A DNA stretch of 64,000 nucleotides from Terfezia claveryi. Lineage: Eukaryota > Ascomycota > Pezizomycetes > Pezizales > Pezizaceae. This document shows, piece after piece, positions 1-64,000 of the stretch. Location: positions 124,001 to 188,000 of the forward strand of contig WHUX01000074.1 of NCBI GenBank assembly GCA_015179025.1, read 5' to 3'. Positions within the stretch are counted from its first letter, which is position 1. Every line of letters begins with the position of its first letter. A program made the position numbers and the translations under genes. Under the pieces are notes generated by a model. It worked only from the letters and a program-made list of their open reading frames with translations. It ran no database searches and was not told the origin of the DNA.

Positions 1-911
1 AAGATAAGAGCCGGATTACTGCTTTTATATATGGCAATGAAGATGGAAGTGAGAAAACTCCTGTATGGTTTATTGGCTGTTATCAAAATCTAAGATATTT
101 TAAGGATATTACTCGAGATAGTTTGGGATGTATGTATAGGTGGAATAGTACAGCTTGGAACAATTCTCTTATTATGCAGGAGTGGTTATTATGGTTTCAA
201 CAGAGAGTTGGTCAAAGGCGGGTAGTTTTACTCTTGGATAATTTCAGTGCGCATGAGTGTGCAGTTGCGGAATTAGAGGATGATACCTGCAGTTCATATT
301 GTCTGGCTACCTTCCAGGACAACATCAAAATATCAGCCGATGAATCAAGGAATTATCCGTGCCTGGAAAGCTCATTATCGTCGGTCTATGATGCGGCATA
401 TCATTCATCATGCAGAGGCTCATCCCAATGAAAATCCATACGAGTCTATCAACCTATTACATGCCATCTGTTGGGGTCTTGATGCATGGAAAACTGGAGT
501 TAAATCTTCAAGTTTGGAACACTGTTTTGCAGTGAGTCAAGTCAAGATTCATGGACCCTTCTTGCCCGACATTAATCCAGAGATTAATGATATGCCTGAA
601 GTTGAGGAGGAAATCCTGGAGTGCATCCGAGTTGTACACCCGGGTCTACAGCTTTCACGCTCTGAATTACAGCATCAATTTTTTCCTTCCCCTACTGAAG
701 TTGTTGAAGATCCGATCACTGATATTGAAGATGCACTCCTGGCAACCTATCTTCCTACTGAGGCCTATGATCCAGTTCATACCGGTATGGACCAGGCTAT
801 TCAGGTATAGACCGAATCTCGCAACGGACCAGAACATATATATATGTCCATTGGCAATCTGGGGTCTGTGCCCAAATGGAACTACTTTTATCGAGGGTGG
901 GATATCCACTG
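1..911 (+). mobile_element. Pogo/Fot1-type DNA transposon, right part
   Basis: The remnant starts before the window and holds a broken transposase (3-810). Its probable right terminus is at 911, where the sequence ends in ATATCCACTG; read inward on the minus strand this gives CAGTGGATATCCCACCCTCG, a CAGTG-type terminus usual for pogo/Fot1 elements. The two bases after it are TG rather than the expected TA target duplication, so the outer edge may be mutated. The left terminus is outside the window. Confidence 0.7.
3..810 (+). pseudogene. Pogo/Fot1-type DDE transposase, 5'-truncated by the window and frameshifted
   Basis: The frame open from base 3 encodes the DDE core, including VLLLDNFSAHE, the strand with the second catalytic Asp. 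Around 280-290 similarity moves to another frame, which continues as AVHIVWLPSRTTSKYQP, then MNQGIIRAWKAHYRR, to a stop at 810. That is the conserved block around the third acidic residue. In this family the block reads QPxDQGII, but here the Asp is Asn (AAT), so the third catalytic residue is lost as well as the frame. The first acidic residue and the CENP-B-like DNA-binding region would lie before the window. The gene cannot make an active transposase. Assignment to DDE_1/pogo is by motif; the subfamily was not determined. Confidence 0.85.
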
Positions 912-1553
912 TGTATAGGTTTGCAAGTCCAGTAGCGCCATTTCGGTGACCGCCGAACCACTTGTCAGCACCATAGCAGTTTCTGGCATTGTGTACCACG
1001 ATGGTGTAGTTGCTCAACTGGTCATTTAAGTTTGCTCCGTTGTTCCATTTGGTTGTCGTTTCTCTCTTTAATTGTGACTACACTCTTGGAGCATTCCTAA
1101 TTCTAAAAACATGACCTTTATACACAAAATAACTGGAAAGGGCCCTAAGAAGGTGATGCTACGTCTGCTAAGGGTAGGTATAACAAACCTGTTTGAATAT
1201 ATCTAATTTGCGGTAGTCAGTGTGGTAAAATGATGTGATAATGTAGTGGAAAATTGGTATGATAAATCTGATTGTCATATCCCGCGTATAATTTGAAGGA
1301 GGAGTTCAGAATGTGACTAGCAATTCATTATTTTGAAGAGTTAGGTGATTTTATTATTCTGTTTGCACGATTTACAAGTGGGTTGGCTCTGTTGCTGCCA
1401 GGAATTGTTAATCGTTTTGGTATTTAGTAGACCGGCAGGGACAAATTTTTTTTTTGGATTTCTTTTATTTTTTTTTAACATAAACCATTACCCATATTTG
1501 ATTATGGCAAGCAATGCTCAGCCATGCATTTTACGGCATAAGCTACTTGCATT
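912..1553. other. Intergenic, no gene seen
   Basis: AT-rich sequence with stops in all frames. It contains a poly-T/poly-A stretch near 1446-1480 but no recognisable motif. It separates the pogo remnant from the LINE fragment. Confidence 0.5.
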
Positions 1554-1826
1554 GTGTCCGTGGTTTTCCATTACGACAATAGCCAACTCCCACATTGCGC
1601 CACCATCAGCACCAACAAAATTCAAGCCAGGCCAGATGAACGCTGGATCGAGGAGGACAACAAATCAAGCGGAGCCCAGATCGTGGGAATTCGCTGGTTG
1701 ATGCAAGAGCACAGGAGAGCCGGAAAGATGGCATCGTCACTGGTGAAGGAGAGGATCAACCCCGACCAGGGGCTCCGCATGGGAAGGAGATTCTTCCGTA
1801 CCACAGTATACGATTGGAGCAGATGA
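1554..1826 (+). pseudogene. LINE ORF1 (gag-like) fragment
   Basis: The translation contains RWIEEDNKSSGAQIVGIRWL, a basic EHRRAGKMASSLV block, and GLRMGRRFFRTTVYDWSR before a stop at 1824-1826. I recognise this arrangement (WIEEDN, then RWL, then a basic K-x-ASSLV block, then LRMGRR) from ORF1 proteins of fungal Tad1-type LINEs, where it precedes the CCHC knuckles. A diverged version of the same block occurs at 59470-59650. There is no plausible start codon or knuckle here, so this is a relic. Confidence 0.6.
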
Positions 1827-2179
1827 GAGAGATGAGATCCCCCTACCAGCGCTTATAATGAGTCTTTGTTTTTCCACCTGCGAGAATTTCGGCGGAGGGT
1901 CTTTTACCAGCACTTCTTCTCTTCCACTTGCGAGATGTTTCATTCACAGGCCGTAAGGCATCCTTTCGTTACGAGTTCAGTTTCCAGGTCGAGGCCTAGT
2001 CAGGCCCCCGGGTCATCAGATTATCCGTTAATGACAGCATGGGGCCTCGTCCTGTACATTTATTTAGTTATTTGTATTTATTCTTGCGTGGTTCTGGCAG
2101 ATTAACTTGCCTTAACCTTGAATCCACCCGGGCTTCTAGGTGGCTCCTCATGGCCCCCCGATGGGGCCGCATAGGAGTA

Positions 2180-2637
2180 CAGTGGTGTCTCGATATAAGC
2201 AACCCCATCGGGATTGGCAGCGAGTTTCTTATAACGCGAGGTTTCTTATATCAAGATACATACAAAAAAAACTAGGAAATGTCTGAGTGGGGTATAAAAG
2301 GCGAATGGGAACCTTCGGTGGCATTATAACGCTTCAGACAGAACATCTATTTTGCTAGAGCTGATGTAGGGAGAATAACACCTTGGATGCTTTATTGTGG
2401 TGTAAACTCGTTAAGAAACAACTCGCATGATGCGGGCTAATCATAGTCTGCATGAGACTACTCGCGATATAAGAAACCTGCACTTTTGTATGTATTAGTA
2501 AGCGAATACTTAAGAAACCTGCTAGTAACGAGGGTTTCTTATTTTCCCATACAAATTCCAGCGGGACCGGAGTATAGTTTCTTATATCGAGAGGTTTCTT
2601 ATATCAGGGGTTGCTTATATCGATCGATACACCACTG
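2180..2637. mobile_element. 458-bp pogo-type MITE inserted in the LINE tail
   Basis: The left end reads CAGTGGTGTCTCGATATAAG and the right end, on the minus strand, reads CAGTGGTGTATCGATCGATA. Both continue into ATAAGCAACCCC. The element is flanked on both sides by TA (2178-2179 and 2638-2639), the pogo/Tc1 target duplication. Subterminal copies of GTTTCTTATAT occur near both ends in opposite orientation. It has no coding capacity, so it would be non-autonomous. Removing it and one TA gives GGAGTAACAAGTATT, which matches the uninterrupted LINE tail at 10795-10810. Confidence 0.88.
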
Positions 2638-2666
2638 TAACAAGTATTAAATAAAAAAAAAAAAAA

Positions 2667-4200
2667 TGTTCCGCCACCATAGCTCAAGACCTGCTGTTTC
2701 CTCCACTGACAATTGTACCTGCCACATCCACCGCCCGAATTAATAGGCTATGACTAGCGAGGAAAAACCTTGTGATATTTTCTCCCATATCATTAAAGCC
2801 AGCCCATTGCGGTGCGCCGTATTGCATGATCGCGCCGATAACTTGGCCAAAGGCGCGCATTGCAATGACACCGCAATGAAGGTGTGGGTTGTCCTCTCTT
2901 CCATCTGTAAGTCTGAGGCACAACTTTTTGTGAATTTGGGAGCCAGTTTTAAAGTCTACCAGCATCCAGTTCTGCTCGGTAGGATAGTAACCAAGTAAAA
3001 GAAGTTCATTTCATTCAATGTGTGCTGCCCGAGATTGATGCTGGTAGCAGCGGTACTTAAGGGGCGTTCTTGGTGACATGTGATATATGGTGTCGAGTCC
3101 AATTAATACAGTACACTACGAAATCAGACGCCGTGCAAGAATAGCTAGCTATACGGTAGGTCTCGGGTGTCGATGCTTCAGTAGAACTCGCGCTGCAATC
3201 ATTGCTTACCATATGCTGTAACACATCCAAGGGCAACATGGTTCCTGGAATCAATCCAGATGGCAACGTGATATCCAAGGTCAGAGTGGTAGGCCGGTGG
3301 TTGCAATTGTGGATAGGATTATGAATTATGGAACAACTTCTATGCATAGTGGGAAATGAGGCACTCCGGGCAGGAGACCGGATACAAACGGCGACCCTCT
3401 TTCAGAACCTCCTCGTATGAAATATAAGGGATCCGCGAAGGGATGAGTTCCCGCATTCGGGCTTCTCAAAACCCTGTCAGCCTCGACAATCTTGGATCTG
3501 CATTGACCAATTTGAGAGCACAGTCAACTTATTTGGAATATTCGAAGCAACGCAAAAATGCTTCGTATTAGCCTATATAGAACAGGACATACGGAAGTTT
3601 ATAAGTCCGTGGCGGCACCAAGAGCGAGTGTTCGTTGATTATTCACAGGCAGGGAGATAAGGCTGGGAAACAATCTAGGAAATCTGATTCAAAAGCCAAG
3701 ATCTCTGCACAACGATATACTGTCCTCCAGAAAAGCCAGATTGTTGTTTGCCCAGCAGAGGAACCTCATTCTCGTAGGGCAAAACAAGATCCATTAGTAG
3801 TCCTCGGGAAGCAGTGAGCCTTAGGTAAATCACTCTGATTCTTTATAAGATTGTTGAGCTTATGATTTATCTCCGCCTTCATCGGCAGCCCAGCTGGAGA
3901 AAGGCTGATAAAGTCAAATGGACTTTCGAGGCCGAACGGGGCGATGTAGCGAGCAATCTTCGGCATGACATGGAGTGGGGTGTTTTTGACCTATCAAAAT
4001 ATCGTATCCTTTTTGTTTAACACGCTCGATGATCAGAAGAAATGAGAGGGTAAAGTTTTCACTTGCCAGAATTTGCAGGACGAAAGGCCCTCGTGGTCAC
4101 TGGTGATTCGTTCAGTTTCTGCAGTCAGTAGCTTTGAGGGAGCGGGTTCCTTTGGTTTCTGAATAAGACAACAAAGCGATACTTTGAAACCGCACGCCAC
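2667..4200. other. Intergenic with unassigned ORF-like stretches
   Basis: Two minus-strand stretches (2684-2965 and 3057-3347) stay open for about 93 and 96 codons. They could be exon relics, but I recognise no family and see no convincing splice sites joining them. Nothing else stands out. Confidence 0.3.
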
Positions 4201-4434
4201 AGCACCAGTACCAACACCGAAACCGGGTACTTAAGCGCCAACAAGCTAGCAGAGACCGCTGACGTTTTCAAATACACAACACACCAGAGCTTTCAGCTTT
4301 CGATCCCCAAGGCAACACCAGTCAAGGCTGGAGTGGAGGATCTGGAGGAGGTTGCTGGAAAACTTGAGATAAATGATGAAAAGGAAGAGGACGGTAGCTT
4401 GGTCTTCAGCTCGGAGGTGGAGATCACAGGCTGA
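4201..4434 (+). pseudogene. Unidentified coding remnant, C-terminal part
   Basis: A frame without ATG runs about 77 codons to a TGA at 4432-4434 and looks protein-like. It has a hydrophilic acidic tail (LEINDEKEEDGSLVFSSEVE) preceded by SFQLSIPKATPVKAGVEDLE. Codon use is richer in G and C than in the surrounding AT-rich DNA. The start is absent and the upstream sequence is not open, so it may be the last exon of a decayed gene. I cannot assign a family. Confidence 0.3.
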
Positions 4435-7150
4435 TGAGGGGAAGCCTTGGGTGGAAAATTACGACGCTAGTTGCACTTTTTCTTCCCTCTAACCGGAGTC
4501 GGTTTCGAGTACGCTAGCTGGTGTTGTGGTGGTGGTGAAAAGTTGAATAATTCCATGGTCATGATCTAATAGAAAAAGGTGTAGTTAGAGGGCCTGATGA
4601 AGAATGTGAAGGAGGAGAACTAGGAGCTCATTAACTCAAATGAAGAGCCGGTGGCAAGGTTTAAACCAGTTCGAGATGCGACGGGCTCAGGGCTGATACA
4701 GTTGGGATACCTGGGCGGTATACCCCAATCATCAAGTTCTCGCTCTGGATGAGGAAGCTGAACATCTGAATGAGGAATGCGGGAAACTCAACCAGTGTTG
4801 TATTATGAGCTTCTGATTGATTATAGCTACATTCCCTGCTAGCACACTCTCAAAAATCTGACTGAGAGTGGCCTATTGCTCAAGTTAATAGAGTTTAGTA
4901 AACAATGCTACAGATATGAGCTACTTAACTGTGGGTTAAGTTACTGCTAGTTACTTACTGGGTGTACAAGATAGTAGTTTACTGTGGAACCTAAGTACAA
5001 TTATCTCTTATGTTTCAGAGTGGGCACACCACTACAGGAACTCCTACATTCCAAACATTTGCTATCTTTGCCCTAATGTTGTATCCAATACCTGAATGGT
5101 GTTACATTAAATGCACACGCAATGCGAATTATGATCTATAATTATCTAGGCACCCCAACAGTGTATAATTTCCACCTACAAAACTACAATTCGAGACTTG
5201 ATATAAAACCGCATACCGTTCATTCACGATAGTCATCTCCGTGGTCAGGTTCCTAATAACAAAAGCAACTTCCACCTAAGAGGAAAATACAGGATCCACC
5301 AGATATGTGTTTTGGTAAAGGGTTTTTCTCGCGCTCAGCGTCAACTCAAAGTTCCTCCAGCTCCGTGGATTCAATAGCGAGACGGGCCCAAATGCTGTAC
5401 ATTTTACAACATAGCAGCCTTTTCCCACTTCCTCCAGGAGGTGGGCTCCATTTTGCTTATTCTACCACAATGACGGAGAATGTTCCTACATGAGCGTGTT
5501 TGGATTATGAGCCACCTCAATATCCGTCAACTCGATTGTCACGGCGGAAAGGATGCTTAATTTCAGAAACATAGAGCTTTACTGGTTGGAAGTCGCTGTG
5601 TAGAATTTGAATGATCAAGTTAGGGAAGTTGGGAATCTATGATGGAATTGTGGTGTTTAGAATTTGAATGGGTGCCAGTGTTGCAGCGGGAACAAGGAGT
5701 ACCAATAATAATATAATCTCAAAATTAACACATCCAGAGCTGATACTATATTGGAAGCCTATATTCCCCTGATAAGCTCATGATGAAAACTTTTCTGGAA
5801 TATATATTGGACTGACGTTATAACTATACTCGCAACGTGGCTTGCACGTGCACGGCCTGTCCAAAATAATGTAACATGGGTTTAGCATGGGATTTTGCAT
5901 ACTCCCCAAAAAGATGCTACGATAGTTGTCTGATGTATAGGTATACTGTATTTGGAGTATGAAAAACGTACCAAAAACGGCAAAAAGCGCCCCATATTGG
6001 AAATTCAAAAAAAGTTTCAACAATCCGAGAGAGGCATAAATGCTAACTTTGCAAAGCTCTGTGCCATCCAATACTAATTCCTAGTGTCAGGATTTTTACA
6101 GTAGATTCCTTATGTGTGCTTAATTCTCAATGGATTTTGGGGGAAAGGGCGCAGTTTGGTACAAAATTAGAAGGGTGCGAACACTAGATATCAGCAGTAG
6201 TTGATTACCATACATTATGCAACATACTTAACCAAAAGCACCTAGGAATCGACTTAACCATCCATTTAACGGCTGGCGCTGAGTCATTATGCACGAATTG
6301 AGAGTCGGCAATAAGTAACCAGACTAGGAAATAAGAAGTAGCTGATTCTGATTACGGTAAGCACTAACGCCTGTCAGCATACTCCGTATACATATATTCG
6401 CAGAAAAGTTATCATGCGGGTATAGTGAGTATGTAACACCGGATGTACGCCCCAAGAAATTACATACCGCTATATGGATCAGCCCATTCCGATTTCTCCC
6501 AAATTGCCTGTTTCGGACAAATCGCACCAGAAGGACCGCGCCCCTTAGACTAGGAAACTAGCAACCAGACAAGTATCGTGACGGTTCTTATATACTGTGC
6601 ATATCTACGGAGTATGTAAGTAGGTATTCATATAAATCTAAAGACCATGCATATGTACAGTGCATATTGGATCTTTGTACCTACCTACTTACTCGGCCGT
6701 CAATGAAATAGATGATGACAGCAACCTGACACCGCATTCCCTCTGCGGCAACTGGAGGGCCCTCGAAAAATAACACCTGGGGTCAACCGGGCTTTTGGAC
6801 GTGGGAATTAGGATAAAGACTGGAAAGCCGAGTTCTCCGTCTTCACCTAGGCCGTGTGAAACGAGCAAAACCGAACAGTACATCAGGTACATCGTAATGC
6901 GCCTCTTGCCAACAATGAATGTATTCCTGGTATCTAAGAGGGGATTCAATACGAGAAAATATGATTTAAATACTGTACAACAAGGAAAGAAAGATGTAAA
7001 AAAAAAAAAACCATATCATTTCGTACTTTTCTACACCCACACGGTTTGCTTGCAATCGTGCCAAAATTGTTACAAGTGATAGAACAGCAGAGATAATATA
7101 AATTTGCACAAGAAGGAAATCCCCACCTATTATTCCAGTACTCGGCCTAG
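4435..7150. other. Gene-poor AT-rich spacer
   Basis: No ORF with recognisable similarity. There are several copies of TACTCCGTA/TACGGAGTA-like words (for example near 6380 and 6610) and a run of A at 6998-7011. It lies downstream of the amylase 3' end. Confidence 0.5.
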
Positions 7151-8682
7151 TTATGACAATAATATCTCCGGCTGGCCATTACTCACGACCACACAGATAT
7201 TACCGCTTCTGTCTACCGTGTACGTTGCCCACCCCAAAGCACTCTTAAATACCGTACCTGGTGCAACATTTGTGTTGAAGCAGTGGGTCCCGCTGGTTCC
7301 ACTTCCGCCATTGGTAGTCAAAACAACAAGCTTTCCGCCAGCACGGCTGAACGCATAGGCATCACCAGTGACATAGAGATGGGAATGGTCGTTGGCACCC
7401 AATCCTCCCACGGCCCTCTTCGCGGCCATGGCCTTTTGGATCCAAGTGTAAAGGTCTCCGTTGGTAGCCCATCCACTTCTCCACATATCCTCGCGGTTGG
7501 CGGGGTCATTGCCGCCGGCGTAACCTTGCTCAGTTCCACCATAAAGGATTGGGATACCACGGGCGAGGAGAGTATAGGCCAGTGCGTTCTTAAGGGCAGT
7601 CCAGTCGGAGTTGACATTGAGGAAACGTACAACGTCGTGGTTGTCGATGAAGGTTCCGAGCAGCTCTGGACGGAGGAATCTGGAACTGACTGCGTTGTGT
7701 TGGTCAACGAGAGTTTGTGGGTTCGCTTTGCGCGCATAGACGTCGGTGATAGAGTAGTACATGGGGAAGTTGAGCAAACTATTCATGTAGCCCTGGTAAG
7801 GGCCGACATAAGCCGGGTCGCCGTTGTAGACCTCACCAATTGTGAAGACACCAGCTGCGTTGGTGAATCCAGGCCAGAAGTCCTTTTCAACGTGCTTGAC
7901 AGTGTCTAAACGGAGACCATCGATGGAGTAGGTGCTGACAAGGTTCTTGATCCAGCTTTGGAAAATACTCCTGACACCGCTGTCCCTGGTGTTGATGTCT
8001 GGGAGATCACCGGAAATACGACAGTATTCGACGTTACCCTGATCGTTAAAGTTAGTGCTGACGCAGTAGTTGTGGAAATAGCTGGAGTTGTTGAAAGGTG
8101 TGAAGTTCTCGAAGGTGTCACGACCCATGTGATTGGTAACGATGTCAACCATGATATACATTCCCTTCGAGTGGGCGGTATTGATGAGAGACTTCAGATC
8201 GTCGGAAGAGCCATAATTGGTATTGAGTTTATAGATATTTTTGGCCCAGTAACCATGGTAACCACCATCGGTGTCTATTAATTAATATTCCTATAATTAG
8301 TACGAAGGTAATTACTTGGAGATTGGAATAGAGACTCACTCTCAACAATTGGTGTAATCCAAACAGCATCAAATCCCATATTCTTAATGTAGTCGAGCTT
8401 TTGTTCCATTCCCTTCCATGTACCACCGCAATAATCTTTTAGGTTCCCACAGGCAGCAGTATCCGCAGTATTGGTTTTGGCAAATCGATCAGTGAGAACC
8501 TATCATCTCATCTCTTGTTAGCCCTCAATGAATTCTTTCATGACCGTCGAGGAATTGGAGAAAAATCGGAAACTGACGAAATAGATGGATCGTGCTTTCC
8601 ATGCCTCGCTATCAGCCGCAAGTGCTGATGGCGTAGTCATAGCCAACGCACAGGCAAATTTGAAAAGTGAAGAGAGACGCAT
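7151..8682 (-). CDS. Secreted GH13 alpha-amylase (Taka-amylase type)
   Basis: Hydrolyses internal alpha-1,4 glucosidic bonds of starch outside the cell. Model: complement(join(7151..8274, 8340..8499, 8578..8682)), 462 residues. Both introns (65 and 78 bp) are GT-AG and restore the reading frame exactly. Residues 1-23 (MRLSSLFKFACALAMTTPSA then LA) are a signal peptide. Conserved GH13 regions: DIVTNH at 132-137; GLRLDTVKH with the nucleophile Asp212; GEVYNGD with the acid/base Glu236; FIDNHD with the transition-state Asp302. The spacings 24 and 66 are close to the 24 and 67 of Taka-amylase A. WITPIVE and GGYHGYW mark the (beta/alpha)8 barrel start, and a C-terminal beta domain ends ICVVVSNGQPEILLS. 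No starch-binding module follows, as in the A. oryzae enzyme. All catalytic residues are present, so it is probably functional. It has no starch-gene neighbour here. Confidence 0.95.
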
Positions 8683-8774
8683 TGTAATTTTAACGAGATA
8701 GAGAGTAACGTAATGCAGAAAATGGGTCGATTTGTGAGGGATGAGATTTGGAATATGATTACGGTGGTCATATC

Positions 8775-8848
8775 ACTGGATTTATATGTTTGTCTTCAAA
8801 GATTCCGAAACCCCTCAGCAATTTTGATGGATTTCCCTTAAATTTCCA
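8775..8848 (-). promoter_or_regulatory. Amylase promoter: TATA-like box and AmyR-box-like element
   Basis: On the minus strand a TATA-like ATATAAAT lies about 100 bases before the ATG, followed by a pyrimidine-rich stretch (CTCTCTATCTC) close to the start codon. At 8838-8848 the minus strand reads TGGAAATTTAA. That differs in one base from CGGAAATTTAA, the core I recall for AmyR-dependent amylase promoters of Aspergillus. The first C, part of the CGG triplet, is missing, so binding is uncertain. Confidence 0.4.
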
Positions 8849-10738
8849 TAGAAATATGTGCAAAATACAACTGGGCTTTCCGACTGGCTGCCCTACCGAA
8901 AACCTCATCCCAGCTGAGAAGACGCTTGCCCTCACGCGTATGCATTTAGGATTCTTTACCTCAGTGCCCCCCTTGTAGGTAAGATACAGGGGCGGCACTG
9001 GAACTATTTTTCAAATTGGAGAAGTTGGGATGCTAATTTTTTTAGATTGATTAAGAATTTATTCTTGAGCAATGATGTTGGGACGATGCTTAGCCAAATC
9101 CCTGGTTTGGAACAGGGTCGCCGATCCCAGCCAATTCAGGATCGACAACGGAATTACCAGCGGCAGAATTCATTATGATACGACAACGTCATGGTCGAGA
9201 TCAAAATATTGACTTGAGCTAAGTAAGATGACTACAGAATTTTCAGCTGTAATTCACAGCGCCTCCGAGACCGCACCGCGGAAGTGACCATTGTATGAAT
9301 TATCTCCAAAATACGGAGTACTCATATAAAAAATTCATAAGATGTTTATTTTTATTGACTTATGTACCGTACCCCCTATTGCAATGAAGTATCTAACTAA
9401 TATTACGAGTATTAATGGTACAAGCGCAAACAAACCCCCTCTAGCCAATATTAAACCCATCCCCAAGAGTTGCTCTGTTTCTGCTTTCAAGATCTTATAC
9501 TTTCTTAGCTAACACCCCTTCAAGTGTTGTGGTTATCCAGCCAGATCTTAGATAGCAGGTTAGATCTAAAATTTAAATCCTTCTGGATAACAATTCGTCG
9601 ATATTGAGACTGCTACACCGCCAGTAAGTTACAACTCAATAAACCACAACAGTCGAAAAATAAACAAAAGAGAAAACATAAGTCTATATCTGCTCATGTT
9701 GCGAAAGGTTCATTGTCTTAAATCCCTCCCCCCTAATTCCTGCCTGGCCCCGCTTCACACTTGTACAACCGATATACACTAGTAGTAGTGGCGTTCTATC
9801 CCACGGACAGAATAGCGACAGCTCTGCAGTTGCAATCTCATCAGTACTTGCTCTATCTTTTGTCCCTGCTGTCGTCTGTTCTGGCGGTCGCTTCTCACGT
9901 TCACATGGACCATCACTCCATGTTGGAATGGTAATCCAGCAGCCGTCACCAGCCTAAGGGTTAGGTGGTTAGGTAAAGGGCCCACGGGTTGCACGGGATG
10001 GAAGTGATTAGGAATTTCGTGCGTGTTATCGATATTATTTGGTCCATGTTATGTATATAAGGGAACTATGGCTTCCCCATCTTGAGGGGATTCAGGAATT
10101 GAGCATATACTTCTCACGCACTTGTTCATATTCTTTCGTATGTTGTCGAGGCTGAGAGTCGGAGGTTTCCACAATACAATGATCCCCCTACCCTCTTTCT
10201 AGATTTGGGTTTTTTGTTGGTTGTTGTCCTTTGCTGTACATTTTATGTTTAACGTTTAGTTTTTTATGCTTTTATTATTTATGTATGCTTATACGTGTGT
10301 GTTAGTAATAGTAAGCACGTGCTGAAGCCAGATGAAAGGAGTCCAATGCCGGGGGGATGAAGAAGAGTGAAAATAGACAAGGAGAGCAGAGCGAAGAGGG
10401 AGAATAGGGCCAAAGTGAGTTGAAAGAAGTAATAAGGAAAAATCGACTCATCAATGCCCCCCTGCCCGCCTCCGAAATCCTTCAGATGCTTCCATAAGTC
10501 CTTCAGCTATAGAGTTGGTCCATCCACACAAAAGACGACATTTACCATATATATATCGTTAACGCCACCCGAAAATTCCTGACGACCCATCTTTTGGGCC
10601 CACGTACCTATAACAGGACAATGTTCGCTTCCCTTGCTTATCTAACTGCTGCCGGAGCTTTAAAGCACATAATTGCATTCATCATATTTTCGCTCAAAGG
10701 AGCCCGGCATTTTTAGAAAGAATCCGGCCTAAAGGTAC
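8849..10738. other. Intergenic, no gene seen
   Basis: No supported coding region. Near 10050-10140 there is a TATA-like stretch (ATGTATATAAGGG) that could be a core promoter, but no ORF follows it. The sequence becomes T-rich at 10200-10300. Confidence 0.4.
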
Positions 10739-10835
10739 CTGGATCTACCCGGGTTTCCGGGTGGCTCTTCATGGTCCCCTTACTGGGACCGAATAAGAGT
10801 AACAAGTATTTTATAGAAAAAAAAAAAAAAAAAAA
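10739..10835 (+). mobile_element. 5'-truncated LINE 3' tail with poly-A
   Basis: About 97 bases match the 3' end of the LINE at 58.84 kb: CTACCCGGGTTTCCGGGTGG, GGACCGAATAAGAGTAACAA, then GTATTTTATAG and a poly-A of about 19. No clear target duplication was found. Confidence 0.75.
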
Positions 10836-10844
10836 GATTGCGGC

Positions 10845-10890
10845 GGGCCTCTCATGGTAATCTGGCCCTGTTAATGACAGTTTGGGGGCT
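10845..10890 (+). mobile_element. LINE 3'-UTR fragment
   Basis: The stretch GGGCCTCTCATGGTAATCTG followed by GTTAATGACAG resembles the module that lies upstream of the LINE tail at 2000-2050 and 58650-58690. It sits directly after the poly-A of the previous tail, so two partial LINE copies abut. Confidence 0.45.
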
Positions 10891-11487
10891 CCGCTTCACT
10901 TGAGTTGTTTTTCATATCGTCATAAGTCCATATCTGTTGTTGCCTTCTGGCTCTTGAGTTTTTCTATCGCGGTATACTGTATACAGAGGTCTCTCGATAC
11001 AAGCATACCGGATATAAGCATATATTGGTTACAAGCATACATTCGCCGGTCCCACTAGTAAATAATGCGTTCAGAAGAACCCCTTGGCAGGAGGGTCTTG
11101 GCATGAGACTAAAATAAGCATATTTGGGATACTTATTTTTTTCGCTTAGTCACCAACATATGCTTGTGTCGAGAGAAGCGCTAAACCTCAAATAGGTTCT
11201 TATCGATAAGAAATTACCCCGCAGAATTGCATATCCTGAGAACAATCTTAATGCGATAACAACTGAATCCTTTGATCGAGGGTCGCTCAATCTTGAACGA
11301 ATATTTTCGGCTTAGAACGTCGATTAAGTACAATTTTCAATTTAATCGCTTGATTATTTTAAGATTTATTCGTACTTATTGACTTACGAGGAATTTCCAG
11401 AGATGCTATGGTTTCGGGATTTGGGGAATATCGGCATTGGGATGGGGGTACCATTACAAGACATAGACAAAACGGAAGTCAAAAAAA

Positions 11488-11607
11488 TCTTCAACACCAG
11501 GGATTCCTACGTGGTCACCCACTGCAGTACTAGCCCGGCGATCTAAAGCTTCGATATGGCAGAGCGAACGGGATGCCTCTTTTTCTTCAGTCTATGGTCG
11601 TAAATGT
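11488..11607 (-). rRNA. 5S rRNA-like unit 1 in element A (variant)
   Basis: Read on the minus strand it starts ACATTTACGACCATAG and contains GCATCCCGTTCGCTCTGCC and GTGGGTGACCAC, then GGAATCCCTGGTGTTG, followed at once by seven T. These are the 5' end, helix III, the box C region and the 3' end of fungal 5S rRNA, and the length of 120 nt is right. Helix II pairs CTGAAG with CTTTAG through one wobble. Helix I has one mismatch, so this unit looks more decayed than the other two. It may be a pseudogene. Confidence 0.75.
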
Positions 11608-11786
11608 CAAATGATGATGCACTCTCGATTTTATGTCAGCTATGCACTCTCAAATTAGCTTTATCAGGCTTAATATCGTAGTCTGGTTGGCACAAGCCCC
11701 TCGTACGAAAACCACATAACAAACCGAGTAATCAGCATCCTGATGATTATATACCGTAGCTAAGTGCTGTGAGAAAATAAAAAAAA

Positions 11787-11906
11787 TCTACAACACCAGG
11801 GATTCCCGCATGGTCACCCACTGCAGTACTAGCCTGGCGATCTGAAGCTTAGATATGGCAGAGCGGACGGGATGCCTCGTTTTCTTCAGTCTATGGTCGT
11901 AGATGT
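11787..11906 (-). rRNA. 5S rRNA-like unit 2 in element A
   Basis: Read on the minus strand it starts ACATCTACGACCATAG and ends GGTGTTGTAGAT followed by six T. Helix I pairs ATCTACGAC with GTTGTAGAT without a mismatch (one G-U). Helix II pairs ACTGAAG with CTTCAGA-type sequence, helix III pairs GGCA with TGCC, and the outer helix of the 3' domain pairs CCAGG with CCTGG. Box C (GTGGGTGACCAT) and the terminator T-run are intact. The fold is complete enough for a transcribable 5S gene, but whether it is expressed cannot be told. Confidence 0.8.
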
Positions 11907-12019
11907 CAAATGATGATGCACTCTCGATTTCATGTCACCTGTTCACTGTCAAATTAACTTATTTGGTTTTGTATCAGACCGAGTGATCCGATGATGTATA
12001 CATACTGACTGTGAAAACA

Positions 12020-12349
12020 ATGGCCTCTTCTTCCAAATCTTCGGTTGTCCAACAGCATCAGGCATGGACGGAGCTTGACCGGTTACACCTCAGGGTAGCG
12101 CTCACGCATATTGAAGGATTACTCCCCTTTTCTCTTCAAGCTGAACCTACAGCCAATATCAGGGACCTACAAGATGTTCTACAGCGTGAGGAGAAAAGTA
12201 TTGAGACTCTAGAAATTCAATGCAGGCGTCTGCATGTTCAGCGCAGGATCACTGACTTTCTGGTGCCTCCTCTCCTTGACATTCCCGCTTCCACACCTAC
12301 TACTCTCGTTTGGATATTTCTTGTTTATATGCTGTGCTTGGATTCATAA
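12020..12349 (+). CDS. Unidentified 109-residue ORF in element A
   Basis: The protein starts MASSSKSSVVQQHQAWTELD at an ATG. It has a central heptad-like stretch (IRDLQDVLQREEKSIETLEI) that could form a coiled coil, then QCRRLHVQRRITDFLVPPLL and a hydrophobic C-terminus VWIFLVYMLCLDS. No DDE motif is seen, so it is not a recognisable transposase core, though it might be a leftover terminal piece of one. The copy in element B carries an 11-base deletion near the start and is frameshifted, so there is no sign that the protein is maintained. Confidence 0.35.
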   Translation: MASSSKSSVVQQHQAWTELDRLHLRVALTHIEGLLPFSLQAEPTANIRDLQDVLQREEKSIETLEIQCRRLHVQRRITDFLVPPLLDIPASTPTTLVWIFLVYMLCLDS

Positions 12350-12497
12350 GCCTATTCCACAACATTTCCTAGCGCTAGTTAACTTCATTTTATAGTTACC
12401 TATTTTCTCTTGCTATAAGCATATATTGGTTACAAGCATACTTCTCCCGGTCCGAACGATATGCTTGTATCGAGAGTCCTCTGTAGGCGCCGGGCCT

Positions 12498-12604
12498 GGC
12501 AGATTAACTTGCCTTGTCCTGAATCCACCCGGGTTTTTCCGGATAGCTCATCATGGTCCCTTACTGGCATCGCACAGGAGAAATGAGTATTTTAAAAAGA
12601 AAAA
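12498..12604 (+). mobile_element. LINE 3' tail, plus orientation
   Basis: GGCAGATTAACTTGCCTTGT, CCACCCGGGTTTTTCCGG and GAGTATTTTAAAAAG match the LINE 3' end at 58.73-58.84 kb with several substitutions. It begins 13 bases after the TA flank of element A. Confidence 0.7.
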
Positions 12605-12642
12605 CGAGGACCGTAAGCTACCACAGGCATTCTGCAGAGCTC

Positions 12643-12718
12643 TTTTTTTTTAAAAAAAAAAAAAACTTAGTACTCCTATGTGGCCCCGTTAGAGGAGCCA
12701 ACCCGGGTGGATTGATGG
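12643..12718 (-). mobile_element. LINE 3' tail, minus orientation
   Basis: On the minus strand the sequence reads CCACCCGGGTTGGCTCCTCT, CGGGGCCACATAGGAGTACT, then AAG, a run of 14 T and a run of 9 A. This is the LINE tail facing the plus-strand tail at 12498-12604. The T-run before the A-run replaces the usual GTATTT. Confidence 0.65.
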
Positions 12719-14197
12719 GTGAGGCACGTAACTACTTATATGCAAGAGAGGGAATAGATAAGTATCCAGCGCCTATATGCCATTTCCATTCAAATGTCAC
12801 ACACAATATATCTGCTTTTAAGAGTGGTGGTTCACCGCCCCAATATGCTACAGTCAATCCTACATCTGCCCTTAGGCGTATGGTATGCATAGCTCCGGAA
12901 ATACCACCGGAATCGCCTAAATAAGAAATGCCCAACCAGAAGCATAGATACATATGTACCAGGATGGCGGACAAGAGTGCTACCTAAATTACTTGTAATT
13001 GGTATTGAATAACATGATGAAGACTTGACAATAATCTCATATAATTGAGATGTCAGTACATGTGAAGAAACCTATGTATGCCGGGCTTACTTTTCAAGCT
13101 GGTTTAAATAACGACCTTGAATCTCTATATTACCAGACCACCCACAACCTCCTCCAATTATATCGGGTACTACTTGCAATCAACTTCCTTGAGGAACTCA
13201 GGCATTAATTTCAGTCACTACTCTCCCTCCAGTTCCCGGATTAGTTGAAATCAACATCTTTAATCTTGCAAAATCTCTTGCCTATGCAGAGCGGTCCCTC
13301 CCTACGTCAGTATGTACCGGTAGAGGCACAAAATATGCTCGACAATTGGCTGCAACCATGCTCTACCTCGTCCATTTCTTAGTTCTTTGATTTGTAGTTG
13401 GATGTAGCGCACCATTATAGCCGATATAGTTTCGCTATAATTTAATTTATTATGGTCGGAATTCTCTTCACTTTCGTTATACCAATTAGGTTCACTATAG
13501 CCAGGGTATTCGACCTGCGTGCAGGAACAAATCAGCCGGGTTTCCATTATACCAGGATTTCCTGCATGTCGCGTACACCATTATGCCTTCAACTTCATAA
13601 TTCCGTACCCGTTAGCCAATTACAAAACGGACAATGATCCAAGACTTGGCAACATAATACCACCTCCTTAAATTTGAAATATTCCATCACTATATATCGG
13701 TTCTAGCCACATTAACTTCCCTTTTTTTCCTGACCCTCCCTCCAAAGCCTGCCCTCAAAGTATGTGAATCGTCTGGTAACCCCCATCTCCATTTGTCACT
13801 TCCGTTCTTTCGGTAGATGCGCTTGCATCATATCCAATCCTAATATGTCCCGTGGTTCTCGCCGACTCTGCCTCAGAGTCATCAAATAGATGAAATTACC
13901 CAAGCACCTGTGTGTTTAGGTTATGCAAGCCCGAAGCCGGGGTATGTGCCCCGTAGTCATTATAAATAGAATTGTTATCATCAGTATCCTCGTCATTGTT
14001 TTTAGCATGGGGGTACTGTCGGAGAGATAGTCAGTATAGATTGATGCCGAGTACATACTATTCGACCTCATGAGTTTGGGGTGGATGGCAGGCATTGAGG
14101 TAGGAAAACTGAGAAAGCTTTGGCGAACTCGGCAGGGCCGCAGGAGGTGGAGGCCTCTTTACCACTACCAGCGGTGACACGGTTGGTGTATGTATAC
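12719..14197. other. Intergenic, no gene seen
   Basis: No supported ORF or repeat. The composition is mixed and pyrimidine-rich around 13690-13800. Nothing beyond short chance ORFs. Confidence 0.4.
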
Positions 14198-14270
14198 TTG
14201 CTGGGGTTCCCTGATGGGGCCGCATAGGAGTCACAAGTATTTAAAAAAAAAAAAAATTGCTGGGGTTCCC
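14198..14270 (+). mobile_element. 45-bp LINE tail with perfect 14-bp target duplication
   Basis: TTGCTGGGGTTCCC occurs at 14198-14211 and again at 14257-14270. Between them is only TGATGGGGCCGCATAGGAGT, then CACAAGTATTT and a poly-A of 14. This is the extreme 3' end of the LINE family in this window, inserted by target-primed reverse transcription and truncated almost to nothing. The perfect duplication shows that the insertion is comparatively young. Confidence 0.92.
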
Positions 14271-14695
14271 AGGGCTGTGGTCAATTGCAATCTTTTCACT
14301 GACTCCTCTCCCCTTCCAAGCTGGAAACTCCCACTCCAGATCGCATGGGGTAGGCTGTTCATCCAAAAGCTAACCTTGCTACCTCGACTGCAGCAGCAGC
14401 TCACAGTCGCCGCAGGACAGGCTGTATAGCTCCCAGTACAACTCGTGGGCGTACTCTGAATTCGAATTGAGACCTCGATTAGCTGCAGAATTCCCCTGGC
14501 TCTCGCGTGATGACAGGCAATGGAGTGGCAATCTCTCCATATGCTCCCGGTCTTGCTGTATCCACGGTCTATAATCACTATACTTGTAACGAGGGGGCTC
14601 GGGGAGCACGGCGACCAAGGGGTACGCCTGGGCAAGGGGGCAAGGGATATCGCACACGTAGGAGGTACTACGTGTGTGATTGGGGGAAAGAGAGT
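14271..14695. other. Non-coding, no gene seen
   Basis: Overlapping short ORFs on both strands show no recognisable motif and look like chance frames in GC-richer DNA. Confidence 0.3.
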
Positions 14696-15058
14696 TGTCA
14701 CGGACACCTGTCACGGATGTCACGGACGGTGAGGACACGCGGAGGCTTCCTGCCGCGTGTGACGAATACTTGGTTCAGGGGCAGGCGGCAGGAGCAGGTC
14801 GAGGACACGCAGAAGCTTACTGCCGCGTGTGATAGTTTCGTAGGCAGCTGGGCTGCAGAATAGTTTCGAGAAGGCAAGGGAGGTGCACGAGGAAGGTACA
14901 CCAGCGCAGTGCATGAGAAGCAAGGTCTGTATTTAATATACAAGACATTGGATGGGGATCCAACAAGAGTGCGAGAGCGAAGAGATATATATACATGGTG
15001 GCCTTGAGAGCCAAGGCTGATAATAGATTAAGCTTCCTGAGATAGGGAACCTTTGACA
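14696..15058 (+). repeat. Possible solo LTR
   Basis: The stretch begins TGTCACGG and ends TTTGACA, the TG...CA form of an LTR. It holds a TATA-like TATTTAATATAC near 14931 and GTCACGGA three times at 14697, 14710 and 14719. Without a second copy or a primer-binding site this stays a guess. Confidence 0.2.
14731..14830. repeat. Two hairpin-forming 30-bp direct repeats
   Basis: GAGGACACGCGGAGGCTTCC at 14731 and GAGGACACGCAGAAGCTTAC at 14801 are each followed by TGCCGCGTGT, 70 bases apart. In the first, ACACGCGG (14735-14742) pairs perfectly with CCGCGTGT (14753-14760). The second has one mismatch in the stem. Confidence 0.7.
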
Positions 15059-15157
15059 GTCGTGCTGGGAATTGGCACGACTCTCAGAAGAGGAACGAAG
15101 ACACCACCTGTGACGCAGGTGATGCTGAAGACAATAATGAACAGCAACAACAATAAC

Positions 15158-15186
15158 GAGAGTCGGACAGAATCCGTCCGACTCTC
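15158..15186. repeat. Perfect 11-bp hairpin
   Basis: GAGAGTCGGAC (15158-15168) and GTCCGACTCTC (15176-15186) are exact inverse complements around a 7-base loop. No T-run follows, so a simple terminator is unlikely. A second near palindrome, GTCGTGC...GGCACGAC, lies about 90 bases upstream. Confidence 0.7.
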
Positions 15187-15490
15187 AAAAGGGGCCAAGG
15201 AGAGGCGGTCGTTACAATACATACTCACTGTATGTTTGAAATTCGCTTGGATGACCTATGCCCCCAAGGTCTCCTACTTGTGTTGTATCTATAGGTCGAA
15301 ATCGACAGCCTCTGACGAATTGAAAAACACTGTCTTCACAACTATGATTATGCCACTTGATCTTCCCATTCGCAAGTTTCGATCTGCCAGGTCCGGCGCG
15401 CGGAAAGCAGTGAAGACAGAATAGATACATGTGTCAGAGAGAAGAGAGTGTGAAAGCGGAGCGGTAAGCGAAAGAAACTTAAAAAGACAC

Positions 15491-15556
15491 AGGGCCCCCA
15501 TGCTGTCATTAACTGCCTATAAGGCAGATGACCCTGGGAGGCCTGACTGGGGCCTG
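15491..15556 (-). mobile_element. LINE 3'-UTR fragment, minus orientation
   Basis: On the minus strand CAGTCAGGCCTCCCAGGGTC, then CAGTTAATGACAGCATGGGG, matches the module at 2000-2050 and 58650-58690. The sequence after it does not continue into the LINE tail, so the fragment is broken on both sides. Confidence 0.6.
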
Positions 15557-16320
15557 TATCAGAAAACAAAGCTCGTGAAATGCTAAATACATGTGTAAAG
15601 GGAATTCGTAAGTGTCATTAATGCTACCGGCCAGCTAAGGCAAGCCCATTCTAGCGTGAATGGATGTTCAACGGCCGCGACCCTTCCCTGTCCCAAACCT
15701 CTCCTTCCTCCTCTTTTATCCTCCGCCGCGTCCCCTTCCGACCAACCATTTGTACCTATATGAAGCTAAAGAAAAGCCCGCCGCAATCGATAGGTACCGC
15801 AGCGTGGTCTGAAGCCTGCTCCAAACCTCTACTGTATCCGTTTAGGGCCCCCCTCTTCTGGCTGGCTGTCTGTAAAGGTGGTCGATACGATTGTTCAAGC
15901 AGTGATGAGATGGATGGCAGTGGCTGCTACAATGCAAATCAGATTTAACACAGCTACATTATCGGTTTGACATTTCCCCTTGCACTTGTAGGAATTCTGT
16001 AATAAATGTAAGTCTAAGTGGAAAAATAATAGAGAATGCGGAAGACATACTTCAGGATAAAAACTGATTGCAGTACGGGGAGCAGCTTCACGAAGTGTAA
16101 AATATTGCCGTGCACTATCAGGTCATGCACCCACTGAAGTACAAATATTAAACCCCTTTAGAATCCGAATATTAGGTGCATCCAATGATCCTGGAGTGCG
16201 TAGCAGCCCACGAGTTGGATAGTGGCGATCCAATAAGCCATACGTAGTTAATAAAGCAATTTTTTTTTTTTTTTTGCAGTCTACGTCTGTGGAGCCTTAG
16301 GCTATGAGACGGTCCCGTTC

Positions 16321-16404
16321 CCTCATCCTAAAAGACTCGGTACGCCCACAGAACAAAGGGCCAACTACCGACTCTGTTGATAAAGCATGGCGGTTAGGAT
16401 GAGG
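16321..16404. repeat. 11-bp inverted repeat, long loop
   Basis: CCTCATCCTAA (16321-16331) and TTAGGATGAGG (16394-16404) are exact inverse complements. They enclose about 62 bases. A run of T at 16261-16275 precedes them. Confidence 0.5.
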
Positions 16405-19400
16405 TTTTCGTACCACAAGACAAGAGAGTCGTTGGTCATCAGTGCCATGTCTATCTTGTCGAAGGATATATACACTAACAATATCTCTAATCGCAAAACC
16501 TCAATCTGATGTTTTATTTATACCGCTTTACCATATTTTGGCGAGCTTTAGTAGTATTTTTTCGGTTCAATCGGTCTTAATGGAAAAGGCGAAAGAAAAA
16601 AAAAGATAAGCGATTCGGTCAGTCTTCACTGTTTCTTCACTGTTCGGGTGGTCTTTACAGACTGGTACCGGTAGAGCAGGTGAAGCTTCTCGATCTGACT
16701 CTTCATTTTTATCAGAAGAATTTAATAATCGAGAAGACTTAGAAGCTGGATCTGAGGCAGTTTGAATTTGGCGAATAGAATAGCTATCAGGTCACGCGAT
16801 CTGACAATCTTGGCAGTGCCAAGCAATCGGAGTTCTAACCTATACGAAACAAAATGAAGTACACTTCAAGTAAATTGACAACTTCGTTGCCAATATTGAG
16901 GCTGTCCTGTATTATGCGATACAGGGCCACAGTACTGCTGTGCCATTCAGAGCAGAAGACTGGAAACAGTGTTATCATTGTAGACGACTTCTTCAGCCTC
17001 CTATAATTCGTTGTATTTTCGGGCCTTCAACAACAAGCCATTATACAAGTAATTAACAGATTTAGACTCAAGAGTATACCTGAGTGACGGCCCATGCGTT
17101 TGAGGTTATTGTCACGGTAGTGGTCATGGGAGGTAATCATAATCCAGGGGACGGTGAAGACGTATTTTGTGTTTTAATCAGCCGTAGAAAGCCAAGCACA
17201 AGACATTCTTAAATTGAAAATTACTCGCATTGATACTCTGAAATTGCCCAAAAGACATGCTGGCCTATGAATGCAATGTGCAGGTGAATTGGTTTAAGAG
17301 ATTGTATAGAAAGAACAATTCAGCAACATGGTTATAAATTTTGTATATTTCTCTTGGGCTGGCTAGCAGTGTATGATTAGACGGTCCTATAATACATATG
17401 CAAGAGCCGCAACCCGCACGTCTCACGACCCAGGGGATGCTGTGCATATTTTTCCCCTTGCAACTTTTTTTTTAAAAATCAATAATCGTATGCACCTCCC
17501 TTCGGAAAGGTATCACGAGCCACCTGCAAACCCAGATGGAGACAAGTTAATCTGCCGCCTGTGCGAAATATATACAAGGCTCTTGGAAGAGGAAACTAGA
17601 ACTGTATGGAGGAAAAAACTTCTTCATCCGTATTGTTCTTTCTCCTGATTGAGTAGTTCTTAATGGGCCCAGTGGGAAGCCCCGAAGATCAGATCGGTCC
17701 TATATTTTAAACAGTGGAAGACGACATGGTTCCACACCCCTTTGGGGCTGTCATTGGAATTGATAAACGGTGTTTTTTCCTGCGATTGAACCCAGGAGAG
17801 TGTTGAGTACTACATGCCACCTATGTTACCATACTACGGGTAAGTATTTACACAATCTTTGTGTTGCAAACTGCGAGTTTTTCCTCAAAAGGTTGAATTA
17901 AAAAACAAATAATTTTCTTATGTTAGACTTATTTCTTAATGGAAACCACTTCCCCTATAATTTTATTCATGAAGAGGGTCATTGCGCCACCCTTATGTAG
18001 TTCAAGATTTTCTATAGACCCAACAAGACAAATTGAGTACGTAGTGAATAAATCTTTAGGCTTACAGCCTCTACTAAGTGCGCAATGTCCAGACTTGCTT
18101 GTATTAATTCATGATATTAAAGTTTCCCACATTTTAACAATGTAGGGCAGTTTTAGTTTAAGAAACCATTCGCACAAACACTTACCAACTAGATTCGGAG
18201 GTTATTATTAGTAGTATGTGTATGCATACTATTAGTATATGTATGCGTCGTGATGGATGCAAGTATACAACATAGATTCCACTTGTACTCCAAGTCTAAA
18301 TGGAGGGCATATTTTGGCACAACTTTAGCGGGATGGGACATCAGCACATCATTCAAAAATTTCCAGGCCTTTCTACTATACCTTAAAGTATCGTTCCCTG
18401 CTCCAATTTCTACAACTCTTATTTTTGTCGTCATTATTTCACCGATCTATTGATCGCACTTACCCTGAACCTCCAAATTTAATCTCCGTTTCCCTTTTTC
18501 TTCTCTTCTTTGTTTTATCTATTATTCATAGGTTTTATCAATTTATAGACTACGACAAGGGTCAAGTGCGTTAACATAGAGGATAACCTCACGAATCTCC
18601 AAGCTCAGTACCCTCATCTCTACACACAAACTACCCCAAAGTCAAATTGACAAGTTATGCACATGCAAGGCAATGTAACAGTTTCATTATACCATTTTAT
18701 ATCTATCCCTTGGGCTGGTTATACATGTTTGTTTCATGAAGAAGTGATCTCATCATAGATATGCAAAGGTTGCCATAGTTCATAGCCCAACGAGTAAAGT
18801 GTTTCACCCATTCCTGCTTAGTTATAAAAACGGATATTACAGTACACAGACTATTTAGTGAAGCGGGATTAAACCTCCAAAGCTTCTTATTTGCGTAGGT
18901 AGTGATTAAGCAGGAAAAGTGCAACATACGCTGTCGGTTTTCTTATGCTATTACATAGAGATGAACGCGCATGGTAGGAGGGGTGAAACTCTATACGGAT
19001 TCTATGCGCAATCCCCACATCCAAGCTAACTTCAGGAGTCCTTATGCATGTTAACGGGGCTGTTGTGTGATCAGTATATCTAGACAGTGTGACATGCACA
19101 ATCAATATACTCTAGCAAAGCACATATGTAGTACCACTACAGACAGCCCACACAAGAAGAGCGGCAGCTCACAATACAAGGGTCCCCTCCACATGCAGCA
19201 TAAGCTTGCGTATACACATACTTTCCATTGGGCTCGTTTGACAAAATCCTTGACCCGTACGCCCATACGTTGCCTGCACCAAGGACTGTCTACCATGTAG
19301 ATTCAAAGGCCTTGCATAGAGGTTTCATGAGTCGAACAACTACATATATAATCCCACCACTGTGCCATCCAGGTATAACTTAATATAGTTCGGATACTAG

Positions 19401-20811
19401 ATATGCTACTTACGTATACTAGTTGTGTGCACCTCAGTAAGGCAGCGGCAATACAACTTTGAGAAGACTCCCCATGTGTACTTGTGCATGTACTTATAAT
19501 ATATTTTTAACTAGCTATAGCTCAGCCTTAAATTACCTACCCAAAGTAGAAGTACTTCAACCTTAATGGAAGACCGTTGCGTAGACGCTGCATGTAGGTA
19601 TTGCTTTTACTCCAAATGCTTTATCTAGTTCTCTGCGAGTCTCCCCGTCGCCCGGGGACCATAGGTACATGTACAGTTCCCCGTGCCAATTACCAATATT
19701 TTGAACTACCAGTATGCAGAAGTGTAATAAGCAAGAGCACGATACCGCAAGGCCACGATACCGCAGAAGCTCGGGCTCAAGAACCGATTCTTGTGAGCGA
19801 GCGGTGGACCTTGCTCCTAGAAAATCTTGCAAAGGGCCTAAAGCACCTCACCAAAGCGTTCTAAATTTAGCGGTGTTCTCATACGCGGACGCCGTCTTTG
19901 TTTTCGAGAGCTTCTGTGGTATATACTGCGCAGGCATGGTGGCATCTAATGCTGACCAGTTACCTTAGCTCGCCCTACTCCACTATAATGGCCGATTACA
20001 TATGTACTGTATCACTGCTCTCAGGGGTTGATTGAACTAGGTCGAGAAGAATCTTCATAGTAAAAACTGATTAGGTTAGAGGAGGGCTCGAGGCTGCAGC
20101 TGCGGAACCCAACCTTAGCGATTAACCTGAAACATGCAACTGTACTGCTAAGTATAGACTCAGAAATGCGCCTCCAGGCTTTTCTTAAACATGTAGCACA
20201 GCTGTATGCCAGCTACAGCGATGGAGAAGCTTAGATCGAAACTAATCTATCTAAGAGCAGGATCGGGATCCTCGTTGTCTAGGTAACTTGAGAAGCTTCG
20301 GAATTACGTCAGGTCCTGTTATAAGTCGATGAAGACAGAGCATAAGATTGATCCTGGTGTACATGAGCTTCAATGCACCGAGAGTACCAGGCTCTTAAAA
20401 TGATTAGATACTTCTAATTTGGGTTGACTCAAGAACCCAATTGCCTTATAATCAGATAGATTGTTTCCTTTCAACGCCAGATCAACAACAGTAGTCACAA
20501 AAATTGGGGTACCGGTACATATGAAGCACAAATACAATTTAGCTTGCTTTTGGGCTGCGGACATCGGACATCGAGCTCCGTGAGTTCTAGGCTGGCCATA
20601 CCCTGTAGCGGTTAACGTCACAGTAATTCAAGCTAGTAACGGTAGTCAAGCTACTTGTCAACCTAACATGATTGATTCTTTTTTTCCACCTCAGGCCTTC
20701 AGGAGATTCTATTTATGTATTTTAATAGTTAGTTATTAAGGGCTATCTATCAGCGTTCAGTCATTTGTACAAAATACACATTTGATCAATAAAGCTGGGA
20801 AAATATTTAAC

Positions 20812-20857
20812 GATTAAAATTTAATACAAAGACAGATTAAAATTTAATACAAAGACA
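20812..20857. repeat. Perfect 23-bp tandem duplication
   Basis: Two adjoining copies of a 23-base unit that starts GATTAAAATTTAATAC and ends AAAGACA, without mismatch. Confidence 0.9.
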
Positions 20858-23573
20858 GGTTAGGAACTTCGTTAATGCTGTCTCGCTTCGGAAGAGATGC
20901 AGCATAGGTTACACGAAGGTACCTTGGCGTGTATGCAGTAGGTACAGTACCTTGTCTAACGAATGTACGGAGGTACCGAATACACTCTTTTCAGTGGAAC
21001 CCAACATCCAATGTAGGCACTATAGGTAACTAAACTCTTATACGTAAAAGCGCCGGATTCAGATAAATAAAATCGAACGTTCACGCAGATTCAACAACGA
21101 ACTCGGATTCCGATATTAGCAAGTGACCCACAGCCACAGCTACCCTAATTGCCCAAAATAATGTCTATATACTCTGTATGTGTGCATGGTGGCTTCGTGT
21201 TGCCGAAAGCCGGGTCTGTCAAAATCAATTTCGCCAAAGCACGTCCAGAGGGATTGACACTTCGAGAAGGAGCCTTGTAAGGCTCAGACCCCTGCTGAGC
21301 AATTAACGTGAACGTCCTCTACATACCCACAGGCACAGAATGGTAATGTCAACCTCAGTTTGGTTGAACTTCAATCAAAAGATAGCGAGTTGGCCTGATA
21401 CATTTACAATCCGCCTCATGTCTCGGCCTGTGTAATGGATTCGAAATTCCAGGATGATTCAACTTTGTCACTTGATGCGGTTTGGCTGTGTCTCAGAATG
21501 ATTCTGGCCCATGTCAACGGTGTATGCAGTGCAATGTCAGCGGGGGGCATTAGCGTGCGTTGATTCACATGAATCAGGAGGTGTTTAATAAGCACTCTAA
21601 ACTAATCCTGACCAGGGTACTGAATCGCGATTTGAAATTTTTCATGCACTGGCGGTGCTACATCTGTTCTGCGTTGCTAAAATCTTATCTGCACAGTAAG
21701 CTTGGTTTGATACCACATCTCGTCGATGCTTGCATTTCGAATTCAAAATATTAATGAGTTCACAGCCGCGGCTGGAATTGACCATCTCCATCGATCTAAG
21801 CTCCTGAACTAGATCAGTTCAGCCGATGTTGCACATGTCCACGTGCACTAATTAAATCTTTTTGGATCTACCATGTACGGAGTACCCTTGTTGTATATCG
21901 ATTTCGATTGCCTTCAGTAGAGCCCTCGTGCTATTATGACTTTATCTGTACATAAGTACCGGTATATATATAACTACTGTCGAGTCCTTGCTAAGTATGG
22001 CTTACGACTCCTGCCCTTACTCAGCAGTAAACTTACTGTAGCCTCAATAAATATCCTGTTTGAACAGCTGCAGGTCCTTATCGATCTCTATCCCCGTATA
22101 GCTTCCCGTCCTTATTTGGCATTGAACACGAAATTGTAACTCACCTATATATTACACGCATATATTTATCCGAATTTGCGATCTCTGTCGGTGCCAGGGC
22201 TGGTGGAGGTTGGTGGCAAACTGGTAAGAAGATATCCCTTCGCCGCCTGCAGGGAAACACTGAGCCCAGCATCAAAGTGCTGATTGGCCGAAATGCTTAG
22301 TTTTGCTGACTTAATAGCACTGTTCTTCCTGGTTTATACTCCGTACGGATAGATAATCGTTATGTATCTTCTCCCCTGCTCCCGTATATCCTGACAAGGA
22401 CCTTGTTTGTGAAATGATGAAAGTCAACGTTAGCTGGTGGGTCTTATTTTTATTGCACCCTGATTATCCCCACATTTGATATCTCGCCTCGGCTCGTACC
22501 GTCTGACCATGACCTTGAATACGCAGCTACCGTCAGGAATTTCTCCTTCAGATCCCCGCATGGCTATGAATAAAATTCATGCCCAAACTCCGTATAGGCA
22601 GGCAATTAAATCCGGGGCGCCTGTAACGTTATTCGCCAATGAATTAACATTACGGACCAACGGAGGATTGCGGCCCCGAGAGCTCTTTGGCTGAACAAGT
22701 ACGCTCATTGCTCCGTATTGTCTCAAAAACTTAACGTTGCAACCCTCAACAGTGTCTGGGGTTCTCCATGCAGGGATACTTCGGTTCCAGCGAATTTTGT
22801 TACCCTGGTGGTCAGATCGCCATATGCATATGATGTTCCCTGTAGATTCACTGATGACGCCCTGAAGAATTCTGGTATTCGGGATTGTGTGCAACCAGAG
22901 TTGGAATTGTGGCTCATGCATGCCAAGAAGCTCCACCGCACATCTAACGATATATTCTCAATTAACAACCAATACAAAAGTTTTGATTGACTTTGCCATA
23001 TGCTTGTTTTGCTTTATATATATTTTGGTCATGCAAAGCCGAGGTGGGGACAACATACGAGGACATATACCGATACCGCCCACCTTCAGCTCGAGTTTCA
23101 GAGATAGCACTTTCTATGTCTAGGCATCATAGTGACATTATACCACAGAATCATCTACAGAGAATAGGTTCAAGACTATAGGGAATATGTTTTTAGTCAG
23201 ATGGCATAGATTCAGAGATGGCTTCAGTCCCACCTTACCTCAGCCATCACTTGGTACATGTCATATACCTATTTATACTATTCACACGCATACACACTAA
23301 TTTGGGACAACTTTGTAGGCTATGAAAAGATTATATTTACAGCTTACAACGCAAATAATTGTACCAATTCAACGAAAGATGAATCGCGCATGTACCAACA
23401 TATCCCATGCATATGAAAATCTGCCTCATCTAAGAGGCTGTGAGGGATGAGATGCGGGGTTAACGTTGCAAATGCTAATAATAATTAATACATGACTGGA
23501 CACAGATCTTGACATTGATATTTCCACGTGTATGCAAGTTTTGTGTGCATGCACCCAACGTCAGCTAGGTACC

Positions 23574-23606
23574 TAGTCTGGTTCACAATCCCCTCCAACC
23601 AGACTA
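23574..23606. repeat. TAGTCTGGTT hairpin
   Basis: TAGTCTGGTT (23574-23583) and AACCAGACTA (23597-23606) form a perfect 10-bp inverted repeat with a 13-base loop. The word belongs to a family dispersed through the window. Confidence 0.75.
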
Positions 23607-24711
23607 CTTGGTATCGTAGTGTCAAGAGTTGAAATGGTAACATAAAACATTGACGCCATGTTGCAACGTTCTCTTGTCAGTTTCTAACATTAGAGCCTCA
23701 GATTTCTGAAACGCGGAGAGGCTTGGCGTCACTAAACTTAGTATCACCTTGTCCCAATACTGGCTCTAACCTTCCGAGGTACCGATACCGGTCATATTGG
23801 TGACCGGACGGTTTAACTTTGGGTATTGGCGAGACTCTTAGTTTGATGCAATGTGTATAAACGCATAACTTCCGATCCCATGAGGCTCCTGCTAGAGAAC
23901 ATTTCTTTACGGAACCTTTGTACAAACCATTTCACTTTATACCTAAACCAAATAGCCTAGGATGAACAATCCGTCTGCAGGCAGGGTTAAGGTATCAGCC
24001 ATTGCCAAAACAGACCCTACACACAAGTAGTTAGATACGGCTGGAAAGTTCCTTTAGTCTCATACCTTTATTAGTCTGTGTTCTTATGCTGCCATCTAGT
24101 ATAGCTATGGCTGGTCATCGTAGGGTCGTTCGCTTCCCCTGCGCATCACTTGACATTAACTTTCTTATATTATCTGTAATTTGCTCACTTCTTAAACCTG
24201 CAACTGTAATGCGCGGGCTAGTGCAATAGTAGTATTTGAAAATTCCTATTCTAGTAGATCCTGGTCCCATTATGTATACGTTTGTGCAAATACGTTTGTG
24301 CAAATAGATAAACTCCATACACGGGTCATCCGATATGTGTGGCTAACCAGAACTAATGGTGGCACCCTCTACGAGGTCTGATCGAGACTAGTGTGGCACA
24401 CAACCAGACTACAATGATCTAGTCTGATAATACGTAATTGCCGAGATAAGTAGCCGATTCAATCTATAACTATTTCCAGCTAGTACCTCCGGCCTGCTCT
24501 CAGATCCGATCTAGAAAAGCCGTTTACATGCAAGGTGCCAGAACATGTGATAATTACATTTGCCCCTAAATGGGGCGACAGCATCAAGTTCAGCATAGTA
24601 CCCTCGTAGAGGGTTCAGAACATGAAGAAAAATTTGTCCGCTTCAGCCTCGCAAATATCCTTGATTATAGAAAATTAAGGTTCTTGGATCCCCAAGGAGT
24701 GGACTAGAACC

Positions 24712-24748
24712 CAACCAGACTACTGTACAACCCTAGGTAGTCTGGTTG
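24712..24748. repeat. CAACCAGACTAC hairpin
   Basis: CAACCAGACTAC (24712-24723) and GTAGTCTGGTTG (24737-24748) form a perfect 12-bp inverted repeat with a 13-base loop. It mirrors the hairpin at 23574-23606, so the two could be the ends of one element of about 1.2 kb. Confidence 0.75.
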
Positions 24749-26826
24749 CAAACCCTACGTAGGTAGCATTGTGTTACGTTGTAATCCATCATCGTAGTCT
24801 TGGCGGCATTGCGCCGTTCCGATGGGAGAGGTAGCCTAGGTACTTAAGTAGTCGAGCTCGCGAGGTTGTACGACCATGATTACAACTGGGCAAATTATGG
24901 CGAACCTTTTTACATTCCCTGTTTCACCATGATCCCGTTTTGGTTACTTTCTGACTAGTACTGCACGGTGATTGCATAATACAATAAAGAGACTAGGTAG
25001 GAGTTCTTAACGTTGAAATTTTACTTACAATCATGTGTGTCCGGGGGTAAGCTTCGAAACAACTTCTACAGCATGGGCGTCTCAATTACTTATATTTCCC
25101 AGAATAAACCTGACGATACGTGAGTACTAGATCTAGACCTAGATCTGAGGCCCACAGATGTCGCTTGGGTTATTGTATACTCCGCATGTTCAATCAAGAG
25201 TTTCATTGCCACCTTGCTGGTAACAAGCTAGCTTGGACCAGCGAATGGGAACAGTAGACAGTGCGGCTGGCAGCTGTACATATCTCTACCTATATATTAT
25301 CATGTTATAGTTACCTCTGTTTTTGTGCGATATGGGCTCATAGTTATATGCCAACGCTGGGGAATTGAACTACACATCGTACATGTAAACATACAACCCT
25401 TTTGACATTCACAAATACAGTAAAACAGAGTGTTTCTATGCCTATAATAAGTGATAAAGGTTAATTAGATGGAACCTATTGACCAATACCCTATGATAAC
25501 ACTGCTACGTCTTGTGTTTTAGAGTCTGACGGTGGTGACGATATCTATGACGCTAGTAATCATGGCCGCGAAAATAAAACCTTCTAACAGGAGCGTTAGA
25601 TTACCTCCATATATTTAGATACATACATCTTGTACCAGATCTATATAATTTATATGCAGAATAAATCTTCTTATCTCAGTAACCCGTGGTAACGTTTCGA
25701 ATGTTTGGTTTATTGTTATTTATAAGTTGCCCGCATCACCCTTGCATGTTTCTTTCTGGGAGTGGTAGCCGATATTTTCAGAGAGGCTTCCGTTAGCAAG
25801 GGGACAGACATCTGTCAGGTTTGGGGCGCTGGTGTATATGAACTCTACATCCCATATTTGAATTGCATTTTACTTCATTTACCTCGCCACGACCATGCGC
25901 GTCGATCAGGTATCCAACGATTGAGTATATAGGGTACAGACTTAATGGAAAGCAACATTGACGGAAATTGCTCTTGGAAGGATACGCATACCTGTAGAAT
26001 GACAAGGAACTGCTTGATGCTCGAGAAGACAAAGCAGCTTTCAGGCTGGTAGGCTGAAGTAGGCTGAAACAATGATGATTAATATAGTATAGAAAATAAT
26101 TAGGGCTATAGAAAGACTATCAGCCGATTCCGAGATGTAAGGTAAACGTAAGCTCATACCTACGACGAACTGATCTAGTTAGACGATGTCGAGGTTAACG
26201 CTCAGACTGCGGGAGACGTTTTGTTGCTAAGTTTACCGTGCACGGTTTCAACCGAATGAGCAGTCAACAAGCTTCTTCTGAAGGAGGCTTGTGAGGCATC
26301 TGACTGGGGATGCAAGCGCAGTTTCTAGATGCATCAGTTAATTACCAGGGCCTTGATCGGAGTAATGGAAGACTGACAGCATTCTTGCGCCACGATTCAT
26401 ATTTCGAGATGTTCAAATTGGAAGCGTCAAACCTACACGTTCAGGCCCAGCGCTTAGCAGGCAGGGTACTGAATACTAAGCCCAAGTGGTCCCTACCTAG
26501 GTGGAGGGAGGGGGGGAAGCTGGCGTGACTCGCTCGCATGGGTCTGAGCTGGGGTGCGTGAGGGGGGCCGCACCCATGCTCGCGTGGGGTCCTGGGCACT
26601 GGAGGTAGTACCAACGGATTGAGTAAAGCCCCATAAGCACGGCGCCATACCTGCTTCTCGAGAAATAACTTGAGGCCAAAATTACAAAAACCAAAGAACC
26701 CCCAACATCTGAATGTGGATAGGTATCATCGAGCCGAAAGATATTCATCTCGCATAAATATACAAGTTATCGTGTCCCCGGAATCATTAAAAATCGAGTT
26801 GGATTCATAAGCCTGTGGCAGCCCAA

Positions 26827-29211
26827 ATGTACTCGTCCATACCTACTCCTCCACAATCATATAACCCAGTGTTCTATTCACCTTTGGAGGGGCCTCAGGG
26901 AGATTTCTCTATACCATTATTACCGTCCGATTTCGCGAACGTCGATAATACTCCAGAAGAAGCATCGGCACTAAAGAAATTATTTCCATATCAACTCCCC
27001 ACCCCACCTCCAATTTCCCTTCTTTCGTCACAGTTCGAAGCAGCAAATATGGCGAGCCATAATATAGAATATCAGCGGACACTCCCGGAGACCCGAGTCA
27101 GTGACTTTTCGGAGCTTGACCCTTGGTACACCTGCATGTACCCGGATTATCAAGAATCAACAGCCAGCACAAGAGCAAGTGTAAGCTCATCGGAGTATAG
27201 CTCACCCCCGACACTTTCGCTCACGACAAATGTACTCGGTATTACCGCAAACTATGGTTATTCTGCACACCCTGATTCTGGAATCCAGGTGACCCCACAT
27301 ACGGCTTTGACTACAAAATTCGCGAGTAGCCTTCCGAGCGCCAACGGAATTAATATTAACATGCCTCGGCCTGCCACGCCCGCGACTACATCGGTGCCTC
27401 TGTTGGCTTCCTCATATACATCGTCTGTGAGTGATGCAGCGGAAGCCTGGGAGGCACACGGGGGCATTAGACATCGCCAGCACGTACAGCACAATCACAT
27501 TGATCGCGCAGCCACATTTGAAACAAGAAATTGGCGAGCTCCCGCTTATCCTGATCTCAATATTGTGCAGGCTACCCCAATAAATATGACTACTACTCAA
27601 CAGTGGCCCTTGCCAGGAGCTGGGCCACTGAAACATCGGGGCACAGCACTCGCTGATGCAGTAATGACAGGTCGCGACACAAGGTAGATTTAATTATAAT
27701 ATCCAACAGTTACTAGAGTGCTAACAAAATAACCTCTCAACTCAGTACCTCACGTGAGAAAAAGCGAGTACGGCTATCACCCTTCTCTGGATCAGAATCT
27801 GGGTCTGAGGATGAGACAGCCAGCATCCATGCCCCAGTTTATTCAAACTCCAATTCCCCACAATTGTCAAAGACCACATCGAATCCAGCTGCTCACTTGA
27901 ATCCGGATTATGCCCCACAGCCCAAGGCAAGGAAGGGCCGAAGAAAGCTTGGTGCTGCAGAACGGAAGGAGGTGCATGAACTGAGGAAAATGGGAGCGTG
28001 TACGCGGTGTTGGGGCCTGAAGATGAAGGTAGGCCAAAGCTAGCAATTCGTGTGATCTCACTGTGTAACAGGCTGTGATACTAATAGGCATTACAGTGCG
28101 GGGAGGGCTCGCCTTGTCCACGATGCCAGAAGCTTGGAGGGTCACATCAATGCGTGCGCGTGCACTTCGTTGACCTCGATGTTTTTTCGAAGTGGTTAAA
28201 CGACGCTTATTCTCGCTCTATGATGCACAATGTTCTCAGATGGTCACAGGCTAATCCACGAACAATCACTATCTGCCATGAGGAGAATGGAATTTCTCTA
28301 ACCGTGCGTTGTCATGAATTTATCCCCGTCTTGCCTGACCAACTCGACTACTGGTACAAGGATGCATACGGATGGGAATCAATCACGACAACTCCATTTG
28401 CCATGAAGAAGGGTGTGAGTGCAGATGTCTTGGATGCATACATCGACGACCAAGTCGAATGGTATGTCGAGAATCACTTCAAAACCGTGAATCCAATCAT
28501 GTATGAAACTTTTCGAGTGGCGCTCAACTACGCGAACACCAACCCCAAAGACAACTCCATCGTCAAGGATGCTTTGAAGCTCTGGACCACTCATCAGTTG
28601 CTCCTTAAGGGTGCCTCAATTACTGGCGAGGAAAACCTTCAGATGGCGCCAATCAACAACCAAACTTCGCCCCTTCACGCAAAGATCCCCTTCCACGTGT
28701 GTTATCGAACCAAATTGATCACCTCTTTGAGCGTCGTATCTGGCAAGCTGAACGTCAGCTCCTCTCGGAGCTACAACGCCGTATCCTTTCTCGCAAGCGG
28801 GAAGAGTGGCTCCGTGTGTACTTGTGCCTTACAATTGTGCTTAACACCATTGAGCGGGACACCTGGAGGCTCTACTACTGGTACTTCCATGCCCAAGATG
28901 GGTATACTTGGAGGCATCCGTTGTCGCCATCTCAGTTGATCGACAAGAATACCAGATTAGCCGATTCCCTAGCAGCTCACTTTCAAGCAATCAGCAAAGG
29001 TCTAACACCATTTGCACTAGACTGGACACGGGAGCAAACCTTGGCCCTGGTGAGCACAGATGATGAGATCGTGAAGTATATTGAATCCACAGGAAAGCTG
29101 GTTCGGGACCAGGAGAGCATCCGACGGAGGAGGAATGTACTTGCAAGTTACTCGGAAGCCGACGAAAGGAGCTTTGACTTCCTATACTCTGGCAAAATTT
29201 TGATTATCTAG
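26827..29211 (+). CDS. Zn2Cys6 fungal transcription factor with a one-base frame break
   Basis: Nuclear DNA-binding regulator; target genes unknown. Exons: 26827-27683, 27746-28028, 28097-29211. Introns of 62 and 68 bp are GT-AG with CTAAC/CTAAT branch sites. The ATG at 26827 (MYSSIPTPPQSYNPVFY) is the first in frame. Residues 1-340 are Ser/Thr/Pro-rich and look disordered. A basic stretch ARKGRRKLGAAERKE leads into the zinc cluster: Cys371, 374, 381, 387, 390 and 399 (C-x2-C-x6-C-x5-C-x2-C-x8-C), split by intron 2 just before Cys381. The cluster is central rather than N-terminal. Around 28688-28691 (four C) the frame shifts: one more C would join the upstream frame to the downstream one (LSNQIDHLFERRIWQAERQL), which continues to 29211, about 750 residues in all. 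It is either a recent loss-of-function deletion or a sequencing error. Confidence 0.85.
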
Positions 29212-32200
29212 ACTATTGATTGCACTGTTTACTTGCCTTGGGTTTCTTAGAAGTATTCGTTATGCATTCGGAGGAGTATTTGGGCGCATACTATTGAAAG
29301 TAGAAGGGTGGGATCGGAGGATTGGAAGAGCTATGGGTTGAACAGGGAGTCATTAGCCGATCCACTAGGTACATATTGTTTTATAAATTTCCTTACAACA
29401 GATTAACGGTTAACTTTTTTTTTTTTCTGTGCACTCGCTTATACCATTATACACACTGGGGGCATTTTTGGGGGTCTGGTGTTCAAACATATTCGGAGTC
29501 TATCGTTAACGTTTGCTGTTTGCGGCTATTCTCTTTTTTTTCCACATTTTTTCATTTATTCTTTGTGGGCTCTTTTTGCGTAGACTGGGTTTGGACGAAA
29601 AAAAAAAAAATACAAGAGGAATCTTGCAGGGTTTTTGGTTCAAAATTTTGGTTCACATGTTCTATTATACGAACTTTTTTGTTGAGGGGGTATCTTGTAA
29701 AAGTTAGTATGGTCTGAATATTACACCGGAGGACATAAGTGTGGGCTAGATAGGATAAGGGCAAGAGATGCGAGTAGCATAAGCTTAATGGTGGTGGAAT
29801 ATTGGAACAATCAGCGGAAACTTATGGCAAAGTAGATCCATCTGAGATTGTGACTAATACACCGACAACCTCTTATGCAACTCGATTTTGTGTTGAAAAA
29901 TGAGGGAGTAGTCGACAGAGGTCTACATATAGCAACAAAAACACAGTTCTTTTCATCCTTCGTAGCAAATAGGGTCTTATATGATAAGCTTTATTTTGCA
30001 AGCCTGAGCCGAGAGGCTAAATATCCGAGAGATCTTCACTCTTAACTTCCACCCCACTTGAAGAACGTGAGTAGATTTCTTCTATAGAGCAGATATGCCG
30101 AACAGTAGGATAAAACCTGCAGGCAATGACAGAGGATCGGCTACAGTAACCAATGAAAATAGTGGGGAAACGATCTAGGATTGATTTGGGGTTGTATATT
30201 ACTTACGGTATACAGTATACGGTAATGCAGGTAGAAGACATACAGTAGTATAGAGTGGACAGTGAGGCCCGGATTTGAGCGCATGTCTCACTACTGTATG
30301 TCTCACTTCTGTATATTGCAGGGAGGCGTGTCAGGACTTTTCACCTACGCACTATTATAAGTATATTACTGCAATTGACATTAACACTTGGAAGCCTGGA
30401 GTGTTTATGCTTGATACATATAGTGTCTCCCTTCCTTACATAGCCTGTCACAACAAGGTTTGGTATTAGTAAGGAACTACTCATGTGGCTTGTGCTGACA
30501 TTATTTAGACTTTAACGTTTACAAATTGCAATTTAGAGAAAAAAAAACGTGACATGGGAAACTCTCAGGCTCAAGGTTCAGGGATAAAGGTTGACTGTAA
30601 GAGGCGAAATTGGTACTGGAATTTTCACTTGCTGTGGCATGGTTGGTATGTATTGCCAGGATCACGCGGGGTAACTCTACCCCGGTGGAATCACATAACC
30701 TGTACCTGCAGCTGAGTACGTAGCAGCTCAACGGAGGCGGGATGTGCCTAGATTGAGCCCAGGATAAGGATAGTTATTGAGGCAACGGTGGCCGGGCAAA
30801 GCATGATAGACATCTTTAAGCCATTACTGACGCCAGCTGGAAGGGGACCCCAGCGGAAATAATTACGTCTAGCTCTTACATCATGTAGTGTATATCTATG
30901 CGTAATCTCCCGAGTGCCTAAGTATGGAGGCAGAAGTCATAATACATTAGACTTAGTTGGGTCATGACTTTTTTGCGGATGAGAATTTATGGAGCATTAA
31001 GATGAAGAAGATCGTCAAGGCCAGACTTGAGTTGCAGCTAGGTTATAGGTGTTCTCTTGAGTCATGTCGATGCAGGTCTATCGCCACCATCATCCCCTCT
31101 TCTTTGCATATTTCAAGGCATTACACTAGTAGTTTAAACAGTTGTTGCTTAAAGCTTAGCTATACATATTTTCGGTGGTTAACCTGGAACTTAAGCATAT
31201 ACAACGGTTTTCGCATGAATCATTAAGCCTGAACCGACAGACACTAATACTGCCTTGTAGGTACAGGCCTAGCTTTAAATTAGTACCAACGAATATAGAA
31301 TTCAGCCCTGTGGGATGATAGATATAGGCATGTCACAAGGGCTTTTGAGTGAAACGCTCTAGTACATCCGCGGGCTTAGGTGTGGCACAGTGCTTAGCCT
31401 AACAGTAGCCCGCTTTACTGGACTAAATTTAACTCCCATGTCAACTTGAGCTCGAGGCCCAGGATTTGGCTATGGAAAACTATCGATACTGAATAGCTCA
31501 GTCTGAACTGCTCATAGGCAGGCTATAGTAATGCTAATCAAGCATGAATGCTCATTATCTAAGCCAGACCTATAATTAGCTTATTGGACAGTGCAGGGCG
31601 TAGGTAGTGACCATGGAGATCCCGGTTCTGGGCTTCCAGTGCTTTTATTTGCGGACTGGGAGGGCTGTATATAGGAAAAGGGATTCTCACAAACAATGAT
31701 TGCGTAGTCTTATATGCAAGATTAACCTATTACGTGTGCAAGACAACTTACAGCTGGCATTATAGTGGCGTTATGGTATATAACGACTCCTGATGCATTG
31801 CCAGTAACTACTCCTCCCTTCCTGTACGAAGTTGTCTCGCAGTAACCCGACCTGTGTAAGGGCAGATTTTGGCTGCTATATATAGTCGATCGTTTAGCCC
31901 TGTATTAGATAGGTTTGGGAAGGGAAGTCTATCTAATAAATCAGGATATATGTTTATAATTCTATACTGAAATCTAGAATACGTAAGGGTGGGGCAAAAG
32001 AAGTGTTCCCTGCCTTCATGACTAAGATTTAATTAGAATCCTGGAGGATACACACTAAGAAGAGATCCGACATGAGCTGTGCTGTACAGTAATTATAGCC
32101 AAGCGTAGAGGATATACTACCTTAAGAATCTGTACCATGCAAATCATGTACGGGCCTGTGAGTTAGATAGGACAAGACGCATTTTCGTCAACGCTTTATC

Positions 32201-34245
32201 TAACCTGCGACAGGTCAGTGAACCAGACACATGTTAAAGATATGCTCATATACCTAGGTAGCAGGTTAGGAAAAGGCAAGCAACTATCTAGGAAAAACGT
32301 GTGTGACATTGGAACCGGTGACTCTGCATGCTTATCCTATCTCCCTGGCGTGTTTCTAAGCCCATACGAATGATGTTTGGATGCCTAATTAAATAGCTGG
32401 CACTAAATCTGGGCCAATAAAAGTGCTTACCAGATACGTGGAATGAAGTTGATACCTAGGTCCTTACTTAAGTAGGTATCGGGCCCAGTAACGGGCCGGC
32501 CTAGAGGCATTTTTCCGACTTTTCACATTCTTATCGATATATCGATATGTATACGGAATCTATGCTTGGCTACCTAGTCCGCACTCACGGTGCGATACGT
32601 GTGCGTTGTTGAATACTTATATGATCAATATCATGAGAAAATTCAACCAGAGGTCTCGTGGGAAAGTTTGCTAGATATCTACTGTAGTCTATGCATACGT
32701 ACCCAGAGAGGAAATATCCGCTTCAAGGTACAGGGAACACTGTTTTTGTTTTGAAAGCTATTTAAGTAGCATCATTTTCAGAGCTTGGTATAATATGATT
32801 TGTTAAATACTCCGTGGATAAGCTCCATAGAAGATGTAATATTACGCGCCTCGAGCTGACATCGGCTATTTTGAGCTGTACGTCATGTGCTGAGTCATCT
32901 GGAAGGTAGATAAGTAAATGGTTCTCAATGTGGCAATTTAATTATAACTTGCAGTGTATGTTAATATATTAAAGCTCCATATTAACGAGGCATATGTACT
33001 CTCGTCCACAAACTTCACTAGGCTAGTAATCATTTCCCTTTACAGATGGTCACGTGGGAAGGCTTCTTCAGGGTAACAGTATGGATAGTTGTCGACCATT
33101 GGCAGCTTCAACGAGGCTACCCTAGTCACATAGTTTGCATGTAGTTGGTATCCGGCGGTATCACAGACCCAGATTCCGCCAAAGGTTCGTACGGATTAAA
33201 AAAAGAAGTATGATAGAACCCTAGCCATTAGCAGTCGAAATATATCAGAAAATCTGGTATGTCTCCCACCTAGGAAGGTGAGCTACATTTACCATCGCAT
33301 TCCGAGCACCACTGTTTTCTGCACTACATCTCCGGCATGGGTGTAAGGTTTCCCGGTGAATGGTTACTTAGAAGTCTCCCAATTATTCCGAGTACACTTT
33401 GTATATATTGGCAAGTCCTCCTCTCATGAGGGATTTATCCTGCTTGTACGTAATTGTGCTTCACAAAAGTTAACTATAGGCACCGTTTATAGGTTTTTAA
33501 TACCAATGTAGATAAATAAATCGATTTTCACGAAAGATCCTTACTAACGCCCCACAGCTTCAACTGAGCTAACTCACTCTCGGATTTTACAATAAATCCT
33601 ACTATATACAGCAAAACCATCGTATTGAAGGGGTAGATGGTATTGGCCGATATACTCCCTTGGTAGTACTGGATAAACCTCCAAAACTCACCAAATGACA
33701 TTGTTCTCTTCTGTACGTATGTAAACCACGGCGATGAAATTGTACATATATGGCAGTCTAGTAAATCCCAAAGTACCTCATGCCCAAGCTCCAATCCACT
33801 GGCAGTGGTTGCTCTCTGGGTCTTTGTTCGGGCGAAAGTAGCGACCAAACCACCGACTGAAACCTCCGGAGTGACTAACTAGGTACTAGCAATAAAGCCT
33901 GTATATAGGGCAGAGGCAAGTGACTCTCGGTAATAATTGTCACCATAAAATATAATCGGCGATGAAACTTGTGGAGGTGGTAGTTGTCGGGTCTCCTATG
34001 GCTATAGTAACGATGTTAAACTGCATATTTCGGGCCTACAGTATAAGAACTAATAACTTTCACACTTGTGCCAGTTTTCCATTGTGGGTGGCATGGAATA
34101 TTGTTTTATGAAGTCTGCAACCCTTAAAAGGTTCCCTTCACCTTCGGGGCAACAGGCAACTGTCTCTGCCTACTATGCTGATCTATCTACATGTGGCTGG
34201 GCCAATCGCCGCCCTTGGTATCCGCCAACTGCCCCAATCCTTGTA
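29212..34245. other. 5-kb gene desert
   Basis: No supported gene. T-rich and A-rich runs occur at 29409-29420 and 29599-29610. A minus-strand frame at 33528-33848 is open for 106 codons but has no recognisable motif. Short AT-rich palindromes such as ATCGATATATCGATAT occur near 32530. Confidence 0.45.
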
Positions 34246-34379
34246 CAGAGGACTCTCGATACAAGCATATCGTTCGGACCGGGAGAAGTATGCTTGTAAC
34301 CAATATATGCTTATAGCAAGAGAAAATAGGTAACTATAAAATGAAGTTAACTAGCGCTAGGAAATGTTGTGGAATAGGC

Positions 34380-34698
34380 TTATGAATCCAAGCAGAGCAC
34401 ATAAACAAGAAATATCCAAACGAGAGTAGTAGGTGTGGAAGCGGGAATGTCAAGGAGAGGAGGCACCAGAAAGTCAGTGATCCTGCGCTGAACATGCAGA
34501 CGCCTGCATTGAATTTCTAGAGTCTCAATACTTTTCTCCTCATGCTGTAGAACATCTTGTAGGTCCCTGATATTGGCTGTAGGTTCAGCTTGAAGAGAAA
34601 AGGGGAGTAATCCTTCAATATGCGTGGGCGCTACCCTGAGGTGTAACCGTCCATGCCTGATGCTGTTGGACAACCGAAGATTTGGAAGAAGAGGCCAT
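34380..34698 (-). pseudogene. Frameshifted copy of the element ORF
   Basis: Corresponds to the ORF at 12020-12349 in copy A and keeps LPFSLQAEPTANIRDLQDVL and the C-terminus VWIFLVYVLCLDS. Near 34648 eleven bases present in copy A are missing, so the frame from the ATG at 34698 is broken. Confidence 0.7.
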
Positions 34699-34811
34699 TA
34701 TTTTCACAGTCAGTATGTATACATCATCGGATCACTCGGTCTGATACAAAACCAAATAAGTTAATTTGACAGTGAACAGGTGACATGAAATGGAGAGTGC
34801 ATCATCATTTG

Positions 34812-34931
34812 ACATCTACGACCATAGACTGAAGAAAACGAGGCATCCCGTCCGCTCTGCCATATCTAAGCTTCAGATCGCCAGGCTAGTACTGCAGTGG
34901 GTGACCATGCGGGAATCCCTGGTGTTGTAGA
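34812..34931 (+). rRNA. 5S rRNA-like gene in element B
   Basis: Starts ACATCTACGACCATAGACTG and ends CCCTGGTGTTGTAGA, then seven T (34932-34938), the usual RNA polymerase III stop. The length is 120 nt. Helices I (ATCTACGAC/GTTGTAGAT), II (ACTGAAG/CTTCAGA), III (GGCA/TGCC) and the 3' domain (CCAGG/CCTGG) all pair. Conserved single-stranded blocks CCCGTCCGCTC and GTGGGTGACC are intact, as is the box A region around AAGCTTCAGATCGCC. In filamentous fungi 5S genes are dispersed singly, so this could be a real transcribed gene. Its position inside a TIR element is the unusual part. Confidence 0.82.
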
Positions 34932-35403
34932 TTTTTTTGACTTCCGTTTTGTCTATGTCCACCACGATGATTGTAATGGTACATCCCAATGCCGATATTC
35001 CCCAAATCCCGAAACCATAGCATCTCTATGAAATTCCTCGTAAGTCAATAAGTACGAATAGGGGTATTCAATCTTAAAATAATCAAACGATTAAATTGAA
35101 AATTGTACTTAATCGACGTTATTCGTTCAAGATTGAGCGACCCTCGATTATAGGATTCAGTTGTTATCGCATTAAGATTGTTCTCAGGAGATGCTATTCT
35201 GCAGGGTAATTTCTTATCGATAAGAACCTATTTGTGGTTTAGGTAGCGCTTCTCTCAACACAAGCATATGTATGGTGACTAAGCCAAAAAAATAAGAATA
35301 TTCTTGTATCCAAAATATGCTTATTTACTATGTGGGACCGGCGAATGTATGCTTGTAACCAATATATGCTTATATCCGGTATGCTTGTATCGAGAGACCT
35401 CTG

Positions 35404-37626
35404 TAGATTGTTACAGTCAAGCAACATCGATATCTTGTATGTATACTTATAGACCATTTAGTGTGCAGTCGTTGTCAGTTTGCCACCAAAACCGCACTTT
35501 TGAAAAATTCATGGAACATCAAAAAAAGCAAGGAGAAAGCTCGAGTCTTGGAGTTCTTCCATGAATACTCTCCTCTGATGTCATAAGAAATCTGATCAGA
35601 TTTGAATTGTATAGATAGTTAAGAATGTTTGGTGAGGTAGCTGTCATGTACCTTCCCATACAAATTTGTATGGAAAAGGATTGTACCCAAGATTTCACCA
35701 ACTTGCAGCAGTTCTAGTCAGTTGTGCAGTGGAGAAGGGGAAAAAAAATTAGCTGAGGTGTATATTGTAGATGATGTTTATATGGCTCTAGGAGCACTAA
35801 ACAATCGGGGGCGTTGACGAACTTGACAAACTTCCTCAAAGTGGTGGTTTTCGACAGCCGGACAGTAAGAGTACGGAACTAGCGTTGGAGGTTGTCTTGA
35901 CAGAAGAGGACACCTTGACTGTACAATACATTAATCCGTACCTGACCCAAGCCCTCTTGACAGCACCATTTGGGGGAGCGAGATTATACGAACCCTACCT
36001 GTTGAGAGGGCAGCCAACTACGCCAGCATCCCCCGGTCATGGAGGATTTGAAGTGACACCCAGTAAATCCATTTTTGTGATGTCATCCTCAAAGGCTCTA
36101 TTGTCATCTGTTTGTAGGATATCCACAGTACAATTTCAATATAAGAATATTGTTGGGTGGTGGGGTAATATTCTTATAATTCCTATACCAAATATGAGGG
36201 TAACCGCGAGCCCAATACACGGAGAAAGAAAAGCAAAGCGACATAGAGGAAGAACTTGGTGCAGGAGAAACAGCGGAACTAGGTACAGGCAAAATAACAG
36301 CCGCGGGGGCAGCGGCAGAGGTGAAAAAGGCAGTAATTTGGGTTTGTTTACCCGTCCATTGGCTCTCATTCTTATATCAAATATATTCTAATAATCAAAT
36401 ATTCTTATTCGAGTGTATGCCTTATAGTCACCATTACTAGGGAGATTGTATTCTTGAGCTTCTCAATGCCTCACCCGTTGGAGCGCCCTGTCATGACCTT
36501 AGGTCGATCGCGGGTATAAGACTTTTTTTTTAAAAAAAAAAAAAAAAAAAAACATGGCTTTAACACTTTTTTGAGTGGAGAGATCTGTACAGTGCGTGGG
36601 GGAAAGTTACTAGGCCACATTCTGCATAATGGGGTTTTTGGTCTAATATTCTTTCAATATGATTCTGGAAGCACTTAATAACAATTGAGTGCGTTGACGA
36701 ATTTCAACGAATTTTCCAAAAGTTAGTGGTTTTGGTTGTAAAACTGAACGACGGCCGAACACACTAATGGCACGGAAATATATAATACAAGTATATGTTC
36801 TGTGTTGCCCGTAGGCGCTGATGCTCACAAGCATATATACTAAGTAGTTATGTAAGTATTCTCTACCCAACTGGGAGTAAAGTTTCCAAGGAATAACCAT
36901 AAATCTATCTATATCTGTAAACTAAATTAGTAGTCTTGGGAAGCCTGATCAGGAATGTGATACTACATTATAAGTTATTAACTTTCACCAAAATATCCAA
37001 ATATAGAGGGCATTAACTAATATTGAAATATCACTCTTTGGAGGTATTATATAAAAAGGAAGAATATTACCAGCACATTTATGAACTCGCTTCCTGAGAT
37101 GCTCACCAAAGAGACCTTGCATTGTGGCAGCACTGAGCACGCTCCTAGGAGCATCGACTGTGTATGTTGGCCTTTCAACTAACCTGAATAAATTTCAATC
37201 CCACTTGACCAAGGATCACAACTGTGTATCGTGTGTATAAATCCCTATGTCAACATCAATTTAGTTCAATTCGATTCACTTTTCAGTCGCTTCAGCAACC
37301 GCATAATCTAGTCAATCAAATATAACTTGGATATAACCTCATCCTCTTGTCTGCTTGAATTTTCCTGACAGCACCAGCCTCACTATCGCCCCAAAACGTA
37401 ACCCAGCTGACAGAACCAGAAACAATAACAAATATCTACTCAAATACCGAATCTGTGAAAACATAATGCCATGAAGTAGCATTAACGACCAGCTCAGAGG
37501 AATAAGGTGCAAAACGAAATCAAGAAACAGTGAAGAGAAGCGGATCGGGTATGTCTACATGTATATCTAGCCAATCACAAGTCTCCCAGGCGCCAAATGC
37601 ATTCACCCGCTGTTACCTCCTCTGGA
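35404..37626. other. Intergenic with repeat remnants
   Basis: No supported gene. A plus-strand frame from 35885 looks weakly protein-like for about 75 codons (TLTVQYINPYLTQALL) but has no family. A T9/A21 run lies at 36523-36552. Related terminal-like sequences are listed separately. Confidence 0.35.
35457..36765. repeat. Diverged inverted terminal-like repeats
   Basis: At 35457 the plus strand reads GTGTGCAGTCGTTGTCAGTT, then CCACCAAAACCGCACTTTTG. At 36690-36765 the minus strand reads GTGTTCGGCCGTCGTTCAGT, then CAACCAAAACCACTAACTTT. A third, diverged copy in the orientation of the right end lies at 35815-35870 (GCGTTGACGAACTTGACAAA). They may be termini of one or two nested DNA transposons. 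Alignment is by eye. Confidence 0.4.
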
Positions 37627-39759
37627 TCAACTCCACTGCCCCGCAAAATTCATCCTAACAGTCCACATCCTCAGCCTTTTCCCAAACACATATAACGGCA
37701 CCGTAAATGCTAAAAATGCCAACTGAATCCCCCCAAGCACAAGAAACACCTTTCGATTCCCATCCTTTTCCAACCAATTATTGAAAAACAACGAAAACAC
37801 CAGCCCATGAAATACGTTCTTGCTGAAATTGAGTGTCACCAACGCCTCTCCCGCAAACTGCCTATAGCTATCGACTGCAAAAGTAATTGCCGTGGTAGAG
37901 CCCAAGGAGCATCCAAATGAGATCACTCCGAAGAATACAGTAGGAACGATCCACGAGTCCTTGTTTTCCGCGGACCAACCAAATCCCATGAGACCAATAG
38001 CAGTGCAAATCGCAACGGGGAGACCCATCACTAAGCGGAATTCAGGCTCGTAGATACCTTGATTGCGGCGCGCCATGAACCGCACTATGATGTCGGACAC
38101 CTTACCTGCTACGGCTGTGCCTAAAATCCCGCCGATGAAAGGTGAGAGGTAGACCAATCCGGTTTGCAATGGTGTGAAGTTATACGGAGCCTGTTGGTAA
38201 ATGTGTGCGACAGATTCCGAGAGAACAATTAGCCAACCCACAGAGAGGGAGTAGACGACCGTAGACCACAGGATCGCCGGGTACAGGAACAAGATAACCG
38301 GACGAATGAAGCACTTCAGGAACGAGTCACCACGTAGACGGCCATTGACAACGGCAAGTGACTGGATGAACGTCTTTGGCACGGTGGTTGTAGGGTTCCC
38401 GTATTTGTGCGTCTTTCCCGCGTGTTGCGCCTGCTCTGCCATGTGCTTCTCCAAATCAAACGGGGCAACTTTAGGTGGAGCGGTTGCTTGCTCCGGGAGA
38501 GCCTCATGTACTTCATCCTGGGTAGCAAAATGTGTATGGCGTCCACGACCCATCGGTTGTTCCCTTGAATGCTCCTCTCCGGTAGTTATTGGCGTAGAGG
38601 CTACTGAGGCGAGCTTGTCGCCAATAATGTTGCGATGTGGTTCAATTTCTTTGACCGATGGTGCCCTACTGACTGCCGTACTTCCATATTTGCTTCCCTT
38701 TTCTCTCTGGTGTAATGAAGAAGCTCTCGACCTAGATCCGCTTCTGAGGATAATTGATGAATTGAGCCTCGATGATGATCTCCTAGGCCTGTGAGGGGTT
38801 CTATCCCAGAAGGTCTCCGGGCAAAAGAAAAACAGCAAGAAAAAGTTGAAACCAACGATGATCGAAACAATCCTGCACATAACAAGGTTAGCATGAACCT
38901 CTACACTGGTTATCATCATTCCCAAGGGCCTACCAAAATACCCATCTCCAACCCATCGAGTTGATAATAACTGCACTCACCAAAGGCACCAAGTTCTTTC
39001 CACCAAGGAGCAACAAGGTGTAAATTCCAATTCGATAAGCTCTCTCATGCAAGAAAAAAATCTCTGCGATAGTTGCACTGGGCAAACTCTCACAGGGACT
39101 GATACCGATACCCATGATAATCCTCGCAATCAACAAACTATGATAATGGGGTGACGCAGCACACCAAATCGATGCCCCCAAAAATAGGACAATGCCGCCG
39201 AGATAGACCGGTCTCTTTCCGTATAATAGTGCCAACGGACTCGATATCAGACATCCAACACCGAGACCCATCATATACAGCCCCGTAGTCAATGCAACCT
39301 GACCGAAAGTAACATGAAACTCTCTCGCAACCTGTCCAAAACCAGCAGCCAGCACGGGAGTCTGACCTCCACCAAGCAAGCAGTGCCATCCAAGGCAAAG
39401 AAGGGCAATATCTCGCCTCCAGGAAGCCCAGTTCAACGGGTCGTTCGGGTTATCGTCGGGTTGAGGATCGAGCACAAACTTACCATCTTTGGTTTGCTTT
39501 AAACCGTTCTTCGGCTCCGGAGAGGCCGGAAGTGAGACATCGGCTTCAGGCTGGGTCGTCGCATCTGAAACTTCGACCGTCGGGTATCCCAGTGGCTCTT
39601 GGAATTCTGATTGTGGAATCAAGAGAACGGAACCTATGTAACAAGCAGTGGGTTAGCCATCGATAGTGATCTCCTCTGGAAAGAAAGAGAATACCAACCC
39701 GGCACTTGCTCCGCCTCCTTATCGTTCAAAATCCCCATCGACCATCTTTTTGGCGGCAT
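37627..39759 (-). CDS. Major facilitator superfamily transporter (fungal multidrug-type family)
   Basis: Plasma-membrane secondary transporter; substrate unknown. Model: complement(join(37627..38872, 38934..39633, 39699..39759)), 668 residues. Introns of 61 and 65 bp are GT-AG and both restore the frame. The N-terminus MPPKRWSMGILNDKEAEQVP and the later DPLNWASWRRD are typical of a fungal MFS family with a cytosolic leader. About 12 membrane segments are seen. TM2-TM3 carry a motif-A-like loop ALLYGKRPVYLGG. The TM4-TM5 region is LLIARIIMGIGISPCES followed by ATIAEIFFLHERAYRIG. A long Ser- and charge-rich cytosolic loop of roughly 160 residues lies between TM6 and TM7. The C-terminal half ends MWTVRMNFAGQWS. 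An ATG seven codons in is an alternative start. The reading frame is intact and the gene is probably functional. Confidence 0.92.
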
Positions 39760-40275
39760 TCTAGGGTGCAAGTCTGGGTTCCTAAATATCTTCGGAGCTC
39801 AACCCTGCTTTCATCCTTAGTCTGTTGCACGACCCACCTCCTTCATCCTAGGGTCCCAAAATCGGGCGCCAGCCCGTGCCACAGAAACAAAGGTTTACTA
39901 ACAAAATTTTAAGATCTAAGCTTCTAACTATCCCTGTTGATTCGATTTTTAACGCTACAATAGCTAAAAGCTTGCCGAGACTGGTGAATTCGAGTTAGAG
40001 CAGGAGATCCTGCCGAGTTACAACAAAATAGATGCCAAAAGATATCGGTATATCGCTGGAGTGCCTAGGTAGTGATGAGATATGTGGAGGCCCAGTCCTG
40101 CTACAAGGAGGACATTTGGTGAAGACGAATGAAGTGAGGAAAAGAGGAAGAAAGGTGATGGGGTTGGCCTGGATTAAGAAAGCCCCTTCATCCCGAGACT
40201 AGCTCCATAGGTATACAAGGGGATAGAGGGACACTCTCATTGCGGTAGTGATGTGAGGGTCATGATTACTTCTTC

Positions 40276-40697
40276 TAGTCTGGTTGGCACTTATCACATG
40301 GAGCTACTGCCGGAAAGGATTTCCAGTCACGTGTGTCCGTGCAGAGCCAATGAAAATCGATTGGCTCACATGACTTTGAACGACCGGCTTACCTACCAGG
40401 CTCTTGGTTTTCTTTCTGATAAATTACATTTCAGTGAAGCAAGTAGACTACTTAGTGAAGTTGTCAAGATGCGTGTACTAAGATTTATCAAGGTATGGTA
40501 ACTCTTGTTGGGTATGAGACTGGGTATGACTTGGTTCATGGGACCCGTTCTACTCTGGGTGCCAACCGGACTAACAAATGCTAGTTCTGCACGGAGAGAC
40601 GATGGACGGTATATCTCATCGATATCATCGAGAACATCGCCTGATCTGAGGCTGGAGGTCCTCCCCCGCCACATGAGGGGTCGTGCCAACCGGGCTA
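40276..40697. repeat. MITE-like remnant with TAGTCTGGTTGGCAC ends
   Basis: TAGTCTGGTTGGCAC at 40276-40290 has the inverted partners GTGCCAACCGGACTA at 40559-40573 and GTGCCAACCGGGCTA at 40683-40697. An element of 298 or 422 bp with TA-starting ends is possible. No coding sequence is inside. Confidence 0.5.
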
Positions 40698-40986
40698 GGT
40701 CTTCCATAATCGCCAACCGTGGTCTTACGTATAGGGCCCAAAGCGGGCCGAGGAGAACGGCATATGCATACGATGTAGGTACTTACTTATGTATGTAACT
40801 CAAAAACGTGTCTCTGCAATTGGCCCTAACACCATCCATCACATCATAATTCTTTCTTCCAAACCCCCTCCTCTCCACCCTGATCCGCTCTTCCACGCAA
40901 TGTAACGATTAAAAACGCCACCTAGGCATCCTCATTCATGGTCGCAGGACCTTCCTGATCACTCTACCTCTCGTTACCCCCATGAA

Positions 40987-41079
40987 TTGCACGCTGCATG
41001 CACGCTGCATGCAAGCTGCACCCTGGCTGAATTGAGGTATGGAGTTTTAGGAGGTGTGCAGCTCGCATGCAGCGTGCAA
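40987..41079. repeat. Perfect 15-bp inverted repeat
   Basis: TTGCACGCTGCATGC (40987-41001) and GCATGCAGCGTGCAA (41065-41079) are exact inverse complements. The left arm is partly repeated next to itself (ACGCTGCATGC twice). Confidence 0.85.
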
Positions 41080-41416
41080 CATTCAGAGTAGAGTATGTAC
41101 CTCTGGATCTCAAAGTTGACTTAGAAACTGTGGTGTGCGCATCACTGTGCATAATACGGTCAGTGCGAGATGTTACCAGACTAGCTAGTAACATTGATCG
41201 AGACTAAGTAACATGCGAGTTCTGGCTCATCATTTGGCTTGCGCGTATTTGCAGATCGGCTTGGTACTGTACTTATTGATTTGCAAGGTACGGATACAAT
41301 GATCATAGATCTCTCGCATTTTTGGGAATAAAAGGCTTGGCAGTATCCGCAGTTCAGGGATATGCCTCCGCTTCTGAATAATCAATATGTGACGAGTGAG
41401 GTAATACCTCGTAGAG

Positions 41417-41563
41417 ATGTAGTCTGGCTTGCACTAGCCCCTCCCCCTAGTTTGTAACGGCAGATCATTTGCCGAATTATCACGTGATTCCTCTCATCGG
41501 ATAGACCAGCGGGTTATGTAAGTAGCCGGTCGAGGTCGGTAATTACAAATACTGAGACTACAT
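41417..41563. repeat. Short inverted-end remnant with TAGTCTGG word
   Basis: ATGTAGTCT (41417-41425) and AGACTACAT (41555-41563) bound 147 bases. The left end continues GGCTTGCACTAGCCCCTC, related to the dispersed TAGTCTGGTTGGCAC family. Confidence 0.4.
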
Positions 41564-41843
41564 ACAAACGAAATACAGGTTTTCATTTTCATTTATTATA
41601 TTACAGCACATCCCGAACAGTATTAATCTAAGTCATCCCGATCCTCATACCACATTCTACTTGGTTATGTTTTCCTTTTATCAAACGGAAGATAATGATT
41701 AACAAGGGTATATGTACAGTGAAGGCGTCACACCTCCTCATGACCATAACAAATATGAAACTAAAAAACAAAACCGAAATCAGTTGACACAACATTCAGA
41801 CTGAAGAACAAAACAAACCAAGGGCAGTGATTTTATCACTTTA

Positions 41844-44762
41844 TTAAGTCTCCCACCAATGATCCTTAATAAGCTTCCCGTCATCGTTATGCTCCGCACT
41901 TCTATCCTCCCTTCTCGTCCCACCATCATATCCCCATCTCCTCCTTCCCTCCCACAGAGACCATCCAGCTATTTTCTCCGCCTGCGCAACCCAATCTCCC
42001 GCTTCCTTTCCGTACTTCTTCTCTACAACCTTCTGTAACGCACGACCTTTCTCCCAAGACTCGAAAGCCTCTGCCTCATAATGGTCTTTGGACAAGTCTG
42101 AGAATCGGTACGGTGCATGTTCACAGACGGGAAGGACCAAGCGGTAAGGTGTACGTGGGGACTGGGAGATCACGGAGAAATGGGTACCACCGGGGTTGAT
42201 GACACCAAAGCTGAAGCTACTCCGGGTGGTGTTAACAGCTTGACCTTGTTCGTCGGTGTAGCTGACTGGGACATCTGGGACTAGAGTGCGGATGAGTGAC
42301 TGTCCTTCATATTCATTCTGGAGGAATTTTACTGGGCCATGTAATGTCTTCGGGAGTGAGCCAGTAGTGACGAGAAGATCCAAGATGGTAGGTACAATAG
42401 ACATCGACGAAACTGTAGCATTGATCTGGATCATTCCGCCTTCCTCGCCTTCAAAGTTGAGAAGTGGATGGCGCAGAACCATTGGAACCCAGAAGTTTGT
42501 GATGTGGGGATTGGCATATGTTGTTTTAGCCATTGTATCCTCACCAAAGCCGAACCCATGGTCACCGAGGAAAACCACAAGCGTCTCCTCCTCTGCACCA
42601 ACTTCCTTTAGGACCTGGAGTAGCTCCATGACCCACTTATCAGCAGAATTGACACTATTCAAGTACGCATTCCAAGCAGACTTGCCGGCGTGTTTTCCTC
42701 CCCAATATGGCAATTGAGGACCATACTCTGGAGGAGTAGCCCACGGATGGTGAGTGGTAGTAGTGATGTGGGATAGGAACACGCGCTCATTGTTCTCCTT
42801 GGAGTTGAGAAATAAATCTCGGATATATGGCTTCAGCTCGTGCTCTGAATATCCGAAGTAATTCAAAGGCGAAGTCTTGGGTGGATACTGTGCGTTGGGG
42901 TCGGCAATCTCCTCACGGTGCATATTGTTGCGGAAACCAATATAGTCGATGAATGGGCCCATTCGGTCGAACTTGCCAGTTGCTCCTTGCATAAAAACCG
43001 ATTTCCACGTGGAGTTGTACAGCCATGGCCAGTCATGATCATCACCAGATACTGGCTTAGTTAGGTTCTTCGTTTTTTCGTTGAAGAAATCCATGATTTG
43101 TGGAAGACAGGGTTGATAGATTTCCACCTCAAGTTCCTCAAGGAAATCAACGGCGAGGGGGTTGGCTCCGCAGTGGCTTGCCACGACGGACTTTAAGGTA
43201 AAGGTACTCCCAGTCACGGCTTGCTTGAAATTTATTCCTCCACTCGTCAAGTTGGCAAAGGGCTCTCGGGGACCAAAGCCAGCGTGCTGTCCAGTAATAA
43301 TTTCTGACACCTTACTAAGCTCAGAGAGGTTCCCCCATCCTTCACTTTCTGATCCATCACGCTTCTTGTGTTGAGATGCTGATTTCCCTCCGCGAGATTT
43401 TATGATCTGATTGTACAGGGTGCTATCCTTTATGAGGGGGAAGATATCTTTTCTTGTGGATTCGAGTGAAAAGAACAGGACGTTTCTAATGGGAACTTTT
43501 ATTTCTTTGAGAATCTTCTCCAGCTGCGGAAGAAGGGGTTTATTCATGTTGCTGATCTTGAGGGGATCTCCAGCGGGATCATACCCGGGTGGTGCAGGGG
43601 GTGGTGCAGGTTGACGTCCATGGCCATGGCCATGACCATGACCATGTGGTCTGCTATGTCCATGCGGTGCTTCTTGGGTGGGCCTGTCCCTGTACCCCTC
43701 GACCTGGTACGGTCGTCCATGTGCTTCACGGCGATGAAGTTCGTGCATATGATGCCTCCTGTAGAATTTCCCAAATCCCGGCATGCGGCCCTCTGGCATC
43801 CATGTTGGCTTCTGTCTTGGAGCTTCCGTTGGATTTCCTGGCCTCCAACCCCTCAATCCATCGGGAGAATCCGCAGTCCACATATCTTGCAAAATTAATT
43901 CTGGGTATGGGAATAGCACTGCTCCTTCATCCCATGGAATAGGCTCACAAAACTCCGATCGCGCCGTCCAAAGACCCTCGAAGATGGTAAACGGGAGTGT
44001 CCCAGACATGTGGGTATACGGACTGCTGGGTCTGACTGCTAGCAAGATGATTTCGGTAATAACAAACGCAAGGACATAAACTCGTCCCCAAGTGAGTCCC
44101 ACAAATGAACAGCCTCGATCGCTTTTCTCTGACACAGAAGAGCTGGAAGTCACCAATGCTTCCTCCTCTTCCCGAACAACAGAGTTTCTTCTTCGGTACT
44201 TATTCTGTCGAATCTTTTCTGGAAGCGTAGTGTTACCTACCCATCGAAGAAACCGCCACGTGATGTTGTAAATACCGGGGTTGAAGAGCCATGCAATGGC
44301 ACCCAAAATCCCTATGGTCAACATCAACCCAAGCAGTCCACTCATCAACAACCCAAGCCACCCAGATAAGTCACGCAGTATTCTCGGCATCAGACTCCAT
44401 CGGAGCTCTCCACCAGTCTCGATAAAAAAGCCAATTTGGGCTGCAGCACTTGAGGAAATCAAACATCTGAATCCAAAAATATGCATTGTCAGTCAATGAG
44501 AAATTTAAACAGCATTTGGCTCAGGTACATACGCTAAAGATATCCCTCCGACCCTTGAGCACCGGAATAGAAGCCTCCCACCCAATATAACAATTATGTC
44601 TAGTAATAAGAACGTCGGAAGGTAGAGCAAAAACAGAAGTAGTGGTAGTGCTGAAAAATGTGAAAAAAGGTGTAAAAGTTTCGCGATAAGTAGGGATACT
44701 ACCATTATCGAGTAATAGTAACTCCTGTCCGGCCAGGACGGTTTTGGAAGACAGTCCATCAT
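41844..44762 (-). CDS. Membrane-anchored sulfatase-superfamily protein
   Basis: Model: complement(join(41844..44466, 44533..44762)), 950 residues, one 66-bp GT-AG intron that restores the frame. Start MMDCLPKPSWPDRSYYYS. Four hydrophobic segments fall in the first 225 residues, so the catalytic part is probably held at a membrane and faces a lumen or the outside. Sulfatase/LTA-synthase-like signatures: NVLFFSLESTRKD at 405-417 (metal ligand Glu and candidate nucleophile Thr414), TTTTHHPW at 645-652, and VVFLGDHGFGFGE with the metal-binding Asp-His at about 712-713. There is no CxPSR motif, so it is not a formylglycine-type sulfatase; phosphoglycerol- or phosphoethanolamine-transferase-like chemistry is more likely (inference). 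A His/Gly run (346-360) is followed by a Pro-rich stretch in the linker before the domain. The true substrate is unknown. Confidence 0.88.
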
Positions 44763-46094
44763 GGGTGCTGGTTTAGATTTCAGGATATCGTGGCTTAAAG
44801 GGATCCAAACTAAATTTTTGTGTCGCCAGTGTCCGTGGTTTGCGTATTGAATTCGCAAGCCAGTCAAGCAAGCAATCAGAAGCCTTCACCGCAGACCCGC
44901 TGTGGAGTGAACTGGTTGATTACTTCGCCTTCTTTAGGACAGGGTTCGAAACTATTCTTACTGTCACCCACTGGTGGTCTCCTTGGTGAATATTCGAATC
45001 TCCTTTTTCCCGTGAGAGGTCCCGTATCCGAAGGGGCCGACAAACACCAGTCGTCGCGACTGAGCGAGAAGGAAACTTCCCCAAACCTTGCGCAGATTCC
45101 TCGTCAGGACGGATTGCGCTGCCGGTCGATTTGCCGATCTGTGTCTTTGGTTGCGGCTGTTCCTCCTGGGTGAGCCCGTCCAGAGAGTCAATGCCGAGCA
45201 GGAAGGAGGAAAGCCGATCGTGAACAGCGAGAGGATAAGAGCGAAGGAAAGAAAAAAAAAAGAGAGAGGGAGATGAAGGACTGCTCCACCGAAGGAAGGG
45301 CTGAGGTGATCATCTAACGCACCAATGGGTTAAATCTGGCGGCTTGGAGTTGCACGGCGTGTCAGAAAAGCTTAGCAAATGCACCTAGAACATGGACCAG
45401 GCAGGATGCGGGAAGCAGGCATACGACCGAGGGCATTATTTTGCAGCACGGAGTCCACCGGTGTCAGGCAGCGTACACATCTCGGTAATTTATATAATCT
45501 CTACGGAGTACCTACATGTATGTACTGTATGTATGTATGTAGGTACCGGTAGGTACTCGGCCTAGCTGCAACACCTCAAAACCCCTTGCATAATAATATG
45601 CCGGCTCTTTCTGGCGAGACATCTCGTGTGATCGAAGCCACGACCCCGCACTCTACCAAAATGAGAGACTTCTGAGCACCAAGACCTGGATTCGCTCTAG
45701 TCTACAGCGGGAGCTACCGGTACCGTGACCTAATCTGTCTAGTCTATTGTCGAACTCTATGGTGTTTTCTAAAGTAGCTTGAAACTCGTCAAAATGGATC
45801 TCTATTAAAAAGGCCAGTTTTCACCGTCTGTTCCTGTTTCTCTTCTTTTTCACTGTACCTAGCTCGTTACAAATAAATCGATCTTCACTTTCAACTCTAG
45901 GACATACCTCCGACTACCTCGCTCCCACCTGTTGATGCCATCTTGCCCGATTCTGGTCTCACCCCAGTCGTTCCTGTTCACACCCCGTCAACGGTCCTTT
46001 ACATTTTTGTTGCGTCCTTATAGTCTCCACTTAGTCTGGTTGGCCCCTCGTAGAGGGTCTCCGCTACACAATAATATGTGCTCTCGATCCCGCT
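44763..46094. other. Intergenic / 5' flank of gag remnant
   Basis: No gene seen. It includes the sulfatase promoter side, a purine-rich stretch at 45215-45290, GTATGTAT microsatellite-like sequence near 45515-45545, and TTAGTCTGGTTGGCCCCTCG (46030), a member of the dispersed word family, just before the gag start. An LTR could not be defined. Confidence 0.35.
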
Positions 46095-47227
46095 ATGGGG
46101 CCTGCTGCCGCAAGTGGTAGTAACCAATCCCGTCTCCCTGGCCCCCCATCCGGAATTCCACAATGGCGCACCTTAATTGAAACATTGTGTGCGACGCCAC
46201 TAGAATCATCCGCCACTCCCCTCATCCCTAATGGAACTCCAATACAGTTCTTCGGTCCAATTCACCATGCACACAATTCCGGATTACAATCTGCTAGGGG
46301 AATACCAACAAACTTTGAGCAACCCCTTACCGGGACCTCCACCTCTGCGGAGGCCCTTTTCATCTATTATGACCAAGTTTATCAATACGGGCTCACCCTC
46401 CCTAGCCTCCTCCTACCGGGAACTGTAGCCCCTGCTCCGGTACAGTTAACTCGCGCTCCTAAAATCCACGCACCAGAAAACTTTGACGGAACTCGTTCAA
46501 AGTTCACTAGATTCATGACCAAGCTCGCATTGGTCTTCTCCTCCGACCCAGCCCGTTATACCACAGACCTTGATAGAATATCTTATGCAGCCCCCTACCT
46601 TACAGGCTCTGCTGCTAATTGGTTCGAACCCCACTTTAACAGGGATACACAAGCCAGACCAATGACGACCCTAATGCTGCAGAACGGAAGCTCCACAATC
46701 TCCGCCAAGGGGACAGAACTGCATAAAATAATGCATATGACGACCCTGATGCTCGAGCAATCGCAGAACGGAAGCTCCACAATTTCCGTCAAGGGGACAG
46801 AGATTGTTCCTCCTACCACGCCGAATTTGTGACCTATGCCACTTACGATGACCGCACCAAAATTTCGTTTTTCACCAATGGTGCCAACATGGGTTTGAAA
46901 ACAGCCCTCTCATATCAAGCTTCCCACCCTGAAACCTTCAATGAGTTTGTTCAACTTTGTATTAAGTTGGACAACAAAGCCAACCTCCTCCGCTTGTACC
47001 TGACGACCACTTCCAAGAAACGTGGTCCTCTCACCCCTGATGTCCGTCAATACCGTCGGGATAATAACCTCTGCATGTACTGTGGAGGGCCTGGCCACTG
47101 GGCCACTGTTTGCCCAGTCTCCGCTAAGGGTAAGAAGCTCTCCACCACTGGGCCTGTGCCACTCCCACCCCCACTCGACACACCCACTCCCGGCCCTCAA
47201 ACTCTCTTTGAGGTGCCAAAAAACTAG
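46095..47227 (+). pseudogene. Ty3/Gypsy-type gag remnant with CCHC knuckle
   Basis: Starts MGPAAASGSNQSRLPGPPSG. The gag/capsid-like core includes APENFDGTRSKFTRFMTKLA and YLTGSAANWFEPH. A zinc knuckle CMYCGGPGHWATVC (C-x2-C-x4-H-x4-C) follows near 47075-47115. The frame changes near 46660: the downstream frame (DPDARAIAERKLHN, SSYHAEFVTYATYDD) is one of the other two. A local duplication places two versions of the AERKLHN segment side by side (46661-46725 and 46739-46805), the first ending in a stop. No protease or reverse transcriptase follows the stop at 47225-47227, so the element is truncated as well as broken. Confidence 0.82.
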
Positions 47228-50200
47228 TGTCCCCTTCGATCAACGATTTAGAGCGCCAGGATGCATCCTGGTGCCATCTCTCTTGATCCTGTTATTTGTG
47301 ATGGGCTTAGCTGTAGAAGGCGCGGGAAGGAACAGAAACGACTGTGGCGAGACCAGAATCGGGCGACAGGTTGGAGCGAGGTAGTCTGAGCTACACTTTA
47401 GAGGTGAAACTGAAGATCGATATATTTGTAGCTAGGTGCAGGGAAATAAACAAGTGTTGCGTGAAGAAGAGAAACAGGAATATATGGTGGAAACTGGCCC
47501 TATGATGACGAGGTTCAAGCTAAAATACGAGATTCAACGGAACATGGCTACAAAGCTGTGGGAAGACTCTTGTATGAAATAGAAAAAAAAAACATTGAGT
47601 TCGGCAATAGACTTTCTATCACGATGAGGTCGAATCTACTAGACGTTCTAACTTCAAGTAAGTGAGTACCCAACTAGGACTTCCGGGATGTGGTCGGTTG
47701 TCATGTGGGTCGGGACAGGAATCGGCGCTAAATCAAGGGTCATGTTGAGCCAGCCGGCAATTGCGTGAGTTGCCAATATACGACAGGGGCTGGCGGGGTC
47801 TTAGGTCAAGTATATGATCTGTAATAGTAGAATTGAAAGTGTAGTAAAAGATGAAGATGTATCTAGCAGAGCTTGTACCAGCAACTACAGCTGGCATCCA
47901 GTCATGGCTGATTCTTCACAACTTCTCAGATACAGATTCCAAAATTGTTTCTTTTGCCAAGAAGGTACTTTTAATATCAATTCATATATAGTATATAAGT
48001 AATTAGTATTGCTCTATAGACTGGAGCCTTACCTTGTTAGAGTATGGTATTTCCAATTATATAGTTGGTTAGTTGTCAGCACTAGAGAGGGCTAGGTAGT
48101 TGTCTTATCTTGCCTCAAAACATCTCTAATTTATTATAGAAACCTTTGGAATTGAATTAATATTGCTTTTTCCCTCAAATATCCAAAATACATTAATTTG
48201 CTAGTTCTTACTATTTATCATTCACAATTCTTGGAACTAACTAAATTTTATATTCAAAATCTGAGTTTGGTAGTTACTTATACTATTTTTCTCGGAGGTA
48301 GTTGGTCCAAGGTATCCACTAAAACGATTATATGAACTAGCAGTCTTGTCAAATCTGCTTGCTTTTCCAATGTTTTATTCTACTTCATACACTAAACTAT
48401 AGCCCTTATATCTTGGATGCTGAGTTTCTTTGACATATTTGATCTAGGAGCATTTTCAATATATAACTCCCACTCATCTGTTCAATCAAGGGAATAATGA
48501 ATGTTTTGACCAAAGACCGCAAGAACCAAACTGGCAGAGCGTTTGTTGGTCACTGTGCATACATTCAAAAGCATAGAGTCACGCCTAGCATAGAGTGGTA
48601 TAGCGCCTGTATCTCAATTATATCCCATAAGAGAGTGGCATTTCATATAAGTCCGTGTTATTCCAGTGTCAATTCAAATGATTTTCTCGAGTGCTAAATT
48701 TTTTTTTTCTTAAGAAAAAGATATACATCTCCTCTATAGCAACCTCAATCACTACAGATAATTTTCCAATACCCCCTGAGCCCGGAACCCTGAGCTTCAG
48801 TAGCTGCTTTTGCCGAGCGGGGTAGGCTGATTGTGCAAGCTCCTCCTTTAATATATTAATGCTGGTTTGGATTGGATATAGGTAATAGGTTAAGGTCTCT
48901 TAGTGCTCATGACGTTTATTGGTGTCATATCCAGCATATTAGGGGGAAAGTCGTCAAGGGGCGGGTCGTCGGGGAGGTCATAGTACAAGGAGGGGTATAA
49001 GTACCCTCAAGCCAACCTTTCCTTCACATATACAACTCGCGGCAACCTCAACGCGCACTTTGCCTTCCCATTTTTCTGGTGTCTGAGTGGGAAATTCGCC
49101 TGAGCAGTTGTCTGTGTACCGTCATCTATCTATACATAGCTTTCTCGGTCTACTGTGTCTTTCCTGGTGAAGGAGGGGGGAAAAAGGGAGGTTGTTCAGG
49201 GTTACAGTGCACCGAGTTCATGCTGCTTTAACATCAAGCCCACCTATTTCACTGTTTTCTTGCAGTGAATGTACTATTCAAGTTTGCTACACACCAAAAT
49301 GAAAGATAGTTCACACATAATAACAGCAATAAAATGTGTAGTATCTTTACCTAGTATGGGAACGGATCGAAGGCCGCCCACCAAAGCCGCTGATGAGGGT
49401 CAAGGTAGTTTGGTTGACAGCGGGGTTGCAGGCAATGAAGAAGCACGGGAGCGGCGGCGCGGGTCGGTAAACGGGTGCTAATGTGCCTGATATAGCCATG
49501 TTGGTTGGGATCCGTCAAGCATACAAAATCGGGTCACCAAACCTGGGACAATAATGGAGTCACCCCTTGAAGGGCTCGGAAATCGGGGACAGCAAAGAGC
49601 ATGAGCATATGAGCATACAAGATCGGGAGAGAGAGCAGACCATCCAATTGCGACTGCGGTGGCATTCAGATTCGTAGTCATGACTATTAGTGGGGGGGGG
49701 GAAGCCCTTTTCTCTTTACAGATACCTCTTTTCCCTTTATTAGATTTTTTATAAAAATCTATAAAGGGTAAAGGTACGTACCTAGCGGGGCGAGGAGGGA
49801 GAAGGTGGGAAATAGCGGAGCGGGGCCAGGAGTGGGCAGGAAATGTGGGAAGCGGCGGCTACCGGTAGGTAGCGGGGATCGAGAGTGGGGTAGGGAAAGG
49901 GTTCAGCAGGGAAGAGCCGTGCGGAGAAACATCACCTGACCGGTGGGCTGGACATTTCTACACGCGGCCTAAACGCCTACATACACATGTGCAAAAATAC
50001 TACTGGCTAGGGTACATAATATAACTCTAGATTACTGACATAATAATCTCACTTCTTCTCTCCCCTAGAAATAGGTTTACTTCGGTTGGATGTTGTTTAT
50101 TCTCTGTATATTTCGCCTTTTTCCTATTTGTAGTAATGGTATTTTGCTATAAGAATTTAACAAGTTAAGAGAAGATGAGGCCTAGCGCAATACCCTCTAG

Positions 50201-53200
50201 ATGACGATACTTTCGTGTGCTCCGCTGTGGTGCGGAGAACATTCTGGAAATATATGCCCTCTAAAATGGGGGTATAGGTTTTTTATTTTATTTTTTTAAT
50301 ATGGCAAGAACGGGACAGAATCATGCGATCTGCTCAGGAGGAGTTAATTATTAATGTTTCCACAACAATGATTGAACTGCCATGGGCAACTTTTGACGCT
50401 GATTTCAATTCTGTTGAGAGAAATAAATCCCCTATGGTCAGGACGTTGAGATGGGGCATGCTCCCCATACAATTCGTATAGGTACCATATGATTCGATAT
50501 AAGTTAACAATGCATGCACCCAAACAGCTATATGACATTCTGATGTCAAAGGTCCCCCATGTGTGAAGTCTCGCTAAATTATTCCGGGCCCCAACTAAGC
50601 CTCTAATCGCCCTCACACTACGCCCGTTTCCTCTCGCCCTCTTCTCCGGGGACCTACCATTGAGGCACAGCCAGAGCCCCTGCACTCAGATTCTAATGAT
50701 AACTACTTACGCTATCTAAAGGTAACTACCTTGATGCCCATCTCGACACAAAGTATCCTCAAGGCTATTTCCTATGGGGTACTCTAATTGGTTAGCATGT
50801 TATTGGGGACGGGGTGCTTTCGTTGTATTCAATAGCCAGCAACTGCGGATGGCATGAATGACTGGCATAGGTAGGCACTTTTATGATCACCTTGGTTGTA
50901 ACCACAGCCACCCACTATCCTGGACTGTGTAAAAAGTTGACCAAAGTCGTGAGAGGGGGTTTTATCAAAGTCACTAGTCTTGTCGTATATTGAGAGTGCG
51001 AAGTCACGATAACATAAAAGTGTATGTGTGGATACTGGTTAGCCAGCGGAATGGTGCTAATGAGGCAGAGCGGGTAGTAATTCGCAGAGAGAGTGGATAG
51101 AGGACAGCTGACGCCGCTCTATTCTATATTAGAGCACGATGTGGAAGGCTCCTTGCTTAAGGAAAGAGAAATAGAGAGCTGGTGTGAGTTGTATATGTAG
51201 ACGGGAATTCAGGGTAAACAGCAGCAGGGATCTCTACTTATCAGCCAATAGAAAGCGAGATAATGTGACAGTTGCAACAGAAGGCTGACTGCAGAATAAG
51301 AAAGTCGATATATACCAGATGGGGAGTTGGCAAGAGAGTCTTGGCATATGATAGGTTTTTGCACAGCAGGCAGAAAGGGCTGCTCCTGGTTTAGTGGGAG
51401 TAATTGTGTTTGTATCTGTGGGGTTAGGTTCGCAAATATATTAAACATAAGCTCAGGTTCATAGGGTAAGACCTCCTTCAGCATTGCTGGTGCAGTAGGA
51501 CTGTCTGTTGATGTGCCAGCATATTGAAGCTGCCTAGGTGGAATATTTCCTGGAAATTTTCGATTAGTATTTGTATTGAAATGGGCTACCTAAATTTGTA
51601 TTGTGCCCTTTCGCAGCATGTTTTCCAGGTACCTAGTATGCACGACTAAGGCAGTAAAGTCCAAAGTATCATTCAACATATAGTATAGTATACCTTGGAC
51701 CTGGCCGATAAACATATGAAGGGCAATTCACAGAAGGAGGACTCGCGGACTAAACGGCGTAATTGGGCTGGGCCTTATTGTAGAATATGGTACGGTACCC
51801 TTCTACTATATAGATAGAATAGGCTGTTATATCTGTTCTGTTACCTAGGCCGATCAATGTAATAACTGCCAGGGATTGGTACAACGAGACTACTGGACTT
51901 ACGGAGATTATGAATTAGAAAATATCTTAAATGAACAAAAATTCTTCAGCCTTTATGAACCTAATGCATCTCTGGATTAAATTTGTGACAAAAGATCTCA
52001 GAAATAACATTGGTTCAAATTTATTCGGCATCAAGAGAACCCGGCACGGGTAGGCAGGTAGTGATTTTTTGTTTTGTTATCCGTATTCAAGCTATCTAAC
52101 CTATGACGATGCCCGTTCCGAATTCCGTAGTCTCGTACCCGCGAATTGGTATGCGGCAGCTATAACCCCTGCTGGGGAGGCGGGGTGGATATTGCCTATG
52201 CCGGGGATCAGGGGTGGGGTGCTCCGTGGGGGGGAAGAGGAGTAGGCTGGGTGAGATGGTTATTACTTCTCGACCTTTCATTAAATCAACCAAGTACTCC
52301 TCAGCAATCCGTATGACTACTCTAACCCCTTCAAGTATGGTTCTGATCGATACATTGTGTCTATTTATCTAGATGTACATTTTGTAACAAACAAGAAATT
52401 CACGTTACGCTAGGTTATTTTTTCTTTCTTTCCTTCTTTTGACTATACCCGCGATCGACCTAAGGTCATGAGCCTATGCTTTCGGAACAAGAAGCGGGTC
52501 CAGAGAAGTGGCCATGGATTGAACAATGCAATTATGTAGGTATTGGGTTTGTGGAAAGCAAAGGAGGGTCACATTTTTATCTAAAACTCTTGCTATATCC
52601 GTTTCTGTGCGAGCGTTGGAACCTTTTGGTATCAGAGGCCGGAGTGCAATGGGGAGAGTTTCCTTGAATTTAGCCTTAAATTTTTAAGTGTGAAAAAAAA
52701 ATTTGTTTAAAGAGAACTTTAGGTATGTAGAGAATATTATAGCTTTTTTGAAATATTTGGAGTCAGAATCTGAATTTTGGACATATGAAGTTATATAAAT
52801 ACTTCACTCTCCCTCTCCCGATGTCTATCTCACCTTCCGCCTCCACTCTGGTTCTTCTGTTCCCCCTCCCTCCTTGCCTGGTTCCGCTCCTCTTTCAAGG
52901 CCATATTCTCATAGGCTACATAACTTCAGTCAAAAAAAAAGCATTATAGATCTAGAAGCCCTTACGTCAAGATGCGATCCCCGTCTCTAATAGAGCCACG
53001 TGCATCTCCACATGCACCAATGTCCTGTTACCTCCGCAAAAAAAGCATGTCCACCTCCAAGACCCTTATAAGCCCCATAAATGAGCCAGGCAAAGAACCT
53101 CCACCTTTTTGTGCTAGCAACATTGACATGCATATTGTCCTTGTGTGACTAGTCCTCAGGGTGAGGCTGATTGGCTACCGTCGTGTTTGCGGGATCGATA

Positions 53201-54600
53201 TGTAAATAAGAGCCTATGTCTAGATTGGAAATCAGCGTCAAAAGGCTCCGTGAGATCCGATGGGAAGTCTGGGTCTGGAGACATCGTCATCACGTTCAGC
53301 GAGTTCTGTCACTCTGTGTATGCTGAAGGTGCTGCCGATATCGCTGAGTCACAAACCAGAACCATTAGGTAGAGTCAGGGAGCTGCCCCTCAAGGATGCA
53401 CTGCCTAGATAGCTTGAATACGAGCACAACTAGGAGAACTTTCAATATATGCCAGTTTAACGCCTTATGGTGTATAGTGGAATATAGCCTAGCCACTTCG
53501 GCCTGGGTTCTTAGACGGCCTGGCCTTCCTTGATAGCAAGATCATGTTGCCGTCTCATGACAGGGTCTTCCCTTCCAATGCTTTGTGGGGGAGTGGTGTA
53601 CCTAGGATGCCCATCGAGAGGCCGGCCTTGCCCCAAGCCCCTTCAGAATACGTGCTGATATGATAGTTGCCCTGCTCATTGTGAGGATGGCCAGGTCCGT
53701 GTGCGTTTGTTTCGCTGTGGCATGGAACGATCTCCTTGGGGACGATGCTGCGCTGGCCTAGTTCCTTCTTCGTGGATCTTTTGAACGCTTGAATCGGCTA
53801 GAAGACAGAACACGCTAGGAACAGAGGTTAATGACCTCTTTGGTTCGGGTACATAGTTTGCGTGGGTCGAAGTCCTTGCGCCACTGATTTTAGGTCGAGG
53901 GATATTCCACTAATTGCAGGTCGAGGGCTTTTCGCTGGTTCAGTTTAGACAGGTAGTATTTGGAGTCTATGTGGAATGTACGTCGGGCTCAGTATCGTAT
54001 CAAGGGAATTTGTTGCGGACCTCAACAACCACTGCCTCGCCCGAGTAGTGGGAAGATGCATTCGATAGCCAGAGACAGGCGTAAAAGATACATGGGATTA
54101 TTTACAATGGAAATAACGGCGCTCGCACGCCCTCTGAGGGGACTCGAAACCAAGCATCACGAGGCGATTCCCAGACAGCGTAAGTAGGTGGCAACGCCCC
54201 ATTGGCCCAAACAGTCGGAGCCGCAAGTGCTAACCACACTCTATCGAGCAGCACAAGCACCCATCCAGAGCAGAGCACAAATCATGCCGGGTAAAGGAAG
54301 GAAAAGGTTGCCACCGAAGGCGAGCGAGTTAGGAGCGAAGGCAGGAGAGGGGACGGCGGGCACCTGGGGCCTGAATAGCCTTCACATTCGAATCTAATAA
54401 GGCATTTTGACGGACCAGCAAAGATCAAGTCCCCATGGTTCAAAGCGTGTGATGCGATAATACTGCATGAACGAGGTTAAGTCACTTAAGTGCAAGATAG
54501 ACGAATTCTGGGCAGTGGAGAGATTTTTCAACTATACAATGATGACATCCATAATCAGCGGTTTCGGGTAGCTAGGATAGAACGACTGGAGAATGCACCG
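47228..54600. other. 7.4-kb gene desert
   Basis: No supported gene. A TATA-like GGGTATAAGTACC near 48995 followed by a CT-rich stretch resembles a core promoter, but no ORF follows. At 49741-49762 TAGATTTTT...AAAAATCTA forms a small hairpin. A G-run is at 49692-49700. Sequence near 54000-54400 may belong to the 5' part of the LINE that follows, but I could not show it. Confidence 0.4.
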
Positions 54601-54644
54601 GGAGCTTAACTCGAGTCCAATGTGCAGCAACATACAGCCCCATC

Positions 54645-54829
54645 CCGATCCCCAACGAGGTACACTGCACCTACTGCGAAGGAAGCAACCACGGAGCGGA
54701 GGACTGCTACCGCCGCGCCAACGACGTGAAATACGGAAATAAGGACAAGGAACGCAGAAACAGAAGCCGTGGAAACTGGAGGCACTTTCCTACAGCCCGC
54801 AAGGGAAATCGCCGCCTCGATGAATACTA
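54645..54829 (+). pseudogene. LINE ORF1 C-terminus with CCHC knuckle
   Basis: The frame reads VHCTYCEGSNHGAEDCYRR, a C-x2-C-x4-H-x4-C nucleic-acid-binding knuckle (54666-54710). A basic tail (KERRNRSRGNWRHF) follows, with a TAG at 54827-54829. It overlaps the region before ORF2, as in other two-ORF LINEs. Confidence 0.65.
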
Positions 54830-54882
54830 GGCCCACAAGCGCCCAGAAGAGAGGGGGATCATATAGCAAGAGGAAAGAGGGG

Positions 54883-57800
54883 GGGAGAGGCCGAGTTTTA
54901 GTTTCTTATTGTAACGTCAATAACAGCGGGATCAACACCCATGCCTTCCTGGAAAGCAATAAGGAAGCAGACATAGTTTTCATAGGAGAACTGGTAATCT
55001 ACAACACTTCAGAAGGAGCACGTACAACCAACCACCCGAGTTTTAGACGCATCTCCACTCTTTACAGCCATAGCAGAATCGCAGGTTATGTAGCCAACAG
55101 ACACTATAAAGCCTCCTGCCGGAATGTTAGTCACAACACTAACCAGATAAAGCTCGGCTCAATCACAGTCACGGGTATCTACTTTAACGGGAAAGATTCA
55201 ACTACAGTACTCGAGTCAGAACTCAATCAAATACCCATTGGCACCCGCTCACTAATAATGGGGGACTTCAACGCCCACCATCCGTCATGGGGGGGCCAGA
55301 CAACAAACCGCGGGGTTACACTACAGGAGTGGTCGTCCACCAACCACCTCACTCAGATGGTCCACTACCAAGCACATTCATTCCAGCGAGGTACCAGCAA
55401 AAGTCTATTAGACTTGGTTTTCAAAGGGACGGAAATCTCTTGGAAAGAGTCACCACTCCACCTCTCATGGATCGGATCGGACCACGCAGTTATATCAGGA
55501 TACATTAATGCCACCATACCAGAAACACAGCAATACACAACGATTAATTGGACTTGGTGGCAGGAGTACATAGAAAGAAAAGGTACATCAGAAGGCACAC
55601 CACTCTACTTTGGAGAAGCCTATCAAGTCCTCTAAGAACTCATTCAAGAACATCTAATCCATAAATCGGCATCCCATAGAAGTAAGAAGTGGTGGGACGT
55701 GGAAGTACAGACACAGATGGAAAAAACAAGAGAAGTAGGAAAAGAAGGAGGAGAAGGGTACCAAGAGGAAAGCCGCAAGTTCAAAAAGCTAATTAGGAGG
55801 AAAAAACGAGCGTGCTAGAAGAAATTCTTAGAAGAGCAAGGTTAAAGACACCCATGGGACATCGCAAGGGTAGTAAGAGACCCATTCAGGTTTACTCCAA
55901 CAATGGGAGTCCTAATCGACAAAGACAAAAAGTCTCTCTCGACCGACCAGGAAAAGTTACAAGCTTTCCAGAAGCACCATCTCGTAACAAAAGAACACTC
56001 TACCACACCTCCTTCTACACCTGTAATCGCTGAGTCCCCGATACATTACTGAACGGCAGACCAACAAACAATCCTAAAAGTATTACAAGCTCTAAGCAGG
56101 ACTTCTAACTCCTCGGCCGCAGGACCAGACCTCATCTCTTACTGCCTGATCAAGATGATCAAGGACACCCCCTAGGCATGGCTTTAATCAACGATATAGC
56201 CAGAGTAGCAGAAGGCAAAGTATCTCCCCCACTACCATAGAGAAACCTCTCTATGATAATGATCCCAAAGCCAGGGAAGAATCACTCGGAGGTAAAAGGA
56301 TAGAGGCTAATAGTCCTTTCCAATACGATAGGCAAGATCCCGGAGAAGCTAATAGCTGACGAGCTCCAACATACAACAAACCTCTTCCATCCTCTACAAT
56401 ATGGCTCACGCAAAGGCAGATCAGCCATCGACGCAATGATGCTTACCATCTCAACAGCTGAAAAGGCCATTCAAGATAAGAAGAAAGCCACGCTACTAGG
56501 AAAAGACATAGTTTCGGCATTCAATAATATAAGAACCAACAAACTTCTGGACATCCTAGTTAAAAACAACATCCCACACAGGACGGTACAGTTCATCAAC
56601 AGGTTCCTACAACCTCGATCCTTTCCAGTGCTCTGGGATGGCCGTATTAGAGGAGAAAGACAGATGGACCAAGGGGCCCTCCAGGGCAGTCCACTTTCAC
56701 CAGTCTTCTGGCTTATATACATAGGCAACACCCTCAACAGAGCTACACTTGCATACCCAAGCTCTCCAGTGGGCCACCCCAGAAGTACCAGAGCAAATAC
56801 GACATTGGCAAGGATCCCAAAGCCGACACCCTATAGCATCCAGCTTTTCTCATATGTTGATGATATAAACCCTCTGATCACAAGCAGTCTCAGCACTAGA
56901 GCACATAACGAGCTAGTCAAGCAAGTCACCAATATACTAGACTCAGTAGCAAAAGAGGATGAACTCCAATGGGATCTAAACAAGGAATCCAGGCTCGACT
57001 TCCACAACAAAGGCAAGATCGGTTACTGCAAGACTCTAGGAATTACGGTAGCCAGTAACTTCTCATGGAAAAGCCATATCAAACAAAGAACACTCAAGGC
57101 GTCTAGCATGTTAAAGGTACTAACCAGTTTAGGCAACCAGAATGGAGGGTTAAGCCCAACGAGCCTCAGATCCCTTTACACAGGATGTATACGAAGCATC
57201 TTTACATGGGGAGCGGAGCTCTGGAATTCACAACATCAAGGACTCCTGCAACCTATGCAACGCCTCGAGTACCAAGCCCTACGGAAGATTACAGGAGGTT
57301 ACCATAGCTCAAGCCATCAAGCGCTAGGCTGGATCACAAATGTCGAACCCCTCCAAGACAAGATAGAGGATATGAAGCGCTGCTGGGTAGCAAGAGCAAT
57401 TAGAACAGGGGACCAGCAGGTAAGAGCCTATATCGAGGACGACACATCATGGCTGGCCAGCAGGAACCTACACCGGACAAGGACTCCAATATCAGAAGCC
57501 TTCCATCTAAGCGGGGCAGACCCCACAGAACTATCATGGGGCAACAGGGAGGACACAACACCCTTCCCACTGATCTACAGGGTAATTATAGACCCCAAAT
57601 CCGAGCTGTCCAAGCACCTAGGTCATTGGGCAGCAGGCATAGGATCGATACGAGAAGAAGGATGGAGAGTCTGTTACACCGATGGTACGGGATGAAAAGG
57701 GGTGGTAGCTAGTGGAATCCACAGTGAGGATCAAACAGGAGGCACCCCTAAGGACTACGGAGGCTATCTGGGAGACCATGCCACAGTAGCAGATGGCGAA

Positions 57801-58472
57801 TTATTCGCGATGCAACTGGCATTACTCAACGAAGACTCACCCATGATATCGATCCTCTCGGACTCCCAGGCCGCGATCCAGGCAGTCATCAATATGAGCT
57901 CAGGCTCCCCACCCAGATCCGGGATCGAAATAGGCATCAAGTCCCTTATCACCACGAACCCGTAGAGGGACCTCTAGATTTCGTGGGTCAGAGGCCATTT
58001 AGGCATCCCAGGCAACGAAAAGGCGGACCGGCTCGCTAACTTACAGTCCCACCTGGGGGAATTCACAGGCCAGGAACAGACAACAACAGAAGGAGGGCTA
58101 CGCGCAGCCTCCAAGGCGAGACGAAAAGAAGCAAGAACAAAGGTGGGCTTTGGGGTAAGAAGGGTGGAGTGGAATCGACAAGCCCTGTCAGCCTACACTT
58201 GGCTAAGAACTAACAGAGGCCCGCAACGGAGCTGGCTTCACCATATCGGCAAGGCGGAATCAGCAGCATGCACATGCGGTCACCCCACTGAGACCGGAGA
58301 ACATATCGTCTTCGATTGCCCATGCTTCAACCGGATACGCAGCGGTTTATTGGGGGGGAGGAGGAGCTGGGAGGAGCTCGACGAACCGGATTGGAGGAAA
58401 GAAGGGGAAGGAGAAGAGAGATACGAAGCTACAGAGGCCTTCTTCAACCTCCTATACCATGAGCTTATGTAG
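54883..58472 (+). pseudogene. LINE ORF2: endonuclease, reverse transcriptase, RNase H
   Basis: The APE-type endonuclease (about 54900-55510) shows MGDFNAHHPSWGG and WIGSDHAVISG. The reverse transcriptase (about 56200-57050) shows GSRKGRSAIDAMM, GKDIVSAFNNI, QGALQGSPLSPVFW and the catalytic YVDD in LFSYVDDINPL. RNase H (about 57680-58050) shows VCYTDGTG, the DGELFAMQLAL and SDSQAAIQAV blocks, and WVRGHLGIPGNEKADRLAN. The C-terminal zinc-binding motif is CTCGHPTETGEHIVFDCPCF. The frame is interrupted at 55633, 55816, 55843, 56050, 56173, 56238, 56301, 57693, 57963 and 57975, and shifted once near 56175. Most stops stand where a Trp or Gln codon is expected. Confidence 0.9.
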
Positions 58473-58989
58473 TGAGCTGTCGGGAATGCCGTTGCCGTCA
58501 GGAGTTGGAGATGAAGAGAGAGAGTTACGTTTTTTCACGAGTTTCCTTACGCTTCAGCCTCATTTATCTCAGTTCGGTCAGTTCACATTTCCAGTTTATC
58601 TCAGCTTCTAGTCCTTCAAGTTCATCATTTCGCAGTCGAGTACCAGTCAGGCCTCCGGGTCATCGGCTAGGTCCGTTAATGACAGCACGGGTCCTTCTGC
58701 AATTTCGTGTATTTAAGTTTGCGTGGGGTTGGCAGATTAACTTGCCTCTCCCTTGAATCCACCGGGTTTCCGCGTGGCTCCTCATAGCCCCCCTAACGGG
58801 GCTGCATAGGAGTACTGAGTATTTAAAAAAAAAAAAAAAAAATACAGAGGACACAGATGACACACAGAGGAATGCCCAGGGAGGCAACATTGGAGGCACA
58901 CATGTACACAGAAGCAGCAATACAAACATCCCCCGAGGACCCAGTGAGCTGACAACAAAGAAGGAAAGAGAGGAACCCACAGCGGAGGG

Positions 58990-59709
58990 TAGCCCCCGGG
59001 GTCCTGCTTACAACACCTCAATGTGCGTAGGCATCAGAGGCAAGGACGGAATGTGCATTCGGAGAAGGAAGAGCGGGACTGGGTTCTCAGGCACAGGCAA
59101 TGGCAACAGCGGCAACAGAGTCCGACCCCCTCTACAGGAAATAAAGAAGGAAATAGAGACAGCGGGCGCAGCATCGGAGACACGTACTTATACAGGGGTA
59201 ATAGCAGAAATACAGACCGCCCCCCTTCAACAACCAAGAACGTACTCGGAGGTAGCCGTTGAAACAGAGAAGACAGAGAGCGGATATGAGAGTGCGGGGA
59301 TGAGTGGAGGTCCAGAGAAACGACCCGAAGTGCAGACATATGTAGAGGCAGCATCGAAGGGCTGAAGACCAACTGTACCGCCACTATCAGAACAGGTATC
59401 CCCACCACAAATAGCACGGATACTAGTTATGTATGCAGCCCCCCTCAAGTATAAAAGCCTGGAGCGATGCGGGTGGATTGAGGAAGACAACAAGGGCATG
59501 GAAATATTGGTGAATTGGTGGTTGTTGAAGGCTCACTACCTAGTGAGGACAGTTTGCGTCCTCCCTGGGGATTTACATGAAGCACACAGTAGAGATGGCC
59601 ATTTGCAGCTGGGTAGGAGGGGCTGTTGCCCACCACATGTTATGACTGGGATAGATGAGATACCTGAGCGGATGTTACGAATTGCTGGTTCCTTTTTTTT
59701 TTTTTTGTA
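58990..59709 (+). pseudogene. ORF1 fragment of a second LINE
   Basis: One frame from about 58970 to 59709 with a single internal stop (TGA at 59363-59365). Its first part is rich in repeated motifs TYTGVIAE, TYSEVAVE and TYVEAASKG, of the kind seen in N-termini of fungal LINE ORF1. Its second part, CGWIEEDNKGMEILVNWWLL, HYLVRTVCVLP and GHLQLGRRGCC, aligns by eye with the ORF1 relic at 1620-1826. It begins about 150 bases after the poly-A of the preceding LINE. No knuckle or ORF2 follows; a poly-T lies at 59692-59706. Confidence 0.55.
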
Positions 59710-60578
59710 ACTCAGTCAAACTATCTAGTTTATGACGAGGGAGCGCATCCCCGAGTACCCCGCATCCCCGAGGGTTACTCGGCTGGATTATGCACCCCTG
59801 GGTCGTTCCCTGCCCCAACGCACAAAACCAGATACCCCCCAAATACATAACCGAAAAAATAAAAGAAAAAGAATAGAGAAAAATGAGGCCCTTTGTCTTA
59901 ACGTGCGTGCAGGGCTCTCCACACTTCCTCGCACCACTCCTGATCCCCCACAACCTCTCCAGGCTTCCACGCACGGCTCTCCACACTTCCTCGCACCACT
60001 CCTGATCCCCCACAACCTCTCCAGGCTTCCTCCCCCTCCCGTCTCCGACCCAACGGCATTCAATTAGTTGTGCTGCGTCCTGGGTCTTGCCGAATACACA
60101 GAAAGGATCCCGGGGGTTCGTTTTCTACCGGGCCTTTGAATGCAACCTGAGTTTTCTCTTCGACTCACTTATTTGGAAGGTATCTGGTCATGAACGTAGA
60201 TACGGGGCATGGGACAGCCCAGATCCGGCCTGGTAGGATGCGTTCCCTCGTCATAGGAAGATAGTTGAATTCGAGTGCTTACTGATTTACCTTCCAAAAG
60301 GTACATCATATGTTGAATGGCGCTTGCAATGTTGATAGATAAGTGGACGATCTCAAAAATCACCATGGCAACCAGTAATCAGACTACCCCTCTCTCAGTC
60401 TCCTCCCACGTTAGGACATCTCATCTTCGCTGCATCAGCTCCTGTTGCCGATACCACTCAGAACACAATATAAACAGGAAAACATCAAGGGACATGTCTC
60501 ACCTTGGTGCTCTGCCCTTCTACAACGAGGTACATCCTCCTTTGGCCATCTACATCTGATTGCTTGTTGCTAACCCAG
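59710..60578. other. Intergenic / possible 5' exon region
   Basis: Contains a direct duplication: CTCTCCACACTTCCTCGCAC, then CACTCCTGATCCCCCACAAC, occurs at about 59918 and again at about 59976 (period about 58 bases). An ATG at 60494 followed by 36 bases and a GT could be a first exon, but its phase does not fit the acceptor at 60578. Confidence 0.4.
59918..60033. repeat. Tandem duplication, period about 58 bp
   Basis: Two nearly identical adjoining units contain GGCTCTCCACACTTCCTCGC and CCACAACCTCTCCAGGCTTC. The second runs to about 60033. They differ in only a few bases. Confidence 0.8.
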
Positions 60579-62656
60579 GTGAACAACAGAAGGGAAACCT
60601 TGGAGCCTTATCCACAGCTCCTTTGCAGGAAACTCATGATGGCGAGTATTACTCGCAGCCAGAGGCGGCCCAGGGCTTCAGTCACATCCAGCCAAGTGCA
60701 ACCGCCCCGAGCATACTCGATAGTAGCGACTGGTCTGCCACAATCACTTCGCTCCCCCATTCCCATTTGGCCAGGTGGCAACCGCTTGTCACAAGGGTCC
60801 TTACTTTGATTGACAACGATGGCGATGGGATTCTAGAGTTTGTTTTGGAAACGGGACCTTCGCCACGTACTGAGGGTACTACGGGTGAGTCATTGAGTTC
60901 CACTTGGAATCCCTGGTTGATCCTCACCAAACCAACTATATCTCTCTCAATCATGTATCGAGTTGAGCAGCGGGGGCATACTCCAGGGCATTCAAAGTAC
61001 ATGCGGCCTTTGCCGACATCGACTGTTCCACCACTATCTACAGATTCTACCGCATCACAGCCTCCTACGACGACTTCCAACGATGAACCGAGTCTGTTCC
61101 CGACAACTACGAGCGTTATACTCACCTTCATTCCCTTTCCTCCTCCCTCTTCCTCAGGCTCTACATTTTCTCCTACAAATGAGCTTACATCGTCCGTCTC
61201 GATCCCAACAACCTTCATAACTATAACTATCACCTCCGGCCTCACGAGCACAACACCTAATCCAGCGCCGACCTCAGCCCCTGACCCAATCTCTCCAACG
61301 GGTAACAAGACCACCCTGGGCATCGGCATCGGCGTAGCTGTCGGTTTCGCTATTCTAGCATTCGGTGCGGTGTATTGCTGCTGTGGAAAGGAGAAATTAT
61401 TGGCAAAGTTTGGGAAGAAGAAGAAAGACAAAGGGAAGGCAAGGGTGGTTTCTTCTGGACAAGCTGAGGAGGGACTTCGCACTCCTGAGGGACAGAAAGG
61501 GCTAGGAATATCTTTCTCAGGCGTAAGCTCACCCTTGCTTTCGCAACAGCCGACGGCGAGTGGTGGACTTGGATACTCACCTGCGATGTCTTCTGGGCAA
61601 TTTTCAAAGCCAGGTCCTCACGATGTGATTGAAAAAGAACGGGGGGAGGGGGAACGGGAACGGTTTTCAGGTGGAGATAGAGTCGCGGCAGCGAGCGATG
61701 TTAGTCGAGGGAGTAGCAAAATGCTAGACCCCATCAGGTTTTATAATGGGGCACCCAGCGCATTCAATACCAGTACTCATAATGGGGAGGATGGGTCACA
61801 CTATGCATCGGATATTACAGAATTTGCCCCCGTTTATACCCTTGCGGGGTTTGTCCCTGTGCCAGCTTCCCCTCCGAGCATTGCTCGGCAGGGATATTTC
61901 CGTTCAAATACACCTCTCGGTCAGCCCCAGTCAGCTTCTAGGAAACAGTCAGCTACATTCCGCCCATTCTCCTATCCAGCGGATAGCTCGGTTAACTTCC
62001 ACGCCTCTTCTGAGCCAGCACTCATCCCTGGTGCAGAACGCAGGCCAAGCTCGGTTACCTTAACACTTGTGCCGCCTTTCCCTAGGTCCTACTCGAATAG
62101 CCCCGCTACTAATACCACCACTACGCCCAGGACGAACAGTATGGGGATGGGACCAGGACGGCGAATCTCAGTCGATAGCGGTAGCTGGTCTAGCTCACTT
62201 CACCCCATTGACTCCCGCGGCGGTTCCGCCTCTCCATGCATCGAGCCGGGACCCTCAGCCCGTCCTCTCCGTGGGCAAGGGGGTCAACTAGCCACTGAGC
62301 AAGTAACAACTGGTGCCTCTTCTCCATTGGAGGGTCTAATTCGTACGCATCTACCAAGTGGTATCACCTATGATGAGAGCAATGATGTTAGGTCTTTGCC
62401 ACTGCCACAAACACCAAAGAGGTGGGCAGTGCAGGAATGGATTCAGAGTTCACCGAGTGCGTGGGAGGATCCAGAAATGGAGAGTGTGGTTTCTGTGGGG
62501 ACGGAAATGGAGTTTGGAGGGGCGGAGGAAGGCGGAGAGCAAGACGGGGCGATAGGGGTAGGTGGTTGGAGGGCGGCGGAGACATTGGTGGAGAGCGATA
62601 GTGTTAGTCGAGTGGGGCTAAAGTCTAACAATGTTGGATTGGGAGGGAGTATATGA
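60579..62656 (+). CDS. Hypothetical single-pass membrane protein, Ser/Thr/Pro-rich
   Basis: A long open frame follows a probable splice acceptor (CTAACCCAG ending at 60578); the first exon and start codon are not identified, so the model is 5'-partial. The encoded part, about 690 residues, has a Ser/Thr/Pro-rich stretch (about 61015-61300, likely O-glycosylated and outside), then one membrane segment (about 61315-61383, including GIGVAVGFAILAFGAVYCCC), a basic stop-transfer FGKKKKDKGKARV, and a long low-complexity cytosolic tail to the TGA at 62654. The layout resembles fungal cell-wall sensor-like or other Mid2-like proteins, but I see no WSC or cysteine-rich domain. A possible intron at 60885-60986 (GTGAGT...CTCCAG, 102 bp) is in frame, so splicing there would not change the downstream frame. 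Function unknown. Confidence 0.7.
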
Positions 62657-63624
62657 TTGCAGTGAACGAGATTGGTCTGTGGGCTACAACATCGACTTGG
62701 TTTTGAGATATTGCTTGTTTTTATTTACTCTTTTAATGGATGGAGGGTGTGTGGAGCGTTATATTAGCTTAAATTTTGATTGCATAGTGTAAGGCTTCTC
62801 GAGGAGAAAATTTTTAGCGGAAAAAAATAGTAACCTCCTGCAGTGAAGTAGGTCTGTTGAGCTCAATGGGTCCGGCTTTAGGAACAGAGTTGCAAGATAG
62901 CTGAGAATCACATGGTTTTTCTCCTGGTGAAATCATGGCTTTTGATACATCGTCGTGAAGCAAGCTTGAAGGAACTGAATCTAGCTTGTGAAAAAGACAC
63001 GACATATGGTAGCTATAGCTGAGCGTATATCCATTACGTTATACCCCATATATGGCCATATGTATGGTCATAAAACTCTCTACAAGGGGCCGTGCAACCT
63101 GTGTACCGAGTTGTGCGACTCAAGTTCTGGGAAGAAGTGTTTAGTATTTCGACCAAATAGTACGAATATTAGTACTCATTCCTAGAAGTTTGGTTGTAGG
63201 TATTTTAGGGTATATGTAGTATGTTAGGTGTATCCGAGAAATTAAGTAAGTAAAACACCGGCCTTACAGTCATGTACAAATATTGTTGCGAGGAACAACG
63301 GTATCCGTAAAAAAGACTAATAAAATATTCTGGTAAAAACACAAATTAATACTTCGACGGGATTTTTTTGATTTGGTTTCTGGGGTAATTTGTTCCCAAG
63401 TGTGTATCTTACTACTGGGGTGGAGAAAGAAGCTTAATATCTAGCTTTAGTACTGTGCCTAGTTGGGATATAACTACCAGACTGGGAGTGAATATCTACA
63501 TAAGAGTCGACACTATCCCCTATGGACCGGGCAGTTGCGAGATGCGAGATTGCCCGGGCCGTTCCGGGATGACATAAATATCACATATGTTAGTTTATAC
63601 ATAAGTTATATAAATAAGAAAAGC
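62657..63624. other. Intergenic, no gene seen
   Basis: Includes the 3' flank of the membrane-protein gene and AT-rich sequence. No recognisable element. Confidence 0.45.
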
Positions 63625-63752
63625 TCTGCTTGCTCAATCCCCTGCTTGCTCAATCCCCCACTACCTCAATCCCCCGCTTGCTAAATCTCCCGCTTACTCA
63701 ATACCCCGCTTACTCAATCCCCCGCTTGCTTAATGCCCCACTTGCTTAATGC
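63625..63752. repeat. 16-bp minisatellite, eight units
   Basis: Eight adjoining 16-base units with consensus CCCGCTTGCTCAATCC, diverged by one to four bases each. For example the sixth unit has TTACTCAATCC and the last two end TTAATGC. It ends 12 bases from the 3' end of the cysteine-rich ORF. Confidence 0.92.
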
Positions 63753-63763
63753 CCTACCAGCGT

Positions 63764-64000
63764 TTACACTGAATTCGAACATGGGTGCTGCCCTGACCCA
63801 GTATGGCAGAAGGCAGTACACGAACGTCCTTCTTTTTTGCATTGGCAACGACGTTCAGCACGTGAGCCTTTGCATTTGCAGCCAACCACAGATCTAGCAG
63901 AAGGCAAGACGTGCAACCTCATATAGAGACTTTGGTTTTTGGCTTTGCCATGCCAATCTCTGACTCGGTTTATTTCGTCCACACAGTTGATAGTGCTATA
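63764..64000 (-). CDS. C-terminal fragment of a cysteine-rich (CXC-like) protein
   Basis: The minus-strand frame is open from the window edge to a stop at 63764-63766. Near its C-terminus it has GCKCKGSRAERRCQCKKEGR then SCTAFCHTGSGQHPC: a C-x-C-x7-C-x-C-x5-C-x3-C spacing like the CXC-type zinc-binding tails found at the ends of some transposon-encoded proteins. The start lies outside the window. It could be the end of a mobile-element gene (inference) or of a host DNA-binding protein. Confidence 0.5.
   Translation of the reverse strand, partial: YSTINCVDEINRVRDWHGKAKNQSLYMRLHVLPSARSVVGCKCKGSRAERRCQCKKEGRSCTAFCHTGSGQHPCSNSV

Follow-up and report, generated by a model that had tools for sequence, protein, structure and literature searches.

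In filamentous fungi, 5S rRNA genes are scattered through the genome, and no vehicle that makes additional 5S copies in these organisms has, to our knowledge, been described. Several mobile systems resemble in part the element described here from the truffle Terfezia claveryi. Non-autonomous pogo elements of the Fot/Tigger type and MITEs share with it TA duplications, TIRs and derivation by internal deletion; pogo TIRs start with CAG, as do those of the truffle element, one of whose relatives shares its TIRs and encodes the HTH_Tnp_Tc5 and DDE_1 domains. What sets the truffle element apart is that its transposase leader holds one to three 5S rRNA units. SINEs derived from 5S rRNA (SINE3 type) are also 5S-derived mobile sequences, and they move through RNA with the 5S as their head, whereas the truffle 5S lies mid-element, within TIRs. 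Pack-MULE and Pack-TYPE elements are, like this one, non-autonomous TIR elements with host gene sequence inside, but their cargo consists of gene fragments, while that of the truffle element is a whole non-coding rRNA gene.

Other parallels come from published sources. The Cassandra TRIM of plants is a mobile element with a conserved 5S sequence (PMC7215508); as described there, it is an LTR retroelement with its 5S-like part in the LTRs, in contrast to the TIRs, TA duplications and whole internal 5S of the truffle DNA element. Dada targets small RNA genes with duplications of 6-7 bp, and fish have Dada-5S, a DNA transposon linked to 5S genes (PMC3706591, PMC8869645); Dada inserts into 5S genes, whereas the truffle TIR element carries one. 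In Neurospora, to go by the title of Margolin 1998 (cited in PMC3778014), a fungal 5S and a transposable element meet at one place, the element lying inside a 5S pseudogene, while in the truffle the 5S lies within the element. It has also been reported that 18-83% of the 5S sequences of filamentous fungi are pseudogenes, in line with birth-and-death evolution (PMC10462631). No title among the literature matches listed names a DNA transposon with a 5S gene as cargo, a weak absence given that most subscription papers fell outside the search.

The truffle genome contains TIR elements flanked by TA that hold 5S units within shared element DNA, together with related element-free sites and a pogo relative that lacks the 5S. 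We propose, with a probability of roughly 0.8, that most of the truffle 5S genes were probably dispersed by transposition of this TA-inserted TIR element with its complete 5S, a pogo-type transposase likely having acted on it in trans.

Two 5S-carrying elements in the window

The window, the whole stretch of 64,000 nucleotides that was analysed, contains two such elements, W1 and W2, which a sequence-only reading had picked out by their matching termini and TA flanks. Both have exact 24-nt TIRs, with TA outside all four ends. The termini read CAGAGG[A/T]CTCTCGATACAAGCATA and are of two kinds, A-end and T-end; all four window ends (4/4) match the pattern exactly, against a mean of 0 in shuffled sequence (100 shuffles). 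The features are as follows.

10982..10983, no strand: TA target duplication left of W1 (from the sequence; related element-free sites in the genome)
10984..12483, minus strand (that of its 5S units): 5S-carrying element W1, 1500 bp, two 5S units
10984..11007, plus strand: W1 TIR, T-end (pattern match, 0 mismatches)
11486..11605, minus strand: W1 5S-2, degenerate second unit (RF00001 75.8 bits; 91.7% identical to 5S-1)
11785..11904, minus strand: W1 5S-1 (RF00001 85.8 bits; commonest 120-nt sequence, then a T run)
12020..12349, plus strand: W1 109-codon ORF, pogo transposase start fused to its C-terminal part (from translation)
12460..12483, minus strand: W1 TIR, A-end (pattern match, 0 mismatches)
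12484..12485, no strand: TA target duplication right of W1 (from the sequence)
34244..34245, no strand: TA target duplication left of W2 (from the sequence)
34246..35403, plus strand: 5S-carrying element W2, 1158 bp, one 5S unit
34246..34269, plus strand: W2 TIR, A-end (exact pattern match)
34814..34933, plus strand: W2 5S unit (RF00001 85.8 bits, model 1-120; same 120 nt as W1 5S-1, then a T run)
35380..35403, minus strand: W2 TIR, T-end (exact pattern match)
35404..35405, no strand: TA target duplication right of W2 (from the sequence)

The 120-nt units, previously taken for 5S from their landmarks, are recognised as such by Rfam, the three window matches scoring 85.8, 85.8 and 75.8 bits against an RF00001 gathering cut-off of 38 bits, with the W2 unit above it across the whole model, 1-120. 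The two copies that had been placed at 11787-11906 and 34812-34931 are thus indeed 5S, but each position was 2 nt off (11785-11904 and 34814-34933). The W1 5S-1 sequence recurs, by exact identity, in 17 further copies in the genome. In elements of the W1/W2 type the 5S does not form the 5′ end but lies about 580 bp inward of the A-end. This position contradicts a reading of the element as a SINE of 5S origin that moved via RNA and merely resembles a TIR element; such SINEs do exist, but here the 5S sits that far inside TIRs flanked by TA, and transposase remnants lie within the elements, so that we regard the idea as scarcely credible. Elsewhere in the window, an amylase frame at 7151-8281 is 100% identical to a Terfezia claveryi protein over 99% of its length, with a Tirmania nivea protein following at 86%, and the frames at 54730-58472 resemble, by translation only, an endonuclease/reverse transcriptase non-LTR element.

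Genome-wide copies and their insertion sites

The Terfezia claveryi assembly (72.6 Mb, 794 contigs) was searched for both termini and 5S sequence. With up to 3 mismatches allowed, the TIR pattern gave 372 matches genome-wide, versus 0 for the pattern read backwards, and an Rfam search returned at least 47 5S matches. The census patterns recovered 107 5S heads (100 listed), 92 3′ ends and 89 sites where the element flank adjoins the 5S start, as well as 110 A-ends (100 listed) and 57 T-ends; merging the matches listed gives 163 units that show at least one of these signals, with one (on C9) counted twice. Defining a full 5S unit as a head core and a 3′ end in register, with at most 3 mismatches each, there are at least 46 in the 72.6 Mb, and the internal flank of the element adjoins 39 of these 46 among the matches listed. 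Among the same matches, an A-end lies 350-1400 bp upstream of 33 of the 39 flank-bearing full units, a T-end lies within 7 kb of 19, and 17 have both. Counted from the termini, 52 of the 100 A-ends listed have a 5S 400-2600 bp inward; a T-end follows within 12 kb in 32 of these 100 (from a total of 110), with a 5S present in 20 and absent in 12.

The idea that the 5S unit belongs with the element holds for 39 of the 46 full units and fails for seven, which lie outside the element among the matches listed (two on C71, two on C223, and one each on C88, C612 and C784). The commonest 120-nt 5S, that of window 5S-1, has 18 exact copies genome-wide and 31 at up to 3 mismatches. The element flank is present at all 18 exact copies, in an element or a fragment of one (at C190:332526 a fragment of about 180 nt only), and these copies occupy 17 places, because those on C297 and at C412:185836 represent one duplicated place. 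All seven outside copies differ from the commonest sequence, the closest by 2 positions. As most of the full-length 5S units found sit inside the element or its fragments, the element is likely to have scattered the 5S genes. Near a contig end on C71 (L032, C71:680-2969), three 5S units lie outside the element and are unlike the commonest sequence; they may mark the border of a cluster that the assembly lacks.

Both ends are present in 19 of the 5S elements, including one (L046) whose 5S is interrupted, and no two of the 19 come from the same set of segmental duplicates. The flanking dinucleotides are TA/TA in 17, TA/AA in one and CA/TA in one, and the outer flanks differ, with a single weak cross match of 75% over 80 nt. 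Among two-armed copies the upstream homology ends some 525-600 bp from the 5S, at the TIR, and the termini mark the boundary of the element, not a stretch of some larger unrelated repeat; in truncated copies (L016, L017, L034 and L043 among them) it ends short of the TIR distance. Moreover, related element-free sites matching the joined flanks were found for three 5S elements. L027 is matched by an element-free site at L013 at 97% over 200 nt, gap-free through TA. L019 is matched by a site on C437 at 88%, gap-free at the junction, yet this site reads CA. W1 is matched at 81-83% by sites on C24, C701 and C76, gap-free through TA at C76 and with a 5-base gap beside TA at C24 and C701. The joined-flank search of the genome used six elements as queries and scored the best 40 of 990 candidates, among which W2, L011 and L012 returned their own flanks only, and L013 its own and one-sided matches only.

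Some of the copies were multiplied by other means. On C61, C110, C168 and C786 the flanks agree at 194-200 of 197-200 aligned bases, marking segmental duplicates, and these four near-identical copies were discarded as proof of recent jumps since they share their flanks; upstream of L022 and L025, 2.4 kb of sequence is identical, and C297/C412 is likewise a segmental duplicate. A spread mainly by segmental duplication or recombination in place of transposition would account for such matching flanks, but is made very improbable by the different outer flanks of the 19 two-ended elements, 17 of them TA/TA, and by the element-free sites for three elements. Taken together, the Rfam matches and the TIR/TA anatomy at many loci support the earlier description of a pogo-type TIR element with a 5S gene, and it has been confirmed that the observation is real and larger in extent than first described. 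Added to it are the two or three 5S units of many copies and a second repeat that cuts 5S units.

Pogo relatives and a second repeat

A locus on another contig (C11:165741-167833) has both kinds of end of the 5S element, with one mismatch, and TA on either side, without a 5S. Between its TIRs lie the Pfam domain HTH_Tnp_Tc5 (PF03221) and a stretch of DDE_1 (PF03184). The assignment to pogo made from the sequence alone is borne out by these domains of the TIR-sharing C11 locus, by the TA duplication and the TIRs at both ends, and by the element-free sites; within the 5S elements themselves, the pogo transposase is present as remnants only. The C-terminal part of the W1 ORF is common to C11 and to C323, a second transposase-bearing relative. 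Alignment of W1, W2 and L012 with C11 and C323 places the 5S segment in the transposase leader, about 40 bp of which it replaces. Transposase residues 2-27 (in the C11 frame) are kept in the 5S elements, e.g., at window positions 12005-12082 in W1, and this N-terminus is fused to the C-terminal part, giving the ORF of 109 codons in W1 and open frames of 81-162 codons in many 5S elements. Because the start and the end of a C11-type transposase are kept, the 5S element is considered a non-autonomous deletion derivative. The transposase of C11 is itself broken, with ATA versus the ATG of the 5S elements and a frame that stops after 246 codons, and that of C323 is interrupted by stops; an intact copy accompanied by these TIRs was not encountered in the genome, which also has other DDE_1 loci with open frames. 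In the sequence of events that we favor, an ancestral element would have lost most of its transposase gene, a segment with the 5S, measuring about 0.47 kb in W2, would have been gained once, in the transposase leader, and the copies would have spread by transposition, some of them later by segmental duplication.

Long 5S elements were considered as autonomous copies and rejected, the transposase on C379 being of the PIF-Harbinger type and read as nested. That element (L024 and L054, C379:304898-309575) measures 4.7 kb and contains, between its two 5S units, the PIF-Harbinger transposase (PF13359), probably a nested element, and a Myb/SANT-like frame below its cut-off. In the part of the frames submitted to Pfam, no pogo transposase was found in the long elements of C297 and C412. 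An element of 5.9 kb (L046 and L053, C412:129086-135026) has an interrupted 5S and encodes, in one frame, an OTT_1508-like deaminase domain (PF14441), perhaps other cargo. At the left edge of the window (6-528, with L055), pieces of DDE_1 transposase mark a related pogo copy, whose A-end-like TIR lies at C712:123121, on the contig of the window.

Among the matches listed, 54 merged units are 5S heads without a 3′ part in register, and 27 of these 54 join AGTCTCCCACCGCAGCACGCA after GCGGGAA or similar letters, at about nt 102. The junction itself (GCGGGAA followed by AGTCTCCCACCGCAG) has 73 matches, of which 30 adjoin a merged 5S unit and 43 do not, and a second type of tail follows the same 5S position (about nt 102) in other copies. 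The repeat interrupts 5S copies both inside the TIR element and elsewhere. On C415 (L040/L059, C415:9248-14848) the 3′ part of the 5S resumes 5.5 kb on, with the 7-bp GCGGGAA on either side; C789 (L041/L060) is a duplicate of this place, and the 7-bp duplication comes from this single case in which both junctions are visible. Heads whose 3′ part is foreign were also considered as a 5S-headed SINE, which was ruled out by the same junction occurring in different 5S surroundings. These varied surroundings, and the 5S remainder on C415 beyond a 7-bp duplication, identify the second repeat as an insertion into 5S. In its behavior it appears Dada-like, resembling Dada more than the TIR element does. 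The presence in this genome of a repeat that does cut 5S genes raises the idea that the TIR transposon, too, targets 5S genes, the 5S being target and not cargo. This is contradicted by the joined outer flanks, which match sites without 5S at the junction, and by the position of the 5S between a single A-end and a single T-end, surrounded by element DNA that the copies share; we give the idea almost no credence.

Uniformity and possible use of the 5S units

Copies of the element vary less in their first 5S unit than in their arm, which mostly does not hold for second units. Across 21 aligned elements (21 of the 27 loci, fetched or in the window, with a full 5S in element flank), 14/2520 cells are off the majority in the 5S versus 215/11907 in the arm (Fisher p 6e-7), in sets drawn from a 5S-score search that favors good 5S, and by per-site tests that count related copies as independent. 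In the 14 elements with further units, the corresponding counts are 4/1371 for 5S-1 and 41/1322 for the later unit, with the later units of L011 and L030 trimmed, and 126/6343 cells are off the majority in the arm of 13 such elements. The contrast between 5S-1 and later units is flattered by L018, which has three 5S units and for which the degenerate third was used, though its second matches the commonest sequence at 99.2% identity. A less biased sample, found by TIR and flank, has an exact 41-nt core in 32 of 47 5S-1 units versus 1 of 18 second units, where about 47% would be expected at the rate of the arm (binomial p 0.003). In five element copies with an interrupted 5S, the first 93 nt are as uniform, with 0 or 1 mismatch each, and uniformity therefore need not mean present ribosomal use; that of 5S-1 is compatible alike with selection for host use, with selection for the element and with gene conversion.

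The 5S might be kept for the element, as an internal promoter for polymerase III, and not for the ribosome. Such a promoter should not need the 3′ strand of helix I, yet all 18 identical copies retain this strand, and in those inspected a T run follows. The equal uniformity of the interrupted heads in five elements agrees with a promoter role, for which Cassandra offers a plant precedent (PMC7215508, PMC10853983); the truffle element, however, is without retroelement features, and on balance we hold such a role to be unlikely.

Slightly less improbable, though still doubtful, is that the 5S is a passenger or an old pseudogene, ribosomal 5S being made from the outside copies or from an unassembled array. 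The seven full copies outside the element among the matches listed, the three units near the contig end on C71 and the mostly degenerate later units all fit this idea; set against it are the 18 identical element copies, from which the outside copies stand at least 2 positions apart, and the greater uniformity of 5S-1 relative to the arm. Regarding the promoter region, a TATA-like box, which 5S genes in Neurospora need, may lie near -29; at this position the outside copy on C88 has TTATAATA and most element copies have CATAAAAT or CATGAAAT.

Because the A-end-nearest 5S units have the commonest 5S sequence and are more uniform than the surrounding DNA, we infer that they serve the host: they would be transcribed by RNA polymerase III and their product would enter the ribosome. 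The element would be a likely supplier of ribosomal 5S. The fuller proposal, that working 5S genes are themselves transposon cargo, taken up and multiplied by a pogo-derived element, kept as the ribosome depends on them and set in number and position by transposition, is held more tentatively, at a little under even odds. A DNA element that carries 5S, together with its element-free sites and a decaying second 5S as a control within the same copy, makes the question of how 5S genes spread testable. If the element copies are indeed working genes, the truffle would owe an essential ribosomal RNA to a transposon.
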